Below, one piece after another: positions 1 through 64,000 of a stretch of 64,000 nt of DNA. Position 1 is the first letter of the stretch, and every line of letters begins with the position of its first letter. A program made the position numbers and the translations under genes. This DNA comes from Paenibacillus polymyxa (lineage in GTDB: Bacteria; Bacillota; Bacilli; Paenibacillales; Paenibacillaceae). The DNA lies in assembly GCF_018614975.1 (NCBI RefSeq), contig NZ_JAGGNR010000016.1, positions 62,001 to 126,000 of the forward strand. Reading direction: 5' to 3'. The notes beneath the pieces are model-generated. The model saw nothing but the letters and a program-made list of their open reading frames with translations. It was not told where the DNA came from and made no database searches.

Positions 1-2
1 GA

Positions 3-449
3 TTGGTGGTGGATGAGTTGGAGATATCCTCAGCCTCACCTCAAGAAATAGAGAGTACCTTACAGCGAAACGATATGATTTATGTGACGGGTGGGAATAC
101 ATTTTTTCTACTTCAAGAACTTAAAAAAAGCGGGGCGGACCAACGGATTCGAGCACACATTCAGGCTGGAAAGATCTACATTGGAGAGTCAGCAGGCTCT
201 ATAATCTTATCGCCTCATATTGAATATGTGAAAGAAATGGATGATTCCACGGTGGCCCCGAGCCTTAAAAGTTATGGTGCATTAAATGTCATCGATTTTT
301 ATCCGGTCCCGCATCATGGATGCTTTCCGTTTGTTGAATCATCAGAAAAAGTTCTTGCAGAGTATCAGTCCAAGGTACCTCTAGTACCTATTACGAATGC
401 ACAAGCTATTGTTGTGGAGGGGGAACAATTCCGGATTGTTGGAGCTTAG
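3..449 (+). CDS. Peptidase E-like (S51 family) protein, 5' partial
   Basis: The 3' part of a gene whose beginning lies before the window; the frame is open to the left edge, so the TTG at position 3 is not taken as the true start. The protein resembles the class I glutamine amidotransferase-like fold of dipeptidase E. Seen: a GGNTF loop, then GESAGS, the nucleophile-elbow Ser motif of S51 peptidases, then a His in PHHG. Family members hydrolyse Asp-Xaa dipeptides or act on cyanophycin; which substrate applies here cannot be told. The next gene is a decayed one on the opposite strand, so no operon partner is visible downstream. Confidence 0.85.
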   Translation: MVVDELEISSASPQEIESTLQRNDMIYVTGGNTFFLLQELKKSGADQRIRAHIQAGKIYIGESAGSIILSPHIEYVKEMDDSTVAPSLKSYGALNVIDFYPVPHHGCFPFVESSEKVLAEYQSKVPLVPITNAQAIVVEGEQFRIVGA

Positions 450-482
450 CATATCCTCGATTAAGCTTAGTGAAACAATCAT

Positions 483-969
483 TCAGAATTTCAGATGTTT
501 AACGGATGCAAAGTCTTTGAGGGTGTATTTTCCTTTCTCATGAATTAATGTGGTGATGGAGCACTCGGGGATCAATTGATTCTGCTTAGCTATAAAATCG
601 GAATGCCAGACGTTCACCAGCCTGTTTGGCCGAGTCACCCACGGGTGGAATGTAATCTGGATCAGACGTACATCGATCCCACATCGCAATGAATTCTTCG
701 AATGACTGATCCGGGCAATCGGCCCAATTGGCACGTTCGCGCAGGCGAGGATCTACGGTGATAGGGGATTGAATATGGTGGGCAATCATGCTGGCGGTTT
801 CATGGGCTCGTCGAAGTGGGCTGGTAAAGATTATAGCAACAGGAAAGGCAGCTCTGGCAAAATGCATTGCTGTGGCTTCGGCTTGTAAAGTCCCCTCGAA
901 AGTGAGGGAGACATCACCGATTCGTCTTTCTTTGAGACCATGTCTCACCAGATGAAAGGTGGTACTCAT
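483..969 (-). pseudogene. Histidine phosphatase family (phosphoglycerate mutase-like) pseudogene
   Basis: The first 127 codons (969 down to 586) start with FHLVRHG, the RHG catalytic motif of the histidine phosphatase superfamily, and run through TSPLRRA and a GERLAF segment before an early stop. The expected C-terminal end then appears in another frame (about 590 down to 483): a stretch containing IPECSITTLI and ending FASVKHL, like the usual final strand of the family. The part between, which should carry the second catalytic His (HGG), is missing. So the gene has both an internal deletion (roughly 30 codons, inferred) and a frameshift. The start has upstream GGAGG at about 975-979. A sequencing error could explain the shift but not the lost segment. 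Confidence 0.65.
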
Positions 970-1151
970 ACGTAGAAACCTCCTTTAAGTATAGATAGTT
1001 CACATAAATCATTAGATAATATACTAATTATATGTTTATCTAATTTAATATTGCAATCATCATCTGAGTCAGGACAGTTTATATCCACTCGATAGAATTG
1101 CTACAATGGAGAAAAGTGAGGATCGATCGTTGTAGGAATGGAGGTATGGAT

Positions 1152-2165
1152 ATGAGCATTGCGAAGCGCTGGACAGGAAGCCTGTATCAGGAGGCATTGC
1201 GAACAGAGGACTGCGGGCCGCGTTTCTACGCGTACTATTACAAGCAGTGGGACAACTATCGTATGTCCTATCACCATCATGATTCGACGGAGATCATGTA
1301 TATTATTTCGGGAATATGCCGGGTGGATGTGCAGATGCCAGATGGGACCTCGGAGCAGACTATTTTGAAAAAAGGACAGTTCATTATGCTCGACGCAGGT
1401 GTCCCTCACCGTTTGCTGGTGGAAGATGGCGTGCCTTGCCGGATGCTTAATGTTGAGTTTGGATTCTCAGGCTCACCTCCCGGACAGTTATCGATCCGTC
1501 AGCTCGCGCTGGAGGAGGAAGAAGTTCACACTCTACTCACTAATGCTTCGCCATATCTGATACTGCCTGACCCGGAAGAGGTGTACCACATTATGAAAAG
1601 TCTGGTGCTGGAACTCGATCAACGCGGTCTGTTGGAGCAAGGAAGATCAACTGTGCCGATGAAGATCATTCCACCAGAAGAAAGGTCGCATCACCGCGAA
1701 GCCCGGAATCTCTCGTCCCCGGAACAGGGTATGCTGGTGCGTACACTGTTTATCCAGTTGCTGGTCCGTGTTGCACGTCTGCGCGGAGAAATGAGCCGGA
1801 GTGCGCCAGATCAGGCGGAGCTGTATGTCAAACGAACCATTGAATTCATGCATCATAATATGGATCGAAATATTCAGATGAAGGACATTGCAGCAGCCGT
1901 CAATCTGAATCCGGGTTATTTGCATCGCATTTTCCGTCAGCACACGCAGCGCACACCAACCGATTACCTGACGATGCTTCGGATGGAGAAGGCCAAGATG
2001 CTACTACAGCAGACGAATATTCCAATTTCTGAGATCTCCGACTATGTTGGAGTAGGGAGCCGTCAGTATTTTCATATGTTATTCAAAAAATATACAGGCC
2101 GTACGCCAGTTGAATTTCGCTCCTCTATGGAACGACATGTTAGTCAGTACCCGTCGGATGACTGA
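1152..2165 (+). CDS. AraC family transcriptional regulator with cupin sensor domain
   Basis: A 337-residue regulator. The N-terminal half is a cupin-type AraC ligand-binding domain with a His cluster (YHHHDSTE) and the GQFIMLDAGVPH strand; the last ~100 residues form the AraC/XylS double helix-turn-helix (DIAAAVNLNPGYLHRIFR, then EISDYVGVGSRQYFHMLFKKYTG as the second helix pair). I chose ATG 1152 because GGAGG at 1140-1144 is 7 bases upstream; the in-frame ATG at 1146 is too close to it. The gene lies 189 bp before a GH4 glycosidase on the same strand and probably controls it in response to a sugar, which is inference from position. Confidence 0.88.
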   Translation: MSIAKRWTGSLYQEALRTEDCGPRFYAYYYKQWDNYRMSYHHHDSTEIMYIISGICRVDVQMPDGTSEQTILKKGQFIMLDAGVPHRLLVEDGVPCRMLNVEFGFSGSPPGQLSIRQLALEEEEVHTLLTNASPYLILPDPEEVYHIMKSLVLELDQRGLLEQGRSTVPMKIIPPEERSHHREARNLSSPEQGMLVRTLFIQLLVRVARLRGEMSRSAPDQAELYVKRTIEFMHHNMDRNIQMKDIAAAVNLNPGYLHRIFRQHTQRTPTDYLTMLRMEKAKMLLQQTNIPISEISDYVGVGSRQYFHMLFKKYTGRTPVEFRSSMERHVSQYPSDD

Positions 2166-2261
2166 ACCGATTGCAGTTATTATCGAATACATATCGATTA
2201 GTGGAACTGGCGTGTAAAAGTTAGGATTTTTGACAACAAGATCTTGAACAGGTCATGATTT

Positions 2262-2275
2262 TGATAACGCTTCCC
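2262..2275 (+). promoter_or_regulatory. Weak cre-like site upstream of the GH4 gene
   Basis: The sequence TGATAACGCTTCCC matches the CcpA cre consensus TGWNANCGNTNWCA except at two fixed positions. It lies about 80 bp before the glycosidase start, a normal place for catabolite repression. The match is imperfect, so this is only a suggestion. Confidence 0.25.
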
Positions 2276-2354
2276 CTTTTGCCGTTGGTACAATGATTTC
2301 ATGAAGAGAGTCATTAACCGAAGCGAAAGATTCGGATTAGGGGAGGACATAGAC

Positions 2355-3860
2355 ATGTCGTTTAAAGTGGCGTTTATCGGGGCAGGAAGTATCGGATTCA
2401 CACGGGGGTTGCTAAGGGATTTGCTCACGGTACCGGAATTTAACAACATCGAGATTGCGTTCTGCGATATTAACCAGCACAATCTGGACATGGTGACTGA
2501 GCTGTGTCAGCGGGATATTCGTGAGAATGGATTGAATATCCAGATTCAGCCAACAACGGATCGGAAAGAAGCGTTGAAAGATGCGAAGTATGTACTGTGT
2601 ACGATTCGTGTTGGGGGACTGGAAGCATTTGCAACCGATGTGGATATTCCACTGAAATATGGGGTAGACCAATGTGTCGGCGACACGTTGTGTGCAGGTG
2701 GCATTATGTATGGACAACGCGGAATTGCTGAGATGCTGGACATCTGTAAAGATATTCGTGAACAGAGCACACCCGACGTGCTGCTCTTGAACTATTCTAA
2801 TCCGATGGCGATGCTCACATGGGCTTGCAACAAGTACGGCGGAGTGCGGACGATCGGACTGTGTCATGGCGTACAGCATGGTCATCATCAGATTGCGGAA
2901 GCTTTTGGATTGAAAAAGAGTGAAGTGGATATTGTCTGTGCCGGCATCAACCATCAGACTTGGTATATTCAAGCGTCTCATGAGGGCAAAGACCTTACAG
3001 GTGATCTGCTCGAAGCCTTCGAGAAACATCCAGAGTACAGCCGCACCGAGAAAGTACGGATCGATATGCTGCGCCGTTTTGGGTACTACAGCACGGAATC
3101 GAATGGTCATCTGAGTGAATATGTGCCGTGGTACCGCAAACGTCCGGAAGAGATTAACGAATGGATCGACCTGGGCAACTGGATTAACGGAGAGACAGGT
3201 GGGTATCTGCGGGTATGTACCGAGGGGCGCAACTGGTTCGAGACTGACTTTCCTAACTGGATGAAGGATGAACCGATGCAATTCATTCCGGAAAAACGGG
3301 GCGAGGAGCACGGTTCGTATATTATCGAGGGACTGGAAACCGGACGTGTCTATCGCGGACATTTCAATACCGTTAATCATGGGGTGATCTCCAACCTGCC
3401 GAATGATGCAATTATTGAGGCACCGGGATATGTGGATCGAAACGGTATCTCTATGCCGCATGTAGGGGATCTGCCACTTGGCCCGGCTGCCGTATGTAAT
3501 GTGAGCATCTCCGTGCAACGGCTCGCGGTTGAAGCCGCGGTGAACGGAGACGACAAATTACTTCGTCAGGCGTTTATGATGGACCCGCTCGTGGGTGCCG
3601 TGTGTAATCCAAAAGAAATCTGGCAGATGGTCGACGAGATGCTGGTTGCGCAAGCCCAGTGGTTGCCGCAGTACGGAGATGCGATTGCAGCGGCAGAAGC
3701 AAGACTTACTGCAGGTGATTTGATTCCAACGAAGGAGTATGAAGGTGCAGCGCGTCTCAAGGTGAAAACGGTTGAAGAGATGCAACAGGATCGGGATGCT
3801 GCGAACAAAAATGCGGGAGAATCCGATAAAGGGAAAGATCGCGAGAAAGTGCAGCAATAG
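2355..3860 (+). CDS. Glycoside hydrolase family 4 (alpha-glucosidase/alpha-galactosidase type)
   Basis: A 501-residue family 4 glycosidase. These enzymes use NAD+ and a divalent metal (Mn2+) and cleave by oxidation and elimination, not by the usual acid-base route. Seen: the dinucleotide fold at the N terminus (AFIGAGSIGFTRGL), the NYSNPMAM segment, and the metal-binding CHGV motif followed by an NHQTW loop. In GH4 the residues after CH follow substrate class; CHGV is not the CHSV usual for alpha-galactosidases nor the CHEV of galacturonidases, so an alpha-glucosidase or glucuronidase activity is possible. The start at 2355 is set by GGGGAGG at 2340-2346. The C-terminal ~25 residues are a charged Lys/Asp/Glu tail. 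An AraC regulator precedes it and a terminator follows. Confidence 0.88.
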   Translation: MSFKVAFIGAGSIGFTRGLLRDLLTVPEFNNIEIAFCDINQHNLDMVTELCQRDIRENGLNIQIQPTTDRKEALKDAKYVLCTIRVGGLEAFATDVDIPLKYGVDQCVGDTLCAGGIMYGQRGIAEMLDICKDIREQSTPDVLLLNYSNPMAMLTWACNKYGGVRTIGLCHGVQHGHHQIAEAFGLKKSEVDIVCAGINHQTWYIQASHEGKDLTGDLLEAFEKHPEYSRTEKVRIDMLRRFGYYSTESNGHLSEYVPWYRKRPEEINEWIDLGNWINGETGGYLRVCTEGRNWFETDFPNWMKDEPMQFIPEKRGEEHGSYIIEGLETGRVYRGHFNTVNHGVISNLPNDAIIEAPGYVDRNGISMPHVGDLPLGPAAVCNVSISVQRLAVEAAVNGDDKLLRQAFMMDPLVGAVCNPKEIWQMVDEMLVAQAQWLPQYGDAIAAAEARLTAGDLIPTKEYEGAARLKVKTVEEMQQDRDAANKNAGESDKGKDREKVQQ

Positions 3861-3874
3861 ATAGAAAGTGAGTA

Positions 3875-3917
3875 AGGGCTTCTCCAATGGAGGGGCCCTG
3901 TTTGTTTTTTTATTTTT
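3875..3917 (+). terminator. Rho-independent terminator after the GH4 gene
   Basis: A GGGC..CTCC / GGAG..GCCC hairpin (3875-3899) with two G-T pairs in the stem, followed by a T-rich tract to 3917. Confidence 0.8.
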
Positions 3918-4090
3918 TCGACATCACTGATAACAAAGGCTCCATAGCTTCCAAACGAAGAGCAAGAAAGGAATGTTGCTAATGTTGCTCTTGCGATGCA
4001 TATCTACTACATGATACATATTACCTTTACAGACATAGTAATATGTCTTATAGTATACACAGGACGGAAGAAAGTCGGTGAAACTCGCAG

Positions 4091-4450
4091 ATGGATGTGC
4101 AAGTAATTAACAGTGACCTGATTCGGGGCAATATTGACCCCATTATTCTGAGTGTACTTATACCCGCGGATAACTATGGCTACAGCATTATTAAGGAGAT
4201 CTATCGCAAGAGCGGAGAGCAGTTTGAATTGAAGGAACCTACGCTTTATTCGAGTTTGAAGAGGCTGGAGAAGAGTGGATATGTGGAGTCCTACTGGGGG
4301 GAAGAGACGCAGGGAGGACGACGCAAATATTACCGAATTACAGCGCAAGGCCTCGAAGCCTATAGAGAGCAGGTTCAAGCTTGGCAGGCAGCCAAGGCAC
4401 TGATTGATTGCATGATTGTCACTGGAGAAAAAGGAGATGAAGACCTATGA
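4091..4450 (+). CDS. PadR family transcriptional regulator
   Basis: A 119-residue winged-helix repressor of the PadR family. It shows the typical opening in which a conserved ILSVLIPADNYGYSI segment leads into the DNA-recognition helix (LYSSLKRLEKSGYV) and the wing (GGRRKYYRIT), followed by a short C-terminal dimer helix. Its stop overlaps the start of the next gene by four bases (ATGA at 4447), so the two are translationally coupled. PadR genes fused in this way to HAAS/DUF1700-type membrane proteins are common in Bacillota and normally regulate their own cassette. The ligand is unknown. Confidence 0.9.
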   Translation: MDVQVINSDLIRGNIDPIILSVLIPADNYGYSIIKEIYRKSGEQFELKEPTLYSSLKRLEKSGYVESYWGEETQGGRRKYYRITAQGLEAYREQVQAWQAAKALIDCMIVTGEKGDEDL

Positions 4451-5142
4451 GATTGGAAGCTCGCATCACCCGTCATGTGAATCGTTTGTTCGCTCACGCA
4501 CAAGATACATTAGACAACCGAGAATTAAAAGAAGAGATTCACAGCAATCTCGCTGCACGGATTGACGATTATATCTCGCAGGGGATGAGTGAAGAGAAGG
4601 CGTTCCAGACCGCCATTCAGCATATCGCTGGTATGGATGAAGTGATGAGTGACCATCGAAGGGTACAACGTGTTCCTTACTGCACAGCGTTGTTGCAGTC
4701 TGCTCTGATTTATAGCCTCATAGCCTGGATCATTACCATTCCAATGAGAGTGCTGATGCAAGGCTCCGCCATAAACAATCTGCTTATGATCATGAGTCTC
4801 ATTGTTGGTGGCATGTATGTATTGTATCTGTTGATCAACAAGTCGAACGATTCTGCAACTTCGGTGAAAACAACGGTTATTCGAATCCCTGCCTTAGTGC
4901 AGTGGAATCGCAGAATATGGTGGTTGTGGGCGGCATTAATACTCGTACTATGGGGAACGCAGGCAGCGTTGCGATTCGGAAGCAACATCTGGTTTAATCG
5001 ACCCATTCAGGTGGATGGACCCTACCAGTTTGCTGTGATCGTCATTGCCTTTGCCATCCCATTACTGAGTATTATTATTCCTTTGGTTGTGCATCGGGCG
5101 TGTCGGATCGTTAGTAAGTATGAAGTGAGTGATGCGTTATGA
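4447..5142 (+). CDS. Permease prefix (HAAS/DUF1700-like) domain membrane protein
   Basis: 231 residues. The first ~75 residues form a soluble helical domain (ITRHVNRLFAHA..., with LKEEIHSNLAARIDDY and GMSEEKAFQTAIQHIAG) typical of the domain that precedes membrane parts in PadR-partner proteins. At least four hydrophobic segments follow (about 85-105, 110-128, 152-172 and 192-215). It overlaps its neighbours by four bases on both sides (PadR before, a membrane-anchored protein after). The family is thought to work in envelope stress or in modulating a membrane process; no enzyme motif is visible. Confidence 0.8.
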   Translation: MRLEARITRHVNRLFAHAQDTLDNRELKEEIHSNLAARIDDYISQGMSEEKAFQTAIQHIAGMDEVMSDHRRVQRVPYCTALLQSALIYSLIAWIITIPMRVLMQGSAINNLLMIMSLIVGGMYVLYLLINKSNDSATSVKTTVIRIPALVQWNRRIWWLWAALILVLWGTQAALRFGSNIWFNRPIQVDGPYQFAVIVIAFAIPLLSIIIPLVVHRACRIVSKYEVSDAL

Positions 5143-5696
5143 GAATTAGAAACATATGGATTATAACACTTGTTGTGTTGGGCATCATTGGCTTAGTGAT
5201 AGTTGAAGGCTTCGTTAATCCGAAGATCGAGGCGAAACAGACTCAGTACGAGGAAGAGCAGCAGAACCCGCTGACACATGATTTTGCCGCTTTAGCGAAA
5301 TATCGCAGTCCATACATGGGTGATCATTCGAACCTTAGTCATCTGAATCAGGCTTTGCCTTTGCGTGAAAGATTGAATGGTTACCAATTGTATCCAGATA
5401 CGTTCACGGCTCAGGTGAATTACAGCATGGATACTCATGAGATGGACGCAGAAGAGCTTGAGCGGATACTTATATATAATGGGGTTGCCAACTTTGTCAT
5501 GATCGATAATCTGGAGCAGATCGTCTACCAGTTTGAGAATACCAGCCATACTTTACGTCGTGAATCTGCCCGGCAATGGACAGGTACGGAATTAGAACAC
5601 CTTCAGAACCCGGAGCTATGGAATTCGACTGTACGCGAGAAGCTGGTAGAATCCGCACAAGTGAAAGAGGCTTTTTCACAGATTGTTGACAATTAA
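5139..5696 (+). CDS. Membrane-anchored protein of unknown function (DUF4825-like position)
   Basis: 185 residues with one N-terminal membrane helix (about residues 6-24) and a mostly polar extracytoplasmic domain. I do not recognise a named family with certainty; proteins in this place in PadR cassettes are often of the DUF4825 type, and the segment around PLTHDFAALAKYRSPYMGD would fit such a domain. It starts inside the end of the preceding gene (ATGA overlap), so it is the third gene of that cassette. The 3' side has no clear hairpin terminator before the next operon. Confidence 0.7.
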   Translation: MRIRNIWIITLVVLGIIGLVIVEGFVNPKIEAKQTQYEEEQQNPLTHDFAALAKYRSPYMGDHSNLSHLNQALPLRERLNGYQLYPDTFTAQVNYSMDTHEMDAEELERILIYNGVANFVMIDNLEQIVYQFENTSHTLRRESARQWTGTELEHLQNPELWNSTVREKLVESAQVKEAFSQIVDN

Positions 5697-5828
5697 GCTG
5701 CATGAAATAGAAGTAAATAGGCAAGAGACTCGACTCTTCTCCCATGCTATGTTATTATAAATCTCTGATAACGTGGTAACGAACTAAAGCGTTTTGGTTT
5801 TGGTTATAGACATGGAGGGGTTCGAGAG

Positions 5829-6599
5829 ATGAGAAAAAAAGCGATTCTACTATTATTCATTAGTATATGTGTCTTGATTGTTGCTGGTTGTTCCAGTTCC
5901 GCAAGCAAAGACGATAACACGATTGTTGTAGGAATTGATGACAAGTTTGCTCCAATGGGTTTCCGGGACGAGCAGAATGAAATTGTAGGTTTTGATATTG
6001 ATTATGCCAGAGCTGCAGCGGAGAAAATGGGTAAAGAAATCACATTCCAGCCAATCGACTGGTCTTCCAAAGAGTCAGAGCTGAACAGTGGCCGGATTGA
6101 TATGATCTGGAACGGGTACACCATTACGGATGAGCGCAAAGAGAAAGTGCTCTTCACGAAGCCGTATCTGGAAAATAGTCAAGTAGCCATTACCTTGGCA
6201 GACTCGCCAATCACGAAGTTGGATGAACTGGATGGAAAAAATGTGGGATTGCAGGCATTGTCCTCCGCGGCAGATGCACTTGCAGCAAGTCCTCTCAAGG
6301 ATAAAGTGAAAGCTTCCGAGTTCAAGGATAACGTCCTTGCTCTTACGGATTTGAAGACAAAACGTCTGGATGCGGTCATCATTGATGAAGTGGTAGCGAG
6401 ATACTACATGTCCAAAGAAGAGGGAACATTCAAACTGCTGGATGAATCTCTTGCACCGGAACAATATGGCATTGGTATCAAAAAAGGCAATGAAGAGCTT
6501 CTGAATCAGCTGCAAAAAGCATTGGATGAACTGAATGCAGACGGAACAGCGGCTAAGATCTCCACTCAATGGTTGGGTGAAGATAAGGTTCTGAAATAG
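5829..6599 (+). CDS. Polar amino-acid ABC transporter substrate-binding lipoprotein
   Basis: A 256-residue exported lipoprotein. The signal peptide ends in a lipobox (IVAGC, Cys near residue 21). The rest is a family 3 solute-binding protein: VGIDDKFAPMGFRDE, then GFDIDYARAAAEKMG and the hinge region with KLDELDGKNVGLQ. The carboxylate- and ammonium-binding pattern suits a polar amino acid such as cystine or glutamine, but the exact ligand cannot be read from sequence. Start ATG 5829 follows a GGAGGGG site at 5814-5820. It is the first gene of a binding protein/permease/ATPase operon, separated from the permease by a hairpin. Confidence 0.92.
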   Translation: MRKKAILLLFISICVLIVAGCSSSASKDDNTIVVGIDDKFAPMGFRDEQNEIVGFDIDYARAAAEKMGKEITFQPIDWSSKESELNSGRIDMIWNGYTITDERKEKVLFTKPYLENSQVAITLADSPITKLDELDGKNVGLQALSSAADALAASPLKDKVKASEFKDNVLALTDLKTKRLDAVIIDEVVARYYMSKEEGTFKLLDESLAPEQYGIGIKKGNEELLNQLQKALDELNADGTAAKISTQWLGEDKVLK

Positions 6600-6639
6600 G
6601 CAGGTTACACACCTGATATATAGTTAGAAACAAAACGGA

Positions 6640-6686
6640 CCCCGTATTCCACGCTGGAGCGATTCATGCCCCAGAGGAATGCGGGG
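6640..6686 (+). promoter_or_regulatory. Intra-operon hairpin between binding protein and permease
   Basis: CCCCGTATTCC (6640-6650) pairs with GGAATGCGGGG (6676-6686) across a 25-base loop, with one G-T pair. No T tract follows, so it is unlikely to be a full terminator. Such hairpins commonly protect or end part of the message so that the binding protein is made in excess over the membrane parts. Confidence 0.6.
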
Positions 6687-6711
6687 TTAACAGATTAGAG
6701 GAGACAAAACA

Positions 6712-7371
6712 ATGAGTTGGGATTATCTATCGACCATTTTAAAACCGATGCTAGAGGGTGCGCAGACCACCATTTTCATGTTCTTGCTCGCGATCGTGCT
6801 CTCTGTACCGCTTGGATTTGCAGTTACGCTGGCGATGAGAAGCCAAATTAAACCGCTGGCGTGGATTGCCCATACCTACGTCTACGTCATGCGAGGAACA
6901 CCGCTACTACTCCAAATTCTATTCTTCTGCTTCGGTTTACCGTTGCTTCCGGTGATTGGAGAGTATCTGGTGTTTGATCGCTTTGTTGCAGCGGGGATTG
7001 CGTTCATCTTAAACTATGCTGCGTACTTCGCTGAAATCTTCAGGGGCGGGCTACTTTCCATTGATAAAGGGCAACATGAGGCAGCGAAGGTACTTGGACT
7101 CACGAAGTGGCAGACGATGACCAAAGTCATTATTCCTCAGATGATTCGTGTGGTACTGCCCGCAACGGCCAATGAGTCCATTACGCTCATCAAGGATACG
7201 GCACTGCTCTATGCCGTGGCTGTACCTGAGCTGTTGTATTACGCCCAAGCGGCGGTAAATCGCGATTTGCAGTTAATTCCTTTCTTCGTGGCGGCGATTA
7301 TGTATCTGCTCATGACACTTGTGCTCACTGTACTGTTCAAGGCACTTGAGAAGCGGTTTTCATTTGAATAA
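6712..7371 (+). CDS. Amino-acid ABC transporter permease
   Basis: A 219-residue inner-membrane protein of the His/Glu/Gln/Arg/opine permease family, with about five hydrophobic segments. Seen: PMLEGAQTTIFMFLLAI at the N terminus, YVYVMRGTPLLLQILF, and the cytoplasmic EAA loop (GQHEAAKVLGLTKWQTM) that contacts the ATPase. It would form a homodimer in the membrane with two copies of the ATP-binding protein encoded 33 bp downstream. A GAGGAGA ribosome site lies at 6698-6704. Confidence 0.94.
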   Translation: MSWDYLSTILKPMLEGAQTTIFMFLLAIVLSVPLGFAVTLAMRSQIKPLAWIAHTYVYVMRGTPLLLQILFFCFGLPLLPVIGEYLVFDRFVAAGIAFILNYAAYFAEIFRGGLLSIDKGQHEAAKVLGLTKWQTMTKVIIPQMIRVVLPATANESITLIKDTALLYAVAVPELLYYAQAAVNRDLQLIPFFVAAIMYLLMTLVLTVLFKALEKRFSFE

Positions 7372-7404
7372 ATTAAATCTGATCAATCAAAGGACTGTCT
7401 GCAT

Positions 7405-8160
7405 ATGACACATATAATAGAAGTAAATCAATTGAGAAAATCATTCGGTACACTTGATGTGCTGAAGCAGGTATCCTTCAACGTGGAACCAGGCGAAGTG
7501 ATTGCCGTGATCGGGCCTTCGGGTTCGGGGAAAAGTACGATGCTGCGCAGCCTGGTCCATCTGGAGGATATTTCGGGCGGAACGATTCGCATTCAGGATC
7601 AGACGTTGGTCGATAATGGTCGTTACGCAGGTGCCGCGGATATTCGCAAGATTACGGATCGGATGGGCATGGTGTTCCAGCATTTCAACTTGTTCCCGCA
7701 TCTGACCGTACAAGATAATCTGGAACTTGCACCGAAGACGTTGAAAAAAGAAAGCTTGGCAATCATCCGGCAGCGCAGTCTGGAACTACTCGGCAAAGTA
7801 GGGCTATCGGACAAAGCCGATGTCTATCCCGCCAATCTGTCCGGTGGACAGAAACAGCGAGTTGCCATCGCTCGGGCACTGATGATGCAGCCGGATATCC
7901 TCCTGTTCGATGAGCCGACTTCGGCACTCGATCCAGAGCTGACCGGGGAAGTGCTGCGTGTCATCAAGCAACTTGCACAGGAAAATATGACGATGATGAT
8001 TGTCACGCATGAGATGGGCTTCGCCCGTGACGTTGCGGATCGTGTATTCTTCATGGATAACGGGGAAATCGCAGAGTCGGGGCCGCCAGAACAGATTTTC
8101 GGCAATCCAAGGCTCGCACGTACCCGGACATTTTTGCAGCGGGTGGAAGTGGAAGGATAG
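7405..8160 (+). CDS. Amino-acid ABC transporter ATP-binding protein
   Basis: A 251-residue ABC ATPase that powers the preceding permease and binding protein. Seen in order: Walker [10 protein letters not shown] near residue 37, the Q-loop in [15 protein letters not shown], the signature [15 protein letters not shown], Walker [15 protein letters not shown], and the switch His in [10 protein letters not shown]. It matches the GlnQ/HisP/TcyC class both in length and in the phrase [12 protein letters not shown] near the end. The operon stops at a strong terminator 29 bp after this gene. Confidence 0.95.
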
Positions 8161-8189
8161 AAGGCATTCCAAATCTAAGATATGTCGAT

Positions 8190-8232
8190 AGAACGCAATC
8201 CTGTGAGTAATATGGGATTGCGTTCTTTTTTT
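8190..8232 (+). terminator. Rho-independent terminator of the amino-acid importer operon
   Basis: A perfect 12-bp stem, AGAACGCAATCC (8190-8201) with its complement at 8215-8226, followed by seven T residues to 8232. Confidence 0.93.
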
Positions 8233-8244
8233 GAAAATATTAGC

Positions 8245-8457
8245 TTATGTCCACAGGTATATGTTCCAGATCATCAGTACGAGGGTCAACAAGATATAAG
8301 TTGCTACATTCCAATGGGTTCGAATTCTAAATGTCGTATAACTCATGATTCCAAACAAAACGATGCTAAAACATAAAACAGCTACATTATTTTGATAAAA
8401 AGCAATAAGTACAAGCATCAAAATCATAAGTATATTCATGACTTTATCGATTTTCAT
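8245..8457 (-). CDS. Small membrane protein of unknown function
   Basis: A 70-residue protein, almost all hydrophobic, with probably two or three membrane helices (about 6-24, 26-44 and 50-68) and basic residues between them. I do not recognise a family. It is kept as a real gene because the ATG has a good ribosome site (GGGGGA, 8 bases upstream on the minus strand) and the composition suits a membrane protein. It converges on the amino-acid importer operon. Confidence 0.6.
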   Translation of the reverse strand: MKIDKVMNILMILMLVLIAFYQNNVAVLCFSIVLFGIMSYTTFRIRTHWNVATYILLTLVLMIWNIYLWT

Positions 8458-8732
8458 CTGAGTATTCCCCCAAAGATATTCAGAAAAGTATTACAACTAT
8501 AATAATATCTATATGTTAGAGGTATTCTTGATTTATATCATCACACGGATAAACGGGTTCTTAAGTTCATATCCTTGAAGTACAATCTATAAGCGTATGA
8601 ATGTAGATATGTGTCCGGGGATGATGGGAATAAAATAAATCTAATATCAATTAATAATTAACACAATATGGATATTATTTTTCCTATTAATCAATTATAA
8701 TGAACATACTTAATAAACAGGGAGGATTTACC

Positions 8733-9062
8733 TTGGAATATCGTGAAAATGATGTGGATCGTTATTATAACGACACACTTCCACCACCACCTTATGTAAT
8801 ACCAAAAACCAATAGCAAATCGATTGCTGCTCTTGTCTTGGGGATATTGTCCATCGTGATTCCATACATGGGATTACTAATTGGTATTGTTGCTATCATC
8901 ATTGCTTCTATATCGCTCAAAGAAATTAAGAACCGCATGGAACAGGGTAGAGGATTAGCCATTGCTGGCCTTGTCTGTGGAATTATCAGTGTAGCGCTAT
9001 ATGTATTACTGATTGCGTTCGTACTGTTATTTACTTTCGCTGTCACAAGCTCTGATATGTAG
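8733..9062 (+). CDS. DUF4190 domain membrane protein
   Basis: About 109 residues. A short polar N terminus with a Pro run (TLPPPPY) is followed by the two-helix DUF4190 pattern: SKSIAALVLGILSIVIPYMG, then the GLAIAGLVCGIIS segment. The basic/acidic link KEIKNRMEQGRG between helices is typical. I place the start at TTG 8733, 8 bases after GGAGG (8720-8724); the ATG at 8700 has no such site. The function of the family is unknown. Nearby genes give no clue. Confidence 0.75.
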   Translation: MEYRENDVDRYYNDTLPPPPYVIPKTNSKSIAALVLGILSIVIPYMGLLIGIVAIIIASISLKEIKNRMEQGRGLAIAGLVCGIISVALYVLLIAFVLLFTFAVTSSDM

Positions 9063-9354
9063 TCTACATACTAGGAAAAGGAATAGGAATACTATCGATG
9101 CTATTCATCACTAGAAAATCTATAGATCGTTTAGCTGAACCGTACAGAGAAGCTGATCTGCAACATCAAAATTAAAATCTGGAATGTTGCTCTCCGCTAT
9201 TTGGTCGTTCCAATTCAACAATACCCATTGGCGATTTAGCATGATCAAGAAAATGCTTACCCTTGGCTCCATGCAAGGTGATTTTCTTAGATTTTTAAAC
9301 CAAAACATTCTGAAGAATCTCGATTAAATTGAATATCGAAACTAACAAAATAAC
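9063..9354. other. Intergenic stretch with one doubtful minus-strand reading frame
   Basis: About 290 bases between the DUF4190 gene and the terminator of the Pip gene. A 62-codon minus-strand frame (9308-9120) is open here and contains a passage (NRQWVLLNWNDQIAESNIP) that reads like protein, but it has no good ribosome site and no family I can name. It may be a remnant of a larger gene. Confidence 0.3.
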
Positions 9355-9420
9355 AAAGGCATATCCATTTAAGCCAGACTTGCTATCATCCAGCGAGTCA
9401 GGATAGTGGGATATGCCTTT
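9355..9420 (-). terminator. Terminator after the YhgE/Pip gene
   Basis: AAAGGCATATCC (9355-9366) pairs with its exact complement at 9409-9420; an inner GACT/AGTC stem extends the structure. On the minus strand a T-rich tract follows, so it ends transcription of the Pip gene. Confidence 0.85.
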
Positions 9421-9436
9421 GACTATTTTTTTCGTA

Positions 9437-11626
9437 CTATGCGTGAAGTACAACTTCACTGCTTACGTTTTCGTTCTCCGTGGTGCGATGCATCAGGAAA
9501 TACGTTAAGGTTCCTCCAAGACCAATCACGGCAAAGATGCACAGAATACCGATCTGATCCCAAGCCACACCGAACTGTCCACTTGAGATGACTGCTTTAT
9601 AACCTGTTACCGAATATGTCATAGGCAGCCATGGATTAAACACTTTCAGCCAATTTGGAATTAGTTCGAGCGGGAAGGTGCCCGCGCTGGTGGTGAGCTG
9701 GAAGATCAGCATGAGAATCGCGAGGAATCGACCCGGGTTCTCCAACCAAGTCACCAGTGCCTGAATGATGTACATGAAGCTTAGACTGGTAACAAAGCTG
9801 AACAAGAGGAACAATGGAACGCTCTGAACATCCAGACCCAAGCCATACAAGACCAGCCATGAAGCAAGCAGGGACTGTACAGCACTCATGAGCGTGAAAG
9901 CCAGCGTTTTACTCACAAAACGATTCCAGCCACTTGCCTCGCTAACTGTGCTGCCGCGTGTTGGGACTACCAAAGTGGCGATCAATGCCCCGACAAACAG
10001 CCCGAGTGACAGGAAGTATGGCGAAAATCCTGTACCATAGTTAGGTACCTCATTATATTTATGCTCATTGACCTGAACAGGCTCTGCATACATCGTTACC
10101 AGTTCATCGGTCTTTTTCACATTCCCCGTCTGCTCGGCCGCTTCATTCAGCTTGGTGGCAAGTTCGCCAGATCCGTCCGTTAACTTCAGCGTACCTTCTT
10201 TTAACTGACCAGCACCGTCATCGAGCTTATGTGAGCCATCTGCAAGGGTTGAGATGCCGTCTGTAAGCTGGCTTACACCGGCAACCAGCTTGCCTGCACC
10301 AGCATTCAATTGACCTGAACCATCCGCAAGTTTGGCTCCTCCAGCGGCTGCTTCGGATAATTTGGAATTGAATTGTTGTAGACCAGTGGCAAGCTTTTCT
10401 TGTCCGGCGGATAACTGCGTGGCACCCTGTACCAGTTGTTGTTCCCCCTGCACCAACTGGCTGCTGCCTTGATGGAGTTGCTGCTGTGCAGCGTACAGGT
10501 TTTGGCTGCCTGCGACCAACTGCTGTCCGCCCTGATACACTTGTTCACTGCCAGCGGCTACGGCCTGACTGGCTGCCAAAAGCTGCTGTACAGCTGGACT
10601 TGCGGCCAGTTCCGGACTCGCTTCGGCTAATTGGGCAAGACCTTGCGCAACCGCTTTGGCACCCTTGCTAACTTTGCCACTGCCCTCAACAGAACTTTGC
10701 AGCCCAGCAGTCAGCTTTGCACTGCCTTCCTCGGAAGCCGCCAGTCCTGCATCCAGCTTGGCTGCGCCTTCCTGAGCAGATTGAAGGCCAGCTTGTAGCT
10801 GTTTGCTGCCTGTTTCGGCCTGGGTTGCTCCATCACCAAGCTTTGTGCCTGCTGCTGCCAATTGGGACAGCCCATTGGACAGGGCGCTTGCGCCAGTATG
10901 AAGATCACCTATGCCTTGAGCGAGGGTAGATGTACCTTCTTTTAACGGAACTACGCTCGTTTCGAGCTTGTCGGTGCCTGCCGCCAGTTTGGACAGGTTC
11001 TCATTTAATGTAGCAGCACCCTCATCCAGCTTAATCGCACCATCACGGATCTGACCTGCTCCATCCCCGGCATCCGCCAAACCACCAGAGATTTTTTCGA
11101 CCTGATCCAGTAACGTTTCGGTATACGACTCAGTTACTTTAGCGGAGACTTTGGAGCGAATTTGTTTGACCGCCGTACCGCCGATCTGACCTGCGAGGAA
11201 GTTGTATCCTTCATTGGGTTCATAGATCAGGTCTGCCGGCTCAGGGTGCTCATCCATCAGGGTTGTGGCTTTGGTGGAAAAGTCCTCTGGAATCACAATT
11301 GTCATATAATACGTGTTGTCTTGCATACCTTGTTCTGCTTGTTCACGAGTCACGAATTGCCAGTTGAAATCTTTGCTTTTCTTCAATTCATCGACCAGAT
11401 TCTGACCGACCTCCAGTGATTTATCGTTGTAGACCGCACCCTGATCCGTGTTGACCACCGCCACAGGTAATTCATTCATTTTGCCATACGGGTCCCAGAA
11501 TGCGTTCAGGAACAGGCCGCTATACAGCACCGGAATGAACAGTACAACGAGAATCGGAATAAATACTTTTGGTTTCTTAAAGGCGGACTTCAGGTCTTGC
11601 CCAAATACGTGGAATGATTTCATCAT
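9437..11626 (-). CDS. YhgE/Pip domain membrane protein (ABC-2-like)
   Basis: A 729-residue membrane protein. One helix lies at about residues 20-42, then a long extracytoplasmic part, and about six helices in the last 200 residues (from roughly 540), the ABC-2-like layout of the YhgE/Pip (phage infection protein) family. Residues ~190-510 are an unusual low-complexity region of repeated L-x-x-G / L-A-x-G units of about 7 residues (for example SQLTDGISTLADGSHKL), predicted to form a long helical or rod-like shaft. Related proteins serve as phage receptor in Lactococcus and belong to the type VII secretion-linked EsaA/YueB group. A TetR gene lies 74 bp upstream on the same strand and probably controls it. 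Confidence 0.9.
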   Translation of the reverse strand: MMKSFHVFGQDLKSAFKKPKVFIPILVVLFIPVLYSGLFLNAFWDPYGKMNELPVAVVNTDQGAVYNDKSLEVGQNLVDELKKSKDFNWQFVTREQAEQGMQDNTYYMTIVIPEDFSTKATTLMDEHPEPADLIYEPNEGYNFLAGQIGGTAVKQIRSKVSAKVTESYTETLLDQVEKISGGLADAGDGAGQIRDGAIKLDEGAATLNENLSKLAAGTDKLETSVVPLKEGTSTLAQGIGDLHTGASALSNGLSQLAAAGTKLGDGATQAETGSKQLQAGLQSAQEGAAKLDAGLAASEEGSAKLTAGLQSSVEGSGKVSKGAKAVAQGLAQLAEASPELAASPAVQQLLAASQAVAAGSEQVYQGGQQLVAGSQNLYAAQQQLHQGSSQLVQGEQQLVQGATQLSAGQEKLATGLQQFNSKLSEAAAGGAKLADGSGQLNAGAGKLVAGVSQLTDGISTLADGSHKLDDGAGQLKEGTLKLTDGSGELATKLNEAAEQTGNVKKTDELVTMYAEPVQVNEHKYNEVPNYGTGFSPYFLSLGLFVGALIATLVVPTRGSTVSEASGWNRFVSKTLAFTLMSAVQSLLASWLVLYGLGLDVQSVPLFLLFSFVTSLSFMYIIQALVTWLENPGRFLAILMLIFQLTTSAGTFPLELIPNWLKVFNPWLPMTYSVTGYKAVISSGQFGVAWDQIGILCIFAVIGLGGTLTYFLMHRTTENENVSSEVVLHA

Positions 11627-11700
11627 GTTCTCTCCCTATCCTTACGCTCATCCATTTGTTCTATCTCTATTATGTGTTGAGTCTGGTGGCATGCCTTTCT

Positions 11701-12279
11701 CTAGGTAGGGGATAAGCCATTCTTGAGAAAGAGGCCCATAAAATCCTTGATCTGATCCTTGTGCAGCGTAGGATGCGTTTTGTTCCAATCCGAGGTTAAG
11801 GTGACATACAGCTTCAGCAGGACAAAAGAAACCAGCTTGGGATCGTCCCTGCGAATCTGCTCTAATTCCATGGCACGGCTGACCTGACGCTCCAGATATT
11901 CGAGAATGGCTGTCTCCACTTTCTGTAAACCTTCCTTGGCCTGCGGCGTACCGAACTCGTTAACCTCCTGGAAGAGCTTGATCAACAGCTCATGTTCCTC
12001 ACGGTATTCCAGCAAAGAATCCATGCTCATATGCACGTTATCCAGAAAGGAGTTCTCTTCCTTCACCGACTGCTCTGTAATCTGTCTCATATCCGTAATG
12101 ATCGAGCGCAGAATCTCGCTGAACAGTTCCTCTTTATTTTCGAAAAAAGTATAGATCGTTCCCTTGCCCACATTGGCAAGTCTCGCAACCTGCTCCATCG
12201 TTGTGGCTTTGTAACCAAACAGGGCAAAGGATTTCTCGGCAGAATCCATCACCTGTTGCCTTCGATCTATCGTTTTCAT
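11701..12279 (-). CDS. TetR/AcrR family transcriptional regulator
   Basis: 192 residues. The N-terminal TetR helix-turn-helix is clear: RRQQVMDSAEKSFALFGY, then TTMEQVARLANVGKGTIYTFF, followed by a variable ligand-binding domain. The start follows a perfect AAGGAGGTG site 8 bases upstream. It precedes the YhgE/Pip gene in the same direction, so it probably represses that gene and itself. The inducer is not known. The upstream region has a short T/A-rich inverted arrangement around 12320-12365 (TGACCGATTTACTATTGTGGTCA), a possible operator. Confidence 0.9.
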   Translation of the reverse strand: MKTIDRRQQVMDSAEKSFALFGYKATTMEQVARLANVGKGTIYTFFENKEELFSEILRSIITDMRQITEQSVKEENSFLDNVHMSMDSLLEYREEHELLIKLFQEVNEFGTPQAKEGLQKVETAILEYLERQVSRAMELEQIRRDDPKLVSFVLLKLYVTLTSDWNKTHPTLHKDQIKDFMGLFLKNGLSPT

Positions 12280-12319
12280 GGTATGTACACCTCCTTGTAG
12301 ATAGAAATGGTAAATGGTA

Positions 12320-12360
12320 AGATAAGTTCTTTATTGACCGATTTACTATTGTGGTCAGTT
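12320..12360. promoter_or_regulatory. Possible TetR operator upstream of the TetR/Pip operon
   Basis: TTGACCGA...TGGTCAGTTGGTC: TGACC near 12335 and GGTCA near 12354 form a short inverted repeat 14 bases apart, with a second GGTC behind. It sits in the promoter region of the TetR gene. The evidence is only this symmetry and location. Confidence 0.35.
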
Positions 12361-12471
12361 GGTCGTTAACAACTGTAGCACTTGAACAGGGGAGGTGGAT
12401 GTGATCTTTCTCATAAACGGATGGAACAGGTGCAAATGTGATGCTCACATTCCTGCGATCGTTACATTAAT

Positions 12472-12996
12472 TTATCGCCAAAATGTCGGATATTTCCTAT
12501 GTTTAATCAGGTTGTTGTATAGCAAGGTAACGCACACAATAATCACTGAGCCGAGTAACACTGGAGTGAAAAGAAAAGACCAGGAGCTTGCGGCTGTGAT
12601 CACAACGATTGGATTGGCACCTGCAGGAGGGTGTGTGGTTTTGGTTACGATCATCAAAGCAATCCCTAATCCAACAGCTAGAGATAAAGCCCAAATCCCT
12701 GAACCTATCCAATGATAAACAGTCAGTCCACATAGAGTTGTAATGAAGTGCCCACCGATAATATTCCGGGGTTGAGACACAGGAGCCTCGGGAAGTACAA
12801 AAGCCAAAACACAGCTAGCTCCAAAAGGAGCCATTAATAAAGATAATTGCAACCCTTCAGAAAGACTCATTAACATAAATATCGTAATAAAACTACCTGT
12901 AAAAGCAACAACAGCATGCCACAGGCTTATCGTTAGCGGGGAACGAGTATCCGTGGAAAATTTGGTTATATAAGCTTTTAGATTTTTGTACAACAT
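12472..12996 (-). CDS. HPP family integral membrane protein
   Basis: A 174-residue membrane protein with about four to five helices. The family is named for the motif HPP, seen here in KTTHPPAGANP near residue 140; another conserved piece is APFGASCVLAFVLPEAPVSQPRNIIGGH. In cyanobacteria a relative is a chloroplast-type nitrite transporter, but the role in Bacillota is not settled. The gene is transcribed away from a LysR gene 117 bp off, which likely controls it. Confidence 0.88.
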   Translation of the reverse strand: MLYKNLKAYITKFSTDTRSPLTISLWHAVVAFTGSFITIFMLMSLSEGLQLSLLMAPFGASCVLAFVLPEAPVSQPRNIIGGHFITTLCGLTVYHWIGSGIWALSLAVGLGIALMIVTKTTHPPAGANPIVVITAASSWSFLFTPVLLGSVIIVCVTLLYNNLIKHRKYPTFWR

Positions 12997-13077
12997 GACT
13001 ACTCCTCTACAAATGTGTTTTCATCTACATGTCAGAGTATACATGAAGATGAGGTATCTATATAATGAATAATACCG

Positions 13078-13088
13078 ATAATGATTAT
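13078..13088. promoter_or_regulatory. ATAAT-G-ATTAT palindrome in the HPP/LysR divergent promoter
   Basis: A perfect palindrome of 11 bases (ATAATGATTAT) between the divergent HPP and LysR genes, 26 bp before the LysR start. It contains the T-N11-A spacing expected for LysR sites and also matches 11 of 14 Fur-box positions when one extends it (13076-13090), so either regulator could bind. Confidence 0.45.
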
Positions 13089-13113
13089 TCGATAAATAGA
13101 TGGGATGTGTATA

Positions 13114-13995
13114 ATGCTAAGCCAATTAGATGGAAAATATATGTATTCGTTTTTAAAAACATATGAGCAACGAAATATAAGCAAGGCTTCTATTCAATTA
13201 GGTTACTCCCAATCTACGGTTACCAACCATATTCATATTCTTGAAGAGTTATTAAATGTACAATTGTTTCACAGAACGATCAACGGTGTAGTTCCAACCG
13301 ATAAAGGAGAAATATTTGCAAAATATGCTCGAACATTTGAGCAACTAACACAAGAGCTATATGATGAAATTAATGAGATTAGCGGTATCGTTAAAATTAA
13401 AGCTTTGGAATCGTTCTGTGTGACCCATTTTTCCAAACCGATCGTCGATTTTTTAGAACGGTATACTACTTCAGAGATCAAATTAACAACGGGCTTTCAT
13501 CAAAGTATTATAGACGATGTAATCAATCAAAAAATCGATTTTGGTATTGCTCCTGTTGATCCTAAGCTTAATCAATTGAAGTGTACGCCTATTTTTGAAG
13601 AAGAATTTGTTTTTATTGGATCTAACCGCGTGAGCGATGAGAGGCTGTTCAGTCATGAAATTAAAGTAATTACCTTTGGTAATCATTGCATTTATCAGTC
13701 ACTGGCTAACAAGATTCTGGTCGATCAAGGCAAATTTGATTACAAAAATATTGAATACGCTAGCCTGGAAATGATTAAACAGACGGTGCTTAATGGAACG
13801 GGTATTGCATTAGTTCCCAAATGCTCAGTTGAGAATGAGTTATCCTCAAACGCACTGAAACTTTTAAAACTAGGCGATCCGATTATCATCCGTCATAATA
13901 TCATTGAATTAAAATCTAACAAAATGAACGAAATTTCAAGCTTGTTTAAAAAGTTTATAATAGAGCATTTTAACCACTTTAATCTTATAGTGTAA
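13114..13995 (+). CDS. LysR family transcriptional regulator
   Basis: About 293 residues. The N-terminal winged helix-turn-helix reads NISKASIQLGYSQSTVTNHI followed by LEELLNVQLFHRT and the GVVPTDKGEIF turn, all standard for LysR. The remaining ~200 residues form the substrate-binding-like effector domain (around residues 90-290). ATG 13114 and ATG 13105 are both possible starts; the first is chosen for its spacing from GATGGG. It is AT-richer than most of the window. It faces away from the HPP membrane protein, its likely target. Confidence 0.88.
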   Translation: MLSQLDGKYMYSFLKTYEQRNISKASIQLGYSQSTVTNHIHILEELLNVQLFHRTINGVVPTDKGEIFAKYARTFEQLTQELYDEINEISGIVKIKALESFCVTHFSKPIVDFLERYTTSEIKLTTGFHQSIIDDVINQKIDFGIAPVDPKLNQLKCTPIFEEEFVFIGSNRVSDERLFSHEIKVITFGNHCIYQSLANKILVDQGKFDYKNIEYASLEMIKQTVLNGTGIALVPKCSVENELSSNALKLLKLGDPIIIRHNIIELKSNKMNEISSLFKKFIIEHFNHFNLIV

Positions 13996-14019
13996 AATTG
14001 ATTTGTCTTCTGATCTGTA

Positions 14020-14228
14020 TGGGTAGGTGCGAACCCCAAGCTCACATGATTTCCCTGGGAGATTCGCACCTCGAAATGTGTCGAAAAGACCTTTTTTGTG
14101 ACCTTTTGGCAAACAGGTAAGTAGAATTTGTGCTGATTTTTAGCAGAAATGATGATGTAATTCTTTGGGGATATCGGAAATACGTCATAATATATGGTTT
14201 TTAGGACGTTATGACGTTCATTTCCGCT
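14020..14228 (+). promoter_or_regulatory. CRISPR leader-like sequence next to a lone repeat
   Basis: About 210 non-coding bases immediately before a single CRISPR repeat. It begins with an 8-bp inverted repeat, GGTGCGAA (14026-14033) and TTCGCACC (14063-14070), which I recall as similar to the start of leaders of type I-C arrays in Bacillota; the rest is AT-rich with T runs (such as CCTTTTTTGTGACCTTTTGG). No cas gene lies on either side: a LysR gene ends 25 bp to the left. The leader identity is inferred from position and this resemblance and was not compared against a database. Confidence 0.5.
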
Positions 14229-14261
14229 GTCACACTCCGTATGGAGTGCGTGGATTGAAAT
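14229..14261 (+). CRISPR. Solitary type I-C-like CRISPR repeat
   Basis: One 33-base unit that starts GTCACACTCCGTATGGAGTG and ends CGTGGATTGAAAT. It has the internal ACTCC/GGAGT stem and the GTGGATTGAAAT end typical of type I-C repeats. There is no second copy within the next 130 bases and no cas gene in the window, so this is a one-repeat remnant (or a minimal array) and not a working array. The orientation, leader on the left, fits normal transcription towards the right. Confidence 0.72.
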
Positions 14262-14387
14262 GAAAGAGTTAAGCCGGGGAGTACATGTCCCCCCACCCTC
14301 AAATAACACCAACACAGCCTGCCATATGTCCTCCTGGAACGGGCTTTTCGCCATGTGCAAACAAGCTCATACAAAACAATGAAATGT
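14262..14387. other. Non-coding stretch after the lone CRISPR repeat
   Basis: The 126 bases to the next gene hold no second repeat I could find, so any spacer would end in unrelated sequence. The part next to the repeat contains a short GGGGAGTACATGTCCCC hairpin (about 14276-14292). Confidence 0.4.
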
Positions 14388-14966
14388 CTACTGACTGTTT
14401 TGCTGCCGATGTTTTTTTACATGGTATCGGGTTGAGCAACGCTTACTGCAGAAGCGTTGAAGACCATTTTTAGAGTGATCCATAAACATTTCCTCGCAAG
14501 GTGCAGAAGCACATGCTTTAAGGCGTGACCTGCCATACTTGGTTAATTCCATTCCCAATACAAATGAGCAGATGGATAATATTGAATCCACTAACGAATG
14601 TTCTGTTCCGTCCGGTTGATCGTATACGTACATGAATTGCCCATACGTGGTTGCAGATAAGCTGGATTGGATTGGGGCACGAGAGAGATGTATGTTTAGG
14701 AAAAGAGAGAGCTCTTCGTCCGTTGCTGTTCGAATGAGATCACGAAACTTGTCGCGATATGAATGTACAGCTATTAAATCTTTCGAGGTAGGTAACTTAG
14801 CTGACGGCAACACATGTTTATTCAACAGTTCCATGAATAGAGCCAAGCTACCCAGTCTTTCAGGTTCCTCGTAATAGGGATCATATGTATTGATAAGTTC
14901 GAATGTGAAAGAAAACCATGCGTCATTGTAAGCTTCCATAATCAATTGACTCCTTACATTATTCAT
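14388..14966 (-). CDS. CGNR zinc-finger domain protein
   Basis: 192 residues. The C-terminal ~45 residues are a CGNR-type zinc finger: CASAPCEEMF, then FCSKRCSTRYHVKKHR, so four Cys bind the metal and a basic segment follows. The larger N-terminal part matches the ABATE-type stress-linked domain that often precedes this finger. Such proteins are putative DNA-binding regulators, but targets are unknown. The CGNR signature itself is changed to CSTRYHV here, so the letters after the last Cys differ from the classic form. It is divergently arranged with the arginase-family gene, 77 bp apart, which makes that gene a candidate target. Confidence 0.82.
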   Translation of the reverse strand: MNNVRSQLIMEAYNDAWFSFTFELINTYDPYYEEPERLGSLALFMELLNKHVLPSAKLPTSKDLIAVHSYRDKFRDLIRTATDEELSLFLNIHLSRAPIQSSLSATTYGQFMYVYDQPDGTEHSLVDSILSICSFVLGMELTKYGRSRLKACASAPCEEMFMDHSKNGLQRFCSKRCSTRYHVKKHRQQNSQ

Positions 14967-15043
14967 TATATAGTAATGCTTAAATTATGCTTTAGTGCTT
15001 ACGATGAGTCAAGTCAAACGAGTGATAAAGGAGTAGAGTCTAC

Positions 15044-15949
15044 ATGAATACAACAATTCAGATCATACACACACCGACGAATCTGGGGCTACGCAAACAT
15101 TCAGATGGACGTGAAAGAGGATGTGACAAGCTCCCAGATACACTTGAGCAGTTGGGCTTGCATTCAGCTATTGGGGCAAAAATTACTCAACGAATATCCA
15201 AACCTGAGTATCCTGTGGAAGAAGTTTTCGATGAAGGAACACTAAATGGCCGACAAGTGGCTACTTACTCCGTTAATTTAGCTAATGTGGTCCAAAAAGT
15301 GTTGAATGCTGATGATTTTTCCTTGGTACTCGGTGGGGATTGCAGTGTCCTGGTGGGGAGTGCTCTTGCTCTCGCTCGGAAGGGCACATATGGTTTAATT
15401 CATATCGATGCACATCCAGATTATTACCATCAGGGGAATAGAGAACAGTCTGTGGTAGGTGGAATGGCTCTGGCGACAGTCACAGGAATGGGGATAAGCC
15501 TTCTAACCAATGTAGAAGAGCGAGCACCGTATATCCATGCGAAACACGTACTTTCGATAGGGTATCGAGAGTCCGATCCTGAGCAGGACATTATTGAGGA
15601 AGCCACAATGGCTGGCATTTCTTTTTGCAGTGCGGAACAGATCAGGCGGAAAGGGTTAGAGAAGACGACAACGTTAGTACAGGACTTTATGCTCCGAACC
15701 AATAAGGTTGACGGTTATTGGCTTCATCTGGATGCAGATGTGCTGGATGCTTCGATTATGCCTTGTGTGGATTGTCCAGAACCAAACGGTCTTTACTGGA
15801 ATGAGCTAGAAGATATACTCAGAACGATTCTGGATTCCAATCTAATTGTAGGTATGACTGTAGCTATTCTCGACCCCGATTTAGACTCTGTTGCTCAAGA
15901 TGTGACGCGAACCTTTTGCAACATGCTTATTGATGTATTAGGGGTCTGA
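15044..15949 (+). CDS. Arginase/agmatinase family hydrolase with Cys at first metal-ligand site
   Basis: 301 residues with the arginase fold and its metal-binding blocks. Family members need two Mn2+ held by GGDHS, DAHxD and DxDxxDP motifs. Here block 1 is GGDCS (Cys100 where His is expected), block 2 is DAHPD (122-126), and block 3 is LDADVLD (Asp230 and Asp232). The missing Pro after block 3 (DAS for DP) is also unusual. The protein may cleave an amidino compound other than arginine, or have weak or no activity; which one is not decidable. ATG 15044 has AGGAG at 15030-15034. A terminator follows at 15954. Confidence 0.82.
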   Translation: MNTTIQIIHTPTNLGLRKHSDGRERGCDKLPDTLEQLGLHSAIGAKITQRISKPEYPVEEVFDEGTLNGRQVATYSVNLANVVQKVLNADDFSLVLGGDCSVLVGSALALARKGTYGLIHIDAHPDYYHQGNREQSVVGGMALATVTGMGISLLTNVEERAPYIHAKHVLSIGYRESDPEQDIIEEATMAGISFCSAEQIRRKGLEKTTTLVQDFMLRTNKVDGYWLHLDADVLDASIMPCVDCPEPNGLYWNELEDILRTILDSNLIVGMTVAILDPDLDSVAQDVTRTFCNMLIDVLGV

Positions 15950-15953
15950 AACA

Positions 15954-16000
15954 AACAAGCCGGAGGCGCAAGTTGGGCCGCACACCGGCTTGTTTTTATT
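15954..16000 (+). terminator. Rho-independent terminator after the arginase-family gene
   Basis: AACAAGCCGG (15954-15963) pairs with CCGGCTTGTT (15985-15994) and a T-rich tail follows. Confidence 0.9.
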
Positions 16001-16072
16001 TGTTAAGTTTTCATCCTGCTCGTCTGTTAAATAAATTTGCTCTTGCAATAAGCCATCATTAAAGATATATTA

Positions 16073-16100
16073 TTAATTAATTGATCATTTAATTAATTAA
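16073..16100. promoter_or_regulatory. AT-rich palindrome, likely operator of the TetR gene at 16129
   Basis: TTAATTAA repeats arranged symmetrically around TGATCA, 29 bases before the GTG start of the TetR gene. This is the usual size and position of a TetR autoregulatory site, inferred from symmetry alone. Confidence 0.5.
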
Positions 16101-16128
16101 AGTCTAGTTTAAAGAGAGGGGAATACAT

Positions 16129-16758
16129 GTGGCAAGACCTATCAATGAAGAAAAAAAACTGGAGCGTCGGAGCCGGATTCTAAAAGAAGCGGTTATCCTG
16201 TTCGCAGAAAGTGGATATTCGAATACCACAACGGCAATCATTGCGAAGCGTGTCGGAGTGACTCCCGGAACCATTTTTCAATATTTCCCTAGTAAAGAAG
16301 CTTTATTCTACGCCGCTGTCCTTGAGCCGCTTGCTGATATTCAGAAGAAATCCCTTGCTTCTCTACAACAAGAGGGGACACCGGGCCAATTGATTAAGAA
16401 CATGGTGGAAGAGCAATTCAACCATATCTACTTCTATACCAATGAATTGCGGCTTGCTCAATCTGTATTAGGACAACGAATAAGGTTCCCTGAACTTACA
16501 CAGAAGGTCCTTGAAAGTATTAAGGTAATGACCGATGAAATCGAAGATGTCTATGCCAAGGGACAGTTAATGGGGGAATTCAACAAAAGCTTTTCTCCAG
16601 CGATGATTTCTCGTGCCTATATCTCTTTTTTAAATGGAGTGGCCTTAACTCTCGGCGAAAGCATTCTTCATCATCCCGAGTGGGAAAATCTGAAGAGCCA
16701 TGCCTTTTATTTGTTCGCACCCATATCACCAATAGAAAAACTGGAGGAGTCTGAATGA
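16129..16758 (+). CDS. TetR/AcrR family transcriptional regulator
   Basis: 209 residues from a GTG start, 7 bases after an AGAGAGGGG site. The HTH reads SRILKEAVILFAESGY, then TTTAIIAKRVGVTPGTIFQYF; an alpha-helical ligand domain follows. It overlaps the next gene by four bases (ATGA), so the two are coupled: the regulator probably senses the substrate or product of the hydrolase downstream. A palindrome lies upstream. Confidence 0.92.
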   Translation: MARPINEEKKLERRSRILKEAVILFAESGYSNTTTAIIAKRVGVTPGTIFQYFPSKEALFYAAVLEPLADIQKKSLASLQQEGTPGQLIKNMVEEQFNHIYFYTNELRLAQSVLGQRIRFPELTQKVLESIKVMTDEIEDVYAKGQLMGEFNKSFSPAMISRAYISFLNGVALTLGESILHHPEWENLKSHAFYLFAPISPIEKLEESE

Positions 16759-17729
16759 GTCAAACATCATTACAACCCGATCGGACATTGAACAACGTTC
16801 GTGCGAAAAAACGGAACAAAATATTATGGAGCCTGGGAATCGTGCTTTTGCTTGTGGTGGCTCTTGTATTTTTTATATCTTACAAAGTAGTAGACACTTT
16901 GTTACACCATCCTAGAGACACAAATGTCAGCTACGAATTGAATATCGATAAAACGCCTTACGAAGAGGTTGAGTTCAAGAGTTTGAAAAATGATAATACG
17001 ATTAGAGGTACCTTTTTTCCTGCAAATGTTGGTGGTAAATCAAGCGATAAGACGATAATTGTTGTCCACGGGTATACGAGCAATCGTTTAGTCAAAGGGC
17101 GGACCCCAAAGTTAGTAGAGCATCTCGTTCCAAAAGGTTACAATGTATTGGCATTTGACCTCAGCTCGCAAGGTAAATCCGATGGTGATTTGATTACTCT
17201 GGGCCTCAATGAAAAATACGATTTGCTGGGAGCTGTAGACTATTTAAAAACAAGAGACCATACGGGTGACAACATCGGAGTTATCGGCTTTTCTATGGGG
17301 GCAGCTACTTCTTTGCTGGCCACAAGTGAAAGTGATGACATCCAAGCCGTCATTGCAGATAGTCCGTTTCGTAATGCCGGTCTGTTTCTGAGAGAGGGTC
17401 TGCCCTTCTTTTCCGGTTTACCTGCATTCCCATTCAGTTATACATCGACATGGATGGCCAATTGGGTCTATAACGTTGATCTGGATTCCGTATCTCCTAT
17501 GGATGCGGTGAAAAAGATGCAAGACAAGCCAGTTATGCTCATTCATGGTACTGGAGATCAGCAAATCAGTTATAAAAATACAGAAGTTATTTACGAATCC
17601 TTAAAAGATAATCCAAGCGCAGAAGTATGGTATCCGAAAAATACGGAGCACATCGATGCGATTAACCATTACCCCACTGAATATTTCCAAAGAGTAGATC
17701 GCTTTTTGGATGAGTATATCGGGAAATAA
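16755..17729 (+). CDS. Membrane-anchored alpha/beta hydrolase
   Basis: 324 residues with an N-terminal membrane helix at about 22-44, then an alpha/beta hydrolase of the serine aminopeptidase S33/DUF-type group. Seen: VVHGYTSN (oxyanion strand), the nucleophile elbow GFSMGAA with Ser180, an Asp in HGTGDQQISY, and a His in PKNTEHIDAI. The bulk faces outside the cell or the membrane, so a peptidase, esterase or lysophospholipase role is possible. It is cotranscribed with a TetR gene and ends at a bidirectional terminator. Confidence 0.9.
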   Translation: MSQTSLQPDRTLNNVRAKKRNKILWSLGIVLLLVVALVFFISYKVVDTLLHHPRDTNVSYELNIDKTPYEEVEFKSLKNDNTIRGTFFPANVGGKSSDKTIIVVHGYTSNRLVKGRTPKLVEHLVPKGYNVLAFDLSSQGKSDGDLITLGLNEKYDLLGAVDYLKTRDHTGDNIGVIGFSMGAATSLLATSESDDIQAVIADSPFRNAGLFLREGLPFFSGLPAFPFSYTSTWMANWVYNVDLDSVSPMDAVKKMQDKPVMLIHGTGDQQISYKNTEVIYESLKDNPSAEVWYPKNTEHIDAINHYPTEYFQRVDRFLDEYIGK

Positions 17730-17796
17730 ATTCAATCCAGGAGAGCTGACGAGTAGAAGGGCTTTCTGACGAAGTGGTAACACCTTAATATCAAAT

Positions 17797-17839
17797 AAAA
17801 TCAGCCTATAGTGTGGAAAACCACTATAGGCTGATTTTA
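17797..17839. terminator. Bidirectional terminator between hydrolase and chemoreceptor genes
   Basis: AAAATCAGCCTATAGTG (17797-17813) pairs with its complement ending in TTTT at 17839; A and T ends on both sides serve both convergent genes. Confidence 0.9.
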
Positions 17840-17863
17840 CATAGAAAAACAGTTATGACTAAA

Positions 17864-19627
17864 CTATTCCGCCCGAACCTTGAAGAATGAGATCAGTTCT
17901 TGCAGTTGCTCGGATACAACCGAGAGCTCATCGGAGGCACTCACAATGGCTGCCATGGAGGCTTCCTGCTCATCTATGGACTGCTCTATTTGTTTACTGC
18001 TGCTTGCTGCCTTGCTGACATTGGCAGACAGTTCATCGGCCGTGGCAGACATTTCCTGTGTGCTTGCCGAGATCTCTTCAGTAGAACTGGAGATATCCTG
18101 AATCTGGTTTGCAACTTTATTCGTAGCAGTCAGAATATTCTCGAAGAATACGCCTGTCTCTTGGGTAACTTCCAAGCCTTTGGTGACTTCCTTGGAACCC
18201 AACTGCATTGCCTCGGAAGACTGCCTGATATCCCGTTGAATTTCTTCAATCAGCTGTCGAATTTGCTTCGCTGATTCCTGAGATTGCTCTGCCAGGTTAC
18301 GTACCTCGCCTGCAACCACCGCAAAACCTCTTCCTTCTTCACCTGCGCGGGCTGCCTCGATTGAAGCGTTAAGTGCAAGCAAGTTGGTTTGTCCGGCGAT
18401 CTCCGTAATCACGTTAACAATGTTGCTAATCTGATTCGAGTTATTTTCCAAAGACTGAATCGAGTTTGACGTGTTTTGCACCGCACCGGAGATCAGGCGC
18501 ATCTGCTCAATAACTTGTTGCATCACCACGTTACCTGTACTGGAGCGCTGCTCCATGCTGAGTGCTTCATCTGCTACATCGGCTGAGCTGCTGGCGATCG
18601 TCTGCACTACCGTTGACATCTCAGTCATGGCACGTGCGTTCTCCACAGTGGCTTTGTCTTGTGACACCAGTCCAGTAGATATTTCTCGAATATTAGTGCT
18701 GATGGATTGAATGTTCACATTATTTTTCTCGGAAATGCCCAGTAGTTGTTTGGAAGATTCCGAGAGGTGATGCGAAGTATTCTGTACTTTATAGATGGTT
18801 GTATTGAATCGATGGATCATCGCATTGAACTTCTCGTTGATGATACCCAGATCATCTCGCCCGGTATCGATGGTTATGTCCAGATTACCCGTGCTGACTT
18901 CTTCGATACCTTTCATCAGGTTGCGAATTGGAAGCAACGTTCTTTTCAGCAAAATGAATTGCAACACCATGAACAAAATCAGGAACCCGACAAGGAACAT
19001 CAAACCGTATGTAAGCAGTTTGTTTAGCCCTTTTGGAACGGCACTTGCATCTACATCGAAGAAAAGAGCAGCGTACATGGAGCCATCTGCGTTATTAATC
19101 GGATAGATCAGAGTGGTCCACGTTCCATAATCATCGGTGTAAAAATCACTGAAGGCCGGCTTACCGTCCTTTTTCATCTGTTCCAGCACCACAACATTAT
19201 TCTCGGGCAGTGGGTACATGGCACCTGCGGGCAGATTACCTTCCTCGAATGGTTCCAACAGGTTCGTTGGAATCGCGATGATGGACGTTCCGTTTCCTTG
19301 CTCAAGTTCTGAACCGAAAATGTACGCTTGTGCGATGTTGGGATAGAAGTCATGGATGGAATCGAGATAAGCTTTCATTTCCTTTTGTACAGGACCGGAG
19401 TAGCTTTTTTCCTTAGCCGCTTCTGCCACTTTGGCAGTGTCGAGATCATCGTACCATTTCTGGGTGATGACGGTAGCCTGGTCGTGCAACTGTTCAACCA
19501 AGATGTTTTTTTGCAATTGATACGCGGCAGTAATCAGGATTACACCGATTAACATGATGCTGCCGAATGAAATCACCAAATTTTTGATGAAGAAAGGCAT
19601 GGTACTCCAGCGAAGCTTATTAAACAA
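17864..19627 (-). CDS. Methyl-accepting chemotaxis protein
   Basis: A 587-residue chemoreceptor. Helix 1 (about 15-32) and helix 2 (about 205-230) enclose an extracytoplasmic sensor domain; a HAMP domain (about 230-285) and the long MCP signalling coiled coil follow. The hairpin tip has the conserved segment [20 protein letters not shown] with [20 protein letters not shown]. The TTG start fits an AAGGAGTG site upstream. It would bind CheW and CheA at a pole; the ligand is unknown. The gene is alone and points to a shared terminator. Confidence 0.94.
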
Positions 19628-20041
19628 GATGGTTCACTCCTTCTACGATTGTGACGAAGGACTTATCCTGGGTGTTGTACACGCTATGTAATTGTTGACT
19701 TAAAAACTGTGAAATCGTCCCTAAAATACTGTCTGATCAGATTCTCTTTTGTTTCTAAAAGCTTTTCGTAATGAGTTTTACTATTCACGTATATGAACTC
19801 CAGGTAAGTTCTACTCTTCAGATATATCGTTATATAGGCATATTAATGTTAGATATTTGCAACAAAATAGGACTTATGAACCGGTTCCAAGGTTATAATT
19901 GCGCTTTTTTTCATTATGTTTTTTGTATACCTATGAAAATTTCATAGTGATACATACTATTTATTTTTGTGGTTTATCGCGTTTAAGATTCACTAAAGGT
20001 TCGTCCCCTACCATGTTTACATAAGCGCTTCAATATATTGC
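19628..20041. other. Intergenic region upstream of the chemoreceptor
   Basis: About 410 AT-rich bases holding the promoter of the chemoreceptor on the minus strand. No gene, repeat or hairpin of note was seen; the right end meets a CotH relic whose own start is missing. Confidence 0.45.
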
Positions 20042-20549
20042 GGGCAACATGGTTTTTGGCAACTATGACAGTTATAACGGGGACAAAGGACACAACTACA
20101 TGCTCTACAGTGATGCCGCTGGCAAGTACGAAATTTTATACAACAGAACAGTTTGAATCCAACATCGCTTATTCTGCAAATGCAGATGCAGCAGGTGGTG
20201 TGGGCGGTACACCACCAGAAGATTTGAGGGAATGGCACCGCCCGATGGTACAACACCTCCAGATGGCACAACGGGAACAGTAACAACAGATAGCACAGGT
20301 AATACGCAGACTCGTCCTGGCGTTAACTTTGGCGGCGGAGGTATGGACTCCATGGCAGCCGGATCACTGACGACTTTTGCATTGAACCGCCTTGCGAATC
20401 TGCAAGAGCAACTTGGGCGTGAAGTAACACCGCTGCCTGAGACTTCGGAAGAGACAGGTTCAAATACTTCACCCGGAACAACTGACAAAACCATTACCGT
20501 GACACTCTTGGGACAAAACGGCAATTTCATGAACAGCTCAAGTCGGTAG
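20042..20549 (+). pseudogene. CotH-like spore coat kinase remnant
   Basis: A broken fragment. The first frame reads NMVFGNYDSYNGDKGHNYML and then SDAAGKYEI, which fits the conserved region of CotH-type spore coat kinases just before the catalytic PWD part, but it stops after about 38 codons. A second frame (20232-20549) contains the Gly/Pro/Thr-rich tail usual near the C terminus of Paenibacillus CotH proteins, with GGGGMDSMAAG and LANLQEQLG. At least one frameshift and the loss of the whole 5' part are needed to explain this. It is probably decayed. Confidence 0.6.
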
Positions 20550-20654
20550 AGCAGATCAAGGCATCTGCGGCTATTTTGTCCGATGTGTCGACAGAGCTCC
20601 TAGTCCATTTATAATTTAAAATCTGTTACAATAGGGAAAAGGAGGGACTACAAT

Positions 20655-21299
20655 ATGGCCCCTAATAAAACAAAACTTTTCCCGAATGAGAATATCCGTA
20701 CGGTATGTTACATTCAAAACCTGCCGCCGCGTTCCAACGTGGACATCGGTGATTATACGTATTATAGCGATAACACGAATCCACCAGAGCAATTCTATGA
20801 CCGTATACAGCATCATTATGACTTTATTGGTGATCGCCTGGTGATTGGCAAGTTCTGTGCAATTGCGGAAGGTGTGACATTCATTATGAATGGCGCGAAT
20901 CATCGGATGGAGGGTATGACCACGTATCCGTTCAATATTTTTGGTGGAGGATGGGAGCGTGTGACACCTACACTGGAACAACTTCCATATAAGGGTGACA
21001 CGGTACTGGGGAACGATGTATGGCTTGGACAAAATGTGACGATCATGCCTGGTATCACGATTGGAGACGGGGCAATCGTTGCCTCCAATTCAACCGTTGT
21101 TAAGGACATTGAACCCTATACGATTGTTGGTGGTAATCCAGCCAAGACTGTTAAAAAGCGTTTTGACGAAGAGACGATTGCACTGCTGCTGGAATTGAAG
21201 TGGTGGGATCAGGATGAGGAATGGCTGGATACTCATTTGGAACGTCTTGTCTCTACATATGATCTACAGATCTTGCGCGAACTTCTGAACAGCAAATAG
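20655..21299 (+). CDS. Vat-like streptogramin A / xenobiotic O-acetyltransferase
   Basis: 214 residues of the left-handed beta-helix acetyltransferase family. The N terminus (APNKTKLFP), the block MNGANHRMEGMTTYPF with catalytic-type His83, GNDVWLGQNV and GGNPAKTVKKRF match Vat proteins, which use acetyl-CoA to acetylate streptogramin A. Other CatB-type xenobiotic acetyltransferases are possible, but the match is closest to the Vat group. The start has GGAGG at 20641-20645. It stands alone; a chromosomal, intrinsic gene is likely. Related vat genes are known from Paenibacillus. Confidence 0.85.
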   Translation: MAPNKTKLFPNENIRTVCYIQNLPPRSNVDIGDYTYYSDNTNPPEQFYDRIQHHYDFIGDRLVIGKFCAIAEGVTFIMNGANHRMEGMTTYPFNIFGGGWERVTPTLEQLPYKGDTVLGNDVWLGQNVTIMPGITIGDGAIVASNSTVVKDIEPYTIVGGNPAKTVKKRFDEETIALLLELKWWDQDEEWLDTHLERLVSTYDLQILRELLNSK

Positions 21300-21322
21300 G
21301 ATGGTTGCATAAAAGACAAAAA

Positions 21323-21400
21323 AAGCTGGTTCCTGACGGAGCCGGCTTCCAAGCAAATCAGGCCCTGGACCGTTTTGAGCGGATCAGGGCCTCTTGTTGT
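21323..21400 (+). terminator. Two hairpins after the acetyltransferase gene
   Basis: AAGCTGGTTCC (from 21323) pairs with GGAGCCGGCTT (to 21348), then AGGCCCTG (21360) pairs with CAGGGCCT (21392) and a T-rich end. The first stem has no T tract, so the second is the better terminator. Confidence 0.65.
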
Positions 21401-21630
21401 CCAAGATGAAATGTTAATTTAGCGGGTTGATGGTCGCAGGTTGCAATCAGACTGTACTGATGGGGGCTTTAAATGAGTATGAGCTTCTGCATGATTCGAG
21501 TTTGTCTGTTTGCCTGAATAAAAGTTAATGATATCATCAACGGTAGTAAACACGACATTTAAATCCATATTATCATTGTGTGTTTGAATAAAAACCTCTT
21601 TTCAATGGGGTGTTACGTTTGTTACGTGAT
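21401..21630. other. Intergenic stretch before the HU gene
   Basis: About 230 bases downstream of the convergent acetyltransferase and HU genes. I see no coding sequence or repeat; a short TTTAGCGGG near 21418 is reminiscent of the repeats before the integrase gene but too short to weigh. Confidence 0.35.
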
Positions 21631-21903
21631 TTAATTTAAAGCTTCTTTCATACTTAAGCCTGCTGTGAATACAGGAACTTTACCTGCAGGTAGTTGAATT
21701 TCCTTGCCTGTTCTACGACTTTTTCCCGTTCTTGCCTCACGCTTCTGTACTTCGAATTTCCCAAATCCAACCACTTGAACTTCTTTACCTTCTTTGAGAG
21801 CTTCGAGAATCGAATCCAGTACAACGGTTACAGCTTTTTCAGCATTCTTCTTGGAGAAACCGCCAGCCTTAGCTACTTCTGTGATCAATTGTTCTTTATC
21901 CAT
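21631..21903 (-). CDS. hup: HU family DNA-binding protein
   Basis: A 90-residue histone-like protein. Seen: MDKEQLITEVAKAGGFSKK, the central VVGFGKFEV strand, the DNA-contact arm (REARTGKSRRTGKEIQLP) and the tail, which here is FTAGLSMKEALN where most relatives have FKAGKALKDAV; this is a variant, not a break. HU compacts the chromosome and bends DNA as a dimer. A start site with GAGGT lies upstream. Confidence 0.93.
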   Translation of the reverse strand: MDKEQLITEVAKAGGFSKKNAEKAVTVVLDSILEALKEGKEVQVVGFGKFEVQKREARTGKSRRTGKEIQLPAGKVPVFTAGLSMKEALN

Positions 21904-21968
21904 GGGGAATACCTCGCTTTCATTTTTGGGATGTTAAGTTTTTTACTGTGAAACATATGAGTAAATAA

Positions 21969-21996
21969 AAAGCTGCCTTATTGATAAGGCAGCTTT
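21969..21996 (-). terminator. Terminator of the cold-shock gene
   Basis: A perfect 12-bp stem, AAAGCTGCCTTA with its complement, and on the minus strand a T-rich tail (TTTTTATTTAC). It separates the cold-shock gene from HU, so the two are not simply one operon. Confidence 0.9.
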
Positions 21997-22003
21997 CATA
22001 TAA

Positions 22004-22204
22004 TTAAAGTTTAGTAACGTTCTCAGCTTGTGGTCCACGGTTACCTTGAGTTACTTCAAATTGAACGCGTTGACCTTCGTCCAAAGATTTGTAACCTTCA
22101 CCTTGAATTGCACTGAAATGAACGAATACGTCTGTTCCTTCTTCAGTTTCGATAAAGCCGAATCCTTTATCCGCGTTGAACCATTTCACTGTACCTGTTT
22201 GCAT
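22004..22204 (-). CDS. csp: Cold-shock protein (CspA/CspB family)
   Basis: 66 residues, one OB fold. It has the RNA-binding motifs KGFGFIE (RNP1) and VFVHFSAI (RNP2) and the usual opening [11 protein letters not shown]. It is an RNA chaperone that melts secondary structure in cold-shocked or fast-growing cells. The ribosome site is GGAGG upstream. Regulation may include the 5' untranslated region, which is long but shows nothing I can read with confidence. Confidence 0.96.
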
Positions 22205-22297
22205 GTGATTCCTCCAAAAAATAAGTTTTTAGCCGATCATTATGACGAGTATAATTAAAAATTGACACTCACCTGGTGCATTTAAACCACGAACTTG

Positions 22298-22347
22298 ATG
22301 TCCGCTAATGTATCGATTAATATTATAATACCATGTCCGCTAATATA
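22298..22347 (+). promoter_or_regulatory. Two direct repeats flanking a -10 box before the integrase gene
   Basis: ATGTCCGCTAATGTA (22298-22312) and ATGTCCGCTAATATA (22333-22347) are 35 bases apart. A TATAAT box (22324-22329) lies between them and no good -35 is seen. The layout suggests an operator pair overlapping the promoter, or recombinase core sites. Confidence 0.45.
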
Positions 22348-22371
22348 AGTCAAGATTTGGAGGTATTTTTA

Positions 22372-23274
22372 ATGAACCAGTCATCAGGGACTTCGGTGCA
22401 GCGGGAACCGACGATAGAAGAATTCATTCATATGCTTGCCAATGAGGGTGAATTGCATCCCAAAACCGTGAAGGAATATACAAGTGATCTGAAGCACTTT
22501 ATCGAATGGTACAAGGAAAGCACCATGCTTAGCGAAGAGTTTACATTGCGAATCGAAGACGTACACACATCCACTTTAGTCCATTATCGCGAAGATTCAC
22601 TCAAAGTTATGTTATTGAAGCCAGCCACCATTAACCGAAGATTGATTACGCTGAAGCGTTTTTTCAAATGGGCTGTCCTGGAATCCAGGCTCAGTCATGA
22701 CCCTTCCAAAGCATTAAAATTCATTCCGGAAGACAAAGTCAGTCCACGCCGAATGACATCCGAAGAAGAGCAGGCATTCCTCGCGGCAGTGGAGTATGGT
22801 AACTCCCTCCGTGATCAGACCATCCTGACCCTTATGTTTCACACGGGATTGCGAACGATGGAGGTATGCAACCTCAAGCCTCATGATATCGAACTTGGTA
22901 GACGAAGCGGTCACCTGACAGTGAGAGCCGATAAACACAACGTGCAACGTAAGATCCCTTTGAATATGCAATGTATTGTAATTTTGAATCAGTACTTGTC
23001 TGATCTTGCTACCGATCGTGCGTACCTTTTTCCTTCAGAGAAGACTAATGATCGTTTAACGGAGAGAGCACTGCGCCACCTGATTAAAAAAGTAATGATA
23101 GCAGCAGGGCTGGAAGGACTGAGTTCACACGACCTGCGTCATCGTTTTGGTTACGCCATGGCTGAGCATACACCACTGCACCGTTTGGCCGAGATAATGG
23201 GACACACCAACCCAGATACAACAATGATTTATTTTAAAGCATTAAGTTTGAATCATCGTAGAGAACAAGAATGA
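22372..23274 (+). CDS. Tyrosine recombinase (XerC/XerD-like integrase)
   Basis: 300 residues from ATG 22372, chosen because GGAGG is at 22359-22363. The N-terminal core-binding SAM-like domain spans about 10-95 and the catalytic domain about 120-290. All active residues are present: Arg160 (TGLRTMEV), Lys187, His252 and Arg255 (SHDLRHRFG), His277 (MGHTNPDTT) and the nucleophile Tyr286 (MIYFKAL). Its size is that of XerC/D rather than of a large phage integrase. No other mobile or phage gene is nearby and it carries two direct repeats upstream. It could be a chromosomal or small-element recombinase. Confidence 0.9.
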   Translation: MNQSSGTSVQREPTIEEFIHMLANEGELHPKTVKEYTSDLKHFIEWYKESTMLSEEFTLRIEDVHTSTLVHYREDSLKVMLLKPATINRRLITLKRFFKWAVLESRLSHDPSKALKFIPEDKVSPRRMTSEEEQAFLAAVEYGNSLRDQTILTLMFHTGLRTMEVCNLKPHDIELGRRSGHLTVRADKHNVQRKIPLNMQCIVILNQYLSDLATDRAYLFPSEKTNDRLTERALRHLIKKVMIAAGLEGLSSHDLRHRFGYAMAEHTPLHRLAEIMGHTNPDTTMIYFKALSLNHRREQE

Positions 23275-23613
23275 AGAATCTGAATTATAGTCACAATCAA
23301 AACACCTCTTATTAGAAGTACTTCGAAATTTTCCGTGTTTGTATTACTTTAACCTACCTTTAGCATTCATAAACTATCCTTCACATTTCACTTAGGCAGT
23401 GCCCGACAGGGTTGCCTTACCTCTATCAAAGAAAGCGATTACATATCCCTGATAATATTGTATATTATGATGGCAACCTTGGAACAGATCAACATGAGCC
23501 CTTTGCATTTTGCTTCAATTCGGTGGGCAATAAGAAATTAAATGATTCACAATGCTACATATATTATTCGTTGCTAGGGCATAAGGCCCGTTATAAAAGG
23601 GAGGAATCCAATC
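23275..23613. other. Intergenic region before the YesN/YesM operon
   Basis: About 340 bases with a good cre site at 23430; a small plus-strand reading frame inside (23412-23639) overlaps the next start and looks like chance. Confidence 0.45.
23430..23443 (+). promoter_or_regulatory. cre-like catabolite control site
   Basis: AGAAAGCGATTACA matches the cre consensus TGWNANCGNTNWCA at all but the first base. It lies 170 bp before the regulator gene, so CcpA may repress the sensing operon in rich sugar. Confidence 0.5.
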
Positions 23614-25347
23614 GTGTACCGGGTACTGCTGGTGGATGATGAAGAAGATGTGCGTGAAGGACTTGTTGTAGAGGTCGATTGGGAAGCGCTCGATCTGCGG
23701 ATAGTCGGTTTGGCTGAGAATGGGCGGGAAGCATTGGAGATGGCGGAGAGGGTAGAGCCGGACATTGTGGTGACGGATATCAGCATGCCATTCATGAATG
23801 GTCTGGAACTTGCGGAAAGATTGAGGAAGCGTAATCCACTCGTGAAGGTGGTCATTTTGACTGGATATGATGAATTTGATTATGCGAGGCAAGCCATCTC
23901 GTTAAGTGTGGATGAATATCTACTGAAGCCGTTCTCGACAGGGCATCTCACCGAACTGCTCACAAGACTGCGCGCCCAGATGGCGTCTGAAGTGGCTGAG
24001 CGTGAAGATGTACAGCAGCTGCGTGAGCACTATCATACCAGTGTGCCTTTATTACAGGCAGATCTGATGGCAACCTTGCTCCATCGCCAGAAATCCTCGA
24101 CATATATTCATAGTAAAGCCAAACGATGCGGATTGGATCTGACAGGAGAACGCTATGGTGTGTCCGTATTGACACTGCATATAGATGGAGATGTACAGAA
24201 GGAGAAACCTGAGGGAATATTCGACGAGCCTCCACAGCGACATAACAAAACAACATCCGAGGTAGCGGATCAGTCTGAGATATTGGTTTCCGGAGGTTCC
24301 TTGCGTCAATCTGAGGATGCTGAACTGAAACGCTTTGCTGCACTTAACATTGCGGCAGAAGTCTGGGCGGAGCATGGGGCTGGTCATGCCTTTATGCATC
24401 AGGAGACGATTGTCCTGCTCTATGTGGATCGCTCGGGCGGTACAGATGGAGCGAAGCGGCAACAGAAGGCATTGGAAAATGTGATGCGCAGCATCAACCA
24501 CTACTTGCGTATCCCGGCGACGGTGGGATCAGGCCAGATTGTGGATACACTTGCGGATGTGAATCATGCCTATGAAGATGCCCTGCTGGCACTGGATTAT
24601 CGACTTGTGCCCGGGACGGATTCAATCATATACATTGCGGATGTGGAGCGCCAGACGGCGGGCAAGCTGCGGTTCGACGAGTTGAAGCAGCAGACGCTGA
24701 CACGTTGCCTGAAGGCAGGGACACAAGCGGAGCTGGAGGAAGCACTTGCGATCATTTTCCGGGAAATTACAGTGGAACACGGGCGAAGTGATATTCAGCT
24801 CTATTTAATTGAAGTATTAACAACAGTATGGAAGGCAGCACAGGCATCAGGGGAAGAAATGGAAGACATCTTTGGTGCAGGGTTCCAGTTGTATGCGGAT
24901 TTGTTCCGACTGCCGGGACTTACTGAGGCACAGAAGAAGGTACAGGAGGTCTGTCTACTCGTACAACATCGCATTGCCAGCGGTCGCCAGCATGTATACA
25001 AGGATATTGTTGAGCAGGCGTTAGTCTTCACCAAAGAGCATTATGCCGACCCGGACCTGTCCATTCAGAAGGTGTGCGGACATCTGCATATCAGCTCTGG
25101 TTATTTTTGTGGCATTTTCAAAAAAGAAGTGCAGCTTACCTTCCTGCAGTACCTGATGCAGATCCGAATGGAGGCAGCGCGTGAACTGCTTCGCTCGACA
25201 GAGCTGAAGTCATTTGAGATTGCGGAGCAGGTTGGTTTTGCTGAACCAAATTACTTCAGTTTTTGCTTCAAAAAACATATTGGTGTCTCGCCGAAAGAAT
25301 ATCGTAAACAGGCTTCCCAGGCGGCAAGTGAAGGTTCAATCCGATGA
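23614..25347 (+). CDS. YesN-type response regulator with AraC DNA-binding domain
   Basis: 577 residues from a GTG start with GGGAGG upstream. An N-terminal receiver domain has the phosphoacceptor Asp in DIVVTDISMPFMNG near residue 55; the last ~100 residues are an AraC HTH pair (DLSIQKVCGHLHISSGYFCGIFK, then SFEIAEQVGFAEPNYFSFCFKKHIGVSP). A long middle region (about 130-460) has no named domain. It is the partner of the sensor kinase that overlaps its end (ATGA). The set is followed by a sugar-binding protein and mglBAC, so it probably switches on galactose-type sugar uptake. Confidence 0.94.
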   Translation: MYRVLLVDDEEDVREGLVVEVDWEALDLRIVGLAENGREALEMAERVEPDIVVTDISMPFMNGLELAERLRKRNPLVKVVILTGYDEFDYARQAISLSVDEYLLKPFSTGHLTELLTRLRAQMASEVAEREDVQQLREHYHTSVPLLQADLMATLLHRQKSSTYIHSKAKRCGLDLTGERYGVSVLTLHIDGDVQKEKPEGIFDEPPQRHNKTTSEVADQSEILVSGGSLRQSEDAELKRFAALNIAAEVWAEHGAGHAFMHQETIVLLYVDRSGGTDGAKRQQKALENVMRSINHYLRIPATVGSGQIVDTLADVNHAYEDALLALDYRLVPGTDSIIYIADVERQTAGKLRFDELKQQTLTRCLKAGTQAELEEALAIIFREITVEHGRSDIQLYLIEVLTTVWKAAQASGEEMEDIFGAGFQLYADLFRLPGLTEAQKKVQEVCLLVQHRIASGRQHVYKDIVEQALVFTKEHYADPDLSIQKVCGHLHISSGYFCGIFKKEVQLTFLQYLMQIRMEAARELLRSTELKSFEIAEQVGFAEPNYFSFCFKKHIGVSPKEYRKQASQAASEGSIR

Positions 25348-27158
25348 AGTTTTTGTCCAGATGGGTGAAGTCCATGGGACCTCGATTACGCTCTCGTCTG
25401 CGTTCGTCCAGAGTCAGCAGTATCCGGTTTATTATTACGTGGTCCTTCTCCGTCTTCATCGTTCTGGTGCTGACCATCATGGCGATGCTTCTGCATGACA
25501 AGTTCACGCAGGCTGCCGAGCGAAGTGCGGAACTGACGACGAGACAGATTGTGGATCAGGTCAGTTATAACCTGGAGGATTACGTCCGCAGTATGTCTCA
25601 TCTGTATCGTGCCATTGAGGAACACATGCTGCGTGACGGGACATGGGAAGGGGAACTGGTGGACAAACAGCTTGACACACTGCTCAGCAGTCGTGAAGAT
25701 ATCATCTCAATTACTCTGCTTGATTCCATGGGGAAATTGCTCAAGAACCGACCTACAGCCGAATTAAAAACCAGCGCCCATGTGACACAGCAAGGGTGGT
25801 TTCAGTCTGCGCTTCGTGTGCCGGATCATCTGAGTTTCTCGTTACCTCATATTCAGAACATGTACACAGGCCCATATAAATGGGTCGTTTCCATGAGCAA
25901 AGGCATAACGATACGGCAAAATGGTCAGGATCGACATGTCATCCTGCTGGTCGATATCAATTTCAAACAGATGGATGAACTGAGCCGTCGGGTCAGTCTG
26001 GGGCAACGGGGATATGTCTATATCATCGATGAGAGTGCGGGCAATATCGTGTACCATCCGCAGCAGCAATTGATGTATATGGGACTCAAAAGTGAGAATA
26101 TCGAACAGGCTTTGGTGGCTTCCGGCAGTTACGAAGATGAAGCAGATGGACAGAAAAGGCTAAATACCGTAAAGTCCGTTGCCAATATCGGGTGGAAAAT
26201 CGTTGGTGTTGCTTACCTGGATGAGATTATGACAACGCGTCAGGAAGTGAACGGATATCTCATTCGTGTACTGGTAGTAGTGCTGGTGCTGGTTATTCTC
26301 GTCTCGCTGTTCTTATCCTCCAGTCTGACTCGCCCGATTCGGCGAATGGAACGTAAGATGAAGGCCGTGGAGCGTGGGGATTTCAACGTGGAGTTGCCTA
26401 TTGAAGGGCCGCTGGAGGTGGAACGACTATCCCGTCGCTTCAACCTGATGGTCAATAAAATCCGCACCTTGATGGATGAGATCATCCATGAACAGGAACA
26501 GAAGCGTCGTCTGGAGCTGGAAGCCTTGCAGGCCCAGATCAATCCGCATTTTCTATATAACACGCTGAATTCCGTGGTGCGCATGGTAGGCATGAGCCGC
26601 AATGAGGAAGTGATTACGATGATTACATCACTCTCACGCCTGTTCCGTATCAGTCTCAGTCAAGGCAAAACGATTATCACAATCAGAGAAGAGCTGGAGC
26701 ATGCGCAGCATTATTTGACGATTCAGCAGATGAGGTTCAAACGCAAATTCAACTTTACCATCAATGCAGATGAGACGCTCCTGGAATGCCTGACATTAAA
26801 GCTGGTGCTTCAACCTCTGATTGAGAACGCCATTGTTCATGGCATCGAGTACCACATGGACGAAGGAAGTATTGAGATTGATGTCTATTGTGAGGACAAC
26901 AAGCTGGTGTTTCGCATTACAGATAATGGGGTTGGCATGACGGAAGAACAGATGTCAGGTTTATTAAGTGGCAATCCGGTTGTCAAAAGCGGTGCAGGAT
27001 CAGGTGTAGCTGTACGCAACGTACACGATCGAATTCGGCTTTATTATGGGGAGGGCTTCGGACTTGAATTCGCAAGTGAGTTGGAAGAAGGAACCACGGT
27101 CTGGATTCGGATCCCCATTCAATCGCAGCAGAAGGAGGGCGAGCCTGATGATGGATAA
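25344..27158 (+). CDS. YesM-type sensor histidine kinase
   Basis: 604 residues. Two membrane helices (about 30-52 and 306-328) enclose an extracytoplasmic sensor of Cache type; HAMP (about 325-380), then the His-kinase domain of the LytS/YesM class follows: ALQAQINPHFLYNTLNS holds the phosphoacceptor His, and the ATPase core shows PLIENAIVHGI and ITDNGVGM. It overlaps the response regulator by four bases. Its partner may be the sugar-binding lipoprotein encoded next, which would present the sugar signal to the sensor domain. Confidence 0.94.
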   Translation: MKFLSRWVKSMGPRLRSRLRSSRVSSIRFIITWSFSVFIVLVLTIMAMLLHDKFTQAAERSAELTTRQIVDQVSYNLEDYVRSMSHLYRAIEEHMLRDGTWEGELVDKQLDTLLSSREDIISITLLDSMGKLLKNRPTAELKTSAHVTQQGWFQSALRVPDHLSFSLPHIQNMYTGPYKWVVSMSKGITIRQNGQDRHVILLVDINFKQMDELSRRVSLGQRGYVYIIDESAGNIVYHPQQQLMYMGLKSENIEQALVASGSYEDEADGQKRLNTVKSVANIGWKIVGVAYLDEIMTTRQEVNGYLIRVLVVVLVLVILVSLFLSSSLTRPIRRMERKMKAVERGDFNVELPIEGPLEVERLSRRFNLMVNKIRTLMDEIIHEQEQKRRLELEALQAQINPHFLYNTLNSVVRMVGMSRNEEVITMITSLSRLFRISLSQGKTIITIREELEHAQHYLTIQQMRFKRKFNFTINADETLLECLTLKLVLQPLIENAIVHGIEYHMDEGSIEIDVYCEDNKLVFRITDNGVGMTEEQMSGLLSGNPVVKSGAGSGVAVRNVHDRIRLYYGEGFGLEFASELEEGTTVWIRIPIQSQQKEGEPDDG

Positions 27159-28320
27159 CCAAGTTAATAGGAACGATGCCCATAGAGTTAAAGGATTGAA
27201 TATCCGTACATTTTGGAAAAAGGTTGCTGCGAGCTTCCCTGGGATTCGGAAACGTCGGTTAGTAACTCTGTCAGTTGCAAACTGCTGTCTGCTCATATGC
27301 AGTGCCTGCGGCCTATCGAGTCCCGATGCTACGGCAGTACCGCCACGTATCGCGCTGATTACGCCAGCTGGGACAGGGGAACTTGCGGAAGCCATCCGGC
27401 TTGGCGCCGAAGCGGCTGCCAAAGAGAGTGGAGCCGAACTGATTACCGTGGAAGCATACCCTTCCGATGGTGATGTGTACACACCTGCCATTCTGGACTC
27501 TGCTGGAAGTCAGATGTATGTCAAACAGGCTAATATCAACAGCCAAACGTTGTCTCGCAGTGCGCGAGAGCAGGCTCAAGTGGGGGCTGCCGCATCGGCT
27601 CTAAAGCAGGGGGCATCAGCTCTATTGGTTGATCCCCTAAGTGAGAAGGCACTTAGTGACATCATTCAGGAGGCACAGACAACGAATTCCAATGAAACCA
27701 TTGTTCCTGTCATTGTGCTTAACGATGAATTTCCCGTGAAAGGCATCACTAGTTTCATCTCGATGGATAATATCGAGGCGGGAAGACAGGCCGGCCAGGC
27801 GATGGCGGAGCTTCTGGAAGGGAAAGGGCATGTGGCCTTATTGGGCCTCGATCCCCTTAATTCTGGTCTGATTCAGAGAGAGCAGGGAGTTATGGAAGCC
27901 TTGGTACAGTATCCTGATATTCAAGTGGAACCGAAATCGATATGTAATACACGGGATGGATGTTGGCAGACTGTGAAGCAATTGCTGGACCAGCAGGAGG
28001 TGGATGGCTTCATTACTCTTCAGGAACCGGCTTCTCTGGGAGCAGCCGATGAACTGAATCGACGCAAATCTGCGGACAAGGTAAGAATTGTTGGATTCGG
28101 CAGTGAACAACAGCAGCTGGAGCAATTGCAAGAAGGGGTCTTTGATCATCTCATTGTCCAGAATGGATATAGTGCAGGTTATCTGGGATTGAATCAAGCC
28201 GTTGCGCGGCTGAACAATCAACAGGTGCAAGCGAGAGTATTACTTGAGACAAAGCTGGTTAGTACAGACAATATGTTCTGGATGGATAACCAGAAGCTGT
28301 TGTTTCCTTTTGTACAATGA
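27148..28320 (+). CDS. Sugar-binding (periplasmic-type, LacI-fold) lipoprotein linked to the kinase
   Basis: About 390 residues from ATG 27148, which overlaps the kinase end and has AAGGAGGG at 27131-27138. The N terminus is a signal with a Cys in LLICSACG, a poor lipobox, so lipidation is likely but not sure. The rest is a type 1 periplasmic-binding-protein fold: PPRIALITPAGTGELAEAIRLG, then the DNAEAGR-like ISMDNIEAGRQAGQA strand and GFGSEQQQLEQL. The gene sits in the kinase operon and not next to a permease, so its likely job is to sense sugar for the kinase. Confidence 0.85.
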   Translation: MMDNQVNRNDAHRVKGLNIRTFWKKVAASFPGIRKRRLVTLSVANCCLLICSACGLSSPDATAVPPRIALITPAGTGELAEAIRLGAEAAAKESGAELITVEAYPSDGDVYTPAILDSAGSQMYVKQANINSQTLSRSAREQAQVGAAASALKQGASALLVDPLSEKALSDIIQEAQTTNSNETIVPVIVLNDEFPVKGITSFISMDNIEAGRQAGQAMAELLEGKGHVALLGLDPLNSGLIQREQGVMEALVQYPDIQVEPKSICNTRDGCWQTVKQLLDQQEVDGFITLQEPASLGAADELNRRKSADKVRIVGFGSEQQQLEQLQEGVFDHLIVQNGYSAGYLGLNQAVARLNNQQVQARVLLETKLVSTDNMFWMDNQKLLFPFVQ

Positions 28321-28418
28321 ACCAATGCTTGAACGAATGCTTAATGAAGAAATTAAAGTGTTTGTGAACTTGAGGAAGATTTCGATAGAACAGGTGAAGA
28401 TATTGTATTCGAATTTAA

Positions 28419-28432
28419 TGTAAACCCTTTCA
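28419..28432 (+). promoter_or_regulatory. cre-like site before mglB
   Basis: TGTAAACCCTTTCA fits TGWNANCGNTNWCA except for the central G. It is 50 bp before the mglB start, where CcpA would block transcription. Confidence 0.45.
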
Positions 28433-28482
28433 TAATAAAGACATCGGTAAAGCCGAATGAACTTGGGGGAGGTCATTAGGAT

Positions 28483-29544
28483 ATGAAGAAGACATGGATG
28501 ACACTGTTGATTACAGCATGTATGGTTGTGGCGGCAGGGTGTAGCAGCGGCGGAGACAGTGCAGGTGGAAGTACGGGAACAGATACAGGAGGCCAGACAG
28601 CAGCAGGGACGGAAACGCCCAAGATTGGTGTCGCCATCTACAAATTTGATGATACGTTCATGACGGGCGTACGTAATGCGATGACCGCAGCAGCGGAAGG
28701 CGTTGCGACTCTGGATATCGTGGACAGCCAGAATGCACAGCCGACCCAGAATGAGAAAGTGGATCTGTTTGTGTCCAAGAAATATAATGCCATGGCCGTG
28801 AACCCGGTGGATCGGACGGCGGCAGGTGTCATCATTGACAAGGCCAAGGCAGCGAACATTCCAGTGGTATTCCTCAACCGTGAGCCAGTGGCGGAAGATA
28901 TGAACAAATGGGATAAAGTGTACTACGTAGGAGCCAAAGCAGAGGAGTCCGGTACGATCTCCGGTCAGCTGATTGTGGATTACTGGAAAGCACATCCGGA
29001 AGCGGATAAAAACGGCGATGGCAAACTGCAATACGTCATGCTGAAAGGGGAACCGGGTCACCAGGATGCAGAGCTTCGGACCAAATATTCGGTTCAGGCG
29101 ATCCAGGATGCCGGTATCGAAGTGGAAGCACTGGCGGAAGACACAGCGATGTGGGATCGGGTGAAAGGTCAGGAGAAAATGCAGGCATTCCTGGCTTCCC
29201 ATGGTGACAAGATCGAAGCCGTTCTCGCAAACAATGATGACATGGCCTTGGGAGCCATTGAGGCATTGAAAGCAGCCGGATACTTCAAGGATGGCAAATC
29301 CATGCCGGTTGTAGGTGTCGATGCAACAGCTCCAGCCATTCAAGCTCTACAGGATGGCACAATGCTGGGCACGGTGCTTAATGATGCCAAGAATCAGGGT
29401 GCAGCTACGGTGGCACTGGCTTCCGTTCTTGCCAAAGGTGAGACACCAACAAAGGAAAATACCAAATACGACATTACAGATGGTAAATACGTCTGGATTG
29501 CATACAAAAAGATTACAAAAGACAACATCGCCGACGCCCAATAA
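28483..29544 (+). CDS. mglB: Galactose/methyl-galactoside-binding lipoprotein MglB
   Basis: 353 residues; lipobox VAAGC at residue 20, then a Ser/Gly/Thr linker. The type 1 binding fold reads IGVAIYKFDDTFM, VDSQNAQP, VAVNPVDRTAAG and NDDMALGA. An EF-hand-like calcium loop DKNGDGKLQYV (175-185) followed by LKGEPGHQDAE is the mark of MglB rather than RbsB. Binds glucose or galactose outside the membrane for the transporter encoded downstream. A strong hairpin follows before mglA. Confidence 0.93.
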   Translation: MKKTWMTLLITACMVVAAGCSSGGDSAGGSTGTDTGGQTAAGTETPKIGVAIYKFDDTFMTGVRNAMTAAAEGVATLDIVDSQNAQPTQNEKVDLFVSKKYNAMAVNPVDRTAAGVIIDKAKAANIPVVFLNREPVAEDMNKWDKVYYVGAKAEESGTISGQLIVDYWKAHPEADKNGDGKLQYVMLKGEPGHQDAELRTKYSVQAIQDAGIEVEALAEDTAMWDRVKGQEKMQAFLASHGDKIEAVLANNDDMALGAIEALKAAGYFKDGKSMPVVGVDATAPAIQALQDGTMLGTVLNDAKNQGAATVALASVLAKGETPTKENTKYDITDGKYVWIAYKKITKDNIADAQ

Positions 29545-29556
29545 CAGCACGAGACA

Positions 29557-29590
29557 GGGACGTCCGACATTCGGGTAGCGTCCCTTTTTT
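29557..29590 (+). terminator. Partial terminator/attenuator between mglB and mglA
   Basis: GGGACG (29557-29562) pairs with CGTCCC (29579-29584), with an inner CCGA/TCGG stem, followed by six T. It would let mglB outnumber mglAC, the usual pattern in binding-protein operons. Confidence 0.75.
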
Positions 29591-29618
29591 GCCAGTCATA
29601 TGGAAGGGAGGAACCAAG

Positions 29619-31145
29619 ATGGAGTCACCTTACCTGCTGGAGATGAATGGAGTTTCCAAAGCATTTCCGGGTGTGCAGGCACTAAGTCAGGTCACATTGA
29701 AAGTGAAGCCGGGGACGGTTCACGCCTTGATGGGAGAGAATGGAGCGGGCAAATCCACGCTGATGAAATGTCTGTTCGGCATGTATCGCCCGGATGAAGG
29801 AACGATACGCATCGAAGGAAAAGATGTGGATATTCCGAATTCCAAAGCGGCACTACAACATGGCATATCCATGATTCATCAGGAGCTGAACCCGGTCCCG
29901 CATCGTCCGGTGATGGAGAATATCTGGCTGGGGCGTTTTCCAATGAGGGGAATACTGGTGGACGAGAAACGGATGTATACCGATACACGATCTCTGTTCA
30001 AGGACCTGAATCTGGATATTGATCCGAAGGCTCAGGCCGGAACCTTGTCTGTCTCGAAGATTCAATCCATGGAAATCGCCAAGGCAGTCTCTTTTCAATC
30101 CAAAGTTATTGTCATGGATGAACCCACCTCCTCCCTGACAGGCAAGGAAGTGGAACAGCTCTTTGCCATTATTAATGAACTTCGCAGTCGCGGCGTATCC
30201 ATTATCTATATTTCACACAAGATGGAGGAGATCCTGACGATCTCGGATGAAGTGACGATCATGCGTGATGGCTTCGTTGTCGGGACTTGGGATGCTGCTG
30301 ATTTAACGACCGATCTGATTATTACGCGTATGGTTGGCCGTGATCTGGATGAACGGTTCCCGGAACGGACCAACGTACCCGGTGAAGTGATATTAAAGGC
30401 CGAGGGTCTGACATCAAGCCAGTCCAAATCGTTTCGTGATGTATCCTTTGAGCTGCGAAAAGGTGAAGTGCTTGGCATTGGCGGGCTGGTTGGAGCACAG
30501 CGGACAGAACTGATGGAGTCCTTGTTCGGACTGCGCGGACTCGCTTCAGGTACGATTTCGATTCATGGACGCAAGGTGAAGATTAACTCCCCCGCAGCAG
30601 CGAAGCGTCATAATATCGCGTTGCTCACGGAAGAACGAAGGGTTACAGGAATATTCCCCGTGTTGTCGGTGTATGAGAACACGATCATTGCCAGTCTGGG
30701 GCGTTACCGAAATCGCGTGGGCTTGCTGGACGAGAAAAAGGGACGGGAAGAAGCACGGGAACAGACACAGAAGTTCAGAACCAAAACTCCTTCAGTTAAC
30801 ACGCTGATTCGAAACCTTTCTGGCGGTAATCAGCAGAAAGTTCTGCTGGCTCGCTGGTTGCTGACTGATCCGGAGATTCTGTTGCTGGATGAACCGACAC
30901 GTGGAATCGATGTAGGGGCCAAGTTTGAGATTTATACCATTATTACGGAACTGGCTCGTCAGGGCAAAAGTATTATCATGATTAGCTCGGAGATGCCCGA
31001 ACTGCTGGGTATGTCGGATCGCATTATGGTGATGAGTGAAGGGCGTCTCACCGGAATCGTGGACGGAGCCGAGGCAACCGAGCAGGATATTATGAGGCTG
31101 GCCGCTCAGCAGCGGATGGGGCTTAGTCAGGAGGGAAACAGATGA
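29619..31145 (+). CDS. mglA: Galactose/methyl galactoside ABC transporter ATP-binding protein MglA
   Basis: 508 residues with two ABC domains in one chain. Domain 1 has Walker A GENGAGKSTL, signature LSVSKIQSMEIAKAV and Walker B VIVMDEPTSSL; domain 2 has a changed P-loop (GGLVGAQRTE) and signature LSGGNQQKVLLARWL with LLLDEPTRGID. This is the pattern of MglA/RbsA. Start ATG 29619 follows GGGAGG at 29606. Four-base overlap with mglC. Confidence 0.95.
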   Translation: MESPYLLEMNGVSKAFPGVQALSQVTLKVKPGTVHALMGENGAGKSTLMKCLFGMYRPDEGTIRIEGKDVDIPNSKAALQHGISMIHQELNPVPHRPVMENIWLGRFPMRGILVDEKRMYTDTRSLFKDLNLDIDPKAQAGTLSVSKIQSMEIAKAVSFQSKVIVMDEPTSSLTGKEVEQLFAIINELRSRGVSIIYISHKMEEILTISDEVTIMRDGFVVGTWDAADLTTDLIITRMVGRDLDERFPERTNVPGEVILKAEGLTSSQSKSFRDVSFELRKGEVLGIGGLVGAQRTELMESLFGLRGLASGTISIHGRKVKINSPAAAKRHNIALLTEERRVTGIFPVLSVYENTIIASLGRYRNRVGLLDEKKGREEAREQTQKFRTKTPSVNTLIRNLSGGNQQKVLLARWLLTDPEILLLDEPTRGIDVGAKFEIYTIITELARQGKSIIMISSEMPELLGMSDRIMVMSEGRLTGIVDGAEATEQDIMRLAAQQRMGLSQEGNR

Positions 31146-32161
31146 ACACACAGATGATCAATCAAGTAAAACAATATGTAACACAACGCGCCATCTTTAT
31201 CGTATTAATCCTGCTCATTATTGGTATTGCGATTGCCGATCCGAATTTTCTTGCATTCTCCACACTGCGGGACATCTTGCAGCAGTCCTCCACACGGGCC
31301 ATTATTGCGCTCGGTGCAGCCTTTATCCTTGTCACGGGCGGGGTCGATCTGTCTGCTGGACGGGTGGTTGGTCTGACGGCTGTTGTATCGGCATCGATGC
31401 TGCAAATTGACGAGTATGCAAACCGCTTCTTCCCCGATCTGCCCCACTTATGGGTGGGTCTGCCGATCCTTGTCGGGATTACCGCAGGTCTGTTTGTGGG
31501 ATTGGTAAATGGACTCATTGTCGCCAAATTACATGTGCCTCCTTTTATCGCAACGCTGGGTACGATGGTTGCCGTGTACGGACTGAACTCCATTTATTTT
31601 GATACGGAACCCAATCAGTCACAGCCGATCGGAGGATTGCGACCGGACTTCACTGTCATTGGCTCTGGATACATTGATCTGGGCGAGGGTTATTCCATCC
31701 CGTATATTGTACTGATTGCGCTTGCGGTGGCATTAATCTGCTGGGTGATCTTTAACAAAACACGTCTCGGTAAAAACATGTACGCGATCGGTGGCAACAT
31801 TCAGGCAGCGCATGTATCCGGGATTCATGTGGCACGCAACCTGGTTGCCCTGTATGCCATTGCGGGTGCGTTGTATGGCCTGGGTGGTGTACTTGAGGCA
31901 GCACGCACAGGTGGAGCAACAAACAATTACGGTAACATGTATGAGCTGGATGCGATTGCTGCATGTGTGGTAGGCGGCGTATCAACGGCGGGTGGTATTG
32001 GAACGGTACCTGGGGTTATGGCGGGTGTGCTGATCTTCGGGGTCATTAACTATGGTCTGACGTTTATCGGTGTAAGTCCATACTGGCAGTTGATTATCAA
32101 AGGAATGATTATTGTTGCTGCGGTGGCTTTTGATATCCGTAAGTATATGGCGAAAAAATAA
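31142..32161 (+). CDS. mglC: Galactose/methyl galactoside ABC transporter permease MglC
   Basis: 339 residues with about nine or ten membrane helices, of the BPD-transporter-2 (ribose/xylose/galactose) family. Seen: ILVTGGVDLSAGRVVGL, the conserved LGKNMYAIGGNIQAAHVSGI loop that meets the ATPase, and the GGVSTAGGIGTVPG motif. It overlaps mglA by four bases and ends at a two-way terminator. Confidence 0.96.
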   Translation: MNTQMINQVKQYVTQRAIFIVLILLIIGIAIADPNFLAFSTLRDILQQSSTRAIIALGAAFILVTGGVDLSAGRVVGLTAVVSASMLQIDEYANRFFPDLPHLWVGLPILVGITAGLFVGLVNGLIVAKLHVPPFIATLGTMVAVYGLNSIYFDTEPNQSQPIGGLRPDFTVIGSGYIDLGEGYSIPYIVLIALAVALICWVIFNKTRLGKNMYAIGGNIQAAHVSGIHVARNLVALYAIAGALYGLGGVLEAARTGGATNNYGNMYELDAIAACVVGGVSTAGGIGTVPGVMAGVLIFGVINYGLTFIGVSPYWQLIIKGMIIVAAVAFDIRKYMAKK

Positions 32162-32196
32162 AAATTCCATTCATCTTATATGGAAAAGCAGCAAAG

Positions 32197-32235
32197 AAGC
32201 CAGCCCTCGGGATATAGAGAGCTGGCTTTAATTGT
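32197..32235. terminator. Bidirectional terminator after mglC
   Basis: AAGCCAGC (32197-32204) pairs with GCTGGCTT (32221-32228); T-rich on both sides. Also serves the convergent small gene. Confidence 0.85.
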
Positions 32236-32571
32236 TTAACCATTGACCATCCAATCGATAACGGGGATAACTGATCCAATGATGCATAAGAGCAACATAA
32301 ATCCGGCGACGTTATAAGATACACTGGTACCGAAATGCGCACGATATTTTTTGGCGATCAAGAAGGCTGGAATCCAGAAGAGGGCCGCTACTACAAAAGG
32401 AATGTGAAGTCCTTGAGTTCCGTTGCTATAAATAGGCATGTTTATTAAGTTAAAAAGAGAGTGACTGATCATAAAATTTGCTTTGCCCCATTGGAAATTA
32501 AAGGCGAGACCCATCAATAGTAGGAGTAGAGAGAGCGTTCCGAGGCCCAGTGGTTTTCGTTGTGTTGTCAT
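32236..32571 (-). CDS. Small membrane protein of unknown function
   Basis: 111 residues with three to four helices (about 10-25, 55-75 and 86-106). No family name is certain. It has a good GGAGG site just before its ATG on the minus strand, so it is a real gene. Convergent with mglC and standing alone. Confidence 0.72.
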   Translation of the reverse strand: MTTQRKPLGLGTLSLLLLLMGLAFNFQWGKANFMISHSLFNLINMPIYSNGTQGLHIPFVVAALFWIPAFLIAKKYRAHFGTSVSYNVAGFMLLLCIIGSVIPVIDWMVNG

Positions 32572-32829
32572 GTGATATCCTCCATTACCAAGTATTTATC
32601 CTAAATTTATCCATTAATGTATTGTACCACAATACTGATTTATGCGAAGAGGAATTGTTTCACTCTGGTTGATTACAATTACAACATATGTCCTATTGCC
32701 TTCATAATTTATACATTCTTGCGAATTTGACGAGCCTCCACTAATCGACAACATCAGCTAATCATAATCGATATAATACATGTACATAAGTTGTTAGATA
32801 TGAGTTTTTGTCAAAGGGGGCGAGGCTAT

Positions 32830-34401
32830 TTGCTAAGTTACACGATGAAAATGGTGATATTCCCGTTTGGTTGTCTGCTTGTCATTCTGTCCTCTTATGT
32901 TCTCAGGCTTACCCCTAATCTGGTATTATTGTTGATTTCGGGTGCTCTGTTGGTTGCAAGTATCTATGGGGAGAAAAGATATCCTGTGCTGCGAAATGTT
33001 CATTGGATTTTTCTCGGAATATTCCATTACTTCAGTCAACTGAACTGGTGTAACATGCTGTATTATATGCTGATCATTTCAATGATCCAGGACAAACAAC
33101 GTGTGGCACAAACATTACCGATTTCGCTACTGTTCATGCTGCAATATACAGTGATTCGGCTGTCGTATGTGCCTGTAGATACATATGCTTTACTGGTTTC
33201 GTTATTTGATCTGTTAACCTCGGTTGTTATCATTTTTTTGTATCATACCTTAATCAACAGTGAGGTCGAGAAGCGCAGGCTTCGGGAAAAAAATCGGTTC
33301 CTGACCCTGCATGATCCGCTTACCGGACTGTTGAATTACGAAGGTTACATGGAGGTGTTACATAAGACAGTAGAAGAGCAACGGTCTTTTTTGCTTGTCC
33401 TTTTGAACGTCAATAACTTTAGCGGCTTTAAAAAAGATTCAGAAGATCCTTGGTGTACGGTAATTACAGGTACAGGTCAGATGATCAGCAATCATTTCAC
33501 CGAGGCCTATGGCATATCCCGGTATGCAGGAGACCGATTTGCGGTCGTTTTGCCGGAGATACAGGATGTGGAAGAACGAATGTCGTCACTGCTGTCCGTT
33601 CAGCTTCAAGGACTCCAGGTAAGCTACAGTATCTCTCTGTACCCGGAAATGTCGGATTCGTTGCAGCACTTTATGACGGCAGCCGAGGATAGACTGCTTC
33701 AACAACAGCGCAGCAAATGGCTCAAAAATGAAGAAGAAGTATTTCGTTCCGAAAGACTAAGGGCCGTAGGTGAACTGGCCGCGGGGATGGCTCATGAAAT
33801 TCGGAACCCGCTTACCGCAATTCGTGGATTCCTGCAGCTGTCACGTGGGCAAGCATTTAATATCGCACCCTGGTATGAAGTGATTATGGGTGAGGTGACG
33901 AGAGTGACCGATCTGACGGCTGAATTTTTACAGTTTTCTAAACCACATGCCAATCACATGAAGCCGGAGCAATTGGGCCACTGCCTTGAGCGGGTGATGT
34001 CTTTGACCGAGTCAGATGCGGCATCCCGTGGGCATCGAATTACGCTTGAAATGACCAACGAGCCAGTCGTGATCAACATGGATCGGGATAAGATTGTACA
34101 GGTATTGATCAATCTGATTCGTAACGCTTTTGAAGCAATGACAGATCCTGGTGAGGTTCATATGGATTTGTTGCAGGACGGAGACGCAGTACTCATTTCA
34201 ATTACAGATACAGGAATTGGCATTCCGGAAAATTCGCTATCCACCATCTTTAATCCCTTTTATACAACCAAAGAAGAAGGCACGGGACTTGGACTTGCAC
34301 TCTGCCAGAAAATCGTTCAGGATCATAATGGTAAAATTACCGTCCATAGCGAAATGGGGGTTGGTTCCACCTTTACGCTTCATCTGCCCATGGATATATA
34401 A
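32830..34401 (+). CDS. Membrane histidine kinase with a degenerate GGDEF domain
   Basis: About 523 residues from a TTG start that fits the AAAGGGGGCGAGG site. Order: five or six membrane helices (about 1-150), a GGDEF-like domain (about 165-300) opening with LTLHDPLTGLLNYEG, and the HisKA/HATPase core. The GGDEF signature is changed to AGDRF (in ISRYAGDRFAVVLPE), so it should not make cyclic di-GMP. The kinase box is complete: GMAHEIRNPLTAIRGFLQL with the His, then NLIRNAFEA (N box) and ITDTGIGIPE (G1). It resembles sporulation-type kinases and has no linked response regulator, which would suit feeding the Spo0F relay. Confidence 0.85.
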   Translation: MLSYTMKMVIFPFGCLLVILSSYVLRLTPNLVLLLISGALLVASIYGEKRYPVLRNVHWIFLGIFHYFSQLNWCNMLYYMLIISMIQDKQRVAQTLPISLLFMLQYTVIRLSYVPVDTYALLVSLFDLLTSVVIIFLYHTLINSEVEKRRLREKNRFLTLHDPLTGLLNYEGYMEVLHKTVEEQRSFLLVLLNVNNFSGFKKDSEDPWCTVITGTGQMISNHFTEAYGISRYAGDRFAVVLPEIQDVEERMSSLLSVQLQGLQVSYSISLYPEMSDSLQHFMTAAEDRLLQQQRSKWLKNEEEVFRSERLRAVGELAAGMAHEIRNPLTAIRGFLQLSRGQAFNIAPWYEVIMGEVTRVTDLTAEFLQFSKPHANHMKPEQLGHCLERVMSLTESDAASRGHRITLEMTNEPVVINMDRDKIVQVLINLIRNAFEAMTDPGEVHMDLLQDGDAVLISITDTGIGIPENSLSTIFNPFYTTKEEGTGLGLALCQKIVQDHNGKITVHSEMGVGSTFTLHLPMDI

Positions 34402-34758
34402 CTCGTATAATTGACCCAGAGGTAGCAATAACATAGTCATTAAAGAAAAACAAAAAAACGCCGCATGGGTCCTGAGAAACCCCGTGCGGCGTTTAGTATT
34501 TCGATTAACCTATTGTGTAGAATCCACATCGGTTCAGATCAGACTATATTGGGTTGAACTAATCATTTACACGTAACGGAGAGGACAGAAAAAACCTGAA
34601 AAGGCGGAGCTGAAAGCTTTCTGAAAGAAAGATACTTCGGAAGCATGCACTTCGCCTTTATCCCCGGATTATCCCCTTGTGAAAGGGAATTGATAAAATC
34701 TGGGGATAACAGCGATTGGAAGGTTATTCTGTCATCGTAGTGTCTGTGTTAATAATCA
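34402..34758. other. Intergenic region between two terminators
   Basis: About 360 bases with a strong terminator at 34456; further right an AAAGGCGGAG/CTTCGCCTTT pairing (about 34598-34659) may end the convergent ABC operon. No gene seen. Confidence 0.45.
34456..34494. terminator. Terminator after the kinase gene
   Basis: AAACGCCGCA (34456-34465) pairs with TGCGGCGTTT (34485-34494). Flanked by A and T runs, so it can work both ways. Confidence 0.85.
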
Positions 34759-36591
34759 TTAGTTCGATTTATTGAGCTGTCCCTGATGTAACCGATAGTA
34801 GAATCCTTGTTGCTGCATCAACTCGTCATGGCTGCCCCGTTCAGCGATCTGTCCATCATCAATGACGAGAATCTGATCGGCTTCACGAATCGTGCTCAGT
34901 CTGTGGGCGATGACAAAGCTGGTACGGTCTTTCATTAAAGTGCGCATCGCTTCTTGAATCTGCATCTCCGTACGCGTATCAATGCTGCTCGTTGCTTCAT
35001 CCAGAATAAGAATCGCTGGATCAGCCAGAATTGCCCGGGCAATGGTTAACAGCTGTCGCTGTCCCTGGCTCAGATTGCTTCCCCCGGAAATGATGGGGGT
35101 ATCGTAGCCCTGTGACAGTTTGCGGATGAACGAATGTGCATTCGCCAGCCCAGCCGCTTTCCTGATCTGTTCATCGGTAGCGTCCGGCTTGCCGTAGGCG
35201 AGATTGTCGCGAATGGTACCCGAGAACAGGTAGGCATCCTGAAGTACAATGCCGAGTTGCCGACGGAGTTGATCCTTCTCCAGTTCCGAGATGTCACATC
35301 CATCAATGGTAATCCGTCCGCCTGTAATCTCGTAGAAACGGGGTAACAGGTTGATAATGGTCGTTTTGCCTGCCCCGGTGGGTCCAACAAGTGCAATCAT
35401 CTCACCAGGTTTTACAGTAAAACTGACTTTCTTAAGAATGTCTCGCTCTGCACTATACCCGAAGGAGACGTCTTCAAATACCACTTTGCCTTGAATCTGG
35501 TCCAGTTGTTTCTTCTGTTCCTCCACGTATTCGCCAGGCGTATCCATAATGTGGAACACACGTTCAGCACCTGCGATTGCAGCCTGAATCAGATTGTACT
35601 GATTGGCCAGATCGTTGAGCGGCCGCTCGATCTGGCGGGAGTAAGCGAGAAAGCTGACGATCAGTCCGATGGACGTCAGATCATGATAAGCCATCCATCC
35701 ACCTACAGAAGCCAGTATGGCAAACCCGATATTGTTCATCACGTTCATCGTAGGTCCAACCAAACCCGAAACGGTCTGAGCCTGTGTGCTGGATGTGCGA
35801 AGTTTCTCGTTCAGGTTCTCAAAATGCTGATGTGCCTGATCCTGACGGTTATAAGCCGTTACGACTTTTTGTCCAGCAATGGTTTCCTGAGCATACCCGT
35901 TAAGCTCACCAAGTAATTTCTGCTGGGCGGTGAAGTGTTTACGTGTTCTCGAAGCGATCAGGCGAGTGGCAATGGTAATCAAGGGTACAGTCACGAGACT
36001 GAGCAGAGTAAGCCGAACATCCAGTGCAAACATGATCGACAAGGAACCAACGAGCAGGATGGCACTGGACATCAATTGAGTTACGCTTTGATTCAGCGTT
36101 GTGGATACGTTATCGATATCATTGGTGGCCCGGCTCATCAGGTCCCCGCTTTGATTTTTATCAAAAAAGCTGACAGGCAGCTCTTGCAGTCGGGAGAACA
36201 ACGCATGTCGCAGATCCTTAACGGTCAGTTGGGAAACACCAATCATGACATAGGATTGAGCCCACATCAGGAGTGAACCAAGGACATAAACACTCAGCAA
36301 GAGGAGACATTCCTTCAGCAAACCCGCTGTTACTTTGGGAACGATATGTTCGTTAACGGCGCGGCCGAGAAGATAAGGTCCTGCCAGATTGAGCAGTGTT
36401 CCGAGAGCGGTCAGCACTAATGCAGCAATGACTCCTTTGCGATGACGTCCCATGTACGACCATACCCGGATTAGGGCGTGGCGAGCATTTTTGGCTCTGA
36501 CTTTGGGAACAGGTCCTCTGCCCGCTGGTCCGGGTCTTCCGATCGGAGGCACGACGGTTTGCTGAATGGAGGAAGATGCAGGTTTAGCCAA
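34759..36591 (-). CDS. ABC exporter half-transporter B (MsbA/LmrCD type)
   Basis: About 610 residues. I place the start at TTG 36591: AGGAGG directly abuts the ATG at 36600, and 36591 has a normal spacing of 9. Six membrane helices (about 55-330) precede an ATPase with Walker A VGPTGAGKTTI, signature LSQGQRQLLTIARAI, Walker B ILILDEATSSID and VIAHRLSTI. The N terminus is an extra ~35 residue tail rich in Pro/Gly (PPIGRPGPAGRGP). It overlaps the stop of the preceding half-transporter, so the pair forms a heterodimer. Substrate unknown; MarR control suggests a toxic compound or drug. Confidence 0.9.
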   Translation of the reverse strand: MAKPASSSIQQTVVPPIGRPGPAGRGPVPKVRAKNARHALIRVWSYMGRHRKGVIAALVLTALGTLLNLAGPYLLGRAVNEHIVPKVTAGLLKECLLLLSVYVLGSLLMWAQSYVMIGVSQLTVKDLRHALFSRLQELPVSFFDKNQSGDLMSRATNDIDNVSTTLNQSVTQLMSSAILLVGSLSIMFALDVRLTLLSLVTVPLITIATRLIASRTRKHFTAQQKLLGELNGYAQETIAGQKVVTAYNRQDQAHQHFENLNEKLRTSSTQAQTVSGLVGPTMNVMNNIGFAILASVGGWMAYHDLTSIGLIVSFLAYSRQIERPLNDLANQYNLIQAAIAGAERVFHIMDTPGEYVEEQKKQLDQIQGKVVFEDVSFGYSAERDILKKVSFTVKPGEMIALVGPTGAGKTTIINLLPRFYEITGGRITIDGCDISELEKDQLRRQLGIVLQDAYLFSGTIRDNLAYGKPDATDEQIRKAAGLANAHSFIRKLSQGYDTPIISGGSNLSQGQRQLLTIARAILADPAILILDEATSSIDTRTEMQIQEAMRTLMKDRTSFVIAHRLSTIREADQILVIDDGQIAERGSHDELMQQQGFYYRLHQGQLNKSN

Positions 36592-38368
36592 ATTGAACAT
36601 CCTCCTTCCGTTGCTGAGAATAATAGATGGCTTGATAGTGTGATGAGTGAGCCATAAGGTCATCATGTGTGCCCCTGGCAACGATCGTCCCTTCATCAAT
36701 AACATATATACAGTCTGCATCCTTCACGGAGGAGATCCGCTGTGCAATCAAAAAGGTGGTACTGTATTTCATCATGGATTGCAAAGCCTTCTGAATACTC
36801 GCTTCCGTGCGCAGATCCACAGCACTGGTGCTATCATCCAGAATCAGCACTTCCGGTCGCATGAGCAGGGCACGTGCAATGGATATACGCTGTTTCTGCC
36901 CACCAGACAGATTGACCCCGCGCTGACCCAGCTCCGTGTCATACCCATCCTTCAGTTTCATAATAAAATCATCCGCTGCCGCAGCTTGTGCCGCAGCACG
37001 CAATTCAGCATCCGTTGCACCGGGCCGGCCGAAGCAAATGTTATCCCGGATGCTGCCGCTGAACAGAATCGATTCCTGGAGCACAATGGACACACGGCTG
37101 CGAAGATCCTGAAGATCCCAGTGACGAACGTTCACTCCATTCACGAGCACTTCCCCCTGCGAAGCATCATAGAGTCGGGGGATCAGCTGCACCAGTGAGG
37201 TTTTGCCTGAACCTGTTGAACCGATCAGGGCCACTTTCTCACCCGGGCGAGCCTTCAGGTTAATTCCGGTGAGTGCATGGTCTCCGTCATAACGGAAAGA
37301 TACGTCTCTGAGCTCCACTTGACCGCCTGTGCGCGAGGAAAGGGAAGACGTTGGGTATCGGGATTGATCACGGGTAGACGGGGGTGACTGTACATTCCCG
37401 GAGTTGTCGGTTCCCGATTGAATATCCGGCTGTGTGTGTAACACCTCGTTGATCCGGGCAGCAGATACTTTGGCGCGGGAGAAACTCATCATCATCATGC
37501 CGATTGACGTGAGGGACGAGAGTACAACCGTGACATAGTTGATAAAAGCAATCAGATCTCCGGCAGCAATATCGCCTCCGACTACCTGGAAACCTCCGAA
37601 CCACAGCACCGCTACAATGGTAGCGTTCAGCATCAAGCTGAGCACGGGTGCATTCAGCGTTACAATACGCCAAGCTTTGACCGCGGTTGTAGTGTAATCT
37701 TCGTTGGATTGCTTGAACCGTTTTTTCTCCAGACGTGCACGTGCAAATGCCTTGACGACACGAATGCCAGCAAGATTCTCCTGAAGGACAGCGTTGACCT
37801 GATCAAGCTTGCTCTGCACACTGGCGAACAGCGGATAGGATGCTTTTATCAGAATAAATAAAATAATAAACAGTACCGGCACAGTGGCAATAAGAATCAA
37901 AGCCAGTTTCACACTGATCGTAAACGCCATAATGATACTACCGATGATCAGCATTGGCGAACGGATAAACATCCGCAGCAGCATCTGCACAAAGGTCTGC
38001 ATCTGGGTAATGTCACTGGTCAGACGAGTGATCAGTGATCCTTCCTGAAACGTATCCAGATTGCGGAAGGAGAAGGTTTGAATATGGTCAAACAGTTCCT
38101 GACGCAGATCCGTGCCGTATCCAATGGCAGCCTTGCTTGAATAGAGGGTACAGCCTGCGCCGCCAACCCAGCCGATTAACGCAACAAGTAGCATGATCAG
38201 ACCTGTAGTCACGATATGGGGCAGATTCCCTGCAAGTACACCATCATCCACGATGCTGGACATCAGTTTGGGCTGGAGCAGGTCCATGGTTACCTCAAGT
38301 ACCATGAGCAGCGGGGCGACGATTGCCGCCGACTTATACGGTGTCAAGAATCGTTTTAACGTCCACAA
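36584..38368 (-). CDS. ABC exporter half-transporter A
   Basis: 594 residues from a likely TTG start with GAGGTGA upstream. Six helices and an exporter ATPase: Walker A IGSTGSGKTSL, signature [15 protein letters not shown], Walker B VLILDDSTSAVD. The Asp after DD (DDST where most have DEAT) is a known change on the degenerate site of heterodimeric exporters, in line with the partner having the intact DEATSS. A 30-residue polar linker (about 325-345) precedes the ATPase. Together they form the pump under the MarR gene. Confidence 0.92.
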   Translation of the reverse strand: MWTLKRFLTPYKSAAIVAPLLMVLEVTMDLLQPKLMSSIVDDGVLAGNLPHIVTTGLIMLLVALIGWVGGAGCTLYSSKAAIGYGTDLRQELFDHIQTFSFRNLDTFQEGSLITRLTSDITQMQTFVQMLLRMFIRSPMLIIGSIIMAFTISVKLALILIATVPVLFIILFILIKASYPLFASVQSKLDQVNAVLQENLAGIRVVKAFARARLEKKRFKQSNEDYTTTAVKAWRIVTLNAPVLSLMLNATIVAVLWFGGFQVVGGDIAAGDLIAFINYVTVVLSSLTSIGMMMMSFSRAKVSAARINEVLHTQPDIQSGTDNSGNVQSPPSTRDQSRYPTSSLSSRTGGQVELRDVSFRYDGDHALTGINLKARPGEKVALIGSTGSGKTSLVQLIPRLYDASQGEVLVNGVNVRHWDLQDLRSRVSIVLQESILFSGSIRDNICFGRPGATDAELRAAAQAAAADDFIMKLKDGYDTELGQRGVNLSGGQKQRISIARALLMRPEVLILDDSTSAVDLRTEASIQKALQSMMKYSTTFLIAQRISSVKDADCIYVIDEGTIVARGTHDDLMAHSSHYQAIYYSQQRKEDVQFG

Positions 38369-38441
38369 TAGGGAATCACCTCAGTTTTAATTGCATTGAT
38401 TCAAGCAAGTGTTGTTAGCGATGTCGCGAGCCTGCATCACC

Positions 38442-38876
38442 TCAAGCTTCACGCAGGTTTTGGAGCATACGTTGTGCAAGTGCAGACATGATCCGGAATT
38501 CTTCCGGTGTAAAATCTTTCTGGGCCTGCTGTTCCAACTCCTGAATCACTTCTCTCAATTCTTGAAGCGCGGAGCGCCCCTGTTCCGTCAGATATACTCG
38601 CATACTGCGCAGATCCTTCGGGTCTGCTTCACGTCTCACATAACCGGATGTTTCCATGCGCTTGAGCATGACGGTTACCGTTGCGGGACTGCGCTGAAGT
38701 TGTTCGGCCAGGTTTTTCTGGGATTGGCCATCTTCCCGTTCAAGCTGGAATAGCAAAGGGGGTTGTCCCGGGTATAACTCGGGGTGATTCACAAGTTTCT
38801 CATGAACCTTGTAACGTTTCAGTTTCACGAGTTCGGATAGCTGTCCCATTAACCGATCATTTTGGACTTGGTTCAT
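38442..38876 (-). CDS. MarR family transcriptional regulator
   Basis: About 144 residues from ATG 38876, which has GGAG 8 bases upstream. The winged HTH reads SQKNLAEQLQRSPATVTVMLKRMETSGYVRR and the wing DLRSMRVYLTEQG. It is the first gene of the exporter operon; such regulators bind a drug or phenolic compound and release the operator. Its likely site is the 24-bp palindrome at 39082. Confidence 0.93.
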   Translation of the reverse strand: MNQVQNDRLMGQLSELVKLKRYKVHEKLVNHPELYPGQPPLLFQLEREDGQSQKNLAEQLQRSPATVTVMLKRMETSGYVRREADPKDLRSMRVYLTEQGRSALQELREVIQELEQQAQKDFTPEEFRIMSALAQRMLQNLREA

Positions 38877-38908
38877 ATCATCTACTCCGTTCATATCCTT
38901 TTAGAGGT

Positions 38909-39076
38909 TGTTCAAAAAGTCCACTTTTGATTACGAAGGATGCCTAGCGGCATCATCAGCATCGAATATAAAATTCAGCCGAAATGTCCGTTGCTCACGT
39001 AGTTTACCTACGCTCCGCTACTCCATTTCTACCTTCATTCCATCTTCTCGGTACTGAAAACCAGACTTTTTGAACA
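38909..39076. repeat. 168-bp MITE-like element with 13-bp terminal inverted repeats
   Basis: TGTTCAAAAAGTC (38909-38921) at the left is repeated in reverse as GACTTTTTGAACA (39064-39076). The body is non-coding and contains a stem (ACGTAGTTTACCTACG). It sits between the predicted MarR operator and the MarR gene and so in the operon leader. I recall elements of this look dispersed in Paenibacillus genomes; no target duplication is clear. Confidence 0.6.
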
Positions 39077-39081
39077 CGTAC

Positions 39082-39105
39082 ATTTAGTTAGTCGACTAAC
39101 TAAAT
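39082..39105. promoter_or_regulatory. Perfect 24-bp palindrome, probable MarR operator
   Basis: ATTTAGTTAGTC is followed by its exact reverse complement, centred on TCGA. The size and position before a MarR operon fit an operator; the TTAGTTAGTCGACTAAC core fits the family's style of site. Confidence 0.7.
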
Positions 39106-39144
39106 CTTAAATTCGATTTGACATATCGTCAAGTGAATGCAAGA

Positions 39145-39225
39145 GAAAAAAACAAAAACCTCTGCTTTGAGCGGAAAAGAGTATGATAACTAACTCTGTT
39201 CCGGTCTCTAAGAGAGGTTTTTTGG
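39145..39225 (-). terminator. Terminator after the iron-siderophore operon
   Basis: AACCTCT (39158) pairs with AGAGGTT (39219) on the ends of a longer imperfect stem; on the minus strand a T-rich tract follows (TTTTTGTTTTTTTC). Confidence 0.65.
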
Positions 39226-39260
39226 TATTGTCACACGTTAAGTGTGGAGTGTACGGAAAC

Positions 39261-40208
39261 TTACTTTTTGGAGAACATTTCTTTGGCTTCATCCATGGCC
39301 ATTTTATTACCGATCGATGAGTAATCGAGCCAAGGTTGTGCACCAATCGGGTAGACATGGCCGGCTTTGACTGCTTTCAGGCCTTGCCAGATCGGATTGT
39401 TTTGCAGCTCCTTAAACATGGTCTGGGCTTCATCATCCGAATTCACAACCACAAAGATCGCATCTGCATCATAGTCCGGCAATATTTCACGGGAGACGAC
39501 TTGATACGGTTTAGTCGAATCGATATCTGTGATCCCATTGGCAGGCGTCAGACCGAGATCCTCATACAAAATGGGACCCATGGGACGGCGTGTACTGAAC
39601 ACACGCAATTCTTTGGCAGTAACACGGATCGCCATCACAGTCCCATCACCAATCGTGTCATGAATCAGAGATTTCACTTCTTCTGTTTCGGCCGCGTAGT
39701 CCTGAATGTATTGCTCGGCTTCCTTCTCGCGGTTCACGAGTTTGCCAATGTCTTTCAGATGGTCGCGCCATGTACCGTCATCCAGATTGAAGACATGCAC
39801 CGGAGCAATTTTTTCGAATTTGGCAATATCACCACCGGAGAATTCTTCGTCCAAATAGATCACATCGGGTTTCAGGGCAAGCAAAGCCTCCATATCCGGG
39901 TCTTTAACCGGACCAAGCGGCGTTGTATCTTGAAGTTGATCAGCAACATGGGACAGGAAACCTTTGGCTTCGCCACCGATCACGGAACCAACCGGAGTAA
40001 TGCCGAGAGACAACAGATCATTGGTCAGATGGATCGACATGGAGGCAATACGTTGCTCTCCCGAATTTGCACTGTTGTCTTGATTCTTGGTTGAAGTATC
40101 CGTAGACGAACCACCAGAAGCAGATGATGAATGATTGGTCGTTCCACAGGCTGCGAGCACAAGCAACAGACAGATACTCATGACAAGCATAAGATTTTTC
40201 TTTAACAT
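39261..40208 (-). CDS. Iron-siderophore ABC transporter binding lipoprotein
   Basis: 315 residues with lipobox LAACG at residue 21 and a Ser/Thr-rich linker. The FhuD/FepB fold (PeriBP III) shows RIASMSIHLTNDLLSLGITPVG, LLALKPDVIYL and the long inter-domain helix. It holds a ferric siderophore (catechol or hydroxamate, not resolved) for the two permeases encoded upstream. GGAG lies 10 bases before the ATG. It is the last gene of the operon. Confidence 0.93.
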   Translation of the reverse strand: MLKKNLMLVMSICLLLVLAACGTTNHSSSASGGSSTDTSTKNQDNSANSGEQRIASMSIHLTNDLLSLGITPVGSVIGGEAKGFLSHVADQLQDTTPLGPVKDPDMEALLALKPDVIYLDEEFSGGDIAKFEKIAPVHVFNLDDGTWRDHLKDIGKLVNREKEAEQYIQDYAAETEEVKSLIHDTIGDGTVMAIRVTAKELRVFSTRRPMGPILYEDLGLTPANGITDIDSTKPYQVVSREILPDYDADAIFVVVNSDDEAQTMFKELQNNPIWQGLKAVKAGHVYPIGAQPWLDYSSIGNKMAMDEAKEMFSKK

Positions 40209-40269
40209 GGGTAGTCACATTCTCCTTGAACATCTCTTGGATGTCTTTATTGTTTTTTGAAAAAAAAGA

Positions 40270-41286
40270 TCACTTGCTTCGTACTAACAGGTACAAAAAG
40301 TAAGGTGCACCAATTGCAGCAACCACCACGCCTGCCGGAATGGCATTAGGCTGAAAGATGGTTCGCCCGATCGTATCAGCGGTCACGAGAATAACCATAC
40401 CGATGAGCCCGGCAGCAGGGATCAGATGCCGATGCATCGGACCGACAAGTCTGCGCGCCAGATGTGGCGCTGCCAGACCGATAAAGCCGATCCCACCAGC
40501 CACCGATACACTAACGGCAGACAAAGCCACGGCACAGAGCAGCAAAATAACACGCTGGGATCGGACAGGCGTCCCGATACTGGTTGCGGCAGCATCTCCA
40601 AGATTGAAGGCATCAAGCGTTTTGGATCGACTCCAAATGTACGAGATACATAACACCACCCAAGGAAGCAATGCTTGCACATGAATCCAATCCCGGCCCC
40701 AGACGCTTCCTGCGAGCCAGCGTGCAGCAAAGGAATAGGTGTCTTCATCCAAACGCAGAGATAGGTAGAGTGTCAACGCATGGAACCCGGCCGCTACCGC
40801 GATTCCCACCAGAATCAGCTTAATGGGTGATACGCCGTTGTGCCGATCATAGGACAGCAGCATGATGATCAGGGCGGCGGCAACACTGCCTGCAAAAGCA
40901 AACAACGGAATCAGCAAGGCCACAGAGCCATCCATCGTAAAGGAAAGACTAACAAACACCATGAGTCCAAATGCTGCCCCCGCATGTAATCCCAGAATAC
41001 CCGGGTCCGCCAGTGGATTTCGGGTGATTCCTTGCAAGGCTGCTCCGGCAATACCAAGTCCTGCTCCGGCCAGTACAGTTACCAGGATGCGAGGCAGTCG
41101 GTAATCAAACAGTACAATCTGATCATCCGAACTGCCATGACCAAACAAAGTCTGTAACACAGCCGCTGGGGAGAGACGAATGGTTCCCGTATTCAGGCTG
41201 ATCCCAATAACAGCAATGGCGACGCAGAGCAGCGTGATACTGACGATTATCGAACGTTTACCTCGTGAAGGTGTGTTAAAATTCAT
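40270..41286 (-). CDS. FecCD family siderophore permease 1
   Basis: 338 residues with about nine or ten membrane helices. Conserved: GIAGAALQGITRNPLADPGILGLHAGAAFG and GGIGFIGLAAPHLARRLVG, the segments that meet the ATPase. With the second permease it forms the membrane channel. No ATPase gene is in this operon, so a shared one (such as YusV) is expected. It is three bases from the upstream permease, which is translationally linked. Confidence 0.95.
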   Translation of the reverse strand: MNFNTPSRGKRSIIVSITLLCVAIAVIGISLNTGTIRLSPAAVLQTLFGHGSSDDQIVLFDYRLPRILVTVLAGAGLGIAGAALQGITRNPLADPGILGLHAGAAFGLMVFVSLSFTMDGSVALLIPLFAFAGSVAAALIIMLLSYDRHNGVSPIKLILVGIAVAAGFHALTLYLSLRLDEDTYSFAARWLAGSVWGRDWIHVQALLPWVVLCISYIWSRSKTLDAFNLGDAAATSIGTPVRSQRVILLLCAVALSAVSVSVAGGIGFIGLAAPHLARRLVGPMHRHLIPAAGLIGMVILVTADTIGRTIFQPNAIPAGVVVAAIGAPYFLYLLVRSK

Positions 41287-41288
41287 CG

Positions 41289-42326
41289 CTACAAGGCCCT
41301 CCTTTCTTTACGGGCCAGATAGAGGAAGAACGGCACACCAACAAAAGCGACCATAATGCCTACCGCGAGCTCCTCGGGCGGGTTCACGATGCGTGAGCCC
41401 AGATCGGCGAGCACCAGTAATATCGCTCCAAGCAGAGAAGACATCGGAATGATGAGTCGATAATCCACGCCCACCAGTTTGCGGGAGATATGAGGGATGA
41501 CGAGTCCGACAAATCCAATCGAGCCTACTGCCGACACGGACACACCAGCCAGCACAACAACCGCTGCGAGGGCGAGAAACCTCGTCCACCGCAAGTTGAT
41601 CCCGAGATTAATCGCTACTTCTTCACCGAGTGACATAAGGGATACACGCCGGGCGAGAGGCATAATCAGTACTAGTGTGGCGAGCAGCACGGGAAGAATT
41701 AACTTCAGATGCCGCCATTCAATTCCGCCAAAACCACCCGCATACCAGAAAGCCAGATCCTGACTCAGGTCAAAATAAATGGCAACGCCTGTGCTGAGCG
41801 AGGTTAACATGGCTGCAATAACGGCTCCGGCAACGGTCAGTCTGATGGAATTCAGACCACCAGGTGCTGCCATTCCAAGCAGGAAGATAAGCAGTGTGCC
41901 CAGAACAGCTCCCACGAATGATAAAAACATAATCCAGCCGTACGGCAGTCCGGGCCAAAAGGCAAAGCTCAGTGCCACGACAAAAGTGGCTCCAGCATTG
42001 ATGCCCAGAATGCCCGTGTCTGCCAGCGGATTACGCGTAATGCCTTGCATTAATGCTCCTGCAACGGCAAAGGCAGCGCCGATCATAACCGCGGCAAGGA
42101 CACGAGGCAGCCGCAGCTCATGAATAATCTGATGTGGTGTCAACGCTGGGTTGTACTGAAATATGGCAGCCCATACGGTTTCCAGCGTTAGCCCTTTGGC
42201 ACCTAAAGAGATTGCGACAAACATACTTAGCAGCAGTATGGCTATGGCAGACAAAAACGTCAGCCCAACGGTCACTGCAGATTTTTTTGAATTAGACGGA
42301 CGATGTGGCAGTCCCGGATGTTGAAT
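41289..42326 (-). CDS. FecCD family siderophore permease 2
   Basis: About 345 residues in the chosen form. Conserved: AVAGALMQGITRNPLADTGILGINAGATF and GSIGFVGLVIPHISRKLVG. The start is in doubt: the ATG at 42362 is only 7 bases from the Fur box, so it would probably lie at the very 5' end of the message or before it. An AAAGGAGTG site (42333-42341) points to the codon at 42326, an ATT, with spacing 8 and no better codon nearby. The first helix starts after about residue 20 in either case. It is the first gene of the operon. Confidence 0.85.
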   Translation of the reverse strand: MQHPGLPHRPSNSKKSAVTVGLTFLSAIAILLLSMFVAISLGAKGLTLETVWAAIFQYNPALTPHQIIHELRLPRVLAAVMIGAAFAVAGALMQGITRNPLADTGILGINAGATFVVALSFAFWPGLPYGWIMFLSFVGAVLGTLLIFLLGMAAPGGLNSIRLTVAGAVIAAMLTSLSTGVAIYFDLSQDLAFWYAGGFGGIEWRHLKLILPVLLATLVLIMPLARRVSLMSLGEEVAINLGINLRWTRFLALAAVVVLAGVSVSAVGSIGFVGLVIPHISRKLVGVDYRLIIPMSSLLGAILLVLADLGSRIVNPPEELAVGIMVAFVGVPFFLYLARKERRAL

Positions 42327-42368
42327 ACGGGTCACTCCTTTGGTACCAACAACGCATTTCATTGTTAT

Positions 42369-42383
42369 TGATTATCATTATCA
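42369..42383. promoter_or_regulatory. Fur box before the siderophore permease
   Basis: TGATTATCATTATCA, read on the minus strand as TGATAATGATAATCA, matches the 7-1-7 Fur consensus (TGATAATNATTATCA) at 13 of 14 positions. It lies directly upstream of the permease operon and also in the promoter zone of nothing else, so the operon is expected to be on in iron starvation. Confidence 0.85.
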
Positions 42384-42461
42384 ATTAGTGATCATTATAG
42401 AATCTTAATTCAGGCCCGTACATGGCATAAATTAAGATTTTGGAGATGGACATTTTTTAGA

Positions 42462-44192
42462 TTACAAAAGTGAAGGTTTGTTCGTCAACATAGAGAGCGC
42501 TTCATCGAGCTGGATGTTGATGGAATATGGAGCATATACGACCCATGAGTTCCAGTCGGTGAGATGTACACGTCCGTTTTTTACCGCAGGATGGCTGTTC
42601 CATAGCGGATTCGAAGCCATCTCTTTCAACAGTGTTACCTTTTCATGCATAGAATTAATCGCCAGTACCAGCACATCTGCCTCCAGTCCGTCCCATTCTC
42701 CTGGTGTGAAGGGCAGCCAGTTGAATCCAACGCCGGGAGATTTGCCAGCCAGTTCGGTCTGAATGCGCTGAGGAGCGTTCAGTTGCAGGCTGCGGTAAAA
42801 TACATGGCCGAAATTGCGGTGGCTGTACATCCGTGGACCTTTAGGTGTTAACGTGCCAACGGCAACAGTAATGTCCCCGACAAATTCCTTGATTTTTTTG
42901 CGTGCACGCTCTGCCTTGCGTTCATGTCGATCCAGCCAATCTGTCGCTGCTTGGGTACGATCCACAATGGATGCAATCTGATGCAGATGACCAAAGACGT
43001 CTGTCTGATTCCAGGGAATGGTGATAATTGGGGCGACATCGCCAATATGCTCCATGGCTTTGGCTGCTGCATTATCCTTGGTCAGAATCAGCTCAGGATT
43101 CACGTCCAGGAAAGCCTGACGTCCCTGTTCCCAAGGTTCATAGGCGTGGAAGGGCAGCGTCAGCGATTTGGGCATATGAGGAAGATGGCCTTGGATCTGA
43201 GCTGCGCATGGCGTGATGCCAAGTGTCATCAGGTGGTCCGTGTATGGATAGGAGAGCGACACGATATTCCGATGGACCTGCTTCGCATAGGAAGTGGGCG
43301 CATAACCGGCATGATTTCGGAAGCGGCGGCTGAAATAGAATTCGTCACGGTAACCCACTTCACGAGCCACATCACGGATACGCAGATCGGAAGTGAGCAG
43401 CAATTCTTTGGCCCGATTCATGCGCAGATGGGTGATGTATTCAATCGGATTCTTCTGCATGCGACTCTTGAACAGCTGGGAGTAATAGGACGGGTGCATG
43501 CCAGCCAGTTCAGCCAGCTTTTCCAGCTTGATCTCATGCATATAGTTTTCGCGCATGTATTGCAGGGTTGACCTGAGCCACTGTTCGGGTTCATCCTGTC
43601 CAGCCCCTACGTCAGTCTGGTCTTCTTGAGGCCAGAGCATGTGTAACAGTTCCGTCAGGAGGAGCTGTGCTTTCAGGCCTGTTTCCAAACCTTCCTTGGT
43701 TAATTGTGTAAGCTGTGCGGCAATGCGCTGTATACCGTAAAATGGGCCCTGAATCCAGCCTGTAACAGGTGAACTGAGCTCACGTTCGTAGATTCGTCTG
43801 GCTTTTGTCTTCTCCGTAGCCCGGTACAGATCGAAGTGAATCATATATAGTTCAATGTCATGGTCTTCATCACTCTTCAGTTCAATTGCAGTTCCTGGTG
43901 TGCATAGACAAGCTGATTTGCGAACCACGTGGGATTCGGTCCCATTCATGATTAGTTCGCCTGTGAATTTGTGCATGTATATAAAGGTATGATGGGCAAG
44001 TTCAGTAGTGGACCAGCGCCATTTCCCTCGGGTTATTATATGTTCTGCCTGACGAAGTTCGATCAGGGTATCATTCAGGAAGGCATCCAGGTCTGCCTGG
44101 GTTGAGGATTCCTTTTCTGCATTGGGACTTGTCTGCTGTTGCAACGTGTATGGATTCATGCCGCTGTGGACGGTACCGGGGATGGTAGTCAT
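42462..44192 (-). CDS. AraC regulator with C-terminal siderophore-binding domain (Btr-like)
   Basis: 576 residues. AraC cupin-type region about 40-170, AraC HTH pair about 210-310 (IKLEKLAELAGMHPSYYSQLFK and RIRDVAREVGYRDEFYFSRRF), and a siderophore binding-protein domain (about 320-570) with LTLPFHAYEPWEQGRQAFLDVNPELIL. This is the layout of B. subtilis Btr, which senses ferric bacillibactin directly and turns on its uptake. It lies upstream of the permease operon on the same strand, so it likely activates it. The binding domain is intracellular. Confidence 0.9.
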   Translation of the reverse strand: MTTIPGTVHSGMNPYTLQQQTSPNAEKESSTQADLDAFLNDTLIELRQAEHIITRGKWRWSTTELAHHTFIYMHKFTGELIMNGTESHVVRKSACLCTPGTAIELKSDEDHDIELYMIHFDLYRATEKTKARRIYERELSSPVTGWIQGPFYGIQRIAAQLTQLTKEGLETGLKAQLLLTELLHMLWPQEDQTDVGAGQDEPEQWLRSTLQYMRENYMHEIKLEKLAELAGMHPSYYSQLFKSRMQKNPIEYITHLRMNRAKELLLTSDLRIRDVAREVGYRDEFYFSRRFRNHAGYAPTSYAKQVHRNIVSLSYPYTDHLMTLGITPCAAQIQGHLPHMPKSLTLPFHAYEPWEQGRQAFLDVNPELILTKDNAAAKAMEHIGDVAPIITIPWNQTDVFGHLHQIASIVDRTQAATDWLDRHERKAERARKKIKEFVGDITVAVGTLTPKGPRMYSHRNFGHVFYRSLQLNAPQRIQTELAGKSPGVGFNWLPFTPGEWDGLEADVLVLAINSMHEKVTLLKEMASNPLWNSHPAVKNGRVHLTDWNSWVVYAPYSINIQLDEALSMLTNKPSLL

Positions 44193-44687
44193 GGTGCTAT
44201 GCGACCTCCTCTCTTTTAAACAGTTCTAGGTAATGATCGAATCTGGAACGTACCCTATTTTCTCGGACCTGAACGTCTTTCTTGAACGTCTCATCTATTG
44301 ATGCGTTTCGCATGATGTTATGATTACCGGCTGCCTTGTCAAAAACGCGTTTGCAGTATTGTCAGATGTTTTATAAATAGCACAGGGGATATGATCCCAT
44401 TATCAGATGTGATCGATAGTTTAAACAGATTGTCGCTAGTTACAAGTATGCTTAAGGACAGGACTTCTTGGCCCTGGTCTGCTGATAATCTTAGCAAATC
44501 TACTGGAGAATTGAAATGTACACAGATATGTTCGAGTCCCTGATGAACTGGAATTCTAATGAGAACACATAATCGAAATCGTTTTCTGACGTAAGCGTTT
44601 CTTTTTGGTAAAATAAAGGGGATAACCTGTTGGCCTGATCTGAATCATGAACCTTTTTAACACCATTTGCAGTAGGGAGGCTTTAAT
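44193..44687. other. Intergenic region before the oxidoreductase gene
   Basis: About 495 bases between divergent genes. It holds a weak cre-like CGAAATCGTTTTCT (near 44575, two mismatches) but no gene. The AraC regulator promoter lies on the left, about 44200-44350. Confidence 0.4.
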
Positions 44688-45689
44688 ATGACAGAAGTAG
44701 CGGGACGGGACAAAGTACGTTGGGGCATTATGGGCACGGGATGGATTGCATCCCAGTTTGCAAGGGATCTGGAGCATGCCGGGAACGCAGTGAAAGCAGC
44801 GGTAGGTTCACGGACAGCGGGAAGCGCGGAGAAGTTTGCAGCTGAATATGGTTTTGCACGCGCTTACGGTTCTTATGATGAGATGCTGCAAGATCCTGAG
44901 GTAGATATTATCTATGTGGCAACACCTCATCCTGTGCATAAGGAGAATGTAATGGCTTGTCTGGAGGCAGGTAAGGCGGTGCTCTGTGAAAAGCCGTTTA
45001 CGATGAATGCGCGTCAGTTGGAGCAACTGGTGGAGACGGCACGGGAGCGTAACCTTTTTCTGATGGAAGGAATGTGGACACGCTTTTTGCCGCCGATCGC
45101 TCAAGCCAGAGCATGGATTGCAGAGGGACGAATCGGTGAAGTACGTTTGCTTCAGGCAGACTTTGGATTCCGTGTCGGCTGGGAGCCGGAAGGAAGATTG
45201 CTTAATCCGGATCTGGGTGGGGGAGCTTTGCTGGATGCAGGAGTGTACCCGATTTCCTTTGCTTCCATGATCTTTGGCGAACAGCCCCAGCATGTGTGGA
45301 GCACAGCGAACATAGGAACGACAGGTGTGGATGAGCAGTTTTCCGTATTGTTGTCCTATTCCGAGGGACGTGCTGCATCACTTAGTGCTGCCATTCGTCT
45401 GAATCTCAGCAATGAAGCGATCATATACGGTACGGAAGGCAAGATCCGTTTACCTTTGTTCCTGGCGGGCAAAGAAGCCTATCTGCATGTGAACGGACAG
45501 GATGAGCCCGAGAAATTCACGGATGATCGAACATGTATTGGTTATGCTTTTGAGGCAGAAGAAGCGGGGCGCTGTATCCTGGAAGGCCGTACGGAGAGCC
45601 ATACCATTACACTGGATGAATCCCTGGAAATCATGAAGCTGATGGACACGATTCGAGGCCAGTGGGGATTGCGTTACAAATCGGAGTAA
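44688..45689 (+). CDS. Gfo/Idh/MocA family NAD(P)-dependent oxidoreductase
   Basis: 333 residues. N-terminal Rossmann fold: RWGIMGTGWIASQFARDL and the CEKPF motif (AVLCEKPFTMNA), whose Lys helps catalysis; the C-terminal alpha/beta domain has GGGALLDAGVYPI with the His replaced by a Tyr-type set. Acts on a sugar, inositol or related alcohol; substrate unknown. GGGAGG is 8 bases before the start. Twenty bases separate it from pcp, so they may be cotranscribed. Confidence 0.92.
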   Translation: MTEVAGRDKVRWGIMGTGWIASQFARDLEHAGNAVKAAVGSRTAGSAEKFAAEYGFARAYGSYDEMLQDPEVDIIYVATPHPVHKENVMACLEAGKAVLCEKPFTMNARQLEQLVETARERNLFLMEGMWTRFLPPIAQARAWIAEGRIGEVRLLQADFGFRVGWEPEGRLLNPDLGGGALLDAGVYPISFASMIFGEQPQHVWSTANIGTTGVDEQFSVLLSYSEGRAASLSAAIRLNLSNEAIIYGTEGKIRLPLFLAGKEAYLHVNGQDEPEKFTDDRTCIGYAFEAEEAGRCILEGRTESHTITLDESLEIMKLMDTIRGQWGLRYKSE

Positions 45690-45708
45690 CAGACAGGAGC
45701 TGACGTGG

Positions 45709-46332
45709 ATGGTGAAGATTCTGATATCCGGGTTTGAACCGTTTGGCGGGGATGCGGTGAATCCGACGGGGGCGTTAATGGAAGCTCTTGCAAACGAAGT
45801 GATGGAGGGTGCTGAGCTAAAAACAGTACTGTTGCCCGTGCACTTCGATGAATGTGCAGACCTGTTGATCGCAGAGATGGAAGCCTATCGGCCAGATGTG
45901 GTCATCGCCTGTGGGCTGGCCAAGGGCAGAACGTCCATCACACCGGAGCGGATTGCCGTTAATGTCAAAGACATTCCGCCTGGCTCCTACGCGGATAACC
46001 AGGGACAGCGTCCTGTGGATGAGCCGATTGTACAAGGAAGTCCGGACGGACTCTTCTCTACCTTGCCCATACGTGCCATGGTGAATGACATGTCCGCAGC
46101 GGGTATTCCAGCTACCGTGTCTAATACAGCAGGTACATATATCTGCAACAACACGATGTACCGGGTACTAGATCACATTCGAGTAGGGCAGCTTCCGATC
46201 CGTGCAGGATTTGTACACTTTCCCGCTTCAACAGAGATGGCTGTGTTGCAGCCTTCCGTCCCTTCGCTGCCTATTCCCATGATGCTGGATGCGCTGCGAA
46301 TTATGGTCCGAACGGTTGTGGAGGAATCGTAG
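45709..46332 (+). CDS. pcp: Pyroglutamyl-peptidase I
   Basis: 207 residues of the C15 cysteine peptidase family that removes N-terminal pyroglutamate from peptides in the cytoplasm. Triad: Glu80 in ITPERIAVN, Cys146 in TYICNN and His170 in GFVHFPAS; the opening ISGFEPFGG is the family mark. The length is normal. ACAGGAGC lies 10 bases before the ATG. Ends at a shared terminator. Confidence 0.96.
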   Translation: MVKILISGFEPFGGDAVNPTGALMEALANEVMEGAELKTVLLPVHFDECADLLIAEMEAYRPDVVIACGLAKGRTSITPERIAVNVKDIPPGSYADNQGQRPVDEPIVQGSPDGLFSTLPIRAMVNDMSAAGIPATVSNTAGTYICNNTMYRVLDHIRVGQLPIRAGFVHFPASTEMAVLQPSVPSLPIPMMLDALRIMVRTVVEES

Positions 46333-46458
46333 GAAATGGTTGTGAGAGAAGACTTGGTTAAGAGGAAGAGAAGTGGGTTTGAAGGGTTTGAATGGATACA
46401 GTAGGGTTCAGGATGAAGTAGAGTAAAGTAAGCGTTCTTTCTATTGAAAAAGTCAAAA

Positions 46459-46506
46459 AAAGAGCTGTCCCATCGTCATAAGTCTGACGTTAGGGGACAG
46501 CTCTTT
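46459..46506. terminator. Bidirectional terminator between pcp and mqnD
   Basis: AAAGAGCTGTCCC (46459-46471) pairs with its complement at 46494-46506. Runs of A and T flank it. Confidence 0.9.
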
Positions 46507-46521
46507 CTATGTCGTGTGTTG

Positions 46522-47364
46522 TTAGATTCGCAACAGATCAAGGTCGAACTCGGGAACGAGTCCTTCTTTCATGGCACGACCAAGCAGTGCAGTGATTGCA
46601 CCGTAACCATCATCACCCAGGTTGGCGCTGAATTCGTTAACATACAGTCCGATATGCTGTGCAGCTACGTCAGGGTCCATTTCTTGGGCATGTTCCATAA
46701 CGTATGCTCTCGACTCATCCGGGTGCGCCCAAGCATATTCAACGGAGGCACGTGCCCATCCGGCGAGGGCATGAGCATCCAGGTTACGACGTGCAATGAT
46801 TGCTCCAAGTGGAATGGGCAAGCCTGTGTCGCTTTCCCACCAGTTCCCGAGATCTGTCATCAGCTTGAGATCGTAGTTCTGGTACGTGAAGCGTGCTTCA
46901 TGGATAACAAGTCCGGCATCGATCTTGCCGTCCCGCACAGCAGGCATGATCTGGTCAAATGGCATGACAACAATTTCACCTACGCCGCCAGGAACATTTT
47001 GCGCTGCCCACAGACGGAATAACAGATAAGCTGTCGAGCGTTCGCTCGGCACAGCAACCCGTCGACCAGACAGGTAGCTAGGATCAGTGGTACCGTTAGC
47101 GGTAAGAACGAGTGGTCCGCATCCTCTGCCGAGTGCGCCTCCAGCAGGAAGCAGAGCATAGTCAGATAACACGTATGGCAATGCTGCATATGATATTTTC
47201 ATCACTTCAGGTGTGTCGGGTCCATCGGGATTTGCCGCCAGACCATTGGTAATATCAATATCAGCATAACGGACATCCAGCTCAGGTGCGCCCGGGATCA
47301 ACCCGTGCACCCACGCGTGGAAGATAAATGTATCATTGGGACAAGGGGAAAATGCAATTTTCAT
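46522..47364 (-). CDS. mqnD: 1,4-dihydroxy-6-naphthoate synthase MqnD
   Basis: 280 residues from ATG 47364, which overlaps the end of the mqnB gene and follows GGGAGG. It belongs to the MqnA/MqnD periplasmic-binding fold family: IAFSPCPNDTFIFHA, then PALPYVLSDYALLP-like and GLVIHEARFTY, with the conserved His. It makes 1,4-dihydroxy-6-naphthoate from cyclic dehypoxanthinyl futalosine in the futalosine route to menaquinone. MqnA, MqnC and MqnE are not in the window. Confidence 0.94.
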   Translation of the reverse strand: MKIAFSPCPNDTFIFHAWVHGLIPGAPELDVRYADIDITNGLAANPDGPDTPEVMKISYAALPYVLSDYALLPAGGALGRGCGPLVLTANGTTDPSYLSGRRVAVPSERSTAYLLFRLWAAQNVPGGVGEIVVMPFDQIMPAVRDGKIDAGLVIHEARFTYQNYDLKLMTDLGNWWESDTGLPIPLGAIIARRNLDAHALAGWARASVEYAWAHPDESRAYVMEHAQEMDPDVAAQHIGLYVNEFSANLGDDGYGAITALLGRAMKEGLVPEFDLDLLRI

Positions 47365-48266
47365 GATGTAATAACCTCCCGTAAAATGGAACTTGCAGCC
47401 TGAAGCGCACCCAGGGCATCCTTGATGCGCCAAGCGTCGCGGTCGCGTGGACCGACCGCGTTGGATATGGCCCGCAGTTCGAGTGCTGGCACGCCGAACT
47501 GCTGGGCAGCTGTTGCCACGCCGAAGCCTTCCATGCCTTCGGCTGCGGCATCCGGCACGCGGCGCAATAGCTCCGCGGCCGTCTCCGCTGTTCCGGTCGC
47601 CGTGGACACGGTGACCGCAGTGCCTCCGCTGACAGCGAGCCCGGCCCGCTGCAGCTCATGGCGCAGGCGAGCGGCAAGCTCCGCGTCTGCCGCCACAATG
47701 GACGAGCCGAAGCCGAGCTCGTCCACACTGAGGAAGCCGTCTGGCGTCTGCGAGCCCAGATCGGCGGCAACCATGGCGTCGGCTACCACGAGGGAGCCGA
47801 CGTCTGCCCGGCCGGGGAACCCGCCGCCGATGCCGGCACTGATCACCAGCATGTAGGCTGGTGAATATCCGGCCCCGGCAAGGGGCCCCGGCCTTGAAGA
47901 TGTGGCAGATGTCTGTGCCACATCGGATGGGCTTGGCGCGGTGGAACCCTGCGCCAACGCCCTAGTGCTTGCAGCCGCTACGGCATATGCCAATGTAGCG
48001 GCTGTTCCCGCTGCGGCCGAGGCTGGGCCAACGCCCGCAGCGATGACGTCAAATCGTTCCGCGGCCGTGTCTCCCAAACCACGGAGGACCGCATCTTTTT
48101 CCGCATCCACCGCGGTTACAATTAACACACGTTGTGACGAACTTGCTTGGACCGGACTTATATCTGAAGTGTTTATTTCCCCAGTTAAATCCCCGTGGTG
48201 TCCACTAGTCTCGAATGATGCGTTCGCTTTATTATTCTGAGCTGCATCCTGTCTATGTTCATTCAT
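47361..48266 (-). CDS. mqnB: Futalosine hydrolase MqnB
   Basis: 301 residues of the nucleoside phosphorylase fold. Seen: VLIVTAVDAEKDAV, AGVGPASAAAGTAATL, ISAGIGGGFPG and the GMEGFGVATAA/ELRAISN end. It removes hypoxanthine from futalosine. Two odd parts: an extra N-terminal ~45 residues (charged, low-complexity) before the fold, and a ~35-residue insert (ALAQGSTAPSPSDVAQTS) in the middle. The 3' two thirds are clearly more GC-rich than neighbours. It overlaps mqnD by four bases. Confidence 0.9.
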   Translation of the reverse strand: MNEHRQDAAQNNKANASFETSGHHGDLTGEINTSDISPVQASSSQRVLIVTAVDAEKDAVLRGLGDTAAERFDVIAAGVGPASAAAGTAATLAYAVAAASTRALAQGSTAPSPSDVAQTSATSSRPGPLAGAGYSPAYMLVISAGIGGGFPGRADVGSLVVADAMVAADLGSQTPDGFLSVDELGFGSSIVAADAELAARLRHELQRAGLAVSGGTAVTVSTATGTAETAAELLRRVPDAAAEGMEGFGVATAAQQFGVPALELRAISNAVGPRDRDAWRIKDALGALQAASSILREVITS

Positions 48267-48458
48267 ATCGGATTCTCCTTGTGAGGTATTAGAAGTGTAA
48301 CATATGCTTCCATAGTATCTTTCTTACAGCAAGCTTCTAGTTATACTTCTTAGGGGTATTACTGACTTTTATATTTCCGTGTAAATGTATAGTTCAACTG
48401 ATATAAATGGAATTCGGAGATATATATGTCCACTAAAAAAGGACATTTATCTTAATTT

Positions 48459-48622
48459 TGTCTTTCAAAGAGTGGACACTTTTTCTAAAAAGGTACTATA
48501 TCACCCCAGGAATATGAAACACTACATATAGATGTTTTCAGAATTAAAATTAAAAATGATCTATATGTAGCATATCAATTCCAGGTTGATTGCTCATGTC
48601 TGTGTCCACCCTTTGAAAGACA
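48459..48622. repeat. Large imperfect inverted repeat (164 bp)
   Basis: The ends TGTCTTTCAAAGAGTGGACA.. (48459-48479) and the right arm (48602-48622) are complementary over 21 bases with one mismatch. An inner arm from CCAGGAATATG (48506-48533) pairs with the segment up to CAATTCCAGG (48559-48585). Possible identities: a MITE, or a structured RNA. No protein is encoded. Confidence 0.6.
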
Positions 48623-49161
48623 TATCTAAAATATGTATACTCAGTGCGGACAGCACGAGTTAGCACTCTATACGAATAAATAAACGATTAAAAAGGCTGA
48701 AGACTGCTCTGACCCAATCAATGCTAAAATCATATATCGACCTTCGGATTTTAGACCAACAAGCCAAACGTACAACAGACCTAACAATCAATCAGATTAA
48801 ACGCGCACAAAAAAGTAACAAAGATACAGTGATTACTGAACATTCATCTCCATCATAACGGAAGGGGAAAGACCTGAACAACCTTTGCATGTAATTCTGT
48901 CAAAAGTGGTCAAGCCAAGGTTTCGGGTACCGTATCACTTCAAGTAGCCACATCTAGCCACATCGCTTCAGATAGCCTTTTTACCTCATTTCATGTGAAT
49001 GCCACCCTGATCGAGTCCCACCCTAAGCCAGAATGAACCTGCTTTCCCAAATTATATATGTCAAATATACCATATGATCTATCTTTCTTAACGTACTCCC
49101 AATAAAACAAGAAGTCAAAGTCAATGGTTGACAATCTGATTTTACTGTATTAATAATAGTA

Positions 49162-49203
49162 GTACAGTTAATACACCTAAGAGTTGAATACGTACAGTTG
49201 TAC
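49162..49203. promoter_or_regulatory. Two GTACAGTT sites upstream of the GntR cassette
   Basis: GTACAGTT at 49162 and again at 49192, 30 bases apart (three helical turns); the second is part of the perfect inverted repeat GTACAGTTGTAC. They lie about 110-145 bp before the GntR gene, as an operator might. Confidence 0.4.
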
Positions 49204-49308
49204 AGCTTAGGTAACGCCTTTTTACACCCAGATATTTGCACATACACCTCAGATACAGTCATGTAAACCCATAGGGTATTTCACACATTTACAGAAAGGA
49301 GGTGCGGG

Positions 49309-49698
49309 ATGTTCGAATTAGATGTACGCAGCCGTAAGGCGATCTACGAGCAACTAGTGGACAAAGTCAAAGAAATGATCGTATACGGTATTCTAAAGCC
49401 CGACGAGCAGCTTCCTTCCGTTCGTGCGTTATCCACGCAGCTGACCGTGAATCCAAATACGATTCAGAAAGCGTATCGTGAGCTTGAACGTGAAGGTTAC
49501 ATTTATTCTTTGCAGGGAAAAGGGAGCTTCGTATCATCGTCAGTGGAACATCCGAATGAAGCCATGAGAGATGAGATCAGAGAGTCTCTGGTGAAGTTGA
49601 TTGCAGAAGCTTCGTATTCCGGTTTGACCAAAGCGGATATGACGCTTTTGTTTGAGGAAGCGATGGCCCGTATAGAGAAGGAGGAGCCTCATGATTGA
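49309..49698 (+). CDS. GntR family regulator (YtrA type)
   Basis: 129 residues with the short YtrA-type layout: wHTH with PDEQLPSVRALSTQLTVNPNTIQKAYRELEREGYIY at residues 27-62 and a small helical C-terminal part. AAGGAGGTG precedes it by 5-7 bases. It overlaps the ATPase gene by eight bases. In Bacillus, YtrA represses an ABC cassette that responds to cell-wall antibiotics. Confidence 0.93.
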   Translation: MFELDVRSRKAIYEQLVDKVKEMIVYGILKPDEQLPSVRALSTQLTVNPNTIQKAYRELEREGYIYSLQGKGSFVSSSVEHPNEAMRDEIRESLVKLIAEASYSGLTKADMTLLFEEAMARIEKEEPHD

Positions 49699-50593
49699 GC
49701 TGAATCAAGTCGTCAAAGCGTTTGAACAGGAAAAGGCAGTGGATGGCGTAACGATGCACATACATAAGGGGTCGATCTATGGTTTGCTCGGTTCCAACGG
49801 GGCAGGAAAGACATCGCTGCTCAAAATGATGGCTGGCATTTACCGTCAGGACAGCGGGACTGTTCGTATCGAAGATGCTGAAATTTATGAAAATATGGAT
49901 CTCAAAGGCCGTACCATTTTCATGGCCGATTCGCCCTACTTTTTCCCGCAATCTTCGATAACTCAGATGGCTACATTTTATCGTTCCGTATATCCGCGCT
50001 GGAATGAGGAACGGTTCAAGCAACTGGCTACCGTGTTCAAACTGGATGTAAAACGCAAGTTACATCGCATGTCCAAAGGTATGCGCCGTCAGGCAGCCGT
50101 ATGGCTGGGACTTAGCTGTATGCCTGAAGTGCTGCTGATGGATGAGCCGATTGACGGCCTCGACCCGGTCATGCGCCAGCAGATCAAAAACCTGCTGTTC
50201 CAGGAAGCAGCTGAGCGTCAGGTAACCATTGTCATCTCGTCGCACAACTTGCGTGAAATCGAAGATCTGTGTGACCATGTGGCGATTATGCACAAAGGCC
50301 GAATTATTGTAGAGAAGGATCTTGATGATCTGAAGGCAGATACGCATAAAATCCAGGTTGCTTTCCGCCACCCGGACCATGCCAAAGCTATGGATGAGCA
50401 GATTGATATTTTGCATGAAGAGAAACGGGGAAGTGTATCCCTGTACATTGTCAAAGGCAACCGACAACAGGTAACGGACCAATTCCGTATACATGATCCG
50501 TATCTGCTGGATGTACTACCTTTGACGCTCGAAGAAATCTTTATCTATGAAATGGAGGACGCAGGGTATGACATTCAACCGATTGTTCTGTAA
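49691..50593 (+). CDS. ABC transporter ATP-binding protein (YtrB type)
   Basis: 300 residues. Walker A GSNGAGKTSLL, signature MSKGMRRQAAVWLGL (the classic LSGGQ is changed), Walker B VLLMDEPIDGLDP and the switch His in VISSHNLREI. A C-terminal ~80 residues follow the ATPase. It overlaps the permease gene by 26 bases, so they are tightly coupled. Confidence 0.93.
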   Translation: MIELNQVVKAFEQEKAVDGVTMHIHKGSIYGLLGSNGAGKTSLLKMMAGIYRQDSGTVRIEDAEIYENMDLKGRTIFMADSPYFFPQSSITQMATFYRSVYPRWNEERFKQLATVFKLDVKRKLHRMSKGMRRQAAVWLGLSCMPEVLLMDEPIDGLDPVMRQQIKNLLFQEAAERQVTIVISSHNLREIEDLCDHVAIMHKGRIIVEKDLDDLKADTHKIQVAFRHPDHAKAMDEQIDILHEEKRGSVSLYIVKGNRQQVTDQFRIHDPYLLDVLPLTLEEIFIYEMEDAGYDIQPIVL

Positions 50594-52592
50594 CCGGGGC
50601 ATCCTGATCCAAAATTTCAGACAGCATGGATGGATAGGCATCCTGTACCTGATCACATTGCTGTTCTCGTTACCGTTATATATCGCTACCGAGTACAGGG
50701 ACGTGCCACAACAGATTACAAGTTTGTTTCAAGCTAATGGTGAAGTGCAGATTCTGTTCGCTATTACACTACCCGTAGCGGCTGGAATCTTCCTTTTTCG
50801 GTATATTCAGTCCGGTGCACCTTCGGATCTGTTCCATAGTTTGCCGTTACGTCGTAAACATCTGTTAACGGTTAATCTGTTGACCGGATATGCCATGATC
50901 CTGATTCCAATCTGGATTACAACTGCGATTACCGGCTGGGTATGGGCAGTACTGGATCAACCTGCTTTTCTGTTCGATGGCAGTACAATCTGGATGTGGG
51001 GCTTGAGCATGAGTATTTTCTCGCTATTTATGTTCATGCTAACTGTGGCGGTGGGCATGTGTATTGGTCAATCTGTATTGCAGGGACTCACCGTGTACGC
51101 GCTCCTCTTGTTACCTGTTGTCGTGTGGTTCATTATGTCACTTCATCTCCAGCATTATTTGCTCGGATATCCATACGATGAATTGGGACGTAATGCGGAA
51201 ATGTCACTTGTTCTTCGTATGGCTTCAATCAGTTATTCTCCTGTTGTTAATGGAGAACTTATAATCTATTCGATATTTGCAATCCTGTTTATTCCTCTAA
51301 CCTATGTGCTTTATGCGAAGAGGCAGGTTGAATCTGCTACTCAAGCCGTTACGTTTACTCTTGTGAAACCTATATTCCGTTTTGGTTTAATGTTTACGCT
51401 GGTTCTGATTGGCGGAGGTTACTTTACAATGATTGCTCCAAGAGGATCAGCTGGATGGGGAATCTTCGGATATATCCTCGGCGGAATTGTAGGTTACATC
51501 GTTGCCGAGATGATTATTCGCAAAACATGGCTGATCTGGAGCAGCAGGCTGCTACCCAAGCTGATTCTATATGGTATCATCGCTGGTCTGATACTGTACG
51601 TACCTATTGCCGACTGGAATGGATACGCCGCTCGAGTGCCTGAAATGAGCAAGGTGAACAGCATCAAGCTTGGTGGGGAGAGTTATACCTACAGTAAGGG
51701 TGTCACTCAGAAAAAGGACGATGCTCACCTCTATTCTAATGATCCGGAATACATGGGTGCAGTTATCGATCTACATCAAAAAATCGTGGATTCCGATCTT
51801 CCTTTACTGAATGATCCGATCAATCCAGGTATGCGTAATGATGAGTATGTATTTATTAACTACAAGCTGGATAACGGTAAGGTAATGAAACGTAAATACT
51901 ATATTCCAGAAGCCGAATTCCATCAGGAATTAATGGCTCTGAAACAGTCCCAGGATTACAAAAGAGTCGCCTTTGAAACGTATAAGCTGGATGAAGATGC
52001 ATTAAGTTTCGGCATTCGCTCTGCCATAAGTTCATACCGGAAGGTTTATATTAGCAATCCGGAGCAAGTCCGTGAGTTCAAAGCATTGTTGAAACAGGAC
52101 ATTTTGGATCAGACCTATGAAGAACAGCGCTCCCCGTGGCAGTCGTTTGCTTACGCGGAGATGAATCAGGATTCGTCTTCCAAAGATCCATTTCAACCGA
52201 GGGAGATGTGGAATTTTGAGATCAAACCTAGCTATGATCGGGTATTGGCTTGGCTGAAGGATAACAAATTATACGACCAGTTGCTTGTCCAGGCAGACGA
52301 GATTGTCTCCGCTCAGTTTGCGAAGCAGGAGATTAACAGTCCGGGTTCGCTTCAGTGGACTACTCCGCAGCCAGAATATATCGATGGGAGTCTTAGCATC
52401 AAGAAGCAGGTCGCGACCAAAAACAAAAAAATCATTAGCGATCTACTCAATCGTCAACGGTCGGGTTATCTAACAGAGAAAGATACCATCTATCAGATCA
52501 AGTTGAATGTAACTCGTGGCGAGAACATCTATATGATGCTGAAAGAAGAGGATCTGACCGCGGAAATGAAAGCTATTTTGGTCAATCAATAA
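50568..52592 (+). CDS. ABC-2 type permease with large extracellular domain (DUF6449-like)
   Basis: 674 residues from ATG 50568 with GGAGG at 50553. About eight to ten membrane helices occupy residues 20-360, followed by a soluble domain (about 370-670) which I place in the DUF6449 type; it includes a NYKLDNGKVMKRKYYIP strand. This permease lacks ATPase parts and would use the YtrB-type gene. The cassette resembles the antibiotic-stress ytr system of Bacillus. The permease genes are often two; here only one. Confidence 0.85.
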   Translation: MTFNRLFCNRGILIQNFRQHGWIGILYLITLLFSLPLYIATEYRDVPQQITSLFQANGEVQILFAITLPVAAGIFLFRYIQSGAPSDLFHSLPLRRKHLLTVNLLTGYAMILIPIWITTAITGWVWAVLDQPAFLFDGSTIWMWGLSMSIFSLFMFMLTVAVGMCIGQSVLQGLTVYALLLLPVVVWFIMSLHLQHYLLGYPYDELGRNAEMSLVLRMASISYSPVVNGELIIYSIFAILFIPLTYVLYAKRQVESATQAVTFTLVKPIFRFGLMFTLVLIGGGYFTMIAPRGSAGWGIFGYILGGIVGYIVAEMIIRKTWLIWSSRLLPKLILYGIIAGLILYVPIADWNGYAARVPEMSKVNSIKLGGESYTYSKGVTQKKDDAHLYSNDPEYMGAVIDLHQKIVDSDLPLLNDPINPGMRNDEYVFINYKLDNGKVMKRKYYIPEAEFHQELMALKQSQDYKRVAFETYKLDEDALSFGIRSAISSYRKVYISNPEQVREFKALLKQDILDQTYEEQRSPWQSFAYAEMNQDSSSKDPFQPREMWNFEIKPSYDRVLAWLKDNKLYDQLLVQADEIVSAQFAKQEINSPGSLQWTTPQPEYIDGSLSIKKQVATKNKKIISDLLNRQRSGYLTEKDTIYQIKLNVTRGENIYMMLKEEDLTAEMKAILVNQ

Positions 52593-52771
52593 GCTGAGTT
52601 GTATCAGTTGTTAACTATAAGCGGGAAGGGTTCTCCCGTTGATCAAAGGTTTGATATTAGTACAGTGAAACCAGATTTACTTGACCAGATACAACGAATG
52701 GAATATATTAGAAAAAGGTAAGGTTCGAGCGACTCGTTCAATCGAATCTCATATGGAACGGCTTATGAGGG

Positions 52772-52819
52772 AAGCACCCGTAAGAGCAGGCAAATGCCTG
52801 ACTTGCGGGTGCTTTTTTT
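52772..52819 (+). terminator. Terminator after the GntR/ABC cassette
   Basis: AAGCACCCGTAAG pairs with CTTGCGGGTGCTT, with an inner CAGGCA/TGCCTG stem, and seven T follow. Confidence 0.92.
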
Positions 52820-52881
52820 GTCGTTCGCTGATTTCGTTGGCTATTCTGCTAAGTATTTTAGAAGAAAGGATGTAGAGACGG

Positions 52882-53877
52882 ATGCAAACAGAAGCGCGGA
52901 AGGAAACGATAACTGATCAGGAGGCCATGGCATGTTGTTCTTCCTTATTGGAACGAGCAAGCGGATATGACTTCATAGAACAACATGGCTTAGTGCAAGA
53001 AAAGAAGGGGCGACAGCATAATGGTCAATTGTCATCATTCGCTCATCTTATTTTCGGATCACGCCTGCTTATAGGGCTTGTGATTCTGTTCAGCGCAGGC
53101 ACGATTTATTTTGCTTCAACAGCCGAGGCAGCGGGCATAGATCTTGGCGTCACAGCGCAGAAAGCCTGGGACTCCGTATTAAACAAAGCCGATGCACAAA
53201 CCAAGTTAAGGTTGAAGCAAGCGTACGAGAAAGTGGGGAACTGGAAGACACAAGAGCAGGCGTGGGAACAAAAAATAAAGACACTTCATGCCGCCAATAC
53301 CGCGGAATTGGAGCGATTACGTGTAGAAATAAGACAAACCGATGATGCGAAGGTCGCAGCTATAGCTGAAAAGGTAAAGCAGACCCAAGCCCGATATGAA
53401 CCCCTATTTGCTCTCTACAGTTCAGTCAATAGACAGCTGGATGCAGCCAAAGCTATCAAAAATAAGGAATGGAGTGCAGCAATCCGCACGCAGGCCGAGA
53501 CGTTGAGACCCGTTGTGAAGCTTGCCAGAGAAGACATCCGGATCAAGAAAAAGGAACTTGCCGAAGCACGTAAACGGAAGAGCGCTGAAATAAAACGTTT
53601 ACGAGTTATGCTAGCAGGGGCTGACTCCGCGAAGAAACAGATTCAAACGGCTAAAAAACAGGCAAGTCTGGCAAAAGAACGATATTCCAACGCTCTACAA
53701 CAGTTCAAACAGAGTACAAAGCAAGGCCAAACGTCACGTGTACTCAGCTCATTGAACACTTTGGCTTCTGCAGCAGAGAAGTGGACAGGCACAAAACAAA
53801 ATATTCATACACTGGAGCAAAAAGTATCCACTACGTATGTGAAAGTCAGACAGGAAATTGCTAAGAGACCCAAATAA
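52882..53877 (+). CDS. Membrane-anchored coiled-coil protein of unknown function
   Basis: 331 residues. A cytoplasmic N terminus (1-60) with two Cys, one helix at about 62-82, then a long outside part that is nearly all alpha-helical with many Lys/Ala/Glu/Gln (for example AKVAAIAEKVKQTQARYEPLF and EARKRKSAEIKRLRVMLAG), predicted as coiled coil. A region after the helix (STAEAAGIDLG) looks like a processed signal-peptide end, but the membrane anchor may stay. No family recognised. It is downstream of a strong terminator and precedes an esterase by 80 bp. Confidence 0.65.
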   Translation: MQTEARKETITDQEAMACCSSLLERASGYDFIEQHGLVQEKKGRQHNGQLSSFAHLIFGSRLLIGLVILFSAGTIYFASTAEAAGIDLGVTAQKAWDSVLNKADAQTKLRLKQAYEKVGNWKTQEQAWEQKIKTLHAANTAELERLRVEIRQTDDAKVAAIAEKVKQTQARYEPLFALYSSVNRQLDAAKAIKNKEWSAAIRTQAETLRPVVKLAREDIRIKKKELAEARKRKSAEIKRLRVMLAGADSAKKQIQTAKKQASLAKERYSNALQQFKQSTKQGQTSRVLSSLNTLASAAEKWTGTKQNIHTLEQKVSTTYVKVRQEIAKRPK

Positions 53878-53959
53878 GAGGAAACCCGGTCCTCTCCGCA
53901 ACGTACACAACTTTAGATGTAAAGACGCTTCGATGAGATGATGGAACGAGGTGGAACTA

Positions 53960-54985
53960 TTGCAGACCAAGTTGGAAATGAAACGTACGGGGGCAAGAGG
54001 GTTTAAACGTAAACGCTATTGGATTCCCAGCGTTGTACTAATTTTGATCATAGGTTTTATTGGGATTGGTACACATTGGACACCCAAAATAACGGTATTT
54101 TTATTAAAATCATTAATTGAAACTGCTAATCCAGACACAAATAGCAAGGACACTTTGCTCTCGGATGGGATAACTCGTGTTGTGGATGTACCCTATGCAG
54201 ACGAAGGGCGTAATGACAGTACGCTGGATATCTATTATCCTTCCGTAACATCGGAACCTTTGCCTGTTGTGTTGTGGGTTCATGGTGGTGGGTGGGTCTT
54301 GGGTGACAAAAAGGATATCGCAGATTATGCCGTACAATTAGCTAAGCAGGGCTACGTTGTGGTCAGTATGAATTATGCGCTCGCACCGGATACGAAATAT
54401 CCCATTCCCGTGATCCAGACGAATCAGGCTTTGACTTACGTGAAGAACCATGTCAGTGAGTATCACGGTGACCCGGAAAACATATTTCTCGCAGGCAATT
54501 CAGCAGGTGCCCAGATTGCAAGTCAGACTGCGGCCGTGGTGACCAATCCTTCCCTCGCCAAACTGATGAACATAACACCAGCCGCCCAACCGGAAGAGTT
54601 GCGTGGGGTTCTGCTATTCTGTGGTCCATACAATCTAAGCACGGTAGCCAATACAGGCTTTCCACTCATACGGACATTTCTCTGGTCATATACGGGAGTC
54701 AAAACATTCGAAGACTATCCACGTCTGCATGAAATGTCGACCGTGCTTCAGGCCACAGCAGCGTACCCGCCTGCATTTATTACCTCAGGCAATGATGACC
54801 CGTTGACCAGTCAATCGATTGAACTGGCACAAGTCTTGAAGCGCCTTGATGTTGATACGGAAACCTTGTTTTTCTCGACCTCTTCGGAGAAGCTGGGACA
54901 TGATTATCAATTTGATCTGGAGAGTGACGCTGGACAACAGGCGATACATTCGGCGGTACGATTCATGCAACAGTATAGTCGATGA
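53960..54985 (+). CDS. Alpha/beta hydrolase, HSL-like esterase/lipase
   Basis: About 341 residues from TTG 53960, placed by the GAGGTGG site; ATG 53978 is the other option. An N-terminal helix (about 20-40) anchors or exports it. The hydrolase has HGGGWVLG (oxyanion hole), the nucleophile Ser in GNSAGAQ, an Asp in TSGNDDPLT and a His in EKLGHDYQF. These make the esterase triad of the HSL (hormone-sensitive lipase) group, which cleaves short acyl esters. Its substrate is unknown. Confidence 0.9.
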   Translation: MQTKLEMKRTGARGFKRKRYWIPSVVLILIIGFIGIGTHWTPKITVFLLKSLIETANPDTNSKDTLLSDGITRVVDVPYADEGRNDSTLDIYYPSVTSEPLPVVLWVHGGGWVLGDKKDIADYAVQLAKQGYVVVSMNYALAPDTKYPIPVIQTNQALTYVKNHVSEYHGDPENIFLAGNSAGAQIASQTAAVVTNPSLAKLMNITPAAQPEELRGVLLFCGPYNLSTVANTGFPLIRTFLWSYTGVKTFEDYPRLHEMSTVLQATAAYPPAFITSGNDDPLTSQSIELAQVLKRLDVDTETLFFSTSSEKLGHDYQFDLESDAGQQAIHSAVRFMQQYSR

Positions 54986-55037
54986 GCAGACAAGTCTGTG
55001 GTACACTCGAAGCAAATGAGGGCGCAGGAGGAGAAGT

Positions 55038-55574
55038 ATGGCAGATAAAGAAGATTTGACTCGGTTCGGAGTGGCGTTTCCTACAGCTCTGATTGAACAG
55101 TTTGACCAGTATATTGAGGAACAGGGATACAAAAACCGATCTGAGGCTTTCCGTGATCTTGTTCGCAAAACATTACTTCAACCTTCTGCATTACAATCCG
55201 ACCAGGATGTGGCAGGCACCATTGTGATGGTCTATGATCACCATATCAGTGATCTTCCCATTCGTTTGATGGAGCTGCAGCACGAGGCGCATCATGACAT
55301 CATTTCCAATATGCACGTGCACCTGAACCATGACCAATGCCTGGAGGTTATTGCCGTACGAGGGAATCTGGGACGATTGCGTCATCTGCATCAACAGATC
55401 CAGGTGCAAAAAGGTGTTTTGTATGCGGAGCTGTCTGTGACTTATGTAGATGAACTCAACAAACTGGCTCATGCTCAGAGTAGCGGTCAGGATGGCAATC
55501 CGGATCAAAGTCTGGATCACAATCAAAGTGCGGGTCAGCATGGTCACAGCCATCATCATCGCTCTGCGGAGTAA
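55038..55574 (+). CDS. nikR: Nickel-responsive regulator NikR
   Basis: 178 residues. The N-terminal ribbon-helix-helix (LTRFGVAFPTALIEQFDQYI) binds DNA; the C-terminal ACT-like domain carries the nickel ligands in the right order: His82, His93, His95 and Cys101 (equivalent to E. coli H76, H87, H89, C95). The tail after ~150 is unusual: it is rich in His, Gln and Gly (HNQSAGQHGHSHHHR) and may bind extra metal. GGAGGAG precedes the ATG. NikR bound to Ni2+ represses the transporter encoded next. Confidence 0.95.
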   Translation: MADKEDLTRFGVAFPTALIEQFDQYIEEQGYKNRSEAFRDLVRKTLLQPSALQSDQDVAGTIVMVYDHHISDLPIRLMELQHEAHHDIISNMHVHLNHDQCLEVIAVRGNLGRLRHLHQQIQVQKGVLYAELSVTYVDELNKLAHAQSSGQDGNPDQSLDHNQSAGQHGHSHHHRSAE

Positions 55575-55611
55575 GACAAATACGGGTGTAATTAAAAATA
55601 AAGCGAACCTG

Positions 55612-55656
55612 AAAAAACAGACCATTGGTTAGAAGCCAAATGCGTCTGTTTTTTTG
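55612..55656 (+). terminator. Terminator after nikR
   Basis: AAAAACAGAC pairs with GTCTGTTTTT and a T run follows. It isolates nikR from the transport operon, so each has its own promoter. Confidence 0.88.
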
Positions 55657-55701
55657 ATGTTTGTTACAATACCTAACTTTATAGGGCGATTCAATTGCTC
55701 G

Positions 55702-55797
55702 TTCATATAACTTTTTAATGATTAATTCTGAAATATGAAAAAATATGGATTGTGAAGTGAACTTTGTTGACATATGATTTGGTTTTTGTGCTACAAT
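55702..55797 (+). promoter_or_regulatory. Promoter and inverted repeat before the nickel operon
   Basis: TTCATAT (55702-55708) and ATATGAA (55733-55739) form an inverted repeat; TTGACA (55767) and TACAAT (55792), 19 bases apart, form a promoter-like pair. The usual NikR site (GTATGA-N16-TCATAC) is not seen, so the repeat is the best operator candidate, but unproved. Confidence 0.4.
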
Positions 55798-55859
55798 TTC
55801 TCTAAAAAGTAACACGAAACAAGTGAGTGCAGCACATATTCAGAGGGGGAACGACCAGA

Positions 55860-57518
55860 ATGGGTAGATTTTCATGGAGATGGAGAGAACGAACAGTTAG
55901 AACAGGATTAGGCATCTTGCTTGTATGTTCCATTGGTTTATCTGGTTGTGCACAGGGCACAGCGCCAACAGCTTCATCAGCAGAGGATGGACAATCAGGT
56001 ACAACCTTAACCAAAAACGAATTGGTGCTGGCTGTGGGCACTGAGCCGGAAGGCGGGTTTGATCCAACAACCGGATGGGGGCAATATGGTTCGCCACTTT
56101 TCCAGAGTACCTTGCTGAAGAGGGATGCCAAGCTACAACTGGTTAACGATCTGGCTACGGCATACTCAGTTAGTGAAGATGGGCTGACCTGGACGGTTAC
56201 ACTTCGAGATGATGTGAAATTTTCTGATGGGGAGCCGCTTACGGCTGAGGATGTAAAATTTACGTTTGATACGGCTGCCCAGAGTGGGTCTGTGATTGAT
56301 TTGACCAATATGGCTGATGTGCAGGCACCTGACGATAGCACGGTCGTGTTTACACTGAACTCGCCGCAGTCTACATTCATCAGTCTGCTGACGACACTTG
56401 GCATTGTGCCTGAACACGCCTATGGCGCTGATTATGCAGAACAACCCGTCGGATCAGGACCGTACAAGCTGGTACAGTGGGACAAAGGACAACAGGCTAT
56501 CGTTGAAGCCAATGAAGAATATTACGGTAACAAGTCTGTATTCCACAAACTCACCTTCCTCTATCTGGATGAAGATGCAGCCTACGCTGCTGCGCAGGCA
56601 GGTACGGTGGATATTGCTGCGATCCCGGCAGCGTTTAGCAAGCAAGAGGTGAATGGCATGACATTAGAGGCCGTGAAAACGGTAGATAACCGTGGCATCA
56701 TGTTCCCCATGCAACCTGCTGGTGCCAAGTCGGGCGATGGGCTTCCCGCAGGGAATGATGTGACATCCGATCTGGCGATTCGCCAAGCGGTGAACGTTGT
56801 GATTGATCGCAAGGCTTTGGTTGAGGGTGTACTGGAAGGGTACGGTCGTCCAGCTTATTCCGTCAGTGATGATCTGCCTTGGAGTAATGTGGAAGCTGTA
56901 TTTGCGGATGCAAATCTCGAAGAAGCGAAGCGCATTTTGGCGGCTGGCGGCTGGGTGGATTCGGATGGTGATGGTATCGTCGAGAAAAACGGCGTTAAGG
57001 CCGAGTTCAATCTGCTTTATTTTGCAGGTGATTTAACAAGACAATCTCTGGCACTGGCTGCTGCGGATATGGTAGCCCAGGCGGGAATCAAAATCAATGT
57101 TGAAGGCAAAAGCCGTGAAGAGACGAAAAAAATGGCTTACTCCAACGCTGTATTATTTGGTTGGGGCAGTCATGATCCACTGGAGACGTATAACCTCTAT
57201 AGCAGTACTCACAAGGGAGAAGGATATTACAATGTGGGACTGTACAGTAATCCTGTCGTGGATTCATGGATGGAGAAGGCCCTTAAGGCAACCAGTGAGG
57301 AAGAGGCATTGCCCTTCTGGCAGAAAGCGGAATGGGATGGAACAACAGGTTTCAGTTATCAGGGGGATGCACCTTGGGCGTGGCTCGTAAATATAGATCA
57401 TCTGTATCTGGTTAAGAACGGCTTGAACATTGGCCAGCAACAGATCCATCCCCATGGTCACGGCTGGCCGGTGACAACCAATCTGGAGGAATGGTCCTGG
57501 GATAACAGCGCGAAATAA
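55860..57518 (+). CDS. nikA: Nickel/peptide ABC transporter binding lipoprotein (NikA-like)
   Basis: 552 residues from ATG 55860 with AGAGGGGG upstream. Lipobox LSGC (about 31-34) and the family 5 (DppA/OppA/NikA) fold: ELVLAVGTEPEGGFDP, LRDDVKFSDGEPLTAEDVKFTFD and GPYKLVQWDKGQQ. Because NikR lies directly upstream, nickel (perhaps as a chelate with histidine or a metallophore) is the likely ligand; peptide binding is not excluded. First gene of a five-gene operon. Confidence 0.88.
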   Translation: MGRFSWRWRERTVRTGLGILLVCSIGLSGCAQGTAPTASSAEDGQSGTTLTKNELVLAVGTEPEGGFDPTTGWGQYGSPLFQSTLLKRDAKLQLVNDLATAYSVSEDGLTWTVTLRDDVKFSDGEPLTAEDVKFTFDTAAQSGSVIDLTNMADVQAPDDSTVVFTLNSPQSTFISLLTTLGIVPEHAYGADYAEQPVGSGPYKLVQWDKGQQAIVEANEEYYGNKSVFHKLTFLYLDEDAAYAAAQAGTVDIAAIPAAFSKQEVNGMTLEAVKTVDNRGIMFPMQPAGAKSGDGLPAGNDVTSDLAIRQAVNVVIDRKALVEGVLEGYGRPAYSVSDDLPWSNVEAVFADANLEEAKRILAAGGWVDSDGDGIVEKNGVKAEFNLLYFAGDLTRQSLALAAADMVAQAGIKINVEGKSREETKKMAYSNAVLFGWGSHDPLETYNLYSSTHKGEGYYNVGLYSNPVVDSWMEKALKATSEEEALPFWQKAEWDGTTGFSYQGDAPWAWLVNIDHLYLVKNGLNIGQQQIHPHGHGWPVTTNLEEWSWDNSAK

Positions 57519-57560
57519 GAAGCATAGCGGTAGCTTTAGCCTGAATTGGGGAGAGATTGG

Positions 57561-58556
57561 ATGACGGGCAGGAATGGATGGGCCAGATTTGTTGGTTTTA
57601 AAGTGTTGCGACTTGTTTCTCTATTGGTTGGAGTCAGTGTGTTGTCTTTTATATTAATGCAATTCTCTCCTGTTGATCCGATCGAAGCCTACATTGGTGG
57701 GGATATGATCAGGGTAAGCGCGGAACAGCGCAGTTTAATCGAAGAACGTTGGGGATTGAATGAATCTCCCATGGAACGATTGCTAACCTGGGGACAAGCG
57801 CTGATGCAGGGAGATCTGGGAACATCAATGATCTACAGACAGCCTGTAGCGGATATTATCCAGGAACGGTTCATGAATTCTGTCGCGCTTATGGCTGTAG
57901 CTTGGATATTATCCGGCATCATTGGTTTCACTCTTGGTGTAGTTGCTGCCATGAGACGGGATTCGAAGTTGGACCGCCTGATCTGCTGGTATTGTTATAC
58001 GCTGGCCTCCACGCCGGTATTCTGGATTGCGCTGTTGCTGCTGATGGTATTTGGGGTGTGGCTCGGATGGCTTCCAGTTGGTCTTGGGGTACCCGCAGGA
58101 ATGTCAGCTGATCAGGTCACATGGGGAGATCGGGCTATTCATATGATTCTGCCAGCGTTGACGCTCAGCTTGACCGGGGTAGCTTCCATCGCTTTGCATA
58201 CCCGGCAGAAGCTTACGGATGTGCTGGAGTCAGATTATATTCTGTTTGCGAGAGCACGAGGTGAGCGAGGGTTTCAGCTGTTCCGTCGACATGGGTTCAG
58301 ACATGTTGTTTTGCCGGCGATCACACTGCAGTTTGCTTCGTTCAGTGAACTGTTCGGGGGAGCCGTACTTGCGGAACAGGTATTCTCGTACCCTGGGCTG
58401 GGTCAGGCAACAGTTCAGGCTGGGTTGCGTGGAGATGTTCCACTGCTGCTTGGACTTGTGATGTGCAGTGCGATTTTTGTTTTCACAGGTAATATGGTTG
58501 CCGACATTCTGTATCGTATGATCGATCCACGGATGAAGGAGGAGCTGATGTCATGA
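57561..58556 (+). CDS. nikB: Nickel ABC transporter permease NikB-like
   Basis: 331 residues with six helices; the DppB/OppB type. Conserved: FILMQFSPVDPIEAYIGGD, and the EAA loop (DYILFARARGERGFQLFRRHG) near residue 225, which docks on the ATPases. The start at 57561 is the ATG next to GGGGAGAG. It overlaps nikC by four bases. Confidence 0.9.
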   Translation: MTGRNGWARFVGFKVLRLVSLLVGVSVLSFILMQFSPVDPIEAYIGGDMIRVSAEQRSLIEERWGLNESPMERLLTWGQALMQGDLGTSMIYRQPVADIIQERFMNSVALMAVAWILSGIIGFTLGVVAAMRRDSKLDRLICWYCYTLASTPVFWIALLLLMVFGVWLGWLPVGLGVPAGMSADQVTWGDRAIHMILPALTLSLTGVASIALHTRQKLTDVLESDYILFARARGERGFQLFRRHGFRHVVLPAITLQFASFSELFGGAVLAEQVFSYPGLGQATVQAGLRGDVPLLLGLVMCSAIFVFTGNMVADILYRMIDPRMKEELMS

Positions 58557-59560
58557 AGCAGACGGTAGAACACTCCTCTGAGCAGGCGGCAGAAACAGCC
58601 CAAGTACAAAAAGTGAAAACTGCGACTCAAGAGGTAAGCTTCAACATGAATCCGGGGTTACTGCAAGCTGAGACTGGAAAAGGAACAGGAACAACACGCC
58701 AAACGAGAAAAGGTTATACGGGTGCCAGAGACCAAAATTTCCGCAATCCTCGCCAAAGAGCAGTGATCTGGGGAAGCCTTGCGGTGATCTGGATTGCCGC
58801 TGTGTGGTTGACGGGCAGGCTTCTTCCTGCTGGTTCTACCCTAACCTCATTAATGGATCGGAATCTGGCTCCAACCTGGGCGCATCCATTTGGCACAGAT
58901 TGGCTCGGAAGAGATATGTTCATGCGTACGTTAAAAGGATTGGCAACCAGCATTCAAGTGGGATTACTTGCTGCATGTGGTGGCGGATTGATCGCAATGA
59001 TATTGGGTTTGGCTGCCGCTTCAAGCAAGGCTGCTGACCGGGTGATCTCGTGGATTATCGACCTGTTCCTGAGTGTACCTCATCTGGTATCGCTGGTTAT
59101 GCTGGCCTTTGTATTCGGTGGAGGTTTGGCAGGTGTGGCGGCAGCGATTGCGCTGACTCACTGGCCGAATCTGGCCCGGATTGTACGAGCGGAGATGATT
59201 CAACTGAAATCCGCAGAATACATTCAGATTTCACACAAGTTGGGTCAATCGCGGTTACAGATTGCGGTGCAGCATATGCTGCCACATCTGGTCCCGCAAC
59301 TGTTCGTGGGCGTACTGCTAATCTTTCCCCATGCGATTCTGCATGAGGCAGCCATTACGTTTCTGGGGCTGGGGTTGTCCCCGCAACAACCGGCAATTGG
59401 AATTATTTTGTCAGAGTCGATGAGATATTTATCTGCTGGCATGTGGTGGCTTGCATTTTTCCCGGGACTCGCGCTGTTGCTGGTTGTTCGTGCGTTTGAT
59501 GTATTGGGCAACAGTCTGAAGACATTGACGGGTACAGGTAGTTCAAGGGAGGTGAGGTAA
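58553..59560 (+). CDS. nikC: Nickel ABC transporter permease NikC-like
   Basis: 335 residues. A charged, Gln/Thr/Lys-rich cytoplasmic N terminus (1-65) is longer than usual; the six-helix OppC/NikC core follows with HPFGTDWLGRDMFMRTLKG and the EAA loop SAEYIQISHKLGQSRLQI. It overlaps nikB by ATGA. With nikB it forms the membrane channel. Confidence 0.9.
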   Translation: MKQTVEHSSEQAAETAQVQKVKTATQEVSFNMNPGLLQAETGKGTGTTRQTRKGYTGARDQNFRNPRQRAVIWGSLAVIWIAAVWLTGRLLPAGSTLTSLMDRNLAPTWAHPFGTDWLGRDMFMRTLKGLATSIQVGLLAACGGGLIAMILGLAAASSKAADRVISWIIDLFLSVPHLVSLVMLAFVFGGGLAGVAAAIALTHWPNLARIVRAEMIQLKSAEYIQISHKLGQSRLQIAVQHMLPHLVPQLFVGVLLIFPHAILHEAAITFLGLGLSPQQPAIGIILSESMRYLSAGMWWLAFFPGLALLLVVRAFDVLGNSLKTLTGTGSSREVR

Positions 59561-59562
59561 AT

Positions 59563-60519
59563 ATGGCTCTGCTTGAAATTGAGGGAGTGTCGGTGTCATT
59601 TCGGCGCGCTCGCGGCTGGTTTGGGCACGAACAGACTTACGTCATTCAGAATCTGGATCTTACCATAAACGAGGGCGAGATCGTGGCTGTTGTAGGTGCA
59701 AGTGGATCGGGGAAAAGTGTGCTGGCGCAAGCCATTATGGGCATTCTGCCTGCTAGTGCCAAGATGGAAGGCAGCATTAGCTATGCGGAGAAACCTTTGA
59801 CCATGGAGAGACAGCTTCAACTACGTGGTGATGAACTGGTGTTAATCCCGCAATCCGTCAGTTATTTGGACCCGCTGATGAAGGTGGGGAGACAAGTTCA
59901 GCCGGTAACCCGAGATTCGGGTCGAGAGCGCCGCTTCATGACTCGATCCCATGTGAAAAAGACGGAGCAGGAGCTGATGGATCGTTATCATCTTCCTCAG
60001 AGAACAGCCGGGAAATACCCGTTTGAGTTGTCCGGAGGTATGGCAAGGCGGGTGTTGATGGCGACAGCGACCACGGGTCAGCCCAAGCTAATCATTGCCG
60101 ATGAGCCGACACCAGGCATTCATCCCGAAGTGTTGGCCGAGACAATGAAACAATTTCGTGTACTCGCAGATCAAGGTGTAGGCATTCTATGGATCACTCA
60201 TGATATCACGACTGCCCTGACGGCAGCCGATCGCATCGCTGTATTTTACGCGGGGACCAATGTAGAGACGGCGCTGGTTGATGATTTTAAGGGAAATGGA
60301 GAACGTCTGCGTCATCCCTATACGAAAGCGCTCTGGAATGCGTTGCCGCAGAACGGATTTCAGCCACTCCCAGGTTCCCAGCCGTTGGCAGGTCAAGAGA
60401 TCACCACAGGCTGTTCATTGGCTCCCCGATGTAATGCAGCAACCGCTGTATGTATCAGTGAACGTCCAGAGCTTCGTCAGATACGAGGCGGAGAAGTGAG
60501 GTGTTTCCATGTCACTTGA
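59563..60519 (+). CDS. nikD: Nickel ABC transporter ATPase NikD-like
   Basis: 318 residues. Walker A VVGASGSGKSVLA, signature LSGGMARRVLMATAT, Walker B LIIADEPTPGI and switch His in WITHDITTAL. The C-terminal oligopeptide-type extension (SLAPRCNAATAVC) carries the Cys cluster of DppD/OppD/NikD. Starts two bases after nikC; overlaps the next gene by eleven bases. Confidence 0.92.
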   Translation: MALLEIEGVSVSFRRARGWFGHEQTYVIQNLDLTINEGEIVAVVGASGSGKSVLAQAIMGILPASAKMEGSISYAEKPLTMERQLQLRGDELVLIPQSVSYLDPLMKVGRQVQPVTRDSGRERRFMTRSHVKKTEQELMDRYHLPQRTAGKYPFELSGGMARRVLMATATTGQPKLIIADEPTPGIHPEVLAETMKQFRVLADQGVGILWITHDITTALTAADRIAVFYAGTNVETALVDDFKGNGERLRHPYTKALWNALPQNGFQPLPGSQPLAGQEITTGCSLAPRCNAATAVCISERPELRQIRGGEVRCFHVT

Positions 60520-61120
60520 AGCACGGAATGTAAGTTACCGCTACGATCAGAAATCGTGGGTGTTTCAGCAGATGAATATGCAGGTGCAACAAGGCAAAGT
60601 CGTTGGCTTGTGGGGACCGAGTGGCTGTGGGAAAACAAGCCTTGGTCGCATTCTTGCAGGATATGCCGAACCCGCAGCAGGACAAGTACTTCTGGATAGG
60701 AAACCACTTCCTCGTACAGGAGTATGCCCGGTTCAGCTGGTGTTCCAGCACCCGGAGAAAGCCGTGAATCCACGCTGGCGGATGCGTCGTGTACTTCAGG
60801 AGGCGTCTGTGCAGGATGAGCATTTGCTCGAAGCTTTGGGTATTCAGCAGACCTGGTTGGACCGTAGGCCGAGTGAATTATCCGGTGGAGAACTGCAGCG
60901 TTTCTGTGTGGCGCGAGCACTTGGTACATCGACACGTTATGTGATCGCAGATGAGATGACAACGATGCTGGATGCGATCACTCAGGCACAGATCTGGCAT
61001 ACCGTGATGGAAGTGGCTCGCCAGCGTGATCTGGGATTACTGATCATAAGTCATGATCGGGATTTGCTGAACAGGTTGTGCGACAGAATTACACCGATGC
61101 CGATATCGATGTCACTGTAA
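60509..61120 (+). CDS. nikE: Nickel ABC transporter ATPase NikE-like, short
   Basis: 203 residues, shorter than the usual ~250-270 of NikE/OppF. Walker A WGPSGCGKTSL, the Q-loop region QLVFQHPEKAVNPRWRM, signature LSGGELQRFCVARAL and Walker B YVIADEMTTMLD are all present, and the switch His in LLIISHDRDLL. What is missing is the C-terminal ~50 residue extension, so the gene is a natural short form or lost its end. It is the last gene of the operon. Confidence 0.88.
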   Translation: MSLEARNVSYRYDQKSWVFQQMNMQVQQGKVVGLWGPSGCGKTSLGRILAGYAEPAAGQVLLDRKPLPRTGVCPVQLVFQHPEKAVNPRWRMRRVLQEASVQDEHLLEALGIQQTWLDRRPSELSGGELQRFCVARALGTSTRYVIADEMTTMLDAITQAQIWHTVMEVARQRDLGLLIISHDRDLLNRLCDRITPMPISMSL

Positions 61121-61157
61121 TTTTAATTATGTTCAATTAAATAAAATGATCGAATAC

Positions 61158-61230
61158 AAAAGGAGTTCCCCTTGTGCAGTCATTGACCATGAATGTGAGT
61201 CATGGACTTGACTACGGGGCACCCCTTTTT
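61158..61230 (+). terminator. Terminator after the nickel operon
   Basis: AAAAGGAGTTCCCC (61158) pairs, with bulges, with GGGGCACCCCTTTTT (61216-61230). A GTC/GAC inner stem extends it, and T-rich DNA follows. Confidence 0.7.
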
Positions 61231-61305
61231 CTATTTTGACAAATATTCACCATTTAACGAACAGTACACGTTTTGTTCGCAACGCACATAGATGTAATTG
61301 ACAGC

Positions 61306-62499
61306 TTATTTGCCCGACACATTGCTTAACAACACAGATAACCTGCGCATCGCCTCTTCAACCGTGGAACGTGGACAGGCTACATTAATACGCATGAACC
61401 CTGTACCCTCCGTTCCAAAGAAGCTCCCGTCATTGAAAGCAAGCCCTGCTTCATGAAGCAGCATATTGCATAGTTGTGCATGTGGGATATTCAGCTCCCG
61501 GAAATCCATCCATAACAGATAGGTTGCTTCGGGCAGATGCAGTGTAATCCGAGGCATATGTTCCGCAACATATTGCTGTACATACTCCATATTTCCACGG
61601 ATATAGGCAAGACAATCATCTAGCCATTCCTCGGCTCCGTTGTATGCAGCTTCGGTTGCAACAGCCCCCAGTGTGCTGATATTGGCAAGTCCCATCGTTT
61701 TCACACCCTGCGCGAACGATTCCCGTAACTTGGCATTGGGGATAATGATGTTGGATGTGCAGAGGCCAGGAATGTTGAACGTTTTGCTTGGAGCCGTACA
61801 GATGATACTTAGATCAGAGACGGCGTCCGAGATCAGGGTCAGAGGTGTATGAGTTCCGCGCTGATGAACAAGATCGGCATGGATTTCATCTGAAACCATC
61901 AGTACGTTGTATTGCAGACACAGTGACGTAAGCCCTTCAAGCTCCTCACGAGTCCATACCCGTCCAACCGGATTATGAGGACTGCACAGAATCAGCATTT
62001 TGACCCGACCGGTCTGCAAGCTGGATTCCAGTTGTTCCAGATCCATCGTGTAATGACCATTATTCTCTACCAAAGGATTGGTGATCAGTTCACGGCCCTG
62101 ACCACGTACTACTTCATAGAAGGGCGCATACACCGGAGTTTGGATAACCACAGCATCTCCCGGATCAGTGAATCGTTGTACAGCGATGCTGAGTGCGGGC
62201 ACAATACCTGGAGTGAATACGATCCAGTCATCGTTAATTTTCCAGTTGTGGCGCCGTTCCATCCACCCTGCAACAGCTGCATGATATGCCTCAGTCCGTA
62301 CTGTATAACCAAAAATCCCGTGTTCCATCCGTGTTTGCAGGGCCTGAATGACGGATGGTGGAGCAGCGAAATCCATATCGGCCACCCACATCGGAAGCGC
62401 ATCAGCAGCACCGAAGATATCCTCAAGCGCATCCCATTTTTCTGATCCGGTAGAGATCCGGTTAATAGACTGGTCAAATGTACTGTTATTGTTATTCAT
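61306..62499 (-). CDS. MalY/PatB-type PLP-dependent C-S lyase/aminotransferase
   Basis: 397 residues from ATG 62499, with GGGGGA 9 bases upstream (a longer frame to 62622 lacks this). The fold type I PLP enzyme shows MWVADMDFAAPPSV and GIFGYT at the N terminus, SPHNPVGRVW in the middle, SDEIHADLV, and the PLP Lys in CTAPSKTFNIPG (near residue 235). This is the MalY/PatB group, which cleaves cystathionine and related C-S bonds; an aminotransferase role is less likely. It stands alone. Confidence 0.93.
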   Translation of the reverse strand: MNNNNSTFDQSINRISTGSEKWDALEDIFGAADALPMWVADMDFAAPPSVIQALQTRMEHGIFGYTVRTEAYHAAVAGWMERRHNWKINDDWIVFTPGIVPALSIAVQRFTDPGDAVVIQTPVYAPFYEVVRGQGRELITNPLVENNGHYTMDLEQLESSLQTGRVKMLILCSPHNPVGRVWTREELEGLTSLCLQYNVLMVSDEIHADLVHQRGTHTPLTLISDAVSDLSIICTAPSKTFNIPGLCTSNIIIPNAKLRESFAQGVKTMGLANISTLGAVATEAAYNGAEEWLDDCLAYIRGNMEYVQQYVAEHMPRITLHLPEATYLLWMDFRELNIPHAQLCNMLLHEAGLAFNDGSFFGTEGTGFMRINVACPRSTVEEAMRRLSVLLSNVSGK

Positions 62500-62603
62500 C
62501 GTATTTAATCCCCCTTGAGTTCCGTTCCTTCGACCACAAATCGACAAATCATTATCTAATACATTGGTTAATTTCGCAACTGTTGAGCGTGTATAATTGC
62601 TAA

Positions 62604-62723
62604 CCGTTGGAACATCGTACAAAGACTATTACCAGACCAAAATATGCCGTAACGATCAAGGGTTCTGTGTCTGCAACCAACAAGGATCTGAATGAAATTA
62701 CCGTGGTATGGGGCGAAGAGTAA
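62604..62723 (+). pseudogene. 3' remnant of an unknown gene
   Basis: A 39-codon open stretch ends in a stop at 62721 and contains TITRPKYAVTIKGSVSATNK and EITVVWGEE, which reads like the C-terminal strand of an exported or Ig-like protein. There is no start and no upstream part. It lies in the 5' leader of the PLP enzyme gene, on the opposite strand. I do not know the family. Confidence 0.3.
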
Positions 62724-62751
62724 TCTTCCCTTCTATAAAAGGTGAACAGCC

Positions 62752-62795
62752 AGAGCCGCCCGTTGAAATCATAACCGATTTCAACGGGCGGCTCT
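62752..62795. terminator. Strong 19-bp hairpin between the PLP enzyme and S9 peptidase genes
   Basis: AGAGCCGCCCGTTGAAATC (62752-62770) pairs perfectly with 62777-62795 across a six-base loop. No T tract follows on either strand, so it is a terminator or an RNA-protecting hairpin with an atypical tail. It lies downstream of the S9 peptidase on the minus strand. Confidence 0.6.
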
Positions 62796-62865
62796 GAGGG
62801 TTGAATCCATATCTGGTTCTATACTATGAATTAATAGTCTAATTAATAGTCTAATTATTAGTCCG

Positions 62866-64000
62866 TTACAGATACTCGTTAAACCATCCGGCAATATGCT
62901 CCAGACGGCGTACCCTTAAGTGAGGATGACCTCCGCGAGATAACTCGTGGTTGGCACCTGGGAAACGAACAAGCCTTGTGGTCTGCTTACGCCGTTTCAA
63001 CGCAATGTATAATTGCTCTGCCTGTTCAATCGGACACCGCAGATCCTGTTCGCCATGCAAAATGAGCAGCGGAGTACTCACGTTGCCGACATAAGCGAGC
63101 GGGGAATGTTTCCACAGCTTTTCCGTGTCATCCCACGCGTTACCGCCAATCTGGTCTTCCGTGAAGAAATATCCAATGTCACTTACACCGTAGAACGATA
63201 GCCAGTTGGAGATGGAACGCTGGGTAACAGCGGCCTTAAAGCGATCGGTGTGTCCAACGATCCAGTTGGTCATGAAGCCACCATAACTGCCTCCGGTTAC
63301 GCCCAGTCTGGATTTATCGATAAACTCATATTGGGACAGGGCATAATCTACGCTCTCCATAAGATCGCGATAGTCGCCACCGCCATAATCGCCACGACAG
63401 GCATCTACAAACTGTTGCCCGTATCCAAGCCCTCCGCGTGGATTGATGTACACAACAGCATAGCCTTGTGCGGCAAGAATCTGGAACTCGTGCATGAATG
63501 TAAAACCATACATCATGTGCGGGCCGCCATGAATCTCCAGAATGGTCGGGATTTTGACCCCGTCGACCATGCCACGAGGTTTCATGATCCACCCTTGCAG
63601 CCGCAGGCCATCCGAGGAGTTGAACCAGAAGGTCTCGGGTGTACTGAGATGGATCTCATCCTCAAGCTGTGGATTGCTGCGGGTAAGCTGAATCGGTTCT
63701 ACCCCGGGATCTTCCGGTTGTTCATACATGTAGAGGTCACCGGGATTGCGCGTATTGGCAACAGCGGCAACGATCTGTCCGTTTTCCAATTCGGCAAATT
63801 GATAAATCTCCTGTTCATCAGGCAATATATACTCGGCACTGCTGCCGTCTATCGCGAATTTGGCAATGCGTACACTACCATGAATGGTCGCTAGAGAGAG
63901 AATGGATGAACCATCCCGACTGAATACAGGCCCCGTGGTTGTCAGATGTGATCGCATATCACCAACAATGCTGTGATTCAGTTGCACGTCCCAATCCGTG
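62866..64000 (-). CDS. S9 family prolyl oligopeptidase, 5' partial
   Basis: The C-terminal ~378 residues; the N terminus (rest of the beta-propeller) is beyond the right edge and the frame is open to it. The catalytic part shows ILEIHGGPHMMYG, the nucleophile elbow GGSYGGFMTNW, the Asp in DLRCPIEQAEQ and the His in GANHELSRGG. It cuts small peptides, probably in the cytoplasm; exact specificity (acylaminoacyl or dipeptidyl) is not decided. Confidence 0.92.
   Translation of the reverse strand, partial: TDWDVQLNHSIVGDMRSHLTTTGPVFSRDGSSILSLATIHGSVRIAKFAIDGSSAEYILPDEQEIYQFAELENGQIVAAVANTRNPGDLYMYEQPEDPGVEPIQLTRSNPQLEDEIHLSTPETFWFNSSDGLRLQGWIMKPRGMVDGVKIPTILEIHGGPHMMYGFTFMHEFQILAAQGYAVVYINPRGGLGYGQQFVDACRGDYGGGDYRDLMESVDYALSQYEFIDKSRLGVTGGSYGGFMTNWIVGHTDRFKAAVTQRSISNWLSFYGVSDIGYFFTEDQIGGNAWDDTEKLWKHSPLAYVGNVSTPLLILHGEQDLRCPIEQAEQLYIALKRRKQTTRLVRFPGANHELSRGGHPHLRVRRLEHIAGWFNEYL

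Follow-up and report, generated by a model that had tools for sequence, protein, structure and literature searches.

Gene content of the locus and structure of the leader-repeat unit

The window, by which we mean the whole analysed stretch of 64,000 nucleotides from Paenibacillus polymyxa, contains a short leader-repeat unit. On the left, a TetR regulator gene and a gene for a YhgE/Pip-like membrane protein, the latter named from its sequence, occupy 9438-12416 on the minus strand and border an intact type I-C locus in relatives. They are followed by an HPP-family membrane protein gene (PF04982; 12472-12996, minus strand), which lies within the former CRISPR locus, and a LysR-type regulator gene (PF03466/PF00126; 13105-13995, plus strand) at the position of cas2. 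On the right are the downstream neighbour of the lost array, a CGNR zinc-finger gene (PF11706; 14388-14966, minus strand), an arginase-family gene (PF00491; 15044-15949, plus strand), the tail of which is also found behind the array of the congener G036, and genes for a TetR regulator and an alpha/beta hydrolase (15951-17843, plus strand), which border the intact type I-C locus in G041, G055 and G073 with 88-90% identity. The TetR-hydrolase pair (16129-17726) has a second copy in the genome at C1:40362-42032 with 82% identity, and fragments of it occur on C41.

The unit itself (14026-14261) comprises an entire type I-C leader and, behind it, a single 33-bp repeat with no spacer. The LysR stop codon is at 13995, about 25 bp before the start of the region in the preliminary description, as had been claimed there. 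The repeat GTCACACTCCGTATGGAGTGCGTGGATTGAAAT is at 14229-14261 on the plus strand, with the ACTCC/GGAGT stem as well as the GTGGATTGAAAT end attributed to it, and is the sole match in the window at up to 3 mismatches (shuffled controls 0/100). No second repeat exists in the 64 kb, and the 16-bp repeat end matches only once at 3 mismatches. In leader orientation the type I-C family repeat reads GTCGCAC...GTGCGTGGATTGAAAT; the window repeat matches 32 of the 33 bases of the repeats in arrays of Cas8c-bearing genomes, carrying GTCA for GTCG, one base off the consensus, a change by which the outermost stem pair of the repeat is lost. This one base aside, the 33-mer also occurs in arrays of several relatives, and the repeat as a whole matches many type I-C arrays. 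A CRISPR array consists of at least two repeats with unique spacers between them; since the window unit has only one repeat, it is a relic and not an array. Neither the region nor the window as a whole matched a known RNA family in Rfam, and the 62 bases 3' of the repeat, compared with phage sequences in case they were an orphan spacer, gave no match. A 155-aa open reading frame on the minus strand (13893-14360) crosses the repeat and includes ISIHALHTEC, the translated type I-C repeat; open reading frames that read through such repeats, here and at L004, are translation artefacts and not genes.

The far end of the leader is formed by a 45-bp motif at 14026-14070 (plus strand, exact motif match), whose inverted repeat GGTGCGAA/TTCGCACC is present as first described, with a chance expectation of 0. 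It is followed on the same strand by a second conserved box, GTGACCTTTTGGCAA(A)CAG at 14098-14116, common to most leaders of the genus and here with one A more than in the nearest orthologue; by a leader-end inverted repeat at 14182-14217, read in the sequence, with arms ACGTCATAA (14182-14190) and TTATGACGT (14209-14217); and by the leader end CGCT at 14225-14228. The architecture of the leader-end inverted repeat recurs in related leaders with different arm sequences, and these differences might be arm-to-arm covariation. The 45-bp motif, the TTTTGGCAA box and the CGCT end, at a spacing among those observed, are shared with functional type I-C arrays. With these elements and the leader-end inverted repeat, the leader keeps the normal docking architecture.

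Cas machinery and type I-C repeats in the genome

Searches of the 6.57-Mb genome (completeness 100) gave no match to Cas1 (PF01867), Cas5 (PF09704) or Cas8c (PF09709), so that the Cas8c signature, Cas5 and Cas1 of a type I-C system are all missing, although the assembly is a draft of 67 contigs and the absence of a cas operon is therefore not absolute. Only two type I-C repeats were found in the whole genome, one in the window and one on contig 10, and each is solitary. In the genus, Cas8c is encoded by 28 of 75 congener genomes, most of which carry 30-138 type I-C repeats each; the 47 Cas8c-negative congeners have a median of 0, with 1-41 repeats in 15 of them; a strict repeat pattern used here leaves out the window repeat, which starts with GTCA. 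Genomes without Cas8c have far fewer type I-C repeats (Mann-Whitney p about 1e-10, 75 congeners), a p value that is descriptive only, since the species are not independent.

The second unit, at C10:55187-55422, has the same leader motif and a single repeat at C10:55187-55219. Its position corresponds to an orthologous orphan-array site that lies between the same genes and holds 3-9 repeats in eight relatives (9 in G036; 6 each in G011, G050 and G066; 5 in G053; 4 in G041; 3 in G010 and G069). At this site only the leader motif is present in G021 and G055, and at least four further relatives, G035, G054, G020 and G073, showed no recognisable repeat; G035 has the sequence that directly follows the single repeat of contig 10, at 94%, and a leader was not detected there. 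The contig-10 leader has an altered TTTTGGCAA box and an altered end (TCTCT).

An intact type I-C locus at the orthologous position in relatives

Four congeners, G036, G041, G055 and G073, carry an intact type I-C locus at the position orthologous to the window unit. In G041, G055 and G073 the left and the right flank of the window both enclose this locus, which is ordered as leader A with its array, the cas operon, and leader C with its array; G041 and G055 have an additional leader between the leader A array and the operon. The G036 operon, cas3-cas5-cas8c-cas7-cas4-cas1-cas2, is complete, and all seven of its proteins score above the cut-offs of the NCBIfam cas models. There cas2 stops 2 nt before the leader C motif, in agreement with the expectation that cas2 belongs where the LysR gene of the window ends, and a CGNR remnant directly follows the last repeat of the array, followed in turn by an arginase remnant (a 58-bp match to the arginase tail). 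The order cas2, leader, array, CGNR remnant and arginase remnant in G036 parallels LysR, leader, repeat, CGNR and arginase in the window. The window leader is about 74% identical to leader C of G036, no closer than to leaders elsewhere, and the assignment of the unit to array C follows from gene order and from the orthologue in G066, not from leader similarity. What relatives have at this site is a CRISPR locus, not the unrelated hairpin element that the preliminary description had considered as the opposite outcome.

The other end of the locus has left a trace as well. Directly behind the left flank, at 12429-12450 (plus strand), is a 22-bp stump, GGTGCAAATGTGATGCTCACAT. It corresponds to the left half of the leader A motif and differs from the intact loci by 1 mismatch, no such match being expected by chance; in an alignment it falls in line with leader A of both G041 and G066 and with the scar of G051. 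In G066 the same HPP and LysR genes are present, 93% identical to those of the window and missing from the intact loci at the orthologous position. Leader A is still there in G066 and has two repeats; G066 also has an orthologue of the window leader and, at the right border, three leftover repeats with the trailer of the intact loci. Its orthologous leader is more decayed, a deletion of 15 bp at the end having removed the right arm of the leader-end inverted repeat, and the first repeat behind it is damaged. In G051 the flanks are about 92% identical and everything between them is gone except for the same leader A stump, 20-30 bp long, at about 12340-12410 of L132. G051 was considered as an ancestral empty site, which is ruled out by the stump, and its locus is a deletion scar. 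Intact loci (G036, G041, G055 and G073), G066, the window and G051 form, in this order, a decay series at one orthologous site.

Distribution and spacing of the 45-bp leader motif

An exact search of public genomes found the 45-bp motif in six named Paenibacillus species, each time before multi-repeat type I-C arrays. At up to 3 mismatches it is present in 20 of the 75 genomes of the genus, and across the family a looser pattern matches 124 of 396 genomes, which represent 12 of 19 genera; the reversed control pattern matches none. Type I-C repeats lie downstream of the motif in 27 of 28 loci taken from the family-wide search and, in all but a few of the loci checked, at 123-159 bp from it. Because it recurs across 12 of the 19 genera with type I-C repeats behind 27 of the 28 loci, the 45-bp inverted repeat is a real feature of type I-C leaders and is widespread in Paenibacillaceae. 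A text search of the literature returned no paper on Paenibacillus type I-C leaders, and the motif may nevertheless have been described earlier. Another relic, L030 (G074 C11:348781), lies in a genome that has kept Cas8c; it has the 45-bp motif, and its leader is shortened and its repeat degraded. In G003, a single cas operon is surrounded over about 30 kb by at least six type I-C leaders, all pointing the same way and with separate arrays (L133-L134, C2:160000-199999).

The distance from the motif to the first repeat is 158 bp at both the window and the contig-10 unit. Among 56 distinct leaders it falls into the classes 123-124, 135-139, 145-148 and 154-159 bp, with three exceptions (two at 128 and one at 162); the resultant is 0.73 at a period near 10.75 bp, a regularity whose significance is overstated by a test against a uniform null, as the leaders share ancestry and represent few independent length changes. 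At loci from other genera of the family the spacing is 123-127 bp in 21 of 24 and 136-137 bp in 3 of 24. A protein complex that must face both sites would be expected to leave steps of about one helical turn, and the discrete spacing suggests helical phasing of a putative integrase-docking element. Phased leader motifs were reportedly the subject of a 2021 study in Current Biology, and a paper in Nucleic Acids Research is said to deal with repeat-derived regulatory elements. In type I-F systems the leaders are folded by IHF and the integrase makes contacts at conserved inverted-repeat motifs (PMC12259127). A bolder and rather unlikely proposal would be that type I-C leaders of Paenibacillaceae possess a dedicated 45-bp docking element stepping by about one helical turn, and that spacer-free units of this geometry, as are both units described here, are competent landing pads on which an incoming cas operon could restart immunity at once.

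Origin of the unit and alternative explanations

The window feature is very probably what remains of the array next to cas2 in a type I-C system lost from this lineage: its leader and its last surviving repeat. Of the two possibilities first put forward, loss of the cas operon and all spacers is the one directly supported, by the intact locus in relatives at this position, by the leader A stump and by the missing Cas1, Cas5 and Cas8c. The ancestral locus was situated between the YhgE/TetR genes and the CGNR-arginase/TetR genes, with at least two leader-array units around cas3-cas5-cas8c-cas7-cas4-cas1-cas2. Comparison with the intact loci shows that the operon and most of the first array are gone and that the gap is now taken up by the HPP and LysR genes. 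We infer that the array left behind was then reduced to one repeat, most likely through homologous recombination between identical repeats; such recombination deletes whole spacer-repeat units and so naturally stops at one repeat behind the leader, and loss of the spacers by another deletion route would give an identical product. As Cas1 is missing, the array would not be refilled, and with neither Cas1 nor Cascade the unit should be able neither to acquire spacers nor to make a working guide RNA; in the absence of Cascade any transcript of it would lie idle. It is probably drifting. The intact-looking leader indicates recent loss or weak constraint, a near-intact leader and repeat being also expected under purifying selection; drift is indicated by the one-base substitution in the stem of the repeat and by the changed boxes in the leader on contig 10.

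The other possibility first raised was that the unit is a minimal array which a distant adaptation system could still use. It would then be kept without spacers as a landing pad, and a transferred type I-C adaptation module would dock on the leader and insert the first spacer. Such a role would suit the leader motifs and the 158-bp distance, one of the observed classes, which are intact at both loci, and also the retention at both of exactly one repeat, the minimum that an integrase needs. However, repeat recombination would also be expected to end in a single repeat, and the genome encodes no Cas1, which leaves use by a distant adaptation system unsupported here and conceivable only once cas genes have been regained. 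The changes are moreover drift-like, the window repeat being short of a stem pair and the contig-10 unit having a changed TTTTGGCAA box and end (TCTCT), and relatives decay further at the contig-10 site, to no repeat at all. We consider maintenance as a landing pad decidedly improbable.

Two further explanations have next to no probability in our view. The solitary repeat might yield a crRNA-like regulatory RNA as in CreTA modules, since its leader is of the usual type and since degenerate minimal CRISPRs of one or two repeats have been described as CreA genes (PMC8501985, PMC9458426). CreA, however, works with Cascade, and neither Cas5 nor Cas8c was found in this genome, so that the resident Cascade of such a module is missing; there is no second degenerate repeat either, and the position is that of an ordinary array in relatives. 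It is just as hard to credit that the leader and repeat are a mobile unit inserted behind the LysR gene independently of a former cas locus. Genomes do have type I-C leaders at several sites each, often immediately after a stop codon, yet the unit occupies the place of the array in the orthologous intact type I-C locus, with the same genes behind it, the leader A stump marks the other end of the lost locus, and G066, which also has the HPP and LysR genes, has a leader there and not an empty site. A mobile-element reading of the leader-repeat units was rejected on this synteny.

CRISPR-Cas loss is common, and intermediates are seldom caught; the value of this locus lies in a clean decay series at one orthologous site and in the conserved leader element. 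One-repeat relics are marks of past immunity, which they could in principle restart. A conserved and apparently phased type I-C leader element, with a candidate role in spacer integration, also emerges from the comparison, in bacteria in which IHF is not expected.

Comparison with known CRISPR systems

The window feature is a relic rather than a new system, and CRISPR relics are an ordinary kind of feature, of which this one is unusually well documented. With the type I-C locus of G036 it shares the chromosomal position, the leader motifs, the 33-bp repeat except for one base, and the downstream genes; it differs in having neither cas genes nor spacers and one repeat only, and in the replacement of the operon by the HPP and LysR genes. 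Like orphan CRISPR arrays, it has a leader and a repeat that belong to a known subtype, and cas genes are missing from its surroundings. The orphan arrays of congeners such as P. barcinonensis and P. xylanexedens are of the same kind but multi-repeat, whereas the window unit lacks a repeat pair, and CRISPR finders that need at least two repeats are thus expected to miss it. CreTA and minimal CRISPR modules (PMC8501985) resemble it in having very few repeats outside a regular array and differ in their degenerate repeats, their adjacent, Cascade-repressed toxin RNA gene and a resident Cascade, of which none was found in this genome.
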